Shown here piece after piece: positions 1 through 50,024 of a stretch of DNA of 50,024 bases. The stretch's first letter is position 1, and each line of letters opens with the position of its first letter. The notes below the pieces were generated by a model. It did no database searches. It saw only the letters and a program-made list of their open reading frames with translations, and was not told the DNA's origin. The position numbers and the translations under genes were made by a program. The DNA comes from Flavobacteriales bacterium (GTDB lineage Bacteria; Bacteroidota; Bacteroidia; Flavobacteriales; UBA7312). The DNA lies in the NCBI GenBank assembly GCA_016779995.1, contig JADHMO010000012.1, positions 1-50,024 of the forward strand, given 5' to 3'.

Positions 1-1172
1 CTTTCGGAATAGCAAATATTAACAACAGTAAATTCGGAGTAAGCCGAATTGGTGATACAGTAATAAACCTATCAAAGTTGTATGAACTAGGGGCATTTCA
101 TGGTATCCTTTCTGAAAACTATTTTGACAAAGATTTTTTAAACGACTTTCTTAAAAAGAAAAAATCAGATTGGCGTTCTGTTAGGAATAGAATATCTGAA
201 ATTTTTACTGATGAGAATAATAAAGATAAATTTACTTCTGCCTTATTTGACTTACAAGATGTAGAAATGTGTATGCCAGTAAAAGTTGGAGATTACACAG
301 ACTTTTATTCTTCTCGCCAACATGCTTATAATGTGGGTTGTATGTTTAGAGATCCTGACAATGCCTTGTTGCCAAATTGGCTACATATACCTGTAGGCTA
401 TCATGGTCGTGCATCGTCCATAATACTATCTGGCACAGATATTTACAGACCTAAAGGTCAACAATTACCTTTAGATGCAAAAGCACCTGTTTTCGGACCT
501 TGTAAATTACTAGATTTTGAATTAGAAATGGCATTCATTACTGGTGAAGGAAAACCGTTGGGTGATTCTATTTCAATAGATGAAGCTGAAGATTATATTT
601 TCGGAATGGTTATTTTCAACGATTGGTCTGCAAGAGATATTCAGAAATGGGAATACGTGCCATTAGGACCATTTTTAGCTAAAAACTTCGCTTCCTCTAT
701 TTCGCCTTGGATTGTTACATTAGATGCATTAGAACCTTTCAGATGTCAAGGTGAAGAACAGAAGCCTGAAGTTCTACCTTATTTAAAGTTTACAGGAAAT
801 AAAAACATTGATATCAATTTAGAAGTTCAGATTGAATCCGATAACTTCTCTGCACATACTGTCTCAAAATCCAACTACAAATACATGTACTGGAATATGA
901 ATCAGCAATTAGCCCATCATACCGTAAATGGCTGTGACATCCACGCTGGTGATATGATGGCTTCAGGAACTATTTCTGGAAATGATGAAAGTGCCTATGG
1001 CTCAATGTTAGAGCTTTCTTGGAAAGGTACAAAACCATTATCAATGCCTGATGGCAGCGAACGTAAATTTATCAACGATGGTGACACCGTTATAATGAAA
1101 GCATATAGCACTAAAGACAATGTTAGAATTGGATTTGGTGAAGTTAGAACAAAAGTACTCCCCTCTAAATAA
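1..1172 (+). CDS. fahA: Fumarylacetoacetase, 5' end cut by window edge
   Basis: This enzyme hydrolyses fumarylacetoacetate to fumarate and acetoacetate, the last step of tyrosine/homogentisate breakdown in the cytosol. The frame is open from base 3 with no start codon, so the true start lies outside the window; the TTG at 78 is an internal codon. Family hallmarks are visible in order: VGYHGRASS (catalytic His region), LDFELEMAF (metal-binding Glu pair) and FNDWSARDIQKWEYVPLGP, followed by the usual C-terminal GDTVIMKAY core. The gene ends only 8 bases before the RSH gene, so the two may be co-transcribed. No other tyrosine catabolism gene is visible here. The family assignment is secure; only the N-terminus is missing. 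Confidence 0.95.
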   Translation, partial: FGIANINNSKFGVSRIGDTVINLSKLYELGAFHGILSENYFDKDFLNDFLKKKKSDWRSVRNRISEIFTDENNKDKFTSALFDLQDVEMCMPVKVGDYTDFYSSRQHAYNVGCMFRDPDNALLPNWLHIPVGYHGRASSIILSGTDIYRPKGQQLPLDAKAPVFGPCKLLDFELEMAFITGEGKPLGDSISIDEAEDYIFGMVIFNDWSARDIQKWEYVPLGPFLAKNFASSISPWIVTLDALEPFRCQGEEQKPEVLPYLKFTGNKNIDINLEVQIESDNFSAHTVSKSNYKYMYWNMNQQLAHHTVNGCDIHAGDMMASGTISGNDESAYGSMLELSWKGTKPLSMPDGSERKFINDGDTVIMKAYSTKDNVRIGFGEVRTKVLPSK

Positions 1173-1180
1173 CCTTCACT

Positions 1181-3388
1181 TTGCAGTCTATAAATCTTGA
1201 CATAGAAAGAAAAGAAATTCTCAATAGATACAGAGGATTACTTAGAGATTGTAGTGATAAAACCGATAAGGAAGATAAAAAACGTATTCGTAAAGCTTTT
1301 AACATTGCTGTTGAGGCTCATAAAGATATGCGTCGTAAATCTGGTGAGCCCTACATTTATCATCCAATTGATGTTGCGAGGATAGCTGCTAAAGACATTG
1401 GTTTAGGTACAACTTCTATAATTTGTGCTTTATTACACGATGTTGTTGAAGATACCGATTATACCTTAGAAGATATTGAACGTATTTTTGACTCTAAGGC
1501 AGCAAGAATTATAGACGGATTAACTAAAATTTCTGATGTATACGATCAAAACGTATCTATGCAAGCTGAAAATTTTAGAAAGATGCTTCTCACCCTTTCT
1601 GACGATGTTCGAGTTATTCTTATAAAGCTAGCTGACAGATTGCATAATATGCGTACTCTAGCCTCTATGCCTAAACATAAACAGTTAAAGATTGCCTCTG
1701 AAACATTGTACCTCTACGCCCCTCTTGCTCATAGGTTAGGGCTTTATGCTATTAAAACAGAGCTAGAAGATTTAGGATTAAAATATACCAAATCTGAAAT
1801 TTATAAGGCTATTTCAGAGAAATTAGCTGAAAGTAAACGATCAAGAGTTCGTTACATCAATAAATTTACAATCCCGCTAAAAGAAGAATTAAATAAACAA
1901 GAATTTAATTACACCATTAAAGGGCGACCTAAATCCATTTTTTCTATTCGAAATAAAATGTTGAAACAAGGTGTAGAATTTGAAGAAGTATTTGACAAAT
2001 TTGCTATTCGGATTATCATTCAAGCTAATCCAGAAGATGAAAAGGCTTTTTGCTGGAGAGCTTACTCTATTGTCACTGATTTTTACAAGCCTAATCCAGA
2101 TAGATTAAGAGATTGGATTTCAACCCCAAAAGCCAATGGGTATGAAGCTCTGCACACTACTGTTATGGGACCTAATGGAAAATGGGTAGAAGTACAAATT
2201 CGAACTGAAAGAATGGACGATATCGCTGAAAAAGGCTTTGCTGCCCATTGGAAGTACAAAGACTCATCTTCGAAAGAATCAAATCTTGATAATTGGATTA
2301 ATAGAATAAGAGAGTTATTAGAAAATCCAGATTCCAATGCCATAGATTTTGTGGATAATTTTAAAATGAATCTTTTCTCTGAAGAAATATTCATTTTTAC
2401 TCCAAATGGCGACTTAAAAACATTACCTAAAGATGCTACTCCTCTTGACTTTGCATATGAAATACATACAGAAGTTGGTAGCCATTGTTTAGGTGCTAAA
2501 GTCAATGGTAAACTAGTACCATTTTCTCACATACTAAAAAGTGGAGACCAAGTAGAGATTATAACATCTAATAAACAATCACCAAAGGAAGATTGGCTAA
2601 GTTTCGTTAAAACTTCTAGAGCAAAGTCAAAAATCAAAAACGCTCTGAAAGAAGAAAAAAAGAAAATAGGGCAAGAAGGAAAAGAATTATTATTAAGGAA
2701 ATTAAGGCATATAAAAATTAACTTCAATCATAATACCGAAAATGAAATGTTGAAGTTTTTTAACCTTAAAAACAGCCTTGACATGTACTATCTTTTTGGT
2801 GTTGGTAAGCTTAATAATAAGCATATCCGTTCTTATGTGAACACCAAAAATCAAGGTTGGTATGGTTTGCTAAAAAGTAAAATTTCTAAGAAGGAACAAA
2901 AGAATATTGGCAACAGTGAAACAGTAAAACGTGCCAATAGTCAACCTGCTATACTTTTTGGTAATGATAAACAAATACTAGATTACAAACTTGCTAAATG
3001 CTGTTCTTCCATCGGTGGTGATGAGATATTTGGCTTTACAACTATCAATGAGGGAATAAAGGTTCATAATGTCAATTGTCCTAACGCTATTCAGCTACAA
3101 TCTAGATATGCTTATAGAATTTTAAAAGCCAAATGGGCTACTATTGAAAATCTAGAATACTCAGCCATTTTACGTATAAACGGCTTTGACCAAATTGGTT
3201 TAGTCAATAAAATCACTAAACTCATTTCTAACGAAATGAATGTGAATATTTCGTCCATTAATATCAAATCAAACAACGGTATTTTTGATGGTAGAATTTC
3301 TGTAATCGTAATTAATAAAGTCCACCTCGAAAATCTTATTAACAAATTAGAGAGTATTGAAGGTGTTGAGTCGGTAGAACGTCTTTAA
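1181..3388 (+). CDS. RelA/SpoT (RSH) (p)ppGpp synthetase/hydrolase
   Basis: This cytosolic stringent-response enzyme of 735 residues makes and probably degrades (p)ppGpp. The N-terminal HD hydrolase domain carries HD at 86-87 and ED at 90-91 ([11 protein letters not shown]), with [12 protein letters not shown] further on. The synthetase domain includes GRPKSIFSI and [20 protein letters not shown] (near 320). A TGS domain starts near 398 ([19 protein letters not shown]) and an ACT domain occupies about 660-735. An intact HD motif suggests a bifunctional Rel type rather than a synthetase-only RelA. The start is TTG at 1181: the frame is closed by a stop at 1166-1168 and the next ATG (residue 50) would delete part of the HD domain. 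It is followed by fur and purA, a common order in Flavobacteriia. Confidence 0.95.
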
Positions 3389-3456
3389 AAAGTGTTGAAA
3401 AATTAGTCCTCTTTCTTTTCAAAAAAAAGTTATTTTTACCCTTTACATTATTACAA

Positions 3457-3909
3457 ATGTCTAGGATAGAATCGACTTCATCTGTATTAGAAATCTTTAC
3501 TCAATATCTTGAGAAAAATGGTCAGCGTAAAACTCCTGAACGCTTTGCAATTTTGCAGGAAATATACGACCACAATGGTCATTTTGATATTGAGACCTTG
3601 TACATAAAAATGAAGAACAAAAAATATAGAGTAAGTAGAGCTACTTTATATAATACTATTGAGCTTTTAATTGATAGTAAATTAGTTAGAAGACATCAGT
3701 TTGGTAAAAACCAATCTCAATATGAAAAATCCTTAATTAGTGGTCAGCACGACCATTTGATTTGTTCATCGTGTAAATCCGTAATTGAGTTTTGTGACCC
3801 AAGAATACAAAATATTAAAAATACTGTAGAAGAACTGCTAAAGTTTAAAGTCTCAAATCATTCCTTAAACCTCTATGGTTTATGTGAAAAGTGTCAATCA
3901 AAAAAATAA
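3457..3909 (+). CDS. Fur-family transcriptional regulator
   Basis: This 150-residue metal-responsive repressor has a winged-helix DNA-binding domain (about 15-85; [12 protein letters not shown] and [14 protein letters not shown]) and a C-terminal dimerisation/metal domain. [15 protein letters not shown] provides the His-rich sensor segment and the first Cxx[10 protein letters not shown] at the end provides the second CxxC, together the structural zinc site of the family. The sequence does not decide whether it senses iron (Fur), zinc (Zur) or peroxide (PerR). It lies 68 bases after the RSH gene and 10 bases before purA, so it probably shares a transcript with purA. It is a full-length member. 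Confidence 0.93.
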
Positions 3910-3919
3910 ATATATATAG

Positions 3920-5185
3920 ATGTCGGTAGATGTATTACTAGGCCTACAATGGGGCGATGAAGGAAAAGGTAAAATTGTTGATGTACTTACTCAAGACTAT
4001 GACATTATTGCTCGTTTTCAAGGAGGTCCTAACGCAGGTCATACCCTTGAATTTGATGGAATAAAACATGTGTTACATACTATACCCTCTGGTATATTCC
4101 ATAAAAACGCCATCAACATCGTTGGTAATGGAGTGGTTATAGACCCCATTATCTTCAAAAAGGAAATAGATGCCCTTAATAAGATGGAAGTCGATTTAAC
4201 TAAAAAATTATTGCTTTCAAAAAAAGCCCATCTTATTCTACCTACTCATAAAATATTAGATGCTGCTTCTGAAAAAGCCAAAGGTAAAAGCAAAATAGGC
4301 TCTACTTTAAAAGGAATAGGACCTACTTATATGGACAAAACAGGCAGAAATGGTCTTAGAGTAGGCGATATCAATTCATTAGAGTTTAAGAATCGTTATG
4401 ATAAACTTGTAGCTAAACATAAACGCATGTTGGATAATGATTTTATGGATTTTGAGCTAGATAGTTTAGAAAAAGAATGGTTTGAAGGCATAGAAGTATT
4501 AAAGTCGTTTACCCACATTGATAGTGAACACTATTTGCATCAAGCACAAAAAGAAGGTAAAAAGATACTAGCTGAAGGCGCACAAGGTACTTTATTAGAT
4601 ATTGATTTTGGTTCCTATCCTTTTGTAACTTCTTCTAATACCATTTCTGCTGGTGCTTGTACAGGATTAGGAATAGCACCAAATAAAATTGGTGATGTTT
4701 ATGGAATTTTCAAAGCCTATTGTACAAGAGTTGGTAGTGGCCCCTTCCCTACCGAATTGTTTGATGAAGTAGGCGAATTTATCGGAAAAGTCGGTAATGA
4801 ATTTGGTGCAACTACTGGTAGAAAAAGACGTTGTGGCTGGATAGATATACCCGCTCTTAAATACGCTATTGCTATTAATGGCGTTACTAAGTTAATGATG
4901 ATGAAAGCAGACGTGCTTAGTAACTTGGAAAACATTCAAGTTTGTACACACTACAAATACAATGGTGAATTAATTGACTATTTACCCTTTGATGCTAGTG
5001 AAGATACTATTGAGCCTGTTTATAAAGAATTAGCCGCTTGGAAAGAAGATTTAACTCAATTGTCTTCTCTTGATGATGCTCCATCTCAATTGATAGACTA
5101 TATCGATTTTCTTGAAAAAGAACTAGAAACACCTATTGTAGTGGTTTCGGTTGGCCCTGATAGAACCCAAACTCTTAACAGATAA
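3920..5185 (+). CDS. purA: Adenylosuccinate synthetase
   Basis: This enzyme condenses IMP and aspartate with GTP to adenylosuccinate, the first committed step of AMP synthesis in the cytosol. Its 421 residues match the usual family length. The signature GLQWGDEGKGK lies at 8-18, followed by FQGGPNAGHT, STLKGIGPTYMDK, the GTP/IMP region EGAQGTLLDIDFGSYPFVTS, and TTGRKRRCGWID near the C-terminal third. The ATG at 3920 is 10 bases after fur. The downstream OstA-like gene begins a few bases after the purA stop, suggesting one operon. There is no sign of damage. Confidence 0.97.
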   Translation: MSVDVLLGLQWGDEGKGKIVDVLTQDYDIIARFQGGPNAGHTLEFDGIKHVLHTIPSGIFHKNAINIVGNGVVIDPIIFKKEIDALNKMEVDLTKKLLLSKKAHLILPTHKILDAASEKAKGKSKIGSTLKGIGPTYMDKTGRNGLRVGDINSLEFKNRYDKLVAKHKRMLDNDFMDFELDSLEKEWFEGIEVLKSFTHIDSEHYLHQAQKEGKKILAEGAQGTLLDIDFGSYPFVTSSNTISAGACTGLGIAPNKIGDVYGIFKAYCTRVGSGPFPTELFDEVGEFIGKVGNEFGATTGRKRRCGWIDIPALKYAIAINGVTKLMMMKADVLSNLENIQVCTHYKYNGELIDYLPFDASEDTIEPVYKELAAWKEDLTQLSSLDDAPSQLIDYIDFLEKELETPIVVVSVGPDRTQTLNR

Positions 5186-5189
5186 GCAT

Positions 5190-6683
5190 TTGATTTTACT
5201 TAGAAATATGGCATTAATGATAGTATTCATTAATGTGATATATGCTCAAGAAAAAAGTCAATTAGAGATTATTAACGCCAATTACACCTACTTTGACCAG
5301 AGTAAATACCCCGATATTCGAAGATTAGTCGGTGATGTTAGATTTATGCACGAAGGTGCTATAATGAATTGCGATAGTGCTTGGCATTATTTTAAGGAAA
5401 ATCGTTTTGAAGCCTACAGCAATATACATATCAATAAAGGAGATAGCATCCATTTATATGGAGAAAAACTAGATTATAACGGCTCTAACCACAAAGCTAT
5501 ATTACAACGCAATATTGTATTGAAAGATAGAGATATGCAATTAAAAACAGAAGAATTGCATTATTTTTTAAAAACAAACATCGCTTCCTATTATTCAGGA
5601 GCAATAATCACTAATAAAGAAAATGTTTTAAAAAGCCAAAAGGGAGATTATCTTTCATCTTCAAAAACTCTAGTCTTTAAAAGCGATGTCACTTTAGACA
5701 ATCCTGAATATCTCATCGAGTGTGACACCCTACACTACAATACAGAATCAGAGATAGCTTATTTTTATGGACCTACAACCATAACATCGGATAGTAACTT
5801 CATTTATTGTGAAGACGGTTGGTATAATACGCTCACCGATAAATCTGAATTTAGTAGTAATGCTTATTTTAAAAATGATAATCAAAAATTATCTGGAGAT
5901 ATCTTGTTTTACGATAGAAAAAATGGCTACGGTAAAGCCTTGAATAACATAGCTATAGAAGATACGGCTAACGATTACACAATATATGGTCATAAAGCTG
6001 AATATTTTGAAAAATTAGACAGTTCAATAATTACCATAGAACCTTTATTAGTGGCTGATTTTGATGACGATACCTTATACCTACATTCTGATACTATTAT
6101 TGCCAATTTAGATAGCTTACAACACCAGCAAATCAAAGCCTTTACAGGTGCTAAATTTTATAGTGAAAATTTGCAGGGTAAATGTCAGCTACTCTATTAT
6201 TATATGAGGGATTCAACCATTCAAATGTATAACGAACCCATACTTTGGTCGGACAATTATCAATTAAGCTCAGAGCATGTTATTTTAGAAATTAAAAACA
6301 ATGCCATTGACAAAATGAATCTCTTGCAAAATGCCTTTATTATTTCTGAAGATAGCTTGGATTTATACAACCAAATTAAAGGTAGAAATATGATGGGCTT
6401 CTTTAAAAGAAATGAACTGCATAAAATTAATGTTAATGGTAATGGACAAGCCGTTTATGTTATCAAAGATGAGGAAGATAAAATTTCTGGTATTAATACG
6501 GTTAGTTGTAGCCAAATGAATATATATGTGGATAACAAAGAAATACATCGTATATCTTTTCAAAAACAACCCAATGCAACCATTTATCCAATAGAAGAAT
6601 TACCACAAAAATGGAAAAGGCTAGAAGGCTTTGAAGAACGTTATTCGGAACGTATTATTGACAAAGAAGATATTTGGGAGTAG
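5190..6683 (+). CDS. OstA/LptA-like LPS transport protein
   Basis: This is a periplasmic or outer-membrane-linked protein of the OstA family, expected to help carry lipopolysaccharide to the outer membrane. The mature part is dominated by short repeated beta-strand units (for example GDVRFMHEGAIMNCDSAW, LHYNTESEIAYFYGPTTI), as in the beta-jellyroll fold of LptA/LptD N-domains. I favour the TTG at 5190, because it gives an Arg followed by a hydrophobic stretch ending IYAQ, a plausible signal peptide. ATG 5208 is the alternative, and a start at 5151 would overlap purA by 35 bases. It is about 500 residues, much longer than enterobacterial LptA, which is usual for Bacteroidetes homologs. A separate LptD-like gene is at 13065. 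Exact role inferred from family. Confidence 0.85.
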   Translation: MILLRNMALMIVFINVIYAQEKSQLEIINANYTYFDQSKYPDIRRLVGDVRFMHEGAIMNCDSAWHYFKENRFEAYSNIHINKGDSIHLYGEKLDYNGSNHKAILQRNIVLKDRDMQLKTEELHYFLKTNIASYYSGAIITNKENVLKSQKGDYLSSSKTLVFKSDVTLDNPEYLIECDTLHYNTESEIAYFYGPTTITSDSNFIYCEDGWYNTLTDKSEFSSNAYFKNDNQKLSGDILFYDRKNGYGKALNNIAIEDTANDYTIYGHKAEYFEKLDSSIITIEPLLVADFDDDTLYLHSDTIIANLDSLQHQQIKAFTGAKFYSENLQGKCQLLYYYMRDSTIQMYNEPILWSDNYQLSSEHVILEIKNNAIDKMNLLQNAFIISEDSLDLYNQIKGRNMMGFFKRNELHKINVNGNGQAVYVIKDEEDKISGINTVSCSQMNIYVDNKEIHRISFQKQPNATIYPIEELPQKWKRLEGFEERYSERIIDKEDIWE

Positions 6684-6690
6684 TTTTTAG

Positions 6691-7854
6691 CTAAAAATCA
6701 CCAAAACCCCAAACTATACCAATATTGGCGTAATACAAATTACCTTCAAAAAATTCATCTGATTGAGAAATGATATCGTATCCAACATTTAGTGCCAAAG
6801 CAAAATGATGTTTTGGACTAAGCATTCCATAATACGGATATTTAGCATCAAATTGAGCTATTTTAATTTCTGCACGACAACCAACTCCATAAGTGAAGTT
6901 ATTTATTAAAACATATTCCTTGTCATGTTCAGAGGGTTCAAATTTATTACTCTCCAATGAAGTCGCTGATAGGTTAATATACGGAGCAAAGTTTAGCCTT
7001 TCAGAATTATCCGTGAAATAACCCAAAAATATACCTCTTTTGAAATATGTTATGGATTCGTTCAATTCAAAATTAACGGATTCATTATTATCTGAATATC
7101 CAAAAAATGGAGTTTTTACTTTAAAGTTAGTAGTATTAAGATAAAAACTAGCAAATACCTTATTAATTCTTAAATCCATAGACATGTTAAAAATTAGGTT
7201 AGTAGAAAATGTATTTTTTAAATTATTAGTTAAGCCAACACCACCTGTGCCAAATGTATACGTAAAATAGGCTGGATTATGTTTTTTAGGCAATCCCTTC
7301 TGTACAAATTCAGAATATTTAGTTTCTGGAAAATCACTTTTATAGTTCCTTAATAATTTAGAATATTCTTCATTTTTAGAACCCTCTATAACTTGGTGTA
7401 AATAAATATCTATTATTCTTTTCCCTTCACTTTCTATAGAAGTCTTTTTTAAGTTACTTAATATGTTTTCTTTTTTATTGTAAATTTCTTTTTGCAATAC
7501 ATTGCCTATCTCGTAAGAATCTGGATAAAGCATTTGATTCTTGTATTTTTCATAATTTTCAACTTTTTCTAAAAAGCCAGAAAAATCTGATGTGAGTAAA
7601 CTAATATTTAAATTTTCTAAATAGTAAAAAGCAGAATAGGCTTTATCTGCTGTGTATTCAGTTAAATATTGGCTAATTTCTTTTGCTTTTTCATAGTCTT
7701 CTTTGGCAATGGATTGAATCAATAGCTTTCTACCATTATTCACAAATTCAGTTGTGGAATCAGAAAATGATTTTATTTCATTTTCAATTTGAGCATTTAA
7801 ATTAGAAAATATAAAGATTAGAAATAAAAGAGGTAATGCAATTTTAGTTTTCAT
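6691..7854 (-). CDS. Secreted protein of unknown function
   Basis: I do not recognise this 387-residue protein. The start at 7854 (MKTKIALPLLFLIFIFSNL, then NAQ) gives a clean Sec signal peptide and sits 21 bases after a Bacteroidetes -7 box at 7876-7883; an upstream ATG at 7878 lies within that box and is rejected. Residues about 25-190 look alpha-helical and charged. From about 200 the protein has alternating beta segments (YFTYTFGTGGVGLTNNLK, FASFYLNTTNFKV, LALNVGYDIISQ) ending in aromatic VWGFGDF, which suggests an outer-membrane beta-barrel or surface beta domain. It ends 7 bases from the convergent OstA-like gene. It interrupts the otherwise conserved envelope cluster and is probably lineage-specific. 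Confidence 0.8.
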   Translation of the reverse strand: MKTKIALPLLFLIFIFSNLNAQIENEIKSFSDSTTEFVNNGRKLLIQSIAKEDYEKAKEISQYLTEYTADKAYSAFYYLENLNISLLTSDFSGFLEKVENYEKYKNQMLYPDSYEIGNVLQKEIYNKKENILSNLKKTSIESEGKRIIDIYLHQVIEGSKNEEYSKLLRNYKSDFPETKYSEFVQKGLPKKHNPAYFTYTFGTGGVGLTNNLKNTFSTNLIFNMSMDLRINKVFASFYLNTTNFKVKTPFFGYSDNNESVNFELNESITYFKRGIFLGYFTDNSERLNFAPYINLSATSLESNKFEPSEHDKEYVLINNFTYGVGCRAEIKIAQFDAKYPYYGMLSPKHHFALALNVGYDIISQSDEFFEGNLYYANIGIVWGFGDF

Positions 7855-7875
7855 GACATTAATTTTAAGGTATAA

Positions 7876-7883
7876 CAAATGTA
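7876..7883 (-). promoter_or_regulatory. Bacteroidetes -7 promoter box
   Basis: On the minus strand this reads TACATTTG, a perfect match to the TAnnTTTG -7 element used by the primary sigma factor of Bacteroidetes. It ends 21 bases before ATG 7854 and so supports that start for the unknown secreted protein. No clear -33 element was recognised. Confidence 0.6.
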
Positions 7884-7898
7884 TGAAAATTATATAGT

Positions 7899-8366
7899 TT
7901 AGGAAATATACTTAGCTAACCAACTTTCTGATAATGGCACTTTCCATTTACTTTCGTATTCACTTTTGGTCCTTACCAAATTATTATACACTACTGTTTG
8001 AGGAGTAAGCTGTTTTTTAAACTCTGCTAGAGGTAATGCCTGAGTTAATTCGCCGTCCAAAAAGGCAATATTCATTCTGTTGAAAAAGTCGATATTGTAT
8101 TGATTAGCGATAGCTTTGATTACTGCTACCGAACTATCAATAGAACAACCACTTGCCCCCTGCATACTTTCATCTACAAACAAGCAAATGAACCAATCGT
8201 GTATCTGAAATGAACAATGCAATGCTGTGCCATGGGTATTCCAATTGTTACATAAATCGGTGAGTTGACTTTCTATATCTGTCTTTTCAGCAGCATTAAA
8301 AGCCCTATCAGATTGATAAATCCATACTCTAGCATCAGAGCTTATTTGATCGTAAGGAACGTACAT
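7899..8366 (-). CDS. Conserved Bacteroidetes protein (often mislabelled ABC transporter ATPase)
   Basis: This 155-residue cytosolic protein belongs to a family I recall from Flavobacteriia, beginning MYVPYDQISSDARVWIYQS and containing GASGCSIDSSV and a terminal SESWLAKYI. Database entries for it often carry the name ABC transporter ATPase. The sequence has no Walker A, Walker B or ABC signature motif, so that name is not supported. The conserved Cys/His residues (LHCSFQIHDWF, GCSIDSS) are notable. It starts 2 bases after the stop of the CCG-type Fe-S gene and is the last gene of that run, so a role linked to the electron-transfer module is the best contextual guess. Function unknown. Confidence 0.85.
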   Translation of the reverse strand: MYVPYDQISSDARVWIYQSDRAFNAAEKTDIESQLTDLCNNWNTHGTALHCSFQIHDWFICLFVDESMQGASGCSIDSSVAVIKAIANQYNIDFFNRMNIAFLDGELTQALPLAEFKKQLTPQTVVYNNLVRTKSEYESKWKVPLSESWLAKYIS

Positions 8367-8368
8367 GT

Positions 8369-9157
8369 TTAAAGGTCTTGAGCTTGAGCAATCATTTCAG
8401 CAATATCCATGACTTGAATGTCATTTTCTTTCTCTTTGTTTTTGATACCGTCTGTCATCATAGTATTACAAAATGGACAGCCTGTAGCAATAAACTCAGG
8501 TTTTACGGCCAAAGCATCTTCTGTACGCTCAATATTAATGTCTTTGTTGCCTTTTTCTGGCTCTTTAAACATCTGAGCACCTCCCGCCCCACAACATAAG
8601 CCTTTGGCTTTGCAACGTTTCATTTCAACCAATTCGGCATCAAGTTTCTGAATCAATTCTCTTGGTGCTTCATAAACATCATTGGCTCTACCCAAGTAAC
8701 AAGGGTCATGAAAAGTAATTTTCTTACCTTCAAAACTTCCTCCTTCAATAGTTAGTTTGCCATTGTCTAACAACTCTTTCAGCAATTGAGTATGATGTAC
8801 TACATCATATTTTCCACCTAAGTCTGGATATTCATTTTTTAGGGTGTTAAAGCAGTGTGGACAAGCTGTAACCACCTTTTGAACCTCATAAGCATTCATG
8901 ACTTCAATATTTGCCATAGCTTGCATTTGGAATAAAAATTCGTTTCCAGCTCGTCTTGCAGGGTCACCACTACAACTTTCTTCAGTACCAAGCACAGCAA
9001 ATTTGACATTTGCTTTATTTAAAAGTTTGACAAATGCTTTTGTAATCTTCTTTGCTCTGTCATCAAAACTTCCTGCACAACCTACCCAAAAAAGAACTTC
9101 TGCTTTTTCTCCTTTGGCCATAAGTTCTGCCATTGTTGGTACTACTAATTCACTCAT
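8369..9157 (-). CDS. CCG-domain (Fe-S)-binding protein, HdrB/GlpC-like
   Basis: This 262-residue protein has two cysteine-rich CCG-type modules of the kind found in heterodisulfide reductase subunit B, GlpC and LutA, which bind an iron-sulfur cluster and pass electrons. Visible pieces are FWVGCAGSFDDR and VVTACPHCFNT (first module), then HDPCYLGRANDVYEAPRE, LCCGAGGAQMFKE and ATGCPFCNTMM (second module). No transmembrane segment is present. It lies 3 bases from the HAD-like gene and close to the membrane 4Fe-4S protein at 9579-10886, its likely electron donor or acceptor. The real substrate of this pair is not known to me. Confidence 0.9.
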   Translation of the reverse strand: MSELVVPTMAELMAKGEKAEVLFWVGCAGSFDDRAKKITKAFVKLLNKANVKFAVLGTEESCSGDPARRAGNEFLFQMQAMANIEVMNAYEVQKVVTACPHCFNTLKNEYPDLGGKYDVVHHTQLLKELLDNGKLTIEGGSFEGKKITFHDPCYLGRANDVYEAPRELIQKLDAELVEMKRCKAKGLCCGAGGAQMFKEPEKGNKDINIERTEDALAVKPEFIATGCPFCNTMMTDGIKNKEKENDIQVMDIAEMIAQAQDL

Positions 9158-9160
9158 ATC

Positions 9161-9586
9161 TTATTTTTCAAATACTTGAATAGTTACATTTTTTTCTACT
9201 AAATCTGTAAACTTACCTTCATATCGAGTCGCTCTTACCAAGTGATTATCTATCCAATGGTAATTGCCTCCTCTAGGTTTGCCCATAAGCATACCGTGGT
9301 ATTTAAATCCGTGCTTTTTTAACCATGTTTCTGTTACTTCTCGGTGTTCTTCAATTCTAGAAGTAAAAAAAGTAATGATGTGTCCTTCATCATACCATTT
9401 GTTCAAAGTCACTAAAGCATCTGGATATAATTCTGCAGTAGCCATTCTTTCAGGCTCTTCATTAGGGATATCGTCACATATAGTGCCATCGATATCAATC
9501 ATATAATTTTTAACATGTTCTGGTAATACTGGACTTATATGTTGTCCATTTACAATTTTGTCTTCTAAATTAATCTTGTTATTCAT
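9161..9586 (-). CDS. HAD-like phosphatase family protein
   Basis: This 141-residue protein shows compact HAD-superfamily motifs: motif I MIDIDGTICDD (nucleophile and acid Asp pair, near 30-36), motif II FFTSR, and a later MGKPRGGNYHWIDN segment carrying Lys and Asp residues that can act as motifs III/IV. It is short, with no separate cap domain. Substrate unknown; family members are sometimes misannotated as phosphoheptose isomerase. The gene overlaps the start of the next operon member downstream by none but overlaps the end of the membrane 4Fe-4S gene by 8 bases, so translation is probably coupled. Its conserved place inside a redox gene run is unexplained. Confidence 0.8.
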   Translation of the reverse strand: MNNKINLEDKIVNGQHISPVLPEHVKNYMIDIDGTICDDIPNEEPERMATAELYPDALVTLNKWYDEGHIITFFTSRIEEHREVTETWLKKHGFKYHGMLMGKPRGGNYHWIDNHLVRATRYEGKFTDLVEKNVTIQVFEK

Positions 9587-10886
9587 CTTTCCAATTCAAT
9601 CGGTCTGACATAGAGAATTGCCAAGGCGCACCATTATTCTCTATGTTAGTAAAAATAGTATTCAATTCCATCGGTGCGGCTGATTCTTCCATCACTAGAT
9701 ATCTTCTTAAATCTATAATTATTGATAAGGGGTCAATATTTATAGGACAGGCATTTACACAGGCATTACATGAAGTACAAGCCCATAATTCTTCTTTAGT
9801 TATTGAATCCAACAAGGATTTGTTATCGTTAAATGTTTCCCCATCTTTATCAATTCCTTTACCTACTTCTTCAAGCCTATCTCTCACATCCATCATTATT
9901 TTTCGTGGAGAGAGTAATTTTCCGGTTTGATTTGCTGGACATTCTGAAGTACAACGACCACATTCTGTACAACTGTAAGCATTCATTAATTGAATCCAAC
10001 TTAAGTCCTGAACATCTTTAGCACCAAAGCGTTCTGGTGCAGCATCATCACTAGCAGCAAAAGGGTCTATATTAGGGTCTAGCATCTTTTTAACCTCATT
10101 AGTCACCGAATCCATATTAGCTAATTTACCATCAGCTTCTATGTTAGAGTAATAGGTATTTGGAAAAGCTAAAATGATATGTAAATGCTTAGAAATGACT
10201 AAGTAATTTAAAAATGCTAAAATGCCTATAATGTGAAACCACCAACAAATACGTTCGACAAATATCAAACTGCTTTCTGGTAAATTATCAATTAAAGGAA
10301 TGAAATATTGACTTATAGGGTTTGCAAACTCTACATTGTAATGAACAGAATTCATAGCAACCAACAAAGAGTCGCTAGCATTCATCAATAGAAAAGCAAA
10401 CATTAAAACTATCTCAAATACTAAAATTAGATTTGCATCGGTTTTAGGCCAACCCTGCATTTCTTTACTCCAGAATCTTGGAATACGCATTATGTTTCTT
10501 CTAGTCAAGAAAAAGACACAAGCAATAAGAACTAAAGCAGCTAATATCTCAAAAGCCCCAATTATGAAAGCATAAAAAGGTCCTAAAAAAGATAGCACTC
10601 TATGTGTGCCAAAAATTCCATCAATTATTATTTCAATAACCTCAATATTTATGATGACGAAACCAACATAAATTAAAAGGTGTAAAAAACCTGCTATAGG
10701 TCTGCTAACCATTTTAGATTGCCCAAGAGCAACACGAGTCATTACTTTCCATCGTTCTGAGGAGTTGTTTGTTCTATCTACATCTCTACCTAAATTGATG
10801 TTTCTAAGAATTCTTCTAAAGTTTTTAATAAACAAAAGCGTAAATCCAATAAATACTAATATGAAAATGACTTGTCCTATCCCCAT
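9579..10886 (-). CDS. Membrane-anchored 4Fe-4S dicluster electron-transfer protein
   Basis: This 435-residue protein has several transmembrane helices in its N-terminal half (for example GQVIFILVFIGFTLLFI at 4-20, and others near 65-125, 150-170 and 210-235), resembling the cytochrome b/NarI-like half of Hdr-type proteins. The cytosolic C-terminal half has two 4Fe-4S motifs, CTECGRCTSECP and CTSCNACVNACP. This layout fits a quinone-linked electron-transfer unit that works with the CCG protein encoded just downstream. It resembles HdrE-HdrC fusions and DsrM/K-like modules. Start ATG 10886 follows the MlaD-like gene by 9 bases. The physiological donor is unknown. Confidence 0.88.
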   Translation of the reverse strand: MGIGQVIFILVFIGFTLLFIKNFRRILRNINLGRDVDRTNNSSERWKVMTRVALGQSKMVSRPIAGFLHLLIYVGFVIINIEVIEIIIDGIFGTHRVLSFLGPFYAFIIGAFEILAALVLIACVFFLTRRNIMRIPRFWSKEMQGWPKTDANLILVFEIVLMFAFLLMNASDSLLVAMNSVHYNVEFANPISQYFIPLIDNLPESSLIFVERICWWFHIIGILAFLNYLVISKHLHIILAFPNTYYSNIEADGKLANMDSVTNEVKKMLDPNIDPFAASDDAAPERFGAKDVQDLSWIQLMNAYSCTECGRCTSECPANQTGKLLSPRKIMMDVRDRLEEVGKGIDKDGETFNDNKSLLDSITKEELWACTSCNACVNACPINIDPLSIIIDLRRYLVMEESAAPMELNTIFTNIENNGAPWQFSMSDRLNWKDE

Positions 10887-10895
10887 AAACTAAAC

Positions 10896-11882
10896 TTATT
10901 TAATGGTATCTTTTGTAACTTCAAAAGCTGTTCTTCTTCCACCTAACAAAGAAAAGGTTACATAACGCTTAGGATGTTTTTTCATGTCCTCAATTAATAA
11001 ATCAAGTTGTTTGGAAGCACTAGTTAAGTTGTTATACATTTCTTTATCGTTTAAAAGTAAGCCAATAGTTCCTTCACCTTTTTCTATTTTTTGAAGAATT
11101 TTATCAAAGTCTGCTAGCGATTTATCTAAATTATTGATCGTATTTTTGACATTAGATTTAGCTAAAGAATCTGAGATAGATTCGAAATTCTTTAAGGTTC
11201 TTGCAATCATATCGTTATTGTTATGCAAGTTGGTAGTAATAGACTCTACATTTTGAAGTATAGTAGTTACTCTTAAATCATTTTTATAAATTACACTATC
11301 CAATTTTACCATTGCCAACTCCATAGTGCTAAAAGTCCTATTAAGACTTCTCAAACTACTTGAAAGACTTTCCCTAGCATCTTTATCCAATACAGTAGTA
11401 ATTACTGTCATAACAGAGTCAATAGATGAAATGAGTTCTTCTGCTTTATTCTTTAATGGAAGTACTTGTTTATTCACTTCATCTTTGAGGCCGTTTTCTA
11501 TTTCAGCGAATAATGTATCACCAGGAGAGGCATATAAATTAGAATTGCCATAAACTAACTGAACCGCTTTTGTACCCATTATATCCGAATTATATATTTT
11601 GGCAACTGAATTTCTAGGAAATCTGATATCATCATTCAGAGTAAATTGAACTATGATGTCACCTGAATTATTGGGATGAAAATATATTTCAGTTACATTT
11701 CCAACCGTCAAACCATTTATTCTCACAGGAGCTGAAGACTCAAGACCATCTATATTTTTATAAGTGGAATAATACTCATTAGAGTTTCCAAAAATGTTAT
11801 TACCCTTCAAGAAATTAATTCCCCAAATGAGTAATAAAATAGAGAAAATACCGATAATACCAATCTTTAATTCTGCTTTCAT
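10896..11882 (-). CDS. MlaD/MCE-family lipid transport protein
   Basis: This 328-residue protein has one N-terminal membrane anchor (IGIIGIFSILLLIWGINFL) followed by a single MCE domain (about 35-115; YKNIDGLESSAPVRINGLTV and FTLNDDIRFPRNSVAKI). A long helical, coiled-coil region rich in Leu/Asn/Ser/Asp follows. MCE proteins form periplasmic rings that move phospholipids between the membranes. The start codon overlaps the stop of the amidase gene by one base, so the two are co-expressed. The Mla ATPase and permease genes are not in the window. An MlaD-like gene next to a cell-wall amidase is a common Flavobacteriia arrangement. Confidence 0.92.
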   Translation of the reverse strand: MKAELKIGIIGIFSILLLIWGINFLKGNNIFGNSNEYYSTYKNIDGLESSAPVRINGLTVGNVTEIYFHPNNSGDIIVQFTLNDDIRFPRNSVAKIYNSDIMGTKAVQLVYGNSNLYASPGDTLFAEIENGLKDEVNKQVLPLKNKAEELISSIDSVMTVITTVLDKDARESLSSSLRSLNRTFSTMELAMVKLDSVIYKNDLRVTTILQNVESITTNLHNNNDMIARTLKNFESISDSLAKSNVKNTINNLDKSLADFDKILQKIEKGEGTIGLLLNDKEMYNNLTSASKQLDLLIEDMKKHPKRYVTFSLLGGRRTAFEVTKDTIK

Positions 11883-13006
11883 TATTGTTGTTTTTGAAAA
11901 TTTATAGCATCAGAAATTCCTATTTTCTTATTATTTAAAAAGGCTATGACAAAAGCGTCTTTGTAGCCATTTTCAACTGCTATTTTTTGGATTTCTTTAG
12001 CTTTTTCTAATTGCATTTCATTACCGATAGTGTATTTAAACATATTTTTTTCTTTGAAAACATCTACCTTAAAATTCATTATTGATGCAATTTCTTTATC
12101 CTCTAAAGAGGTTTTAATTTGGACCTTAAATATAACACCTTTTTGAGTGGTTTCATTTTTTGGTAATAACTTTGTGGAATCAATTTTTGTTTCGTTTAAA
12201 ACTGGTGTTACTGCTAGATTAGGCGATGACAATTCTAATTCTTTTTTATAGTCTTTTATAGCTCTAAAAATTGCCGAAGCCATATAAGATTGTCCAATTT
12301 CAGAGTTTAAAAAGTCTTCTTCACTAGGATTTGAAATAAAACCCAATTCTACCAAAACACTAGGCATGTTAGTGGCTCGTGTAACCCATAATGGGGTTTG
12401 CTTAACTCCCCTATCTGTTCTATTAACTCTTTCTCTAAATTGTTCTTGAATTTTCTGAGCAATTAGAATACTTTGGTCTAGATATGTAGTTTGACTAAGA
12501 GAAAAAGCAATAATACTTTCTGGTGAGTTTGGATCAAAACCGTCGTAATTTTCTTCATAATTGTCTTCAAGAAAAATTACGGAGTTTTCTTTTTGAGCAA
12601 CTCTTAAATTAGCTTCTGTATAACGTAAACCCATGACGTGGGAAGAACTTCCTTTGGCAGATGTCTTTGTAAAAGAATCGCAATGAATAGAAATAAATAA
12701 ATCGGCATTGGAATTGTTAGCCAAGTCTGTTCTATCTTTTAGAGTTGGGAAAGTGTCGTTAGTTCTAGTGTAAACAATTTTCATTTCTGGATAGGCTGCT
12801 TTTAGATATTCTCCCAATTTAAGAGTCACATCAAGGGCAATGTGCTTTTCTGTTTTGGCATACCTTCCTGTGCCTGGAGCTCCAGAATCTATACCCCCAT
12901 GACCAGCATCTAGCACAATAGTTTGAACAACACTTTTCTGAGCTAAAACACTACTAGCAAAAAAGAGCATTATTAGAGCAAGAAATATAAAATAATGGCG
13001 TTTCAT
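11882..13006 (-). CDS. N-acetylmuramoyl-L-alanine amidase with SPOR-like tail
   Basis: This exported hydrolase of 374 residues cleaves the bond between N-acetylmuramic acid and the peptide stem of peptidoglycan. It has a signal peptide (FIFLALIMLFFASSVLAQ). The Amidase_3 domain (about 28-245) shows VLDAGHGGIDSGAPG with the zinc His, SIHCDSF with the second zinc His, and VLVELGFISNPSEE with the catalytic Glu. The C-terminal part (about 290-365; VIFKVQIKTS, MFKYTIG) resembles a SPOR domain, which would direct it to denuded glycan at division sites. It is the first gene of the minus-strand run and faces lptD across 58 bases. Confidence 0.93.
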   Translation of the reverse strand: MKRHYFIFLALIMLFFASSVLAQKSVVQTIVLDAGHGGIDSGAPGTGRYAKTEKHIALDVTLKLGEYLKAAYPEMKIVYTRTNDTFPTLKDRTDLANNSNADLFISIHCDSFTKTSAKGSSSHVMGLRYTEANLRVAQKENSVIFLEDNYEENYDGFDPNSPESIIAFSLSQTTYLDQSILIAQKIQEQFRERVNRTDRGVKQTPLWVTRATNMPSVLVELGFISNPSEEDFLNSEIGQSYMASAIFRAIKDYKKELELSSPNLAVTPVLNETKIDSTKLLPKNETTQKGVIFKVQIKTSLEDKEIASIMNFKVDVFKEKNMFKYTIGNEMQLEKAKEIQKIAVENGYKDAFVIAFLNNKKIGISDAINFQKQQ

Positions 13007-13037
13007 AATATCAAGCTTTTTAAATAGTAGAAATGAT

Positions 13038-13045
13038 TAGTTTTG
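13038..13045 (+). promoter_or_regulatory. Bacteroidetes -7 promoter box for the LptD-like gene
   Basis: TAGTTTTG matches TAnnTTTG and ends 19 bases before the TTG start at 13065, in the 58-base divergent gap between the amidase and LptD-like genes. The spacing is like that at other genes in this window. No convincing -33 element was seen. Confidence 0.5.
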
Positions 13046-13064
13046 AATCCAAATACAAGTGTAG

Positions 13065-15548
13065 TTGAAAAAGCACCTTTACATTTCAAAATCATTCTCA
13101 AAAGTAGCATATTTTATGTGCTACTTCTTAGTCTCATTATTTGTTTTTTCAACAAGCAATGCACAAGAAATTAAAAGCGATTCTATCGTTCTTAATTCTA
13201 ATTTAATTTCAGCCGATAAAATTGATGAACTGGTTATAAGTTCTGCTAAAGACTCTATCGATTATGATATTCAAAATAACAAAGTATTTTTATACAATAA
13301 CGCTGAAATTAAATACGGAAGCATAACACTTCAAGCCGCATATATTGAACTTGATTCAGATAAAAATATTGTTTTTGCCAAAAGTCTTGTCAATGATAGT
13401 ACTGGTGAAAACTACGGTTATCCCGTCTTTACTGAAGATGGTAAAAGCTTTACTTCAAAAGAGATAACTTATAATTTCAATACTAAAAAAGGTATTATCA
13501 AAGAGGTTCGCACTCAAGAGGGTGATAGCTATATTCTTGGAGAAAAGGTCAAGAAAAATCAAGATGATGTGGTATTTACTTCTCGTGGTAGGTACACCAC
13601 TTGCGATGCCGAAACACCACATTTTTCTATTAAAGCAAAAAGGATTAAAACCATACCCAATAAGAAAATTATTACTGGTCCAGCAGTATTAGAATTTAAT
13701 GGTGTCCCTACTCCACTTGCCATACCATTTGGCTTTTTTCCAAATCAGAAAAAACAAAGTTCAGGTATCATCTTTCCATTTTATGGAGAATCTTCCAATC
13801 AAGGCTTCTTTTTAAGAAATGGCGGGTACTACTTTGCTATTAACGACTATGTGGATTTATCACTTATTGGAGATATTTACACTAAAGGTTCTTGGAATTT
13901 AAAGGTTAATTCTAATTACAAGAGAAAATACCGCTATCAAGGAAATGTTAATCTTAGCTACTCTAGCTTAAAAAGTGGCAATACTCTAGTTGGTGATAAT
14001 ACAGACAGAAGAGATTTTTTTATTCGTTGGAAACATCAACAAGACCCTAAAGCTAATCTAAATAGACGATTTTCCGCAAACATTAATGCTGGAAGTAGCT
14101 CCTATCAGCAAAACAATTCATTTTCAGATAAGGATTATCTAAGCAACACCTTTCAATCTAACTTATCTTATTCAAGAAATTGGAAATCTGCGAATATGTC
14201 CATGAACCTTAGACATAGTCAAAACACCCTTTCTAAACAAGTAAATTTAAGTTTGCCAGAGATGAGTTTTAACTTAAATCGTTTCTATCCCTTAAAGCGT
14301 TTTAATAACAGTAATAAGCCTAAATGGTATGATAAATTATATATCAATTATTCTACTAACTTAAAGAATAGTATTTCTATAGCCGATAGTTTACTTTTTC
14401 AGCCATCTACATTAACTAAGTTCAGAAATGGAGTTATGCATAATATTCCTATTTCTACTTCTTTTACAGTCCTTAAATACATTAATATCTCCCCTTCTTT
14501 CAGTTACAGAGAAAGGTGGTATTTCGATAGAACAGAAAAACAATGGCTTGATAACGAACTAAATACCGATACTGTAAATGGTTTTTATAGAGCGTTTAAT
14601 TACTCTTACAGTCTGTCAGCTAGTACAAAGATTTATGGAATTGTAAATTTTAAAAACAAAAGAATAAAAGCAATAAGACATGTTGCTAACCCCTCTGTTT
14701 CACTAAGTTATTCTCCTGATTTTTCTTCAGAAAATTTCAACTTTTATGACGAAGTTCAAATTGATACTCTTGGTAACTTACAGCAATACTCCTACTATCA
14801 AAATGGTATTTACGGAACTCCAGGAAGTCAATCGAATGGTTCATTACGATTTTCCCTAGGCAATATTCTTGAAATGAAAGCACTTTCAAAGGATACCATT
14901 AACCCCATAAAAAAGATTAAATTACTAGAAGGGTTAAATATTTCCTCAAGCTATAACTTATTGGCAGATTCTATGCGATTTGCCAACATTAATATCAACG
15001 GTAGAACTCGATTATTTAATAAATTTGATATTACTTTCAATGGTTCATACGACCCTTATCAAATTGTTAATGGCAATAGAGTCAACAAATATTATTTCTC
15101 TGAAACATATCTTCCTGCTAGATTAACTAATGCTAATGCAAGTTTAAATTTTAGATTAAACGGAGGAGCAAAAAATGAAGATAATAATATCGCACACTGG
15201 CTAGATTATGTAGACTTTAATATTCCTTGGAATTTGAGTGTAAATTATACGATGAGTTACAATAAACAATCTATTACTCAAAAGTTGAACCAATCGTTAA
15301 ACTTTTCAGGTGATTTGAAATTGACTGAAAAATGGAAAATTGGCTTTAACTCTGGATATGATTTTGATGCTAAAGATTTGAGTTATACCTCTTTAAACAT
15401 TTATAGAGATTTGCATTGCTGGGAAATGTTAGTCAAGTGGATTCCATTTGGATACAGACAAAGCTATAATTTTACTATAAGAGTTAAAGCTTCAGTATTG
15501 CAAGATTTAAAATGGGAAAAGAAGAAAGATTGGTATGACTATCAATAG
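13065..15548 (+). CDS. LptD-like outer-membrane LPS assembly protein
   Basis: This 827-residue protein is expected to sit in the outer membrane and insert lipopolysaccharide into its outer leaflet. After a signal peptide (AYFMCYFLVSLFVFSTSNA) comes an OstA-like N-domain (about 55-230; IDYDIQNNKVFLYNNAEIKY, VFTSRGRYTTCDAETPHFSI), then a long C-terminal barrel of amphipathic strands ending in WYDYQ, an aromatic end suitable for barrel assembly. The conserved IPFGFFPNQKKQSSGIIFP segment is typical of the Bacteroidetes LptD-like family. TTG at 13065 is chosen because it supplies the basic start of the signal peptide; ATG at residue 18 would leave none. It overlaps the convergent amidotransferase gene by 7 bases. 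Confidence 0.88.
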   Translation: MKKHLYISKSFSKVAYFMCYFLVSLFVFSTSNAQEIKSDSIVLNSNLISADKIDELVISSAKDSIDYDIQNNKVFLYNNAEIKYGSITLQAAYIELDSDKNIVFAKSLVNDSTGENYGYPVFTEDGKSFTSKEITYNFNTKKGIIKEVRTQEGDSYILGEKVKKNQDDVVFTSRGRYTTCDAETPHFSIKAKRIKTIPNKKIITGPAVLEFNGVPTPLAIPFGFFPNQKKQSSGIIFPFYGESSNQGFFLRNGGYYFAINDYVDLSLIGDIYTKGSWNLKVNSNYKRKYRYQGNVNLSYSSLKSGNTLVGDNTDRRDFFIRWKHQQDPKANLNRRFSANINAGSSSYQQNNSFSDKDYLSNTFQSNLSYSRNWKSANMSMNLRHSQNTLSKQVNLSLPEMSFNLNRFYPLKRFNNSNKPKWYDKLYINYSTNLKNSISIADSLLFQPSTLTKFRNGVMHNIPISTSFTVLKYINISPSFSYRERWYFDRTEKQWLDNELNTDTVNGFYRAFNYSYSLSASTKIYGIVNFKNKRIKAIRHVANPSVSLSYSPDFSSENFNFYDEVQIDTLGNLQQYSYYQNGIYGTPGSQSNGSLRFSLGNILEMKALSKDTINPIKKIKLLEGLNISSSYNLLADSMRFANININGRTRLFNKFDITFNGSYDPYQIVNGNRVNKYYFSETYLPARLTNANASLNFRLNGGAKNEDNNIAHWLDYVDFNIPWNLSVNYTMSYNKQSITQKLNQSLNFSGDLKLTEKWKIGFNSGYDFDAKDLSYTSLNIYRDLHCWEMLVKWIPFGYRQSYNFTIRVKASVLQDLKWEKKKDWYDYQ

Positions 15549-16105
15549 GCTATCCAATTGTCTATTAGCTTTCCTCCTTGTGGCGTTAATATTGACTCTG
15601 GATGGAATTGTAGCCCTTTAACATCAAATTGCTGATGTGACAATGCCATTATTATTTCTTCACTTTGGGCTGTTATTTTAATTGAATCTGAAATACTGTT
15701 TTTATCCAAATGCCAAGAATGATAATGACCTACTTCAATGGGTTCTTTTAATCCTCTAAAAAGGTAATCCGACTTGTCATAATTAGTCAATATTGACTTA
15801 ACACCATGTCTTACTTTACTCATTTTTAACAACTTACATTCAAAGACCTCTCCTATTGCTTGATGCCCTAAGCAAACACCTAAAATGCTTTTTTTAGAAG
15901 CAAAATTTGCAATTAGAGGTTTAAGTAACGAACTCTCGGAAGGTAATCCTGGACCTGGAGATAAAACAATTTTATCGTATTGATTTACTTTATCAAAATC
16001 AATTTTATCGTTTCGAACCACATCTACTACAGATACTTTATCTTGTAATAAATGAAACAAGTTAAAAGTAAAGGAATCGTAATTATCAACTAATAAAACC
16101 TTCAT
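15542..16105 (-). CDS. Glutamine amidotransferase, PabA/TrpG type
   Basis: This is a class I glutamine amidotransferase subunit of 187 residues that releases ammonia for aminodeoxychorismate synthase (folate) or anthranilate synthase (tryptophan). Motifs are complete: LLVDNYDSFTFNL at the start, LSPGPGLP (oxyanion region), GVCLGHQAIGE with the nucleophilic Cys, and QFHPESI with the catalytic His and Glu. A partner chorismate-binding subunit (PabB/TrpE) is not in the window, so the two roles cannot be separated. It lies 11 bases after the last glycosyltransferase of the polysaccharide operon and may be read from it, although functionally it does not belong there. Confidence 0.9.
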   Translation of the reverse strand: MKVLLVDNYDSFTFNLFHLLQDKVSVVDVVRNDKIDFDKVNQYDKIVLSPGPGLPSESSLLKPLIANFASKKSILGVCLGHQAIGEVFECKLLKMSKVRHGVKSILTNYDKSDYLFRGLKEPIEVGHYHSWHLDKNSISDSIKITAQSEEIIMALSHQQFDVKGLQFHPESILTPQGGKLIDNWIAY

Positions 16106-16116
16106 TAAGTGATGGA

Positions 16117-17244
16117 TTAACGTTTAGATATTTTTATTAAAGTTGATTTATAGGTTTTAGCAATTTTACTCCAAGAAAATTGTTCTACAACACGGTTAGT
16201 ATTTTTCCTATACAATTCTATATCTTTAAGTATTCTTATCACCGCTTGTGATATCGCTTGAGGAGTATTAATAATATGAAAACCAGCCTGTTTCGTTTCT
16301 AATACTTCCCAAGGAGTATGTTTAGAGGCTATTACTGGTGTATTTTGGAATAAGGCTTCAGCCGCTACCAAACCAAAATTTTCAGTGTGAGATGGCATAA
16401 CTAAGCATTGTGCATGTTTTAAAAAACAATTCTTATCATCAGCATCAAGTTGTCCCACAAACTCTACACTATTTTGAATATTCAAGGCTTGAGAAAGGTC
16501 TATGAGTTCATCTAGTTCCCCTTCATCCATACCTGCAATAAATAATTTTAAATTAGAATGAGTTTTTAAAATATGTGGCATAGCTTTCAGCATAATATCA
16601 TAACCTTTGACTTTATGAAGCCTTCCTAAACACGCAATGTAAAAACTGTTTTGCCATTTAGTATTACACTCACTTTTTATCTGACTTTCTTCAAAGCTTA
16701 CACCATCACTAACTAATTCAATATCAGCTTTTGGAAAAAAATGTTGAATATCTCCAATCTCTTTTTCTGAAGTAGCATGCCAAAAAATACGTTTATGAAA
16801 TGGCTTAATTAATAATTTAATCCAAAGCTTTTTTAAAAAACCTCTATGGTTGAATGACCAAGGAGTTAAACTACCTCTAGGAGATAGAAAAACAACCTTA
16901 TTTTGAAGATAAGAATGAAATAAAGCAAAAGGAGTACTTAACGAATATATAGACTGTACATGAACAACGTCAGCATCTTTTATGTCTTTTGCCAATCCGA
17001 GAATCATTTTAAATGAGAAAAATGGTAACAAACATTTATTGTAGTACTTGACATTAAACCCAGATTGAGAAGTGAAAATATTAGGCACAACATCTAGCTT
17101 TCCCTTACCATTAAGATTTGTTGTTATTACATCTACATTGACCCCATGCTCAACCACTTTTTGACATAAATGATATGCAGCAAAAACAGGTCCGCCATAA
17201 ATATATGCAGGGTAAAAATATGGGATAACAACAACTAATTTCAT
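16117..17244 (-). CDS. GT4-family glycosyltransferase
   Basis: This is a 375-residue cytosolic GT-B glycosyltransferase that adds a sugar from a nucleotide-sugar donor to a growing polysaccharide unit. The N-terminal acceptor domain starts VVVIPYFYPAYIYGGPVFAA, with a glycine-rich loop. The C-terminal donor domain (about 200-375) has IACLGRLHKVKGYDIMLKA and the E-x7-E type segment ENFGLVAAEALF. Donor and acceptor cannot be told from sequence. A 46-base gap separates it from the upstream GT gene, the largest gap inside this cluster, so a promoter of its own is possible but no -7 box was evident. Confidence 0.9.
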   Translation of the reverse strand: MKLVVVIPYFYPAYIYGGPVFAAYHLCQKVVEHGVNVDVITTNLNGKGKLDVVPNIFTSQSGFNVKYYNKCLLPFFSFKMILGLAKDIKDADVVHVQSIYSLSTPFALFHSYLQNKVVFLSPRGSLTPWSFNHRGFLKKLWIKLLIKPFHKRIFWHATSEKEIGDIQHFFPKADIELVSDGVSFEESQIKSECNTKWQNSFYIACLGRLHKVKGYDIMLKAMPHILKTHSNLKLFIAGMDEGELDELIDLSQALNIQNSVEFVGQLDADDKNCFLKHAQCLVMPSHTENFGLVAAEALFQNTPVIASKHTPWEVLETKQAGFHIINTPQAISQAVIRILKDIELYRKNTNRVVEQFSWSKIAKTYKSTLIKISKR

Positions 17245-17290
17245 TTTAAAAAATGTTTTGCAAAATACAATTAATTAAAAAGAACTATTT

Positions 17291-18385
17291 TCAAAAATTA
17301 TCAATTTGTTTCGATTTTAAAATTTTTGTTAAAGCTAAATTTAACTGTTTGTGATATAAGTTAAAATTCCAATATTCATGCATTAAAGAATAGGCATTTT
17401 TAGTTAAGACTTGATATTGCTCTTTATTTCTATGTAAAATTTGCATTTTATTTGCCAAATCTCCCTTTTTAGAGGCATCAAAAATTAATCCTGTATCCTT
17501 GTCTTGAATTAAATCGTAGTTAGCACCTATGCCAAGATTAGATAAAACTGCTAATGATGCCGACATAGCCTCATTGATGACTAAGCCCCAATTTTCATTA
17601 TTGGAAGCTAATACAAAAACGTGAGCTAATTCAAATTCACGTTTTAAATCCATTGCAGTCAATCGACCTTTAAACAAAATATTAGTGTATTTAGAATAGT
17701 TTTCATAAATACTAGCGTATTTTGGTCCATCTCCAACAAGAATCAATTGTACAGATGTATCTTTTTCAAACTTCATTAAAAACTCCTCAATGATAATTTC
17801 TATCTGCTTCAATGGTATGAAACGTCCAACAAAAAGAAATGTAAACACTTCATTTCTTTTTCTTATAGGAGAAAATTTAAACTGATTAACATCAACAACC
17901 ATTGGTAAAAAATGTATTCTTTCAGATGGCATTCCATAATATCTAAACAAATTCTTTTGGGTGTTATTTCCTCCAGCCAAACCATTTAAAAATGGATTCT
18001 TAAATAAATAGTTCAAATACCATTTTTTAGCCATACGCTTAAAAGGATTTGAAGGTATTTTTAGGGGAGTGTCAGAAATGAGAGAAATAGGTTTTTTATG
18101 TTTAGAAAAGACATGAATAATCCATAATAAAAGAAATGAAATTGAAGTGTATCCACTGAATAGAACAACATCATTTTCATCATAATCTTTCTTTAGCGTT
18201 TTGAAACGAGAAATAACGGATAGTTTATCTAAAAATAAATTGTCATCAAACTGTTCTAAAGTGTCTGGATTTGAATAAGAAGAAGTATATAAAAATTTGT
18301 AGTTTATATCGTTAGGCGAATAAACCATGTTAGCTAAATCAATTGTATATGAAGCCGGTTCAGTCAGAAATACTATTACTTTCAT
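17291..18385 (-). CDS. GT4-family glycosyltransferase
   Basis: This 364-residue GT-B enzyme of the polysaccharide cluster has an atypical N-terminal domain with a hydrophobic segment (SISFLLLWIIHVF) that may dock it to the membrane. The donor-binding domain shows FTFLFVGRFIPLKQIEIII, VQLILVGDGPKY and the E-x7-E type ENWGLVINEAMSAS. It starts 26 bases inside the end of the Wzy-like gene, a long overlap that implies coupled translation. Sugar specificity is unknown. Confidence 0.88.
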   Translation of the reverse strand: MKVIVFLTEPASYTIDLANMVYSPNDINYKFLYTSSYSNPDTLEQFDDNLFLDKLSVISRFKTLKKDYDENDVVLFSGYTSISFLLLWIIHVFSKHKKPISLISDTPLKIPSNPFKRMAKKWYLNYLFKNPFLNGLAGGNNTQKNLFRYYGMPSERIHFLPMVVDVNQFKFSPIRKRNEVFTFLFVGRFIPLKQIEIIIEEFLMKFEKDTSVQLILVGDGPKYASIYENYSKYTNILFKGRLTAMDLKREFELAHVFVLASNNENWGLVINEAMSASLAVLSNLGIGANYDLIQDKDTGLIFDASKKGDLANKMQILHRNKEQYQVLTKNAYSLMHEYWNFNLYHKQLNLALTKILKSKQIDNF

Positions 18386-19517
18386 CCTTTTGATATAAAA
18401 CGTATAAAAAGTAGGCTAATGTCAGCCAAAACAAATTAGTTTGAAAGAAGTTAATACCAATAATAGTATTTTCAAACAAACCATTAAATAAAGCATAAGT
18501 AATCAAGAAAAAAAGAAACTTAGTCTGTAAAATATTCTCTCCAAAAATTTCAATTTTTGCTCTATATATTTTATTCAAATTATAAATTAATATAGAGAAA
18601 AATAGTGTTGAAAAAATAGCGCCATACTGAACTAATATTGAAATATATCCATTATGTGCACCAAAATTTATTTTCACATCATCGAACTGTATTAATGAAA
18701 AATCGATATAGGCATAGTTTTTTAGTCCATGACCGAATAATGGTTTTTGTAAAAATGTATCTATAGCGTACAAGTATTCATATTTTCTATTAATTAATAA
18801 ATCAAATTCAAGCATTCTTTGAATTGCATTGTTTTGACCACCAAAAAAAGAGAATAGTAATAATGAACCAACAATAAAAAAGATATTTAGTAAGTTTCGT
18901 GATTTATGATGTAAGATGTAAGTAATAATCGCTATTCCAAGACCCGCAATTGCTGAGCGTGAACCTGAGATAACAATAACAAATAAAAATAACAACATCA
19001 GTGAATAGTTGATAGTTGTTCTCTTTTCAGTAAATAATATAAGAGCAAAGCCTATTACCATTATAATAGAAAACTCGTTAGGATTAAAGAAAATCCCCTG
19101 ATATCTAGATTCAAAATCTGGAAATTTTAATGCTAATGATGCCAATAGACTCCCAATAGTTACAAATTTTAAAAATTTGACAAATTTATTAGCGAAATCA
19201 TCTTGCAATAGATATACAGAAATTGAGAAAATAGAGAATTGTACAAATCTAGCAGCCAAATATTTTAAAGACTCTAAATCCCCTATTTCAATAAAAAGAT
19301 AATAGATTAAATTCAGAAAATTCAGAAAAAAGAATATTTTGAATGATTTATCAAAAACTACATTCTTTAGAATCTTTATTGAATAAATTGTAAGCAATAA
19401 AGAAAAACCCATTATTATAAGGAATGAATTCTCAGATAATTGATTAAAGTCTTTAAAACCAAAGAATATATTGTTTAAAAGAAAAATAAAGGCTAAATAT
19501 TTAATTACATTACTCAT
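18360..19517 (-). CDS. O-antigen polymerase/ligase-like membrane protein (Wzy/WaaL type)
   Basis: This 385-residue integral membrane protein has about ten or more hydrophobic helices throughout. It carries the pattern of the Wzy_C/O-antigen ligase family: FFNPNEFSIIMVIGFALILF, the conserved GSRSAIAGLGI region, and a large periplasmic loop (about 235-300; FGHGLKNYAYIDFS and GAHNGYISILVQYG). In an operon with Wza- and Wzc-like genes it is most likely the polymerase that joins repeat units at the periplasmic face, though a ligase role cannot be excluded by sequence alone. It is 8 bases from its upstream glycosyltransferase neighbour. Confidence 0.85.
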   Translation of the reverse strand: MSNVIKYLAFIFLLNNIFFGFKDFNQLSENSFLIIMGFSLLLTIYSIKILKNVVFDKSFKIFFFLNFLNLIYYLFIEIGDLESLKYLAARFVQFSIFSISVYLLQDDFANKFVKFLKFVTIGSLLASLALKFPDFESRYQGIFFNPNEFSIIMVIGFALILFTEKRTTINYSLMLLFLFVIVISGSRSAIAGLGIAIITYILHHKSRNLLNIFFIVGSLLLFSFFGGQNNAIQRMLEFDLLINRKYEYLYAIDTFLQKPLFGHGLKNYAYIDFSLIQFDDVKINFGAHNGYISILVQYGAIFSTLFFSILIYNLNKIYRAKIEIFGENILQTKFLFFLITYALFNGLFENTIIGINFFQTNLFWLTLAYFLYVLYQKDESNSISD

Positions 19518-19524
19518 CCTAGTT

Positions 19525-20673
19525 CTATTGAGCTGTTATGTGATTTAGCATTTTTTTTATAGTATTTTCAATCGAATATGTTGTATCAAATTGGATTGTC
19601 AATTCATTTGAATAAAAGTAGTAAATCAATTTTGATAAATCAAGATAAGACCCAGCTTCTATAAGCTGATATTTTTTAAGGTCATTCTTAACGACATCTT
19701 CAATACCTTGATTTTTAACCCCAATAAAGGGTACACCACAAGCTAAAGCTTCTAAATAAACACATCCAAAAGCTTCATATTTTGATGGTAAGACAAATAG
19801 ATTCAACTCATTGTAAAATGATAATAATTCTGTGTGTTTTAATTCATTTATAAACTCGCAGTCAATATTATTCTTCTTAGCATATTGAACACACTTATTT
19901 AATGTTTTGCCACTACCGACAAACTTTAAATGTAAATTATTAATCCCTTTTCTTTTTAAAACATCTACTGCCTTTAATAAAGTTATTTGGTCTTTTAATT
20001 CCCAAAAGTTAGCCACACATCCAATTATGAATTTAGTGTTATTCATTTTTTTTGATGAGTTTACATAAAACTTTGTGGTATCAACTCCATTTACACATAT
20101 ATAGATTTTATTTTCAAGTCTAGGATTAATTTTAATAAGATTTGACCTAACAACACTACTAACAGCAATATGTGTGGTTACATGCCCTGAAAGTCTGTTA
20201 AAACGCTTTAAAATAAGCTTATTTTGAATCCATTTTAACAATGGAATAGAAATACCTGTTTCATTTTGTAAAACATCTAATCCATGGTGTTGTAAAATAG
20301 TTTTGCAAGAGAATTTTCTTGAAAAAAAATCTAAAAAGTTGAGAGATGGATAGTTTATATGTCCATGAATAATGGATTTACTATCAACTTTTATTTTATT
20401 TTCCTCCAAAAACATATCAAATCTCTTGAGATTGATTTTATTAAAAAAAGATGGAAAAATAAAAGATGGGAAATCAATAAGTCTAAAGGTTTTACAAGTT
20501 ACACCTTCTATTATATAATCCTCTTGAATTTTTTCTAAAAAAGGAGATAATATAATTACTAATAAATTATAATTTGAATTGGCCTGAATAGCTTTTGCCT
20601 GATCTAATAAATATGAGCCACGAAATGATTCAGATGAAGGGAAAAAAGGCGTTATTACTATATAGCTATTCAT
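19525..20673 (-). CDS. GT4-family glycosyltransferase
   Basis: This is a 382-residue GT-B enzyme. The N-terminal part contains IVITPFFPSSESFRGSYLLD and HGHINYPSLNFLD, and a HHGLD-type segment (LQHHGLDVLQNE) typical of the acceptor domain. The C-terminal donor domain has IIGCVANFWELKDQITLLKA, LKFVGSGKTL and EAFGCVYLEALACGVPF (E-x7-E). It starts one base after the stop of the unusual GT-B gene. Role: adds one sugar to the exopolysaccharide repeat unit; identity of that sugar unknown. Confidence 0.9.
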   Translation of the reverse strand: MNSYIVITPFFPSSESFRGSYLLDQAKAIQANSNYNLLVIILSPFLEKIQEDYIIEGVTCKTFRLIDFPSFIFPSFFNKINLKRFDMFLEENKIKVDSKSIIHGHINYPSLNFLDFFSRKFSCKTILQHHGLDVLQNETGISIPLLKWIQNKLILKRFNRLSGHVTTHIAVSSVVRSNLIKINPRLENKIYICVNGVDTTKFYVNSSKKMNNTKFIIGCVANFWELKDQITLLKAVDVLKRKGINNLHLKFVGSGKTLNKCVQYAKKNNIDCEFINELKHTELLSFYNELNLFVLPSKYEAFGCVYLEALACGVPFIGVKNQGIEDVVKNDLKKYQLIEAGSYLDLSKLIYYFYSNELTIQFDTTYSIENTIKKMLNHITAQ

Positions 20674-20674
20674 T

Positions 20675-21841
20675 TTATTTAATTACTTCAATGAAATGTT
20701 TTTCGTTAAAGGGTTCGTACAATACCTTAGACCATTTTATCTGTTTACTAATCATATTTTTATAAAATGAATCATCTTTAATTTGTTTGAATTTTTCAAT
20801 GATACTCATCTCATCAGATGGAAAATGATATTCGTTTTCATAAATACTCATCTCCTTTGTAAAAGCTGTCAATACTGTTGGTATGCCAGCTCTCAGTGAA
20901 TCAAAAAGTACTGATGAATATTCAGTCATATGCAAACTACAAAGCTCAAAGCAATCATCTAAATTGTGCGGAGCACATTTAACGAAATCATACTCATAAA
21001 GAACATCTGTTGACAGACAGTTTTCAAATCTAGGGTGTTCTTTAAGAAATAGTACAATATCTAATTTATGTGATTTTATTTTATCAAAACATTCAATAGT
21101 TTTATTTAAAAGTAGCTCATTGAACTCTTTGGAATGACTTTTCGTAAACTGTAATGTATATAAAATGTTTCCGTTAAAAGTTAACTTCGGTTTACTGTAC
21201 TCTTTATAAATGGATCCAATTACAAAAGAATGCTCTTTAAAATATTCTCCTCCATCAAGCGACAATAATTTATTTCTAAACCCTTGACCATAAAGCAAAA
21301 CATTGGATTGATTTTTTAAAATATGTTCAGCAACTGAATTACCATTAATATAACCATAATATTTAGAGGAAATTAGCCCATGTTGATAATCATAAAGTAC
21401 AGCCTTTGGAAACATTCCTTTAAAAATAGACTGAAAGCTTTGTGAAACAGTTATGATATTTTTTACATCACGTCTAATTCCAAAAAATTTTGATAATAGC
21501 TTGCCAATTTTTACATCAATTTTACTATAATTTTTTCCCTTGTAAAACTTTCTCAATACTATGACTAAAAACCAAATAAAATCAAATGGCATTACATCTT
21601 TTGAGCGTTTGTTTTTAATATCAATGTTGGGCTCTTCAATAACTATACTACTTAGTCCATTTTTCTCTATACTTTCAATCAAAGGAGAAAGGAATAAAGG
21701 ATAGTTTGATTGAAAACTAAAGTGCTGAGGGTAATAAAGAAAAACATCAGTTTTATCATTAGATTTTAAGTAAGAGATAACACTTAATGAATGATAAAAA
21801 GAAGATGAACAAAAAAATCTTAAATAGTTATAAATTTTCAT
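20675..21841 (-). CDS. GT-B-fold polysaccharide protein, CDP-glycerol/sialyltransferase-like
   Basis: This 388-residue protein is not a standard GT4. It has a DYQHGLISSKYYGY segment in the middle and LFLKEHPRFENC followed by TEYSSVLFDSLRAGIPTVLT. The QHG, KEHP and [ST]xYSS...E/D...G.P pattern resembles the donor site of the CDP-glycerol glycerophosphotransferase, polysialyltransferase and capsule-phosphate transferase superfamily. A hydrophobic stretch (FDFIWFLVIVLRKFY) may contact the membrane. Its ATG overlaps the stop of the kinase gene by one base (TAATG), so translation is coupled. It could transfer a sugar, sialic-acid-like sugar or alditol phosphate; the choice is open. Confidence 0.65.
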   Translation of the reverse strand: MKIYNYLRFFCSSSFYHSLSVISYLKSNDKTDVFLYYPQHFSFQSNYPLFLSPLIESIEKNGLSSIVIEEPNIDIKNKRSKDVMPFDFIWFLVIVLRKFYKGKNYSKIDVKIGKLLSKFFGIRRDVKNIITVSQSFQSIFKGMFPKAVLYDYQHGLISSKYYGYINGNSVAEHILKNQSNVLLYGQGFRNKLLSLDGGEYFKEHSFVIGSIYKEYSKPKLTFNGNILYTLQFTKSHSKEFNELLLNKTIECFDKIKSHKLDIVLFLKEHPRFENCLSTDVLYEYDFVKCAPHNLDDCFELCSLHMTEYSSVLFDSLRAGIPTVLTAFTKEMSIYENEYHFPSDEMSIIEKFKQIKDDSFYKNMISKQIKWSKVLYEPFNEKHFIEVIK

Positions 21842-24183
21842 TATTCTTCATCATAATACCCACCGCCATAATTATAGCCATAATTATAACCGTAGTTATA
21901 ACCATAATTGTAGCCATAGTTATAACCATAGTTATTAGAAAAATCGACATCGTTTAAAATTATGGAAATGTTTTTTATTTTTTCAGAATCGTAGAAGCTA
22001 TTTGCATAATTTAATAATTCACGTTTGGTGTAATTTTGTCTTAAAACATATACATTCAAATCAACTAATTCCATGAGTGCCATAGAATCTGACACAATAA
22101 ATACAGGAGGAGAATCAATAATTATATAATCATATTTATTTTGAAGATCCTTAATTAAATCTTTCATCATGTCTCTTCCTAAAAGCTCAGCAGGGTTTGG
22201 AGGGATTGGTCCAGATTTTATATAATCAAGATTTTCAATTTTGGAATTAAATATGATTTCTTCTTTACTAGAAATACCTGAAAGATAAGTTGATAGTCCA
22301 ACATCGTTATTTTCAGTAAAAGTCAAAAACATTTTTGGTTTCCTTAAATCAGCACCAATTACAATGGTCTTTTTACCAGAAATAGCATAAACTGTTGCAA
22401 TGTTTTTAGCACAAAATGTTTTTCCCTCACCACTAATTGAAGATGTAAACAACATAGTCTTACCAAGTTTGTGTTTTGGAAGGATAAATTCTATATTGGA
22501 TCTGATGTTTCTAAATGATTCAGAAATTCTTGACTTAGGTTTTTCATTGACAATCAAATCAAAACCAGTATTATTACTTGCAACATATCCAAGGTAAGGT
22601 ATTTTAGAATTCTTTTCTATATCTCCTGGCCCTGTAATTCTAGTATAAAATAATTCAATAAGAGTAAATACTGTGAATGGTAAAAATATACCTATCAACA
22701 ATGCTAGAATATTATTTTGAGATTTATTAGGAGAAACCAAAACTCCTGATTGTATAATTGCTGGCTCAACCACTTTAGCATCAGAAACATTACCAGCACT
22801 TAAAATTCCAGCTTCAGTTCTTTTGGTCATTAGTAGTAAATAAATATTTTCACTCAAATCATAATGTCTTTCTATATTGATGAGCTCTCTTTCAACACTA
22901 GGCAAAGTCTTTAACAAATCCTCTGAAACTTTGATTCGATTGCTAAAATCGTTGATTAAAATACTATTTTTAGACTTCAAATTTGAAATCATATCATTAA
23001 GTGTTGACTTCAATCTATCAATTTTAGCATTTAGTTCAGATATAATAGGATTTATTAAATTCCCATTGGGGTTTAACTGATCTCTTTCTAGTTGTAAATC
23101 AACTAATTCAGTAGTCAAATCATTCAAAAGATTATTAGAAATTCCATAACTTACTGGAATAATTACATCTTTAAATGATGATTTTTTATATAAATATTCA
23201 GATAAATAATTCAAGTACTTATTCTCAATTAAGAGTTTAGATTTTTCATTTTGTAGACCTTTGATATCATCGTAAAAATTTTCAGACTCAACACTAATTT
23301 GAACAACCCCATTGTTTTTTTTGAATAACTGTAGTTGAGCTTCAATTAGATTCAAAGAATCCTTAATTTCATTCAATTGTTTATCAATAAAATTTATTGT
23401 GTTTGTAGAAACTTCATTTTTAGTGTTTAAATCATTTTGAATATAATTCTCACATAGTTTATTAAGGAATTCAGTTTCTTTTACCAAATCCTCTCCTTTT
23501 ACTGTGATGTTTATGATAGATGCATCATTCGATATTCTGTTTACTTTAATCTTATTCTTATAGAGTTTAGTGATAGAATGCGGATTTTTAACCTTAACAA
23601 TTAATGATGGATAATCATTGATTTTTCCTAAATCAAAATAATCATTAAGTGATACTGAAAAAGAACCATAAGACGAATTAACAACTTCATTAAACTGGTA
23701 AGTCTTTTTAGCCATTACACTAGACTCAATGGTATATTGATATTGATTTAATAACTTTATACTAAATTCCTGACCGTACTTCTGATTAAAATCTATAGGA
23801 CTAAATGTAATTGGTCTGTATTTGTATGATTCTGCAGTTTTTATGTTACCTTGAATAAAATACTCTACATTAAATCCTAAATCATTTACAGTTTTATAAA
23901 CCAAAGGATAAGAAGTAATCATAAAAATCTTATCGGAAAAATTTACTGAATTAAATTTTGATGTTTTTTCACCCAAAACAGATTCTAAAGGGTCTATTAC
24001 ACTAGATGAATTGCTAACATTCATCTTTATAGAATTTGAAAAAATATTTGCAGAATATCTATTAATAAGTAAAGATACTAGCAAGGATAAACATATACTT
24101 AATGCAAACCATTGCCAGTTTTTTAAAATTAAAAAGGCAAACTTTTTAATAGGTATAAAATCTTCATCTAATAATTTAGCCAT
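21841..24183 (-). CDS. Wzc-like polysaccharide co-polymerase / tyrosine autokinase
   Basis: This 780-residue inner-membrane protein controls exopolysaccharide polymerisation and export. The N-terminal helix (FALSICLSLLVSLLI) and a second one near 500 (ILALLIGIFLPFTVFTLI) flank a large periplasmic Wzz domain with coiled coils and the RESFRNIRSN-like ISESFRNIRSN junction. The cytosolic kinase domain has Walker A SSISGEGKTFCAKN, Walker A' VIGADLRKPKMF and Walker B YIIIDSPPVF. The C-terminus is a tyrosine cluster of five YGYN units followed by YGGGYYDEE, the expected autophosphorylation tail. It starts one base after the Wza-like gene. All kinase motifs are intact. Confidence 0.95.
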   Translation of the reverse strand: MAKLLDEDFIPIKKFAFLILKNWQWFALSICLSLLVSLLINRYSANIFSNSIKMNVSNSSSVIDPLESVLGEKTSKFNSVNFSDKIFMITSYPLVYKTVNDLGFNVEYFIQGNIKTAESYKYRPITFSPIDFNQKYGQEFSIKLLNQYQYTIESSVMAKKTYQFNEVVNSSYGSFSVSLNDYFDLGKINDYPSLIVKVKNPHSITKLYKNKIKVNRISNDASIINITVKGEDLVKETEFLNKLCENYIQNDLNTKNEVSTNTINFIDKQLNEIKDSLNLIEAQLQLFKKNNGVVQISVESENFYDDIKGLQNEKSKLLIENKYLNYLSEYLYKKSSFKDVIIPVSYGISNNLLNDLTTELVDLQLERDQLNPNGNLINPIISELNAKIDRLKSTLNDMISNLKSKNSILINDFSNRIKVSEDLLKTLPSVERELINIERHYDLSENIYLLLMTKRTEAGILSAGNVSDAKVVEPAIIQSGVLVSPNKSQNNILALLIGIFLPFTVFTLIELFYTRITGPGDIEKNSKIPYLGYVASNNTGFDLIVNEKPKSRISESFRNIRSNIEFILPKHKLGKTMLFTSSISGEGKTFCAKNIATVYAISGKKTIVIGADLRKPKMFLTFTENNDVGLSTYLSGISSKEEIIFNSKIENLDYIKSGPIPPNPAELLGRDMMKDLIKDLQNKYDYIIIDSPPVFIVSDSMALMELVDLNVYVLRQNYTKRELLNYANSFYDSEKIKNISIILNDVDFSNNYGYNYGYNYGYNYGYNYGYNYGGGYYDEE
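21866..21937. repeat. Six 12-bp tandem repeats encoding the YGYN tail
   Basis: Six consecutive 12-base units with consensus CCATARTTATAR (plus strand) begin at 21866, 21878, 21890, 21902, 21914 and 21926. They encode the YGYN units of the autokinase tail on the minus strand. A whole-unit gain or loss keeps the frame and changes the tyrosine number by two. Confidence 0.9.
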
Positions 24184-24184
24184 T

Positions 24185-24928
24185 TTATTCGTTTGTAAGT
24201 AAAAAGTAAAGGGTTAAACTTGAGATTAATACAGATAATCCAGAGGATAAACTATTAATCACAAAAAATCGTTTTTTGACGGGCTCAATGTTAATCACAT
24301 CACCAGATTTAACAAAGAATTTATTGGTATTTGCTGTATTCAAGTCTGTTAAATCAACATAAAAAATTTCTGGCTGTTCACCATCAAGACGTATAACTTT
24401 AATTTTCTTTCTATTTGCAGTAGAAGTAAAACCATTTGCCAATCCAATAACATCAATAAGATTCATTGATGGTTCAATAATATTTTTTGTGCCAGGGCTA
24501 TTCACCTCTCCCAAAATAGTTACGTTAAAATTAAGAAAGACAACCTTAACAAAGGGATTAGAAAAATAATCTTTAGCTACATTTTTAATTATTTTTTCTG
24601 TTTCTTCTAGAGATTTTCCTCTAACAAATATTTCTCCCAAAATAGGTAAAGATACATAGCCTGAATCGTTTACTAAAAAGCCGTAAATATGAGGATTAAT
24701 TAATCTAGAAGTTGAATTATCTTGGCTTCTATTAAAGAAATCATAATTAGTTGGCGTCAAAGATTTAATCTCTACATAAAGTAAATCACCATCTGATAAT
24801 ATAGTTTTATTTTCTACAATATTTAATTTAGAATTGTTCTTAGAATGAAAAATATCTAAATCCTTATTTGTAATACAAGAAGATAACAAAAAAACTAAGA
24901 AAAGGTAAAAAGTGGTATTTCTAAACAT
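24185..24928 (-). CDS. Wza-like polysaccharide export lipoprotein
   Basis: This 247-residue protein should form the outer-membrane export channel for the polysaccharide. The start at 24928 gives a lipoprotein signal (FYLFLVFLLSSC, Cys at the lipobox); longer versions starting at 24997 would run into the hydrolase gene and contain the promoter. The Poly_export domain follows (SDGDLLYVEIKSLTP; GYVSLPILGEIFVRG), then an SLBB domain (VTILGEVNSPGTKNI). A hydrophobic C-terminal helix (SGLSVLISSLTLYFLL) is present. It is the first gene of the exopolysaccharide operon, one base before the autokinase gene, with a -7 box 22 bases upstream. Confidence 0.92.
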   Translation of the reverse strand: MFRNTTFYLFLVFLLSSCITNKDLDIFHSKNNSKLNIVENKTILSDGDLLYVEIKSLTPTNYDFFNRSQDNSTSRLINPHIYGFLVNDSGYVSLPILGEIFVRGKSLEETEKIIKNVAKDYFSNPFVKVVFLNFNVTILGEVNSPGTKNIIEPSMNLIDVIGLANGFTSTANRKKIKVIRLDGEQPEIFYVDLTDLNTANTNKFFVKSGDVINIEPVKKRFFVINSLSSGLSVLISSLTLYFLLTNE

Positions 24929-24950
24929 GTTTAGGTAGTTTGAGTACCTA

Positions 24951-24958
24951 CAAATATA
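24951..24958 (-). promoter_or_regulatory. Bacteroidetes -7 box of the exopolysaccharide operon
   Basis: The minus strand reads TATATTTG, a perfect TAnnTTTG match, 22 bases before ATG 24928 and just beyond the stop of the upstream hydrolase gene. It is the only strong promoter candidate seen before the whole Wza-to-amidotransferase run. Confidence 0.6.
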
Positions 24959-24965
24959 ATGGATT

Positions 24966-25787
24966 TCAAATTTTAAAGAAAGAAATACTTTCAGCAATTA
25001 CCTTTTTTAATTGATTTGGCAAAAAATTTACATCAAAAGGGTGCTTAGCATTGAAAACATGATCAGAATCTTTAATTTTCAACAACATAGAATTTGAAAT
25101 ATTTGCATATAATTCCTGTGCTTCAGCAAAATCTACTGTTTGATCATTATCGCCATGTATTATTAATGTAGGAATTGATAACTTTCGACAAGCTTTAGGA
25201 ATAGAAAAGTGAGATTTATTATTTATATAGTCTTCATAAAATTGATAGTAGAGTGGCATTTGCTGGTTCGTTCTACTATTAAAAACATAAACTACTCCTC
25301 TCTCTTTCCATAGATTAACTTTATCATTTTCGATTCTTTTTTCAAAATCGCTTACACTTGCCCATGATACTAGTTTTTTAATGATAGAATTTGAGGCTGC
25401 TTTTAAAATAGAAATACCTCCACCTCTACTATGCCCCAATAAATAAATCCGACTTAAATCAACTTTTTGTTCTAAATTATTTTTAGCCCATTCAATAACA
25501 CTTTCTAAATCTTCTAATTCAATTGAAATGTTATTGTTGCCAAAAGCTTCTAAATCGGTAAAATCAAGTGGCTTTTCAGAAGAAACACCATTGTGAGAAA
25601 AATTAAATTTCAGGAAATTTAATCCTGATTCTACAAAAATATTGGAAACGGTATTAAATGGCCCCCAATCTTTAAAACCTTTGAAGCCATGACTAAATAT
25701 TACTAAAGGACTATTTTTAGATTTAGTAAAATTTATATCAAGAGTTATGTTTTTGTTTCTCTGACTAGGAATAACAAAAGTCTTCAT
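24966..25787 (-). CDS. Alpha/beta-hydrolase fold protein
   Basis: This 273-residue cytosolic hydrolase shows LVIFSHGFKGFKDWGPFN (oxyanion-hole HG), the nucleophile elbow LLGHSRGGGISIL with Ser, HGDNDQTVDF with the acid Asp, and a late SDHVFN with the catalytic His, so the triad is complete. The family resembles dienelactone hydrolase/acyl-esterase types; substrate unknown. It lies 9 bases after the choice-of-anchor gene and may be co-transcribed with it. Confidence 0.88.
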   Translation of the reverse strand: MKTFVIPSQRNKNITLDINFTKSKNSPLVIFSHGFKGFKDWGPFNTVSNIFVESGLNFLKFNFSHNGVSSEKPLDFTDLEAFGNNNISIELEDLESVIEWAKNNLEQKVDLSRIYLLGHSRGGGISILKAASNSIIKKLVSWASVSDFEKRIENDKVNLWKERGVVYVFNSRTNQQMPLYYQFYEDYINNKSHFSIPKACRKLSIPTLIIHGDNDQTVDFAEAQELYANISNSMLLKIKDSDHVFNAKHPFDVNFLPNQLKKVIAESISFFKI

Positions 25788-25796
25788 AGGAATAAT

Positions 25797-28175
25797 TTAT
25801 AATTTAACGAATTTATAAAATTGTTCGTTGGTATTTATAAAATACACTCCTGCTTTTAACATTGAGACATCAATAACATTTTCATTAGTTGAAAGAAGTA
25901 ACTTGCCAGAAAGATTGTATATATTCTTTAATCCGACAATGGAAATATTAATCTGATTTTCGGCTGGATTAGGATATATAAAATCGTCAATGGCTAAATC
26001 ATAGTTAGTAGATACAGAATTGTCTTCATAAACTTCAAATCCATCTATACCAGCTTCTACCAAATGATTGTATGGGTTGTAATCAGAAACCTTAAATGAA
26101 ATTCTCATTTCGGATGTAGGAATTATAAATTGAGAAATATTAATATTTTTCTCTATCCATTGGTTATTCAATTGTCCAATAGTAGTTGAAACTAGTTTTG
26201 AGGTCATACCATTAGAAAGGTACACACTTAGGGAATCATCACCATCTGACCAACCGCTTCCATTAGCAAACCATTCAAAGTACCTTACTGTAGGATTATT
26301 ATAAGTTGTTAAATCAAATATTGGTGAAGTTACTAAGGTATAGCCGTCATCTACATCATCTGCTGTGGCTCCACCTCCTAAAGCATTTCCTGTAACTAAA
26401 GCATTGCTGTAACAATCACCAGAAATATCATCACTTGGATTATAGATTTCACCATTTTCAATAGTAGGATTAGGATTTCCTATTTCCCAAACACCACTCG
26501 ATGAGTTACCACTAACAAGCCAACCAAAATCAAAGGTAAAATCATCATAATATGAATCCTCTAAATTTAATAGTAAAGGTAAGCTATCATTTGATATAGT
26601 AAGAACATCGCATTTTGTACGATAACCCCAACTACCATAATAAAAGGTGTAGTCTGACTGATAAAGCGTGTCTAGTATAAACTCACCTAGCTGATTGGTT
26701 GTTAATGAGTCATTAAAAAAGTTGCTAGAAATCATCAAATTACAATTAGGAATACCGTTACCTTGACTATCTACAATTTTACCTGTTTTAGAAAAAGATT
26801 CCTTTGGTAATAAAGCTATGTTTTGAACTACAATTTCTCCGTTAACTAAAGTGACTTCTAATGTATCAGTAAAATAACCGTCTTTACTATACTCTACATC
26901 ATAGGTGTTTGCGTTATCTATACCCATAAAGTAATTACCAGATAAGTTTGTAGAAGCACTAATAATATTATAGGTTAAAATTCTAATGGTCGCATTGGGT
27001 ATAGGATTTCCAGAGAGTGAGTCTTTGACTAGACCTTCTAGAAAAGCTGCTCTTTCATATTCAGGGTCAAGAACTAAAAGTTGTCCTTCTCCATTTGGAC
27101 CACTATTTATTTCTACAGATAGCACTAGTCCAGATGGTAAATAAGGGTATGCACCCCACGAACCATCAAAGCCATCTCCTCCTCCTGAAAAGGCATCATA
27201 ATGCCCTACCTCCACCATATTGCTGGGGTGAGAAATATCATGTATAACTATACCATCTCTATAATATGAAGTGACGAGAAAATCCCCGTAAACATGTACG
27301 TTATGTGGAATAACTGTAGCTATTTCTGGAGATGAACGAATTCTATCAATCTCTTGAATATTACTCAAGTCTGAAACATCATATGCCGCTATGTATGCAC
27401 CACTTTTCTCATCAGTAGTAAATAAGGTTTTACCATCATCAGAAATCCAACAGTTGTGAGTAAAGGCGTTAGGCGTTTCATGAAAGGCTAGACTATCATT
27501 AAAAATTACTGGATTTGAAGGGTTTGAAACATCTATAGCAAAAAAGTAACCTTCATAAACTGCTGAGCCCCAAAGGGTATCACCACGAGCCATACCATCA
27601 TGTAAGTAGAAGTCATCGAATAAGCCTAAAATTTCTGGCAACACAATATTACCTTGTTCTAAAGAAACGTCAGTTACATCTAAAATAAGCGCACCAGCAT
27701 TGTTTTGAGAACTTCCACCTACATTACCTCCAAATATATAGGCTTTACCAAATTCATCTATATAAATGTTATGGGCTTTTGAGAACATAAAATTGCCTGA
27801 GTAATCATTATTTGTATACAGGTATGTACCCCCAGTCATATCGTTCAAGTCAACAATTAACAGACCATCTGAGCCTTCATCGGCAGTAACATAAGCGTAA
27901 TGCCCCCATACTTTAATATCTCTCCAAATGGATTGAACTCCTGGAATGAAAAATGATTCTGTAGGATTAGATGGGACTGATAAATTTACCACTGAAAAAC
28001 CATTTTGCAGTCCTACCAAAGCATACTCAGTACCAGTAGAATCTACATAGCCCCAAACATCATTACCTTTCGTACCTGGATAATCTAAAGAACCAACAAG
28101 AGATATGTTGCTACTACTTTGTGAAAAAACAGAAAAGGAAAAGGTTAGAATTAGTAGAATTAATAGCTTTTTCAT
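25797..28175 (-). CDS. Choice-of-anchor B protein with T9SS sorting domain
   Basis: This is a secreted surface protein of 792 residues. The start at 28175 gives a standard signal peptide (KKLLILLILTFSFSVFSQ). Residues about 20-375 form the choice-of-anchor B/LVIVD-repeat beta-propeller (NGFSVVNLSVPSNP, AHNIYIDEFGKAYIFGG, HDGMARGDTLWGSAVYEGYF). Two carboxypeptidase-regulatory-like beta domains follow (about 385-545; VKDSLSGNPIPNATIRI, IVDSQGNGIPNCNLMIS), then a jelly-roll region. The C-terminus has the type A T9SS tail (FIYPNPAENQINISI ... LKAGVYFINTN ... FVKL), so the protein should be exported by PorU-dependent secretion and anchored or released outside. Ligand unknown. Confidence 0.9.
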   Translation of the reverse strand: MKKLLILLILTFSFSVFSQSSSNISLVGSLDYPGTKGNDVWGYVDSTGTEYALVGLQNGFSVVNLSVPSNPTESFFIPGVQSIWRDIKVWGHYAYVTADEGSDGLLIVDLNDMTGGTYLYTNNDYSGNFMFSKAHNIYIDEFGKAYIFGGNVGGSSQNNAGALILDVTDVSLEQGNIVLPEILGLFDDFYLHDGMARGDTLWGSAVYEGYFFAIDVSNPSNPVIFNDSLAFHETPNAFTHNCWISDDGKTLFTTDEKSGAYIAAYDVSDLSNIQEIDRIRSSPEIATVIPHNVHVYGDFLVTSYYRDGIVIHDISHPSNMVEVGHYDAFSGGGDGFDGSWGAYPYLPSGLVLSVEINSGPNGEGQLLVLDPEYERAAFLEGLVKDSLSGNPIPNATIRILTYNIISASTNLSGNYFMGIDNANTYDVEYSKDGYFTDTLEVTLVNGEIVVQNIALLPKESFSKTGKIVDSQGNGIPNCNLMISSNFFNDSLTTNQLGEFILDTLYQSDYTFYYGSWGYRTKCDVLTISNDSLPLLLNLEDSYYDDFTFDFGWLVSGNSSSGVWEIGNPNPTIENGEIYNPSDDISGDCYSNALVTGNALGGGATADDVDDGYTLVTSPIFDLTTYNNPTVRYFEWFANGSGWSDGDDSLSVYLSNGMTSKLVSTTIGQLNNQWIEKNINISQFIIPTSEMRISFKVSDYNPYNHLVEAGIDGFEVYEDNSVSTNYDLAIDDFIYPNPAENQINISIVGLKNIYNLSGKLLLSTNENVIDVSMLKAGVYFINTNEQFYKFVKL

Positions 28176-28191
28176 AATGTGCAGTTTGGTA

Positions 28192-28199
28192 CAAATATA
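28192..28199 (-). promoter_or_regulatory. Bacteroidetes -7 promoter box
   Basis: The minus strand reads TATATTTG, 16 bases before ATG 28175 of the choice-of-anchor gene. It fits TAnnTTTG exactly and lies between the putative parC terminator and the gene. Confidence 0.55.
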
Positions 28200-28203
28200 C
28201 TTC

Positions 28204-28232
28204 AAAAAGGAATTGAGCTATTTAAAGCTCAA
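28204..28232 (-). terminator. Putative terminator of the topoisomerase IV operon
   Basis: An inverted repeat (TTGAGCT, six-base loop, AGCTCAA at 28213-28232) overlaps the last codons and stop of parC and is followed on the minus strand by TTCCTTTTT. The stem is only 7 bp and the T-run starts two bases late, so it is a weak intrinsic terminator candidate. Confidence 0.45.
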
Positions 28233-30846
28233 GTTTAAACTGATTGTCAGTACTATCCTCGTCAATTATAATTTTAGTTTCAGAATCTGTTTCATTTTCT
28301 ATTGGTTCTGACTCATTTTTTTCATCGGATAATTCTGAAGCACTAACATCATCAACAACAACTTCTTCTTCGATTTCTTTCTCAATTAAAGTGAGTTTAT
28401 GGACTTTTTTAGAACTCAATTTGTTACCCTGAGCATTTTCTCCCTTAATGGCAATAAAATCGTTTAAAATGATATTTTCTTCTTTCCTTTCTTTACCTCT
28501 TTCTTTAATGAAAGATATATCCAATTCAGGAGCAGGATGTGAAGTAATAATTTCTAAAAATGAACCTTTAGAATCACTGATTATAGAAGTTGCTTTGTCA
28601 TTATTAACGGCGAGAAATCGCTTTACATAGTAACAGTCTTTGGCATTGTCAAAGTAAACTGCTGTAAGCGGTCTTTCTTTTTTCCACTTTTCAATTAGTA
28701 AAATATCATCATTAAAATGTCTACCTAAATCGAAGTTGATGAGTTGTAAAACACCAGATTTTTGAACAACAAGTATTTTATCATCTGCTTCAAACTTGCC
28801 TAAATACTTACCTCTTTCTTCTATATTCAGTTTATTTATCACATCGTCAAACCAAATTTTTCTAGCAGATAATGTTGATACGCCTTCTTCTTTAAGTTCA
28901 ATTTTTTTGATGGGGGTTTTACAAACAAGGTTACCCATAGATAGCTTACCTTTTATAGCTAATTCAGAAAAATCGATATCAATTTTTAGCTTTTTTAGAC
29001 GCTGTAATGCTCTTAAGTGAACGGTAACTTTTTCAGCTTCACCATTTGGGTTTGCAGAAAAGTAAATGACTTCCCCTTTTCCATTTTTGGTAAGGTCATA
29101 TTCTTTGTCTCTTGTTGAGCTAGTGATGTGAAAACGCTTCATGTAGGAGTTTTTAGTAACCCCATTGGTATAAATCATGTTGTAAGTAGTTCTATCATCT
29201 TTTTTCTTAAACACAGCAACGTGTATGATATTTTTACCAACAAAGGTCTTTTTATCAACCTTGGTAACTACGACTTTACCATCTTTTCTAAATACTATTA
29301 TTTCATCGATATCAGAACAATTACAAACAAATTCATCTTTACGCATACTAGTGCCGATGAATCCTTCTTCTTTATTGACGTAAAGTTTTTGATTTTTAGC
29401 AACAACTTTGGTCGCAATAATATTATCAAAAGTTTTTATTTCTGTTCTTCTATCCCTGTGTTCACCGTATTTCTTTTTCAGATTTTTAAAATAATCAACC
29501 GCATAATCGACTAGATTAGCCAAGTGATTTTTAATGACTGCAATTTGCTCCTCAAGTTTTAGAATATCCTCATCTGCTTTAAAGCTATCAAACTTTGATA
29601 TTCTCTTAATTTTTATTTCTGTAAGTCTAACGATATCATCCTGAGTTACTTCTCTAAGAAGATGAGTAGTAAAAGGTTTAAGTCCTTTGTCAATGGCTTG
29701 GATTACAGATTCCCAGGTTTCACATTCTTCAATATCTCTGTAGATACGATTTTCAATGAATATCTTTTCTAAAGAGGAAAAATGCCATTTTTCTTGTAGC
29801 TCTTTAAGGTTTATTTCCAACTCCTTTTTTAACAACTCAAGGGTATTCTGTGTCGATACTTGTAGCATCTCACTAACTCCCATAAAACGTGGAGTGTCTC
29901 TGTCAATAACACAGCCTAATGGGGAAATGGCTAATTCACAATCTGTAAAACTATATAAGGCATCGATAGTTTTGTCTGGTGAAATTCCTGGATGTAAATA
30001 GACTAAAATTTCGACACCTTCAGAAGTATTATCATCTATTTTTTTAATCTTAATTTTTCCTTTATCGTTAGCTTTGAGAATAGAGTTTATCAAAGAAACT
30101 GTTGTGGTTCCATGCGGTAGTTCACTAATTTTAAGTGTCTTACTGTCTAAAACTGAAATTCTAGCTCTGACTCTGACTTTTCCTCCTCGCTTACCGTCAT
30201 TATAGTTAGAAAAATCTGCTTGTCCACCATTTGGAAAATCTGGATATATTTTGGGTTTGCTACCTTTTAAAATTTTAATCGAGGCATCAATTAATTCATT
30301 GAAGTTGTGGGGTAATACTTTTGTCGATAAACCTACTGCTATACCTTCAACACCTTGAGCTAATAATAATGGGAATTTGACAGGTAAAGCGACAGGTTCT
30401 TTTCCTCTCCCATCATACGATGGAGTAAACTCTGTAATCTTGGCATTGTACACTACTTCTAGTGCAAATTTGGATAGTTTTACTTCAATGTATCTAGCTG
30501 CCGCTGCACTATCTCCAGTCAGGGTATTTCCCCAGTTTCCTTGTAAGTCAAGAAGTATATCCTTTTGACCGATTTGAACCATAGCATCGTAGATAGAAGC
30601 ATCTCCATGCGGGTGGTATTTCATAGAATGACCTACTACATTGGCAACTTTATGAAAACGGCCATCATCTAAGTCTTTTAAAGCATGAAGAATACGTCTT
30701 TGTACTGGCTTAAGACCATCTTCAATTAAGGGGACAGAACGTTCTAAAATAACATAAGAAGCATAGTCCAAAAACCAATTCCTATACATTCCATTGACGT
30801 GAGAAATGTCTTGTGGCAAATTGTTATGTTCTGAATTATTTTCCAC
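28222..30846 (-). CDS. parC: DNA topoisomerase IV subunit A
   Basis: This 874-residue type IIA topoisomerase A subunit cuts and rejoins DNA to separate linked daughter chromosomes. The winged-helix/breakage domain includes GLKPVQRRILHAL, KYHPHGDASIYDAMV and the catalytic Tyr119 in SAAAARYIEVKLS. After about residue 480 comes a C-terminal beta-pinwheel-like domain, and the last ~50 residues are an acidic tail (SDEKNESEPIENETDSE). It is paired with the B subunit at 31318-33165, with one small gene between. Subunit assignment to Topo IV rather than gyrase rests on the absence of a clear GyrA-box and on the ParE-like partner, and is likely but not absolute. Confidence 0.88.
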   Translation of the reverse strand: MENNSEHNNLPQDISHVNGMYRNWFLDYASYVILERSVPLIEDGLKPVQRRILHALKDLDDGRFHKVANVVGHSMKYHPHGDASIYDAMVQIGQKDILLDLQGNWGNTLTGDSAAAARYIEVKLSKFALEVVYNAKITEFTPSYDGRGKEPVALPVKFPLLLAQGVEGIAVGLSTKVLPHNFNELIDASIKILKGSKPKIYPDFPNGGQADFSNYNDGKRGGKVRVRARISVLDSKTLKISELPHGTTTVSLINSILKANDKGKIKIKKIDDNTSEGVEILVYLHPGISPDKTIDALYSFTDCELAISPLGCVIDRDTPRFMGVSEMLQVSTQNTLELLKKELEINLKELQEKWHFSSLEKIFIENRIYRDIEECETWESVIQAIDKGLKPFTTHLLREVTQDDIVRLTEIKIKRISKFDSFKADEDILKLEEQIAVIKNHLANLVDYAVDYFKNLKKKYGEHRDRRTEIKTFDNIIATKVVAKNQKLYVNKEEGFIGTSMRKDEFVCNCSDIDEIIVFRKDGKVVVTKVDKKTFVGKNIIHVAVFKKKDDRTTYNMIYTNGVTKNSYMKRFHITSSTRDKEYDLTKNGKGEVIYFSANPNGEAEKVTVHLRALQRLKKLKIDIDFSELAIKGKLSMGNLVCKTPIKKIELKEEGVSTLSARKIWFDDVINKLNIEERGKYLGKFEADDKILVVQKSGVLQLINFDLGRHFNDDILLIEKWKKERPLTAVYFDNAKDCYYVKRFLAVNNDKATSIISDSKGSFLEIITSHPAPELDISFIKERGKERKEENIILNDFIAIKGENAQGNKLSSKKVHKLTLIEKEIEEEVVVDDVSASELSDEKNESEPIENETDSETKIIIDEDSTDNQFKLEL

Positions 30847-31325
30847 TATTTGCTAAAATTTAATTTTTGTTTTAAATCTTCTTGCTCTGCTCGTGATAAA
30901 AGAGATATGTTAACTTTACTTTTCACTGATTTATTTTTTATCATTTGTCTGACAACTAAAGATTTTCTTAATCCAAAATGGGATGTAGAAATATTATTTT
31001 CAAATGGTTCTTTGATGTTGACTATAATTTTCTCTCTATAGTTTTCAGAAAATTCACTCATAAAAATACAACTGGAGTAAATTTTCAAGTGTTCAGCATT
31101 TTTTTCAATTTTAAAATCATTTAAGCCTACTAATGACAATAATAATGGTAGAGCCATAGGTAATAAAATATATAACATATTTTGTTGAAGAAAATAGCGG
31201 ATACTGCCATTAGTAAAACATAGAAAAACAAAAAAAATAAAGTATGACACTAGCATAATTAAATAAATACTCTTTATCAAAAAGAGTTTATTATCATTTG
31301 AAAAAATGTCTTTATTATTATTCAT
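30846..31325 (-). CDS. Small membrane protein of unknown function between parE and parC
   Basis: This 159-residue protein has two predicted transmembrane helices ([16 protein letters not shown] and [17 protein letters not shown]) and a cytosolic C-terminal half with [11 protein letters not shown] and [19 protein letters not shown]. It overlaps the stop of parE by 8 bases and its stop touches the parC start, so it is embedded in the operon. It is clearly related to the protein at 44308-44772 (shared NG before helix 2, ILP..P.LLS.VG, F/LGL[RK]KSL, NxS[IL]LS motifs). The start was set at 31325; a start at 31343 would overlap parE further. Function unknown; no DNA-related motif was seen. Confidence 0.8.
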
Positions 31326-33165
31326 AACTAATATCTTTTTCAACTCTTAAATTTTCGATAATAAATTCTTGTCTTTCTGGCGTATTCTTGCCCATGTAAA
31401 AAGAAAGCATGTCTTCAATATTCATTTTTTTACCAATGATTACTGGTTCAAGCCTCATGTCTTTTCCTATAAAATGCTTAAACTCATTAGGCGATATTTC
31501 ACCTAAGCCCTTAAATCGTGTTACTTCAGGGCTTCTTCCTAGTTTTTCTAAAGCATTAACCCTTTCCTCCTCAGAATAACAATAGATAGTTTCTTTTTTA
31601 TTTCTAACTCTGTATAATGGAGTTTCAAGAATGTATAAATAACCGTCCTTGATAAGCTCTGGAAAAAATTGCAAAAAGAATGTAATCAACAGCAGTCTAA
31701 TATGCATACCATCAACATCGGCATCAGTAGCAATAACTACATTTTTGTACCTCAATCCCTCTAGGCCATCCTCAATATTTAAAGCGGCTTGTAGTAGATT
31801 AAACTCTTCATTTTCATAGACTATTTTTTTGGTAAGTCCGTAAGAATTTAAAGGCTTACCTTTTAAGCTAAAAACAGCCTGTGTATTCACATCCCTTACT
31901 TTGGTGATAGAACCACTTGCTGAATCTCCCTCTGTAATGAATAACGTAGTTTCTAATCTTCTATCATTTTTCTCATTATTGAAATGGATCCGACAATCTC
32001 TAAGTTTCCTGTTGTGTAAATTAGCTTTTTTAGCACGTTCTTTAGCCAACTTACGAACACCTGCTAGTGCTTTCCTTTCTTTTTCTGCTTCAATAATTTT
32101 CTTCAAAAACAACTCTGCCGTCTGAGGGTTTTTGTGAAGATAATTATCTAATTGCGTTTTGATAAAATCATTAACAAAGGTTCTAATAGTCACCATTCCT
32201 GGACCTATCTCATTAGAACCTAATTTTGTTTTGGTTTGGGATTCAAAGACTGGCTCTATAACTTTTATACTCACTGCCGCAACAATACTTTGGCGGATAT
32301 CAACGGCATCAAAATTTTTGCCGTAAAACTCTCTTACAGTCTTAACAACAGCCTCTCTAAAAGCCGCTTGATGTGTACCTCCTTGGGTGGTGTGCTGACC
32401 ATTTACGAATGAAAAATATTGTTCGCCATAACCCTTTTGTGAATGTGTCATTGCCACCTCAATGTCCTCTCCCTTTAGATGCATAACGGGATAAACAATT
32501 TTAGAGTCGATATTTTGGTCTAATAAATCCTTAAGTCCATTTTCAGAATAGAACTTCTCTCCATTATAAATTATAGTTAAACCTGGATTAAGGTAACAGT
32601 AGTTCCAAAGCATTTTTTCCACATACTCATTAAGAAAGCGGAAATTACCAAAAATGGTATTGTCAGGAATAAAAGTAACTTTAGTACCCTTTCTATTAGA
32701 AGTACTTTCAATTGGTGCATCATTGATGATAACACCATTTTCAAATTCTGCTAGTTTACTTTGTTCTTCTCTAACACTTTGAATTTTGAAATAGCTAGAA
32801 AGTGCATTAACAGCTTTAGTACCTACACCATTCAGTCCAACTGATTTTTTAAAGGCTTTAGAATCGTATTTAGCTCCTGTATTTATTTTAGATACACAAT
32901 CGATAACTTTTCCTAGAGGTATGCCACGACCATAATCTCTTATAGTGACTTTTTTATCTCGGATAGAAACTTCAATAGTTTTTCCATTACCCATCACATA
33001 CTCATCAATGGAATTATCGATGACTTCTTTGATAAGGATATATATACCATCATCAGCAGATGAGCCATCTCCTAGCTTACCAATGTACATTCCAGGGCGA
33101 AGACGGATATGCTCTTTCCAGTCTAAGGAACGAATGTTGTCTTCTGTATACTGATTTTCTGCCAT
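31318..33165 (-). CDS. parE: DNA topoisomerase IV subunit B
   Basis: This 615-residue ATPase subunit drives strand passage. The GHKL ATPase domain has [14 protein letters not shown] (Mg-binding Asn), DYGRGIPLG and [14 protein letters not shown]. The TOPRIM domain has [12 protein letters not shown] and [13 protein letters not shown]. The PLKGKP-type segment reads [11 protein letters not shown]. Length matches ParE rather than the longer gyrase B. It is first in a three-gene operon with the small membrane protein and parC. Start ATG 33165 is at the divergent gap with the M61 peptidase gene. Confidence 0.92.
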
Positions 33166-33279
33166 TGATTAGCTTTAGTTCTTGGTGTTATAAAAAAGGA
33201 TTGTAAAATTAAAAAAGACTATTCAAAATCACTTCTAAATGGCTCAACTTTATTAACAGAGTTTTCAACTAAGAAAACG

Positions 33280-33287
33280 TATCTTTG
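33280..33287 (+). promoter_or_regulatory. Bacteroidetes -7 promoter box for the M61 peptidase
   Basis: TATCTTTG fits TAnnTTTG exactly and ends 18 bases before ATG 33306. It overlaps the TTG codon at 33285, arguing against that codon as translation start. Confidence 0.6.
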
Positions 33288-33305
33288 AAACTTAATTTTG
33301 GCACT

Positions 33306-35006
33306 ATGATTGAATATCTATTTTCATACAAAAATGCACACAAACACTTCATTGATATTGATTTAAAAGTCAAGACTAGAGGCGAAAAATCACTTTCATT
33401 TCAACTTCCAGCTTGGAGACCCGGTAGATATGAGTTAGCAGACTTTGCAAAAAACATCCAAAAATGGAACGCTTTTGATGAAAATGGAAATGAAATACCA
33501 TTCAGAAAAATTACTAAAGACCTTTGGGAAGTCGCCTGTGATGGTGTTGAAGAAGTGACCATTACCTACAACTATTATGCAAATGTTCTTGATGCTGGTT
33601 CATCGTATTTAGACCAAAACCAGTTGTACGTCAATCCAGTAAACTGCTGTATGTATGTAGTAGGGAGAGAAAATGAAAAATATAGTCTTGAACTAGATAT
33701 ACCAAATGACTATCAAATTGCTTGTGGTATTAAAGAAAATAACGGCACACTTGTAGCCGAAAATTTTGATGTATTGGCGGAATCTCCCTTTATTGCTTCA
33801 AACAGTATGCAATACGTCAGTTACGAAGTAGAAGGTGTTACTTACCATATATGGATTCAAGGACCTTGCCATCCTAAGCTAGATAAATTATCCGCTGACT
33901 TCAAGGCTTTTACTATTGAGCAAGTCAAAAATTTTGGCAGCTTACCTGTCAATGATTATCATTTTTTGTTTCAAATCACCCCTTACAGAAGTTATCATGG
34001 AGTAGAGCATACCAATTCAACTGTTATCTTGATGGGTAATGTCGAAGATGTTTTTGAAAAACAATACGACAACATTTTAGGCATTTGTTCTCACGAATTG
34101 TATCACACCTGGAACATCAAGGCTATTCGACCAAAGGAGATGTTGCCTTATGATTACAGCAAGGAAAATTACTCAAGACTAGGCTATGTGGCTGAAGGGG
34201 TAACTACCTACATGGGAGATTTGATGTTAAAACGAAGTGGTGTATTTAATTGGCAACAATTTCTAAAAACTCAAGATGAAAACCTAAAACGTCATTATGA
34301 AAACGATGGTAGACACAATATGTCAGTTGCTGATAGTGGTTTTGATTCATGGCTAGACGGCTATTCTCTAGGAATACCCAATAGAAAAACTTCCATTTAT
34401 GCTGATGGCGCTTTGAATATGCTGATGATTGATTTATTTATCATAGAAAATTCTGACGGCAAATATTCACTCAATGATGTCATGAAACGATTGTATGATG
34501 AGTATTCAATTACTGGATATACAGAAGATGACTTTCAACAACTTTGTGTTGAGTACGGTGGCTTGAAAGTAAGTGAAGTGTTCAGCAATCACATTTATGG
34601 AATAGAAGATTATACAAACAGTTTAAAATCAGCCCTAGAGGTTGTTGGCTTTGAATTGGTAAAAATTAATAACCCCAACTTAAGCGCCGATAAGTTTGGT
34701 TTTATATCCATAGTAGATAATGGTAAACACATCATTAAAAAAGTTCAAAATAACAGTATTGCCGATGCTAATGGCATTGCTGTTGATGATGAAGTAATGA
34801 GTATTAATGGTATTGAAACCAAAGACAAAACAATGAATGACTTACTTAGTGATAGCACAGGAACAGTGAGCATTAAAATAAAGAAACGATTTGGCATTAG
34901 TGAAATGGATTTAGAATGTGGTCACTACTACCCTATTTATCAGCTACAAAAGCTAGAAAATGCCGATGACAAACAATTACTATACAGAACCGTTTGGGCT
35001 AAATAA
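33306..35006 (+). CDS. M61 family metallopeptidase with PDZ domain
   Basis: This is a zinc aminopeptidase-type enzyme (glycyl aminopeptidase family) of 566 residues. The N-terminal beta domain begins MIEYLFSYKNAHKHFIDID. The catalytic domain has HELYH at 263-267 (zinc His pair and catalytic Glu) with the third ligand Glu at 297 in YVAEGVTTYMGDLM. A PDZ-like domain occupies about 455-545 (IKKVQNNSIADANGIAVDDEV, MSINGIETKDK). No signal peptide is present, so it is probably cytosolic; substrate unknown. ATG 33306 was chosen because the upstream TTG at 33285 lies in the -7 box. Confidence 0.9.
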   Translation: MIEYLFSYKNAHKHFIDIDLKVKTRGEKSLSFQLPAWRPGRYELADFAKNIQKWNAFDENGNEIPFRKITKDLWEVACDGVEEVTITYNYYANVLDAGSSYLDQNQLYVNPVNCCMYVVGRENEKYSLELDIPNDYQIACGIKENNGTLVAENFDVLAESPFIASNSMQYVSYEVEGVTYHIWIQGPCHPKLDKLSADFKAFTIEQVKNFGSLPVNDYHFLFQITPYRSYHGVEHTNSTVILMGNVEDVFEKQYDNILGICSHELYHTWNIKAIRPKEMLPYDYSKENYSRLGYVAEGVTTYMGDLMLKRSGVFNWQQFLKTQDENLKRHYENDGRHNMSVADSGFDSWLDGYSLGIPNRKTSIYADGALNMLMIDLFIIENSDGKYSLNDVMKRLYDEYSITGYTEDDFQQLCVEYGGLKVSEVFSNHIYGIEDYTNSLKSALEVVGFELVKINNPNLSADKFGFISIVDNGKHIIKKVQNNSIADANGIAVDDEVMSINGIETKDKTMNDLLSDSTGTVSIKIKKRFGISEMDLECGHYYPIYQLQKLENADDKQLLYRTVWAK

Positions 35007-35013
35007 TTTAACT

Positions 35014-35868
35014 ATGGCTACCTTTAAAAATTACTTATCACTTATCAAGTTTAGTCATACTATTTTTGCTTTACCATTTGCTCTAATTGGTTTCTTTTTA
35101 GCCAGTAAGGAGTATGGTTTTGAATGGCACACTTTAATTTATGTACTCTTATGTATGCTATTTGCTCGTTCAGCAGCTATGGCGTTCAATCGTTACATCG
35201 ACAGAGATATAGATTTGGACAACCCTAGGACAGCACAAGTTCGAGAAATTCCAAACGGTACAATTAAGCCAAAATCGGCTTTACTATTTGTTATTTTTAA
35301 CAGTTTAGCTTTTGTAGCTACAACCTACTTTATCAATACACTTTGTTTTTACCTTTCGCCCATTGCCTTATTGGTTATTTTAGGATATAGTTATACCAAA
35401 CGGTTTACGGCCTTATGTCATTTAGTATTAGGTCTAGGATTATCATTAGCTCCAATAGGTGCATTTCTAGCAGTATCGGCTCAATTTTCATTAGTACCTC
35501 TATTATTTTCTGTTGCAGTGCTATTTTGGGTAGCAGGTTTTGACATTATCTATTCTTTGCAAGATGATAAATTTGATAGCGCACATCAATTACATTCAAT
35601 TCCAGTAGCCTTAGGTCGAAAAAATGCACTCCTGTTGAGTCGTTTTTTACACCTTGTTACAGCAGCTAGTTTATTTTACGCAGGACAACTATTAGAAACC
35701 CAATATTTGTATTGGATAGGTTTCGTAATATTTACATTATTACTGTTCTACCAACACAGTTTGGTATCAGAAAAAAACCTCTCTAAAGTCAATTTAGCTT
35801 TCTTTACTACAAATGGAATTGCCTCTATTATTTTTGGTGCATTTGTCATTTTAGGACTACTCTTCTAA
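35014..35868 (+). CDS. UbiA-family polyprenyltransferase
   Basis: This 284-residue integral membrane prenyltransferase has about eight hydrophobic helices. The two Asp-rich prenyl-diphosphate sites are present: NRYIDRDIDLDNPRT and YSLQDDKFDSAH. GYSYTKRFTALCHLVLGLGL is typical of the 4-hydroxybenzoate-type UbiA/MqnP subgroup. Because Bacteroidetes use menaquinone, a futalosine-pathway (MqnP) or related quinone role is more likely than ubiquinone synthesis, but other quinone genes are not seen. ATG 35014 is 7 bases after the M61 stop; a start at 34960 would overlap that gene by 47 bases. Confidence 0.9.
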   Translation: MATFKNYLSLIKFSHTIFALPFALIGFFLASKEYGFEWHTLIYVLLCMLFARSAAMAFNRYIDRDIDLDNPRTAQVREIPNGTIKPKSALLFVIFNSLAFVATTYFINTLCFYLSPIALLVILGYSYTKRFTALCHLVLGLGLSLAPIGAFLAVSAQFSLVPLLFSVAVLFWVAGFDIIYSLQDDKFDSAHQLHSIPVALGRKNALLLSRFLHLVTAASLFYAGQLLETQYLYWIGFVIFTLLLFYQHSLVSEKNLSKVNLAFFTTNGIASIIFGAFVILGLLF

Positions 35869-35884
35869 ATCCTCATTTTTTTCT

Positions 35885-35892
35885 TAATTTCG
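35885..35892 (+). promoter_or_regulatory. Possible -7 box for the E1 dehydrogenase gene
   Basis: TAATTTCG matches TAnnTTTG with one mismatch (C for T at position 7) and ends 21 bases before ATG 35914, the same spacing seen at other genes here. Confidence 0.4.
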
Positions 35893-35913
35893 CCTCATCA
35901 AACCCCAAGATTT

Positions 35914-38331
35914 ATGGCTACTAAGAAATCCGATACTCAAGAACTGACTTTCAATGATTTTAAATCTTCTGTTTTAAGAGATTATAAAATAGCTTGTGAA
36001 AGTAGAGAGATGAGTTTGATGGGTCGTAGAGAAGTTCTTTCTGGTAAAGGTAGCTTTGGTATTTTTGGCGATGGTAAAGAGTTAGCCCAAATTGCTTTGG
36101 CAAGATGCTTCAAGAAAGGCGATTTTCGCTCAGGATATTACCGTGACCAAACGCTCATGATGGCACTCGGCGAATTAACAGTACAACAATTTTTTGCTGC
36201 TTTGTACGGTCACGCCGATATTGATGCCGAACCACAATCTGGTGGACGACAAATGGTAGCTCACTTTTCTACTCAGTCCTTAAATGAAGATGGTAGCTGG
36301 AAGAATTTGACTGAGCAATACAATTCTGCATCTGATATTTCGTGTACTGCTGGACAAATGCCTCGATTGGTAGGTTTGGCACAAGCCTCCAAAGTATTTA
36401 GAGAAAATAAGTTGCTAAAAGAATGGACGAGTTTTTCTAAAAATGGCAATGAAATTGCTTGGGGTACTATTGGCAATGCCTCAACTTCAGAAGGACATTT
36501 TTTTGAAGCCATTAACGCCGCTGGTGTACTACAAATACCTATGGTTGTTTCCGTATGGGACGATGGTTATGGTATTTCTGTACATAGCAAACACCAAACC
36601 ACTAAAGAAAATATTTCTGAAATTCTAAAGGGTTTTCAAAGAGATAAAAAAGATAAAGGTTTTGAAATAATTAAAGTTAAGGGTTGGGACTACCCTGCTC
36701 TGATAGAAGCTTATGAAAAAGCTGAAAAATTAGCTAGAAAAGAACACCTACCTGTTTTGGTACACGTTACTGAAATGACTCAACCACAAGGTCATTCTAC
36801 TTCTGGCTCTCACGAAAGATATAAGTCGAAAGAGCGGCTTCAATGGGAAAACGATTACGATTGTATAGAGTTATTTAAAGAATGGTTAATTGCCAATTCT
36901 ATTGCATCAGACGATGAGTTAACACAAATGAGAGCCGATATCAAAAAAGAGGTTTCTAAACAAAAAAATATGGCTTGGAAAGCCTATCAGAATCCTATCC
37001 TTGAAGAACTCAATCAGGCTGTTGTCTTATTGGATAAGCTAATAGATGAAAGTCCAAATGGTGTGTTTATAAAGCCTATTAAAGAACAATTAGAATTTGA
37101 TGCTAAACTAAACCCCCACAGAAAAAATATTTTTGGTGCTATTCGTTCCGCCTTACGTATTGTTAGAGGTGAAGACACCAATGCTAAGGCACAGCTTAAG
37201 CAAATGCTATCGGATTGGAATACACAAAACCAAGAAAGATACAGTTCACACCTATACAGTCAATCTGAACAATCTATTCTTAAAGTTAAAGAAGTTAGCC
37301 CTACTTACAATGAACAATCTGAAGAAGTGGACGCTAGAGTCATTTTAAGAGATAACTTCGAACGTATTTTGGCTGATAAGCCTGAGGTACTGATTTTTGG
37401 CGAAGATAGCGGTCAGATTGGTGGTGTTAATCAAGGGTTGGAAGGTTTACAACAAAAATTTGGCGAATTAAGAGTATCGGATACAGGCATTAGAGAAGCT
37501 ACTATTTTGGGTCAAGGTATTGGTATGGCTATGCGAGGGCTGAGACCGATTGCTGAAATTCAATATTTAGACTACTTATTGTATTGCTTTCAAGGCTTAT
37601 CTGACGATTTAGCAACTCTACATTACAGAACTAAAGGGCAACAAAAAGCACCCCTTATCATTAGAACACGAGGACATCGACTAGAAGGTATTTGGCATTC
37701 TGGTTCGCCTTTGGGTATGATGCTTAACGGTCTAAGAGGTATGCATGTATTAGTCCCTAGAAATATGACTAAAGCGGCTGGTTTTTACAACACCCTTTTA
37801 GCTAGTGATGAACCAGCTATTGTCATAGAATGTTTGAACGGCTACCGACTCAAAGAGAAATTACCTGCTAACTTAGGAGAATTTACCATTCCTGTAGGTA
37901 TTCCAGAAATTACAAAACAAGGGAGTGACATTACCTTAGTAACTTATGGCTCTACTTGGCGATTAGTCTCTGAAGCTGCCAAAGAATTAGAAAAAGTAGA
38001 AATTTCGTGTGAAGTAATAGATGTACAATCTCTATTGCCTTTTGACATTAAGCACTCCATTGTAGAAAGTTTGAAAAAGACCAATAAAGTTGTATTTATA
38101 GATGAAGATGTTTCGGCAGGTGCTACGGCCTACATGATGCAAAAAGTATTAGAAGAACAAAAAGGCTATTTTTATTTAGATAGTGAGCCTAAAACCATAT
38201 CTGCAAAAGACCACAGACCAGCCTATGGCGAAGATGGCGATTACTTCTCTAAACCCAATGCAGACGATATTTTTGAAAGTGTTTATGCCATAATGCACGA
38301 CCACAACCCTACTCAATATCCAACACTATAA
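35914..38331 (+). CDS. Fused E1 alpha/beta 2-oxoacid dehydrogenase
   Basis: This 805-residue thiamin-diphosphate enzyme decarboxylates a 2-oxoacid and passes the acyl group to the lipoyl E2 partner. The alpha part (about 20-390) has GTIGNASTSEGHFFEAINAA near 187 and VSVWDDGYGISV as the ThDP/Mg region. The beta part (about 470-800) has FGEDSGQIGGVNQGL, GIREATILGQGIGMA and a C-terminal transketolase domain (EVIDVQSLLPFD, FIDEDVSAG). Fusion of alpha and beta is usual in Bacteroidetes and resembles branched-chain 2-oxoacid dehydrogenase. E2 and E3 are not in the window. It ends directly before murQ. Confidence 0.9.
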   Translation: MATKKSDTQELTFNDFKSSVLRDYKIACESREMSLMGRREVLSGKGSFGIFGDGKELAQIALARCFKKGDFRSGYYRDQTLMMALGELTVQQFFAALYGHADIDAEPQSGGRQMVAHFSTQSLNEDGSWKNLTEQYNSASDISCTAGQMPRLVGLAQASKVFRENKLLKEWTSFSKNGNEIAWGTIGNASTSEGHFFEAINAAGVLQIPMVVSVWDDGYGISVHSKHQTTKENISEILKGFQRDKKDKGFEIIKVKGWDYPALIEAYEKAEKLARKEHLPVLVHVTEMTQPQGHSTSGSHERYKSKERLQWENDYDCIELFKEWLIANSIASDDELTQMRADIKKEVSKQKNMAWKAYQNPILEELNQAVVLLDKLIDESPNGVFIKPIKEQLEFDAKLNPHRKNIFGAIRSALRIVRGEDTNAKAQLKQMLSDWNTQNQERYSSHLYSQSEQSILKVKEVSPTYNEQSEEVDARVILRDNFERILADKPEVLIFGEDSGQIGGVNQGLEGLQQKFGELRVSDTGIREATILGQGIGMAMRGLRPIAEIQYLDYLLYCFQGLSDDLATLHYRTKGQQKAPLIIRTRGHRLEGIWHSGSPLGMMLNGLRGMHVLVPRNMTKAAGFYNTLLASDEPAIVIECLNGYRLKEKLPANLGEFTIPVGIPEITKQGSDITLVTYGSTWRLVSEAAKELEKVEISCEVIDVQSLLPFDIKHSIVESLKKTNKVVFIDEDVSAGATAYMMQKVLEEQKGYFYLDSEPKTISAKDHRPAYGEDGDYFSKPNADDIFESVYAIMHDHNPTQYPTL

Positions 38332-39144
38332 ATGAACAAAACAACCGAGCAAGATTCCAATCACAACCATCTAGATAAGATGGATACACTTAGTCTTTTA
38401 AAAGGAATCAATCAAGAAGACAAAGGGGTTTCACTTGCCGTTGAAAGAGTTATTCCTAAGTTAGAACCTTTGGTTGATGCCATATACTCTAGAATGGCTC
38501 AAGGTGGTCGTTTATTTTATATTGGTGCAGGAACATCTGGAAGACTAGGCATTGTAGATGCTTCTGAGTGCCCTCCTACTTTTGGTGTACCACACGATTG
38601 GGTTATTGGTATTATAGCTGGTGGCGATTCGGCTATCCGTAAAGCTGTAGAATTTGCTGAAGACGATAAGCAACAAGCTTGGAAAGATTTGAAAGAATAC
38701 CAAATCAATGACTTAGATACGGTTATTGGTATTGCTGCATCTGGCACAACACCCTACGTTATTGGGGGCTTAGAACAATGCAATAAGCATCAGATACTTA
38801 CGGCTTGTATCTGTTGTAATGCAGACTCTGCTTTATCTAAAGTATCTCATCACCCCATTGAGGTAGTGGTAGGGCCCGAATTCGTAACAGGCTCAACACG
38901 AATGAAAGCAGGTACAGCCCAAAAATTAGTCCTGAATATGATTTCCACCTCTGTAATGATTAAGCTAGGACGTGTCAAAGGAAATAAAATGGTGGATATG
39001 CAATTGAGCAATAACAAATTGGTGGACAGAGGAACTCTAATGGTTGCTCAACAAACGGGTTTAGATTACGAACTTGCCAAAGAATTATTAAACGAATGTG
39101 GTAGTGTACGTGCTGCCATTGAAAAACACCAAAACAATGGATAA
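38332..39144 (+). CDS. murQ: N-acetylmuramic acid 6-phosphate etherase
   Basis: This 270-residue cytosolic enzyme splits MurNAc-6-phosphate into GlcNAc-6-phosphate and D-lactate during peptidoglycan recycling. It is a SIS-domain protein with FYIGAGTSGRLGIVDASECP, IAGGDSAIRKAVEFAEDD (catalytic Glu region), GIAASGTTPYVIGGL and GPEFVTGSTRMKAGTAQKLV. The ATG follows the E1 stop with no gap, so translation is coupled. It is slightly shorter than the E. coli enzyme (~298) because it lacks most of the C-terminal UBA-like extension, ending at a short VRAAIEKHQ stretch. Confidence 0.95.
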   Translation: MNKTTEQDSNHNHLDKMDTLSLLKGINQEDKGVSLAVERVIPKLEPLVDAIYSRMAQGGRLFYIGAGTSGRLGIVDASECPPTFGVPHDWVIGIIAGGDSAIRKAVEFAEDDKQQAWKDLKEYQINDLDTVIGIAASGTTPYVIGGLEQCNKHQILTACICCNADSALSKVSHHPIEVVVGPEFVTGSTRMKAGTAQKLVLNMISTSVMIKLGRVKGNKMVDMQLSNNKLVDRGTLMVAQQTGLDYELAKELLNECGSVRAAIEKHQNNG

Positions 39145-39346
39145 ACAAAAATTAGCCAATGGTATGATGTGGATATCCATGTCCATATTCTTCATCTTCA
39201 CTGCTGCCATGACCTTATACATAGCCGATAGTAAAGATAATTTATTTCTAAAGGGGCTTGGTATATTCTTTATCCTTTGCTTATTTTTCTTTGCCTACAA
39301 AGGGCTAAAAACCACACTAGACGCTTTTTTTGATAAAGAGAAGTAA
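39137..39346 (+). CDS. Small two-helix membrane protein, DUF6095-like
   Basis: This 69-residue protein has two hydrophobic helices (MMWISMSIFFIFTAAMTLYI and GIFFILCLFFFAYKGL) joined by the short charged loop ADSKDN. It resembles the DUF6095 family of small Flavobacteriia proteins, often found just after murQ; this is from memory. ATG 39137 overlaps the murQ stop by 8 bases, which supports this start over one at 39098 inside murQ. Role unknown; context suggests envelope or recycling. Confidence 0.75.
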   Translation: MDKQKLANGMMWISMSIFFIFTAAMTLYIADSKDNLFLKGLGIFFILCLFFFAYKGLKTTLDAFFDKEK

Positions 39347-39349
39347 ATT

Positions 39350-40054
39350 CTAAAACGGATTAGTTGCCCATACGTTAAGCTCCGTAATGAAACCTTTATC
39401 TTCCATCTCCAAAACGGACAAAATAGAATGTGCTATTTCTTTAGGAGATAGTTTGTTGTGCACTTCTGCCCTTTCTTGACGTTCTTGGTTATAAAAAGCC
39501 GTAGTTACTTCGCTAGGATTCAACTGACAAACGCGTATATTAAATGGTCGCAATTCTGCTTGCCAACATTGTGTTAAGGCTCTGACAGCAAATTTAGAAG
39601 CGGCATAGACACTTCCTCCAGCAAAACCTTTTACACTAGCCGAAGAACCAATATTGATAATAGTACCACTCTCTTGTTCTTTCATTACCGATATGATGGA
39701 TTTTGATAATAAAGCCAGTCCAAAAACATTGGTATTGAAAATTTGTTCAAAATCAGATGAAGTAACTTCTTCTATTTTCTGAAAAGTACCTATTCCCGCA
39801 TTATTAATCAAAGCATCTACTTTACCATCTAAAGCTTCTATACATTGTTGAGCGTTATCAGAAATATTTTCTTGGTCTGAAATGTCAAAAACTAGGGTTT
39901 GAGCTCCCGTATATTTAGCAGCTTCTTCAAGTCTTTGAGCAGACCGTCCCGTAATCAAAACTTTCGCTCCTTTTTGTACTAAAATTTTGGCTGTTTCTTT
40001 GCCTATTCCTAGACTACCGCCAGTCAGAAGTATGTGTTTACCTTTTAAATTCAT
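39350..40054 (-). CDS. SDR-family oxidoreductase
   Basis: This is a 234-residue NAD(P)-dependent short-chain dehydrogenase of the classical type. TGGSLGIGKETA near the start is the TGxxxGxG cofactor motif, NNAGIGTF the NNAG motif, and INIGSSASVKG plus YAASKFAVRA supply the catalytic Ser and YxxxK. Length is typical. Substrate unknown; 3-oxoacyl-ACP reductase-like and sepiapterin reductase-like members look the same at this level. It follows the secreted nuclease-like gene by 2 bases. Confidence 0.9.
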   Translation of the reverse strand: MNLKGKHILLTGGSLGIGKETAKILVQKGAKVLITGRSAQRLEEAAKYTGAQTLVFDISDQENISDNAQQCIEALDGKVDALINNAGIGTFQKIEEVTSSDFEQIFNTNVFGLALLSKSIISVMKEQESGTIINIGSSASVKGFAGGSVYAASKFAVRALTQCWQAELRPFNIRVCQLNPSEVTTAFYNQERQERAEVHNKLSPKEIAHSILSVLEMEDKGFITELNVWATNPF

Positions 40055-40056
40055 AT

Positions 40057-41094
40057 TTAGTCTAAAGTGATGTTTTTTTCAACTGAACCGTTTTTATAAA
40101 TCAGAAATTGTAGCTGATTAGATGTAGGTTGTATAGTCTTTCCCTCAAGGTTTCTTATCTCCTTAAGTTGGTTGGGCTTGGCCTCTTTGTCATCAATATT
40201 TGAGGTGTATGGCCATAGTCGTATGCCTACTGGCAAATGGTCAGAGATGCAGTTGTCGTAACCATAAAAACCATTACTAAAGTATTGCGCCATATTCATG
40301 GTTGTCACATAGTTGTATGCGTTATTAAACTCATCAAAAAGCTCATTAGTAATGATTATGTGGTCTAGGTGTGAAGGCCAAGAAGGAAAAGACCATTGTG
40401 AAGTAGGAAAATCCAAAATTGGTGTATCAGTAAACAGATAATTCTCGCTATCGTCTATAAAGGATTGAAAGACGTTGTTACTGATGTTATCTTCTATCAA
40501 ATCGTTATAATCTCCTACTATGAGAACATTTTTATCTGAGAGGTTGTTGTCTATATAATATTTTATGGCATTACTGGCTGCTCGTCTTCTAGTTTCTTCA
40601 TCGCCTGAGTCCGATTCGTCTAATGTACCATCACCACAACATTTGAGGTGTATGTTTATGATATAAAAGGTCATACCACTAAAACTAAGCTCTATTAAAT
40701 AGGGTGGTCTGCCTGCAAAATTATTGGAGTATTGGTTGGAATTTAAGATAGAATAATGAGAAATGACTTCTACATCTTTGTGTACTAAATAGGCTAGAAT
40801 TAAATTATTGTAATTATTGGGTATAATGTAGCCTGTATAATCTTCTAAGCTATTAGCTAGTTCCTGAAAAGCTTCTTCGTCATTTATCTCTTGTAAAGCA
40901 TAAACATCAGCTTGCATAGCAGCCATAGCTACCGAAGTCGAATCAATAGTAGTTTGCTTGTTTTTTGGGAAAAATTCTAGATTCCACGTGACTACTTCAA
41001 AAGAACCTTCAGCACCAAAAACGAGGTCAGATAAACTTTGAGAAAATGTAAACGTTGAAACAAAAAGAAATAGAAGTATTAAGGTTTTACGCAT
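40057..41094 (-). CDS. Secreted endonuclease/exonuclease/phosphatase-fold protein
   Basis: This 345-residue protein has a signal peptide (TLILLFLFVSTFTFSQ). The EEP (DNase I/APE1-like) domain (about 30-290) shows VVTWNLEFFP, ALQEIND with the metal-binding Glu, INIHLKCCGDG, VGDYNDLIED, SHLDHIIITNELFDE and ISDHLPVGIRL, so catalytic residues are in place. The last 45 residues (LKEIRNLEGKTIQ ... IYKNGSVEKNITL) resemble the end of a T9SS tail. It is paralogous to the N-terminal third of the divergent 996-residue protein 81 bases away. Substrate (extracellular DNA or a phosphodiester) unknown. Confidence 0.88.
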   Translation of the reverse strand: MRKTLILLFLFVSTFTFSQSLSDLVFGAEGSFEVVTWNLEFFPKNKQTTIDSTSVAMAAMQADVYALQEINDEEAFQELANSLEDYTGYIIPNNYNNLILAYLVHKDVEVISHYSILNSNQYSNNFAGRPPYLIELSFSGMTFYIINIHLKCCGDGTLDESDSGDEETRRRAASNAIKYYIDNNLSDKNVLIVGDYNDLIEDNISNNVFQSFIDDSENYLFTDTPILDFPTSQWSFPSWPSHLDHIIITNELFDEFNNAYNYVTTMNMAQYFSNGFYGYDNCISDHLPVGIRLWPYTSNIDDKEAKPNQLKEIRNLEGKTIQPTSNQLQFLIYKNGSVEKNITLD

Positions 41095-41098
41095 AGGG

Positions 41099-41106
41099 CA
41101 AATTTA
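41099..41106 (-). promoter_or_regulatory. Possible -7 box, very close to the start
   Basis: The minus strand reads TAAATTTG, fitting TAnnTTTG, but ends only 4 bases before ATG 41094. If used, the transcript would be nearly leaderless; chance occurrence in AT-rich DNA is also possible. Confidence 0.3.
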
Positions 41107-41175
41107 CAATTTAAAGCTATACTAATAACTACGAATATTCTTATTAAATTAGCCTTTTAATAATCTTTATCCTTT

Positions 41176-44166
41176 ATGGTTCATTTCAATAGAAGTCTAT
41201 TCATAGTTGTACTCCTTTTATTTTACATAACTAACTATGCTCAATCATTGAGTAACTTAGGCTTTGGTAATGACAATACTTTCGATGTCATTACTTGGAA
41301 TTTGGAAAGCTTTCCTAAAGTAGATGGTACGACTGAGAATTATGTTTCTGACATTATCGTTGAACTAGAATCAGAAATCATCGGTTTTCAAGAAATAAAC
41401 AATATATCGGCTTTCAATACTATGATGGAATCTACATCGGGCTATACCGGCTATGTGCTAGATGCTAACTATGGAGGTATAAATATGGCTTTTGCAGTCA
41501 AAAATGATGTTAGCGTTATTGATGAGTATGCCATACTATCTTCTAGCACTTATAGTTATGCTTTCGCTGGAAGACCTCCTTATTTGATACATGTAGAAAA
41601 AAACAACATTGAGTATTATATCATTAATGTACACCTTAAATGCTGTGGTGACGGCAACCTGAACACCTCAGATTCATCAGATGAGGAAAACAGAAGGTTA
41701 GTTGCCCTAAACCATATTAAATCCTATATAGACAATAATTTATCTAGTGAAAATGTATTGGTTATTGGTGATTACAACGATGAATTGGACGATAATACTG
41801 ACGATAATGTTTTTCAAAATTTCATTGACGATAGCGATAATTACCTGTTTGCTGATATGAGCATTGCAACAGGAAATCCTCAGAATTTTTCTTTTCCAAA
41901 CTGGCCAAGTCATATTGACCACATTCTCATTACCAATGAGCTTTTTGATGAGTTTAACTCTGGCGAAAGTGATGTTACTACCATACCAGTAGATAATTAT
42001 ATTAGTGGTGGTTTTAGTTCCTACGATGCATTTATTACCGACCACATGCCTGTGGGTATAAGTTTGGTTTATACTAACGGTTGTACCGACCCTTTAGCAC
42101 TCAATTATAATCCTGATGCAATTACCGATGATGGTTCTTGCGCCTACGATACTGGCAATGATAATATGGTGCTGTTTTTCTCTGAATATGCCGAAGGTTC
42201 TTCCAATAACAAATACCTCGAAATCTACAATCCTACATCATCGGCAGTTAGTCTAGAAAATTACGCTATGGCACTAGTGGTAAATGCTCCTACTCAAGTA
42301 GGAGTGTATGATTCTTGGCACTATTTTGATACTGGCTCATCTGTTCCTGCCAATGGCGTTTTCATTGTAGCTCACCCCTATTCTGATGCTGCTATTTTAG
42401 CTGTTGCTGATATGACCACCACACACCTCAGTAATGGAGATGATGGTATAGCTTTAGTATATGGAAATCAGCCCTCAACTAACACAAGCCCATCAGCTGG
42501 TGGATATACCGTAGTAGATAGAATTGGCGATTGGAACGGTGACCCAGGAAATGGCTGGTCAGTAGCTGGAGTTTCTAATGCTACAAAAGACCACACTCTA
42601 GTTAGAAAGTGTTCTGTTAGTCAAGGAAACGAAGATTGGACAGCATCTTCTGGAAGTACTGCCGAAAATTCTGAATGGCAAGTATTACCAAATAACGATT
42701 GGTCTGATTTAGGACAACATTACTTTCCTTGTGACATTATCATTCAAGGTTGTACAGACCCTAATTCCATTAATTATAATGACCAAGCAACAGTCGATGA
42801 CGGCTCTTGTATTTGTTGTTATTTAGGTTGTACTGATGAAATTGCTACCAATTACAATCCTAATGCTTATTTTAATGATGGTAGCTGTGAATACATTAGT
42901 GGCTGTACGAATCCTTTAGCATCTAATTATAATCCTGATGCAACTTTAGATGATAGTAGTTGCATTATCGAAGATAGCCCTTGTGACTATGTGCCTAGTG
43001 GATTATATGTTGACAATATCATTCACAACAGAGTGCAATTCAATTGGAGTCAACCTCAAGAGCTCCCCTCCTATTATATGATTCGTTACAGACCCACTGG
43101 CAGTAGCTCTTGGACGGTTATGACTGCAGGAACACAAAATACAAATCCATATAGTGGGACTTCTAGGACTCGCTACTTCTTACAAGCCAATACAAATTAC
43201 GACTGGTCTATTAGAGCTAGAGTAATAGATGATGAAGGTAATGTAATATGCCAATCGGCGTGGTCACAGATAGCCAATTTCATTACACTCCCTAACTGTC
43301 CTAACCTTGAAAACTTAGCTGTGGTTACGGAAGCCAATTGGGTGACACTCACAGCAGATTCTCCAAATGGTGATTTTGATATATGGCAATCTAAAGGCAA
43401 AATTCGAAAAGTAGGAACATCAGAATATAGGTATGTTAATGGTAGTAATAGTATCAACGTGCTAAAAGGTAATTTTGAGGCTAATACCAATTACGAATGG
43501 CATACCAAAGCGTGGTGTACTGGCAATGTTGATGAATTTGGAAATTCTGACTTAATGTATCACTCATCTTGGGGAGAGTATAGTTCTTTCACTACTGAAG
43601 ATATTTGTGACAAAACACCTTATAATTTGTCAACTACATCCAATGCAGCAAATACGACTATTACAATGTTATGGGACACCCCTACTAACGGCTATCCAGA
43701 CCATTATTTTTTAGAGCTTAACAATCTTACAACAGGACAAACATGGGCATGGAATGATGTATCAGCTTACTCAAATTCAAAAACCAAATTCGGTCTAACA
43801 ACAGGTAATTATTCATGGAGAATTAGAGGAGCATGTGGTAGTAATGGTACGTCTTGGGCTACACCATTTACAGCTTTAGAATTTTATACACTTGGATCTA
43901 ATCGAATTGCGAATCAAGATTATGTATTCCATGTTTATCCCAATCCATCTCAAAAGGTCTTTAATGTAAACCTTAGCCTAACATCAATTGAAGATGTAGA
44001 AATTAAAATTACTAATAATATCGGTCAAATTGTTTTTCAAGACGTACAAACACAAACAAATTCTTACAAACATAGAATTGATTTGAGCAATTTACCTAAG
44101 GCTATTTATATAATTTCAGCAAAAACAGTTTCACTTTCTATTCATAAAACCATATTTCTACACTAG
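41176..44166 (+). CDS. Multidomain secreted EEP nuclease/phosphatase with lamin-tail, FnIII and T9SS domains
   Basis: This is a 996-residue exported protein. In order: signal peptide (1-22); EEP domain about 33-296 (VITWNLESFP, GFQEINN, INVHLKCCGDG, IGDYNDELDD, SHIDHILITNELFDE, ITDHMPVGISL); a GCTDPLALNYNPDA-type Cys repeat near 302; a lamin-tail domain about 330-515 (FFSEYAEGSSNNKYLEIYNP); three more Cys repeats about 525-595; three fibronectin-III-like domains about 602-905; and a type A T9SS tail about 918-996 (YVFHVYPNPSQKVFNV). Extracellular nuclease or phosphodiesterase activity is likely because the metal and His residues are intact. A terminator overlaps its stop. Confidence 0.9.
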   Translation: MVHFNRSLFIVVLLLFYITNYAQSLSNLGFGNDNTFDVITWNLESFPKVDGTTENYVSDIIVELESEIIGFQEINNISAFNTMMESTSGYTGYVLDANYGGINMAFAVKNDVSVIDEYAILSSSTYSYAFAGRPPYLIHVEKNNIEYYIINVHLKCCGDGNLNTSDSSDEENRRLVALNHIKSYIDNNLSSENVLVIGDYNDELDDNTDDNVFQNFIDDSDNYLFADMSIATGNPQNFSFPNWPSHIDHILITNELFDEFNSGESDVTTIPVDNYISGGFSSYDAFITDHMPVGISLVYTNGCTDPLALNYNPDAITDDGSCAYDTGNDNMVLFFSEYAEGSSNNKYLEIYNPTSSAVSLENYAMALVVNAPTQVGVYDSWHYFDTGSSVPANGVFIVAHPYSDAAILAVADMTTTHLSNGDDGIALVYGNQPSTNTSPSAGGYTVVDRIGDWNGDPGNGWSVAGVSNATKDHTLVRKCSVSQGNEDWTASSGSTAENSEWQVLPNNDWSDLGQHYFPCDIIIQGCTDPNSINYNDQATVDDGSCICCYLGCTDEIATNYNPNAYFNDGSCEYISGCTNPLASNYNPDATLDDSSCIIEDSPCDYVPSGLYVDNIIHNRVQFNWSQPQELPSYYMIRYRPTGSSSWTVMTAGTQNTNPYSGTSRTRYFLQANTNYDWSIRARVIDDEGNVICQSAWSQIANFITLPNCPNLENLAVVTEANWVTLTADSPNGDFDIWQSKGKIRKVGTSEYRYVNGSNSINVLKGNFEANTNYEWHTKAWCTGNVDEFGNSDLMYHSSWGEYSSFTTEDICDKTPYNLSTTSNAANTTITMLWDTPTNGYPDHYFLELNNLTTGQTWAWNDVSAYSNSKTKFGLTTGNYSWRIRGACGSNGTSWATPFTALEFYTLGSNRIANQDYVFHVYPNPSQKVFNVNLSLTSIEDVEIKITNNIGQIVFQDVQTQTNSYKHRIDLSNLPKAIYIISAKTVSLSIHKTIFLH

Positions 44167-44192
44167 AAAAGTGTTGTTTTTATTTTTTTTTA
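44160..44192 (+). terminator. Intrinsic terminator
   Basis: ACACT (44160-44164), a five-base loop and AGTGT (44170-44174) form a short stem overlapping the stop of the 996-residue gene, followed by a long T-rich run to 44192. The T-tract is strong although the stem is short. Confidence 0.6.
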
Positions 44193-44307
44193 TAATTTGT
44201 ACTAAATAGGTACTTGCTTTCGACATATATTATTCTAATATAGTATTCTCAAATTGCGTCTAAACAATAACATACTTTAATATTTTATTTATAGTTGTTA
44301 ATATTTT

Positions 44308-44772
44308 ATGAAAAAAAACCTTAGCTCAAAAGTTAAAATTTTATTTTTAATGCTTTTGTATTATCAAATACTAGCATTTTATGTATTATCTTTTATTATA
44401 CTGATTAATACCAATGGAATGATAAGTACTAACATTAAAAGTAATATAATATTACTGATTTTACCCACCCTTATACCAGCCATACTATCAATCGTTGGAA
44501 TTTATAAAATCACTATTTACTCTGATGAGGATTTATTGAAAATAAAATCTACTAATGTATTTTTATGGTTTTCTAAAGATAAAACAAAGACCATTCAAAT
44601 TCCAAAGCTTCCTACAATTAGCGTCAAAGATAAATCAAGCTTTCTAGGTCTCAAAAAAAGTCTTTTGATAACAATCAAAACAAAAAATAAGCATCGCATA
44701 AATGTTTCTATTTTAAGTAAAGATGAAAGAAGAAATTTAATCGATAACATTAACAAAATGAAAGTCGATTAA
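44308..44772 (+). CDS. Small membrane protein, paralog of the parE-parC gene
   Basis: This 154-residue protein has two transmembrane helices (ILAFYVLSFIILINT and IILLILPTLIPAILSIVGI) and a charged cytosolic tail with FLGLKKSLLITIK and RINVSILSKDERRNLIDNI. It aligns along its whole length with the protein at 30846-31325. It stands at the head of a pair with the putative regulator at 44774, only one base apart, which suggests a membrane sensor/partner. No catalytic motif was seen, and I do not recognise a named family. Confidence 0.8.
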   Translation: MKKNLSSKVKILFLMLLYYQILAFYVLSFIILINTNGMISTNIKSNIILLILPTLIPAILSIVGIYKITIYSDEDLLKIKSTNVFLWFSKDKTKTIQIPKLPTISVKDKSSFLGLKKSLLITIKTKNKHRINVSILSKDERRNLIDNINKMKVD

Positions 44773-44773
44773 A

Positions 44774-45538
44774 ATGTACAAAGTTAAGCATACATACTTT
44801 TTCGATGAATTAAAAAATAATACCGAGGATAAAGTAAAATTTAAAGTCAATAGCTTAGGTAATTGTAACCTTCTTTCTGAAATTATTCTCGAAACCATTG
44901 ACGAATACGTTAACTACAACACTATTCGTCGAATTTATGGCTTGGCACCTTATGTAAATACTCGAACTAAAACTCTTGATATTTTAGCTCGTTTTAATGG
45001 TTATAAAAGTTACTCACACTATATACAAACTTATTCTTACAAAAATAGACTTACAATTTCTGATCGAATATACAAAGTCATCAATAAACCTGAACAAAAA
45101 GAGCTTAATCAACTAGTAAAAGATATTCGAAAAAGTTCTGAAGATAATATAAGCTTATTGTCTCTACTTATCAGAGAACTTATTTACAATAAACAATTCA
45201 AGGCCTTGAATAATATATTTTATCTGAAAGAATTACAATATGAGACCTTTTCATATCATGAAATTTTAAGCTTAGGAAATTCTATTGGAATTATTTTTAG
45301 AAAAAAAAATGTAGTAAATCAAGAGTTGTTGCAAAATAACAATTTCCTAAGGATTGTCTTCTTAATATTTGTTGATTATAGTAGTATAAATAGCTACTAT
45401 GGAGAGTGGGCCAAGTACATCAATGAAACTTCAAGAGACAAAGAGATTAAGCTTTTTACTTCAGCTATTTTAGAATTCAAAAAACATCTAAATAATGAAA
45501 AAGTTGAAGATAATTTTGAAAAGATGGCTTTTAGCTAA
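44774..45538 (+). CDS. Putative regulator N-terminal part, interrupted by in-frame TAA
   Basis: This 254-residue product has an N-terminal segment (about 25-95; NLLSEIILETIDEYVNYNTI, RRIYGLAPYVNTRTKTLDIL, ARFNGYKSYSHYIQ) that resembles an atypical helix-turn-helix-like module seen in Bacteroidetes proteins with helical-repeat C-termini. The rest is helical and Lys/Asn/Ile-rich. The frame stops at TAA 45536-45538, but the same frame stays open beyond it to 46060, giving a combined 428 sense codons. This probably represents one gene broken by a nonsense mutation. It may still make a truncated protein. Translation is likely coupled to the membrane protein upstream. Confidence 0.65.
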   Translation: MYKVKHTYFFDELKNNTEDKVKFKVNSLGNCNLLSEIILETIDEYVNYNTIRRIYGLAPYVNTRTKTLDILARFNGYKSYSHYIQTYSYKNRLTISDRIYKVINKPEQKELNQLVKDIRKSSEDNISLLSLLIRELIYNKQFKALNNIFYLKELQYETFSYHEILSLGNSIGIIFRKKNVVNQELLQNNNFLRIVFLIFVDYSSINSYYGEWAKYINETSRDKEIKLFTSAILEFKKHLNNEKVEDNFEKMAFS

Positions 45539-45583
45539 AATTTACACCCTGTTTTGTGTAGTCGTCTATTGTCCGTGAAAATT

Positions 45584-46060
45584 ATGGCTAAAAATTATGA
45601 TAATATTAACGACTTATTACATAATTACTCTGAAAAACATAATATTTTAGAAAAGAAAAATATTGATTATTTTCTAGAAATCTCTGTTATCGCTATCATC
45701 GATAAGAACATTACAATAATGAAATATGTCATAGATTATTTCAAAAATGAAAATCAAATATTCAATAGTGACTACATGTTATTTTATCTGAATATTTATT
45801 TTTTAATGTGCTCTTTTTATTACAAGTTCACCAAAGAGAAAAATCTTGAAAAACAATATTTCAAATTATTTAATTTTGACGAAATTAGATACAGTTACGA
45901 AGATATTGTTAGTGTATTTTTACTAATATATAATCATTCTAACGAAACGAAAATCGCTAATAGAAAAAGGATTAGAGATGAATTCATCAGCTTACATAAA
46001 ACTTTAAACTATAAGAAGTTTTCTATTGATTATTTTGATAATTACTTTACAACAAAATAG
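45584..46060 (+). pseudogene. C-terminal part of the interrupted regulator
   Basis: These 158 codons from ATG 45584 are in the same frame as 44774-45538. The intervening in-frame codons read NLHPVLCSRLLSVKI and look like coding sequence of a helical-repeat protein rather than spacer. The segment itself is alpha-helical (YFLEISVIAIIDKNITIMKY, MLFYLNIYFLMCSFYYKF), with no signal peptide and no recognised domain. It could be expressed separately from ATG 45584 or TTG 45554, or be a dead 3' fragment. I favour a fragment of one ancestral gene spanning 44774-46060. Confidence 0.55.
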
Positions 46061-46117
46061 TTAAGGAATTGAGCATCTGGTCTTTCTTAAATATAAAAGC
46101 TGAAAATTTGGTCTGTT

Positions 46118-46222
46118 AATAAACTTAATTGCCTACCTAAGCTTTTTTTAGCAAAACTGTTAATTATTTACTTCATTCAAACTAAATTATTAGATTTGAA
46201 GCAACTTAACTATTCAATTATG
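46118..46222 (+). repeat. Leader repeat, copy 1
   Basis: This leader is shared with 47024-47146. The most conserved stretch, 46172-46230 against 47096-47154, differs at only about 4 of 59 positions and includes the -7 box, the start codon and the first codons of the signal peptide. The upstream part is related but more diverged (ATAAACTTA ... CCTAAGCT). Confidence 0.8.
46191..46198 (+). promoter_or_regulatory. -7 promoter box in leader copy 1
   Basis: TAGATTTG fits TAnnTTTG and ends 21 bases before ATG 46220. The identical box recurs at 47115-47122 in leader copy 2, at the same distance from its start codon. Confidence 0.65.
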
Positions 46223-46651
46223 AAAGCATTTTTTTATCTACTTATCCTTTTAACTATCTCAACTTTTTACTCTTGTGGTGATGAAGAAGAAGTTACTATG
46301 AATGAAAATTTAGTTTATACAATTTTTGATATTACAAATGGAAATGGTAGGTCCTTTAATGTAATGACTCAAGCTGGAAGTGAATCTTTTACAGCCAACT
46401 CCAATAGTTTTTCATTTACTACTAATACATTTTCTGCCACAGCATTAAGTGGAACTACATTTTATTACATGATGCAATTATACTTTGACTATGCAAATAA
46501 TGATGGATGTGTAGATGTAAATGCAAAAACATATCTTAACGGGAGCCTATATGAAAATAGAAGTTATTCAATAGGGTATGCTAATTTTCCAACAGACCTT
46601 TGTCCTAATAACACTACTATTGGTGAAATGTATGGTATTATTGCAGATTAG
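46220..46651 (+). CDS. Lipoprotein of unknown function
   Basis: This 143-residue exported lipoprotein has the signal FFYLLILLTISTFYSC and the +1 lipid-modified Cys followed by Gly-Asp-Glu-Glu. The mature part is rich in Ser/Thr/Asn/Tyr with alternating beta strands (SFTANSNSFSFTTNTFSATA) and two further Cys residues (DGCVDV, DLCPNN) that may form a disulfide. No known domain was recognised. ATG 46220 is set by the -7 box and by the matching start of the gene at 47144. Its leader and downstream tail/terminator are nearly the same as those of that gene, but the mature protein is unrelated. Confidence 0.75.
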   Translation: MKAFFYLLILLTISTFYSCGDEEEVTMNENLVYTIFDITNGNGRSFNVMTQAGSESFTANSNSFSFTTNTFSATALSGTTFYYMMQLYFDYANNDGCVDVNAKTYLNGSLYENRSYSIGYANFPTDLCPNNTTIGEMYGIIAD

Positions 46652-46704
46652 ATTACATCTCAGTCTAATCCAACTATTCTAAAGAAATTTTAAACTTGCA
46701 GTTA

Positions 46705-46754
46705 AAACTGATACTTCAGTAAATTCTAAACCCTCACTTTTTAGTGAGGGTTTT
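46705..46754 (+). repeat. Tail/terminator repeat, copy 1
   Basis: These 50 bases match 49364-49413 with two mismatches. In the second copy the first 18 bases encode the last residues of a T9SS tail (KLILQ and stop). Here the same codons (KLILQ stop) lie about 50 bases beyond the lipoprotein stop, so they look like a leftover gene end. Confidence 0.8.
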
Positions 46755-46757
46755 AAT
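46728..46757. terminator. Bidirectional intrinsic terminator
   Basis: AAACCCTCACT (46728-46738), a TTTT loop and AGTGAGGGTTT (46743-46753) form a perfect 11-bp stem followed by a T-rich run. A-rich bases lead in on the other side, so it can end both the lipoprotein gene and the convergent Cys-rich lipoprotein gene. Confidence 0.8.
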
Positions 46758-46763
46758 TTAAAT

Positions 46764-46967
46764 CTATTTACATTCACAACCAAAGGCCTCGATAACTGCA
46801 ACAGTTTGGTCATATTCATCTTTACTATCAAAGTCACTTTCACATACTTCTGATTGGTCTAAAGTAACTTCTGAAGGGCAATCTGCACATTCTACACATT
46901 TTTTACCACAAGACATAAATGTAAAAGATGAAATAAAAAGAATTGATAAAATTAATTTGAAATTCAT
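46764..46967 (-). CDS. Small Cys-rich lipoprotein
   Basis: This 67-residue protein has a signal peptide with a lipobox (SILFISSFTFMSC; Cys20). The short mature part carries six more Cys (24, 27, 30, 42, 64, 66), with KKCVECADCPSE near its start and GCECK at the end. Acidic residues dominate between them. The Cys pattern suggests disulfides or metal binding outside the inner membrane. It lies between two plus-strand secreted genes, with its own -7 box at 46993-47000. No family was recognised, but the intact signal, promoter and terminator argue that it is a real gene. Confidence 0.75.
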   Translation of the reverse strand: MNFKLILSILFISSFTFMSCGKKCVECADCPSEVTLDQSEVCESDFDSKDEYDQTVAVIEAFGCECK

Positions 46968-46992
46968 AATGGTTAAGTTTAATAATTAGATT

Positions 46993-47000
46993 CAAATATA
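46993..47000 (-). promoter_or_regulatory. -7 promoter box for the Cys-rich lipoprotein
   Basis: The minus strand reads TATATTTG (TAnnTTTG), 25 bases before ATG 46967. Confidence 0.55.
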
Positions 47001-47023
47001 TTAAATTTCTAATTCTATCCTAT

Positions 47024-47146
47024 CACTTACCAATAAACTTAGTGACTTATTAGTTAGCTCCTAAGCTCTTTACATAAGTACTTATATTGTACTATTTCAT
47101 TCAAACTAAATTATTAGATTTGAGGGCACTTAACTATTCAATTATG
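47024..47146 (+). repeat. Leader repeat, copy 2
   Basis: This is the second copy of the leader described at 46118-46222; the best-conserved part is 47096-47154. A third, degraded relative occurs near 49437-49540 (CCAATAAATTTAGTGA and TTTCATTCAACAAAATTAT), where the -7 box is lost. Confidence 0.75.
47115..47122 (+). promoter_or_regulatory. -7 promoter box in leader copy 2
   Basis: TAGATTTG ends 21 bases before ATG 47144, exactly as in copy 1. Confidence 0.65.
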
Positions 47147-49381
47147 AAAACATTATTTACTCTACTTATTTTATTGATTCCATTTATTGGAATTTCACAA
47201 ACTGTTTATGTTACTAACACTAATGACTCTGGTCCAGGCTCTCTTAGAGATGCAGTTATTAACGCATCTGATGGAACTACTATTAGATTTGATGAGAGTA
47301 TTAATAATCAAACAATTACTTTATCAAGCAGTTTAACTTCTAATGCCAACATTAGAATTGTTGGTAATGCTGATGACCAAACATCATCATTGATTAAATT
47401 TGATAACTCCTTTTTTTCTTACGGTGAGTTAATAATTGATAGTATTGACATTCATCCTAATTCATTACAAGATTTTGTTTTTTTCCACATATACAATGAC
47501 TTTCAATTTATAAATTCATATGCCTATAATATTGAATCAAGTGCTAAAATCTTTTCAATTCAGTCTGAAAATAGCGATATAAATATTAACATTCAAAATA
47601 GTAATTTTATAAATATTCCTGGTAAATTATTTTATTTACATTCTCCCAATATAAATTTTGATTTAAGTTTTTGCTATGGAAATAACATAAATACATTTAT
47701 AGATGATTTTATATTAAATGGGTCCTCTGATATATCAATTTCATATTCAGAATTTAATAATTCAAAGATTATCACCAATACAGCAATCGAAAAATTAGAA
47801 ATTTTTAACTCAACATTTAATAATTTTGATATTTCAAATTCAAATGGCCTCAATATGTCTTATTATTATCTAGGTGAAAACATAAATTTAAATATAGATT
47901 CATCATCTTTTTACAATTCTAATTTAAATTTTAACCCTAGCTTAGGTTATGAAATTTTTACTGATTTACAAATAGCTAATTCTAACTTTAATAATTGTTT
48001 TTTAGAATTTCGTGGTCAGGGAAATCTTGAAAATGTCGATATAAACAATTTTGAATCTTTAGCGTTAGAATTAATAAGCATTAATAATTCAACAATATCA
48101 TCAAATGGATCACAAAACAATTTTATGACATTTTCTTTGGATAGTTATGATGCTAATTACAGCCTAGATTTTAATAAAAATATTTTTGATTGTGATATTC
48201 TATTAAATGGAAATGAACTAGTTGATAATTACACTTTTATTGAAAGTTCACTCAATGGGAATTTATCAACAAATGACATAGATAACTTAAGTTTAGTTTC
48301 TTGTATTTTAAAAGATAATGATAATTTAAGTTTAGTAATTGATAACGAACAATGTCAAAATTGTAACACTTTTATAAAATCGTCATTTTTTAGTAATAAC
48401 CAAGGTGGTTTTTATTCATTTAATTATATGATTTATCAATTTGGAGGTAATTTAGAAATTGAAAATTCTACATTTTACAATAATGATAATGTAATTTATT
48501 TTGGTTCTGGAACTGATATCAGCGTTAAATCTTCAACATTTTATCAAAATGAAATTGGTTTAAATCTTATTCAATGGCAGCCTGAGGAGACAGGCTCTGT
48601 AACTTTTTATAATAGTATAGTTGGTCATATTAACTTTACATTTGGAAGTTCTATAATTGCTTCTGGTTATAATATTTTTAGTAATTCATTAAACAATTTA
48701 CCTGAAACTAATTTTGATGGTATTTCTGATTTAAATCTTTCATTGATTGATGATAATTCATCAATAACACCTTACCTTTTAGCAGATTATTGTAGTATAG
48801 CACACGACAATGGCGACCCTAATTTTGAGGGTTCAATTGTTAATACAGAAGTTCCTGTTAACATAAAAGATATTGGATCAGCAGAAAGAACAGATATTTG
48901 TGATGAAAATGAATCCACTTGGTCTTGTAATAATGAATTTGCTTGTGTTGAATTATCTGACGGAAGTGGAAATTTTCAATCTCTAGAAGAATGCGAATCT
49001 AACTGTTCAGTTATAATTGAAGATAGTTGGAATTGTGTTAACGATGCTTGTGTAGACCCATTAGATGGAAGTGGTGAATTTTCTACTTTAAACGATTGTG
49101 AACAAGTATGTCAAAATATATCTTCAATTAATGAAAATTTAATTGATGTAAATATATTCCCTAACCCCTCATCTAACATTTTTAATCTTGAATTTAACTC
49201 AGATTCTGAAACTGAAATTTTAGTGACAAATATCTTAGGAGAGCAAGTTTATTTTGAATCTATAAATACTTTAGGGGAGCTTTATACTCAAATAGATTTA
49301 TCTAATGAGCAAAAAGGTGTTTACAACCTCACTATTAAAACCTCTGATAGAATAAGTAATCATAAACTGATTCTTCAGTAA
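47144..49381 (+). CDS. Large secreted beta-helix-like protein with T9SS tail
   Basis: This is a 745-residue surface protein. The start at 47144 gives the signal peptide KTLFTLLILLIPFIGISQ. The N-terminal segment TVYVTNTNDSGPGSLRDAV is the usual beginning of CSLREA/choice-of-anchor-Q type proteins. The long middle (about 50-580) has many short Asn/Ser/Phe/Ile turns (NSNFINIPG, NSTFNNFDIS, NSTFYNNDNV, KSSTFYQNE), consistent with a right-handed parallel beta-helix. Two Cys modules follow (WSCNNEFACVELSDGSG and WNCVNDACVDPLDGSG). A type A T9SS tail (VNIFPNPSSNIFNLEF to KLILQ) ends it. Ligand or enzyme activity unknown; no catalytic motif was seen. Confidence 0.88.
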   Translation: MKTLFTLLILLIPFIGISQTVYVTNTNDSGPGSLRDAVINASDGTTIRFDESINNQTITLSSSLTSNANIRIVGNADDQTSSLIKFDNSFFSYGELIIDSIDIHPNSLQDFVFFHIYNDFQFINSYAYNIESSAKIFSIQSENSDININIQNSNFINIPGKLFYLHSPNINFDLSFCYGNNINTFIDDFILNGSSDISISYSEFNNSKIITNTAIEKLEIFNSTFNNFDISNSNGLNMSYYYLGENINLNIDSSSFYNSNLNFNPSLGYEIFTDLQIANSNFNNCFLEFRGQGNLENVDINNFESLALELISINNSTISSNGSQNNFMTFSLDSYDANYSLDFNKNIFDCDILLNGNELVDNYTFIESSLNGNLSTNDIDNLSLVSCILKDNDNLSLVIDNEQCQNCNTFIKSSFFSNNQGGFYSFNYMIYQFGGNLEIENSTFYNNDNVIYFGSGTDISVKSSTFYQNEIGLNLIQWQPEETGSVTFYNSIVGHINFTFGSSIIASGYNIFSNSLNNLPETNFDGISDLNLSLIDDNSSITPYLLADYCSIAHDNGDPNFEGSIVNTEVPVNIKDIGSAERTDICDENESTWSCNNEFACVELSDGSGNFQSLEECESNCSVIIEDSWNCVNDACVDPLDGSGEFSTLNDCEQVCQNISSINENLIDVNIFPNPSSNIFNLEFNSDSETEILVTNILGEQVYFESINTLGELYTQIDLSNEQKGVYNLTIKTSDRISNHKLILQ

Positions 49382-49413
49382 ATTCTAAACCCTCACTTTT
49401 TAGTGGGGGTTTT
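49364..49413 (+). repeat. Tail/terminator repeat, copy 2
   Basis: This pairs with 46705-46754 (two mismatches in 50 bases). It covers the last five codons and stop of the beta-helix-like gene plus the terminator. Confidence 0.8.
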
Positions 49414-49415
49414 TT
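49387..49415 (+). terminator. Intrinsic terminator
   Basis: AAACCCTCACT (49387-49397), a TTTT loop and AGTGGGGGTTT (49402-49412) form an 11-bp stem with one G-T wobble, followed by a T-run. It is the same hairpin as at 46728-46753. Confidence 0.8.
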
Positions 49416-49570
49416 ATTACACCCCACTCTACTTATCACTACCAATAAATTTAGTGAAATAGAAGAATCCCCTTGTAACACATACTTAATTGTTGCCATA
49501 GTTAATTAGTTTTTTTTCATTCAACAAAATTATGTGGTTTTAGTCAACGCTTAGTCAACCAAACACCAAT

Positions 49571-49600
49571 TTATATGGGCTTATGTGGGTTTAAATGGGT
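49571..49600 (+). repeat. Three phased 10-bp direct repeats
   Basis: Units TTATATGGGC, TTATGTGGGT and TTAAATGGGT follow each other without gaps, giving a 10-bp period close to one helical turn. They are candidate protein-binding sites, possibly arm sites of a tyrosine recombinase. Confidence 0.6.
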
Positions 49601-49679
49601 AAAAAATAATTAGTTTGAAAAGTTATAAAAAACTGATATTCAATTGCTTACAAGCCTAATCACTGGTGAAAAATAGACA

Positions 49680-49705
49680 TAAAAAAAGGGAGCGCAAACT
49701 CCCTC
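49680..49705 (-). terminator. Intrinsic terminator, minus strand
   Basis: GGGAG (49688-49692), a six-base loop and CTCCC (49699-49703) form the stem. On the minus strand it is followed by a run of T. It lies directly downstream of the tRNA 3'-end fragment and was probably the terminator of the original tRNA gene. Confidence 0.7.
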
Positions 49706-49708
49706 TAG

Positions 49709-49724
49709 CGGTCTGGACGGAACT
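49709..49724 (-). other. tRNA 3'-end fragment, likely attachment-site core
   Basis: The minus strand reads AGTTCCGTCCAGACCG, matching the T-stem 3' side, acceptor strand CCAGACC and discriminator G that I recall for Bacteroidetes tRNA-Asp. The rest of a tRNA (T-loop, anticodon arm, D-arm, 5' acceptor GGTCTGG) is absent upstream on that strand. A lone tRNA 3' end beside a tyrosine recombinase gene is the usual footprint of an integrated element. The tRNA identity is an inference. Confidence 0.6.
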
Positions 49725-49733
49725 CCCAAATAG

Positions 49734-49753
49734 TTTACGAGGATTTACAAGGA
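49734..49753 (+). repeat. Two 10-bp direct repeats beside the tRNA fragment
   Basis: TTTACGAGGA and TTTACAAGGA are adjacent units differing at one base, 10 bases past the tRNA fragment on the recombinase side. Confidence 0.5.
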
Positions 49754-49874
49754 TTGACAATATAACCTAGTAAATTAAAGTTTTTATAAAATCTGTCAAA
49801 AACTCAGTTCATCCGTGAATAACTAGGTAACCAAAAAAGTGTTAAACAAACTGTTAAACACTTATTTTTGAGAT

Positions 49875-50024
49875 GTGAAAGTCAATTTTTACATAGGGAC
49901 TAGAGATAATATACTTTTAAGCATAAGCTATAACGGTAAACGATTGCAAACAACAATTGGTTTACAATGCTCCAAAAAGAATTGGAACTCTAATAAGCAA
50001 AGAGTGAAAAGCTCAGTTTCTAAT
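49875..50024 (+). CDS. Tyrosine recombinase (integrase), 3' end cut by window edge
   Basis: Fifty codons are visible from GTG 49875, beginning VKVNFYIGTRDNILLSISYN and continuing GKRLQTTIGLQCSKKNW and KQRVK. This is the pattern of the N-terminal arm DNA-binding domain of Bacteroidetes tyrosine recombinases, where short beta strands end in a K.WN..KQRVK segment. GTG is the start because a TGA at 49869-49871 closes the frame upstream. The catalytic domain lies outside the window. It probably moves an integrative element inserted at the adjacent tRNA end. A palindrome-like GTTAAACA pair lies 15 bases upstream and may regulate it. Confidence 0.75.
   Translation, partial: MKVNFYIGTRDNILLSISYNGKRLQTTIGLQCSKKNWNSNKQRVKSSVSN

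Follow-up and report, generated by a model that had tools for sequence, protein, structure and literature searches.

Two unrelated exported-protein genes of a Flavobacteriales bacterium share a leader that was probably copied beside decayed integrative-element remnants

Introduction

New exported proteins in bacteria are usually explained by whole-gene transfer or domain shuffling. Several described systems resemble the locus reported here. Phage satellites and small elements that target tRNA genes (PICI; PICMI, PMC10803314; tycheposons, PMC10872708) have in common with its relatives a tyrosine integrase, an HTH_17 protein resembling excisionases, a Rep gene and variable cargo, and some of the related loci also lie at tRNA genes. 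Integron gene cassettes resemble the gene arrays described below: unrelated genes are arrayed with a repeated sequence between them. Polymorphic secreted proteins with a constant N-terminus (e.g. TANFOR, PMC7073777) and T9SS cargo proteins, which have C-terminal sorting domains in common, likewise join a constant export part to a variable body. In Bacteroidota, initiation proceeds without Shine–Dalgarno sequences, unstructured, A-rich leaders are favoured, and the refined −7 box consensus is TAHHTTTG (PMC6847099).

The window is the whole stretch of DNA that was analysed, 50,024 nucleotides of a Flavobacteriales contig. A preliminary description had noted two secreted-protein genes with a common head and tail and unrelated bodies, and had proposed either tandem duplication followed by body replacement or a cassette-like site.

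Two genes with shared ends

The features of the two genes are as follows.

46172–46219, plus strand: leader a, with an AT-rich stretch, the −7-like box TAGATTTG (46191–46198) and the 5'UTR
46220–46651, plus strand: gene 1, a 143-aa putative lipoprotein with a syntenic ortholog in sister species G002 (85% aa identity)
46652–46671, no strand assigned: short stretch like the end of the Rep relic behind the G002 lipoprotein (weak, by alignment)
46705–46754, plus strand: tail 1, the last six codons of a T9SS gene (KLILQ and stop) with an intrinsic terminator, noncoding
46764–46967, minus strand: 67-aa putative lipoprotein between genes 1 and 2, with no Pfam or NCBIfam match
47096–47143, plus strand: leader b, with a −7-like box (47115–47122) and the 5'UTR
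47144–49381, plus strand: gene 2, 745 aa, with a Por_Secre_tail (T9SS type A sorting domain; PF18962, TIGR04183)
49364–49413, plus strand: tail 2, the last six codons of gene 2 with a terminator
49517–49540, plus strand: possible degraded leader c (weak, by alignment)

The shared leader first described is borne out and is longer than had been reported. Between 46172–46230 and 47096–47154, 55 of 59 bases match (four mismatches). The initial 28 bases are identical, with zero chance matches in dinucleotide shuffles, and similarity reaches 110 bases at 80% identity (46136–46245 against 47060–47169). The two leaders align with a score of 53, against 19.5 for the best control. Box TAGATTTG carries a G that is not part of the refined consensus (TAHHTTTG; PMC6847099). 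The 5'UTR part is similar to a motif widespread in the order, with many 30-base matches, and no Rfam family matches close to the gathering score. The search of the organism's own 1.96-Mb genome that had been suggested found no third head and no third tail elsewhere; this genome was covered by searches and by chosen stretches of sequence. The proposed third, degraded leader behind gene 2 stands in part: 49416–49457 is a genuine further copy of the repeat found ahead of the leaders, and the promoter part at 49517–49540 is weakly similar. Outside the genus, the top match of leader b in the 395 genomes searched (G169:C50, E 6.9e-6 per genome) covers the box and 5'UTR and lies directly behind a Rep relic. 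The leader is also found upstream of a third secreted protein, near tRNA-Leu, in G003:C8.

The bodies are unrelated, as had been claimed; blastp of one against the other gave nothing better than E 0.6. Gene 1 starts with the ATG at 46220. Gene 2 belongs to the T9SS cargo, its type A sorting domain exceeding the curated cut-offs of both PF18962 (E 2.8e-11, 44 bits, cut-off 27) and TIGR04183 (32.6 bits, cut-off 23). Heads and tails are direct repeats, and no long, high-identity inverted repeats were found around gene 1 or gene 2; an invertible (phase-variable) locus was rejected on these grounds.

The common 50-base tail was also recovered, with 48 bases matching and two differing. Both copies fold as strong terminators, far better than shuffles (z −6.7 and −5.4). 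In gene 2 the initial 18 bases of the tail are coding (AAA CTG ATT CTT CAG TAA, giving KLILQ and stop). Behind gene 1 the same bases are noncoding and lie about 54 bases past the stop at 46651, and tail 1 is therefore a relic, or stump, of a T9SS gene. Sister genome G004 has a T9SS gene with an unrelated body and a near-identical coding tail (GATACTTCAATAAATTCTAAA). One base of tail 1 is common to G004 and G005 and absent from tail 2; tail 1 cannot therefore be just a recent duplicate of tail 2.

Comparison with a sister species

The reference locus is contig 37 (CAJWHN010000037) of G002, an uncultured Flavobacteriales bin. Its sequence follows the window colinearly, at 90% DNA identity, as far as 46198, and colinearity resumes at the lipoprotein ATG and extends over the lipoprotein gene. 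The gene order in G002 is leader, DUF6435, lipoprotein, Rep relic, NhaA. Its lipoprotein lies behind a small DUF6435 gene, has a different signal-peptide start and is followed by no such tail; gene 2 and the tail are absent from this syntenic locus. Since the lipoprotein occupies the syntenic place in G002 and gene 2 is absent, the lipoprotein is the resident. Searches of four sister species did not recover gene 2, and its body was not found in any of the family's other genomes, the remaining matches covering the C-terminal part only. Gene 2 is probably the newcomer; the alternative is loss in the sisters.

Leader a is composite. Its upstream part aligns with the G002 leader, and from 46172 on it matches the leader of gene 2; over the first 28 bases it agrees with leader b at 28 positions and with the orthologous G002 leader at 22. 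The signal-peptide bases CTACTTAT of gene 1 also agree with gene 2 and disagree with G002. On the most economical reading of these sequences, the head of gene 2 would have been copied onto the resident lipoprotein and the DUF6435 gene lost, a direction read from one comparison, with the lipoprotein known from one sister species.

Close relatives do not always carry the same two bodies, G002 having the lipoprotein only, and to that extent the original interpretation survives. Its second reading, that new bodies are inserted behind a fixed promoter and signal peptide, probably does not apply to gene 1: there the body is resident, and the altered parts are the head and the tail.

Further upstream, 44774–46060 corresponds to a single 429-aa frame in G002 that is split in the window by an in-frame stop. 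At 40057–41094 (minus strand) and 41176–44166 (plus strand) lie divergent genes for related endonuclease/phosphatase-like secreted proteins.

Rep relics beside an integrase and a tRNA fragment

The sequence ahead of the leaders and beyond gene 2 includes the following.

46061–46171, no strand assigned: repeat copy a, upstream part, a decayed Rep-relic counterpart colinear with G002 copy d (by alignments)
47014–47078, minus strand: repeat copy b, relic of an HUH Rep gene 3' end (88% to G002 copy e, E 3.8e-16)
49416–49457, minus strand: repeat copy c, Rep relic behind gene 2 (88% over 43 to G002 copy e, E 2.8e-8)
49685–49725, minus strand: tRNA-Asp 3' end (49708–49725, 17/18 bases) with terminator, an attachment-site remnant
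49875–50024, plus strand: start (GTG) of a tyrosine integrase gene that runs off the contig (PF17293 Arm-DNA-bind_5)

The repeat ahead of the leaders was found only in G000, G002 and G003. Its minus strand is the 3' end of a Rep gene, a point that had been overlooked. The best copy, in G002, encodes HYPYEKTLGANYYVTKFTGSDKIEWGVI on this strand, the C-terminus of a 131-aa protein detected, complete or partial, in 17 of the 395 genomes searched across the order. The protein belongs to PF23343 (HUH replication protein; REP_ORF2-G2P) at 30.6 bits (cut-off 27.8). Intact Reps have HxH and YxxK motifs, with H73, H75, Y112 and K115 invariant or nearly so. The G002 peptide aligns with them through the catalytic-tyrosine motif, and copy e matches the intact-Rep profile at E 4.9e-9. 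The repeat is thus classed as an HUH REP_ORF2-G2P relic, the intact relatives exceeding the Pfam cut-off and the relic aligning with them. Window copy b by itself gives E 0.77 against the profile, which is not significant, and the window relics are recognised only via DNA similarity to G002. Rep is not intact in G000. Folding of the repeat relative to shuffles (z −1.0 and −2.2) revealed no recombination-site structure. Rep, leader and repeat had no match in IMG/VR, INPHARED or PLSDB at the sensitivity used, and a viral or plasmid origin by database match was rejected.

The integrase start scores 24.6 bits against PF17293 (cut-off 22.6), with just 50 aa on the contig. Together with the tRNA 3'-end fragment it identifies a tRNA-targeting integrative element beside the locus. 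Intact Rep genes elsewhere are accompanied by a tyrosine integrase and/or HTH_17, by cargo genes and often by a DUF5681 protein, and several adjoin tRNA-Asp or tRNA-Ser. In G008, of the same family, the Rep gene and cargo are divergent, as in the window. The right flank of G003, used as an empty-site marker, had no counterpart in the remaining genomes. Given the Rep relics, the Arm-DNA-bind_5 integrase, the tRNA-Asp 3' end and the G169 match, the locus is best read as decayed element cargo.

The genomes are apparently draft assemblies, in which these repeats coincide with the ends of many contigs. At the ends of L118, L119 and G003:C7 and the start of G003:C8, contigs break off inside a Rep gene, Rep relic or leader or next to one, a pattern expected if such sequences vary in the population or exist in several copies.

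Arrays of copied heads in related bacteria

In family f11 of the same order, DNA-level head matches reach 35 per genome, with at least ten in many genomes. The head found there, head B, consists of the 5'UTR GACTTTAAAACAATAGATTAACAATAAACTAAG followed by ATGAAAAAACTACTACTTATATTACTTTGC (MKKLLLILLC).

L156 (G169:C41), 800–4700, and also L107, L158, L157 and L166: arrays of short exported-protein genes with a copied head and a three-frame-stop spacer

Across 38 cassettes the first 48 bases are on average 81% identical and the bodies 31%, the latter falling into 23 families. Forty-seven proteins were picked solely by protein sequence, as starting MKKLLL; their Leu codons 4–6 are CTA, CTA and CTT in 42–43 cases, against a background in these loci of 13% for CTA and 17% for CTT. 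The conservation of rare synonymous Leu codons in the arrays indicates that the heads are copied DNA. Spacer TTAAAACAATAGATTAA has a stop codon in all three frames, and 27 preceding reading frames, across all three, terminate at or inside it; the spacer of a copied head ends whichever frame precedes. One array has nine head matches in about 5 kb. Folding of head B yields 0 kcal/mol, and the spacer does not fold. Head B and the window head (head A) are weakly alike, with a score of 14.5 that 7% of control leaders equal. Some array heads adjoin intact Rep genes, and heads are also scattered along chromosomes with no Rep detected (e.g. G019); the link between head and Rep is an association only, in loci selected for carrying a head or a Rep.

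Another type of head, ATGCCCTTCACTAAAGGAAATAATACA, is the start of the DUF5681 gene and is found in G009, a member of the window's own family. At L114 (G009:C17) it precedes five different bodies (7714, 8106, 9381, 11425 and 13644). A partial literature search found no description of such copied-head arrays.

Three further cases were observed. In one L114 gene the body apparently still has a start codon and signal peptide of its own downstream of the added ATGCCCTTCACTAAAGGAAATAATACA head. The protein at L163 8399 begins MKKMKKLLLILI, one head start directly behind another. The endonuclease/phosphatase-like body family of the window also occurs in G150 (L159 2083–3090; 45% identity, E 2e-87), where it has a copied MKKLLLILLC head.

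With up to 35 copied heads per genome in related families, head copying onto cargo is probably a general process, and the window locus is probably one small, old case of it. The earlier idea of one head shared by many bodies thus finds strong support in a different family of the order. At the window a swapping site is only conjectural, as is a dedicated head-copying mechanism.

Origin of the locus

We consider it reasonably probable that the locus is a decayed integrative-element cargo region beside a tRNA-Asp hotspot, shaped by head copying and by deletion of a T9SS gene copy. Head copying is the best explanation of the shared leader, with gene conversion as the probable means. RecA-type gene conversion, or unequal crossing-over, could have acted between leader copies. 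Such recombination would have replaced the head of the lipoprotein gene by the one belonging to the T9SS gene and eliminated DUF6435. Tail 1 would be the remnant of another copy of the T9SS gene, lost by a deletion running from the body to the last six codons. Head copying would supply an unrelated protein with a ready promoter, 5'UTR and signal-peptide start.

A broader proposal, which we regard as tentative and rather doubtful, is a head-transplant system of marine Bacteroidota whose arrays often lie near HUH-Rep/tyrosine-integrase elements, the window genes being a degenerate example. The transplanted module would comprise the three-frame-stop spacer, unstructured 5'UTR, start codon and signal peptide, copied again and again before unrelated frames. 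If so, captured sequences would become exported proteins in a single step.

Plain tandem duplication of the T9SS gene is unlikely. Here the first copy would have lost most of its body and the lipoprotein would have come to lie between its ends by a chance of deletion. The 80% repeat continues 36 bases upstream of the leader, as a duplication might leave it, and tail 1 is a T9SS end; duplication with decay does fit the tail and may still apply there. It leaves unexplained a lipoprotein leader that is colinear with G002 upstream and identical to leader b downstream, as well as the hybrid signal peptide, and the head is better explained by copying.

We think it quite improbable that the locus is a cassette site, at which secreted bodies are inserted behind a fixed promoter and signal peptide and ahead of a fixed tail. 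The head and tail do flank two unrelated bodies, the leader precedes the third secreted protein of G003:C8 and one-head, many-body arrays exist in another family of the order. Yet the gene 1 body is the old resident, present at the corresponding place in G002, and the new parts of gene 1 are head and tail; neither the repeat nor head B showed recombination-site structure, and the genome has no third head/tail pair.

Selection alone for unstructured, A-rich 5'UTRs and Sec signal starts is favoured by the Bacteroidota mode of initiation (PMC6847099) and by short leader pieces across the order, yet is most improbable given 28/28 identical bases, 80% over 110 and a score of 53 against at best 19.5 in controls, the failure to find leaders this alike ahead of unrelated genes that were never neighbours in the genome, and the rare Leu codons conserved in arrays.

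Comparison with known systems

PICI-like phage satellites carry int, an alpA-like regulator, rep and terS and depend on a phage for packaging; int, HTH_17, Rep and DUF5681 were seen in the relatives, for which such an identity is at most possible. Unlike in PICI, PICMI and tycheposons, the Rep here is an HUH protein of family PF23343. The 94-aa DUF5681 protein is at best a possible terminase small subunit, and no capsid or packaging evidence was found in the related loci. Charybdis elements (PMC12324425) were rejected as a match, having archaeal hosts and different genes.

Integrons have an IntI integrase and, as the repeated sequence, a folded 3' attC after every cassette; here the repeated unit is a head at the 5' end that brings a start codon and a signal peptide, the spacer is unfolded and the integrase close by belongs to the Arm-DNA-bind type, which targets tRNA genes. 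An integron or attC assignment was accordingly dismissed, the integrase start matching PF17293 and the folding of repeat and head lying within z −2.2 of shuffles.

If confirmed, head copying would offer a simple route for surface-protein diversification in streamlined ocean bacteria, and the head could serve as a sequence tag listing recently recruited exported proteins. Unlike in TANFOR proteins and T9SS cargo, the constant part is the promoter, the 5'UTR and only the first 10–18 codons, with DNA-level copies on lipoproteins, T9SS cargo and membrane proteins alike. The transferable unit here seems to be a control-and-export head, copied as DNA onto resident or captured genes.
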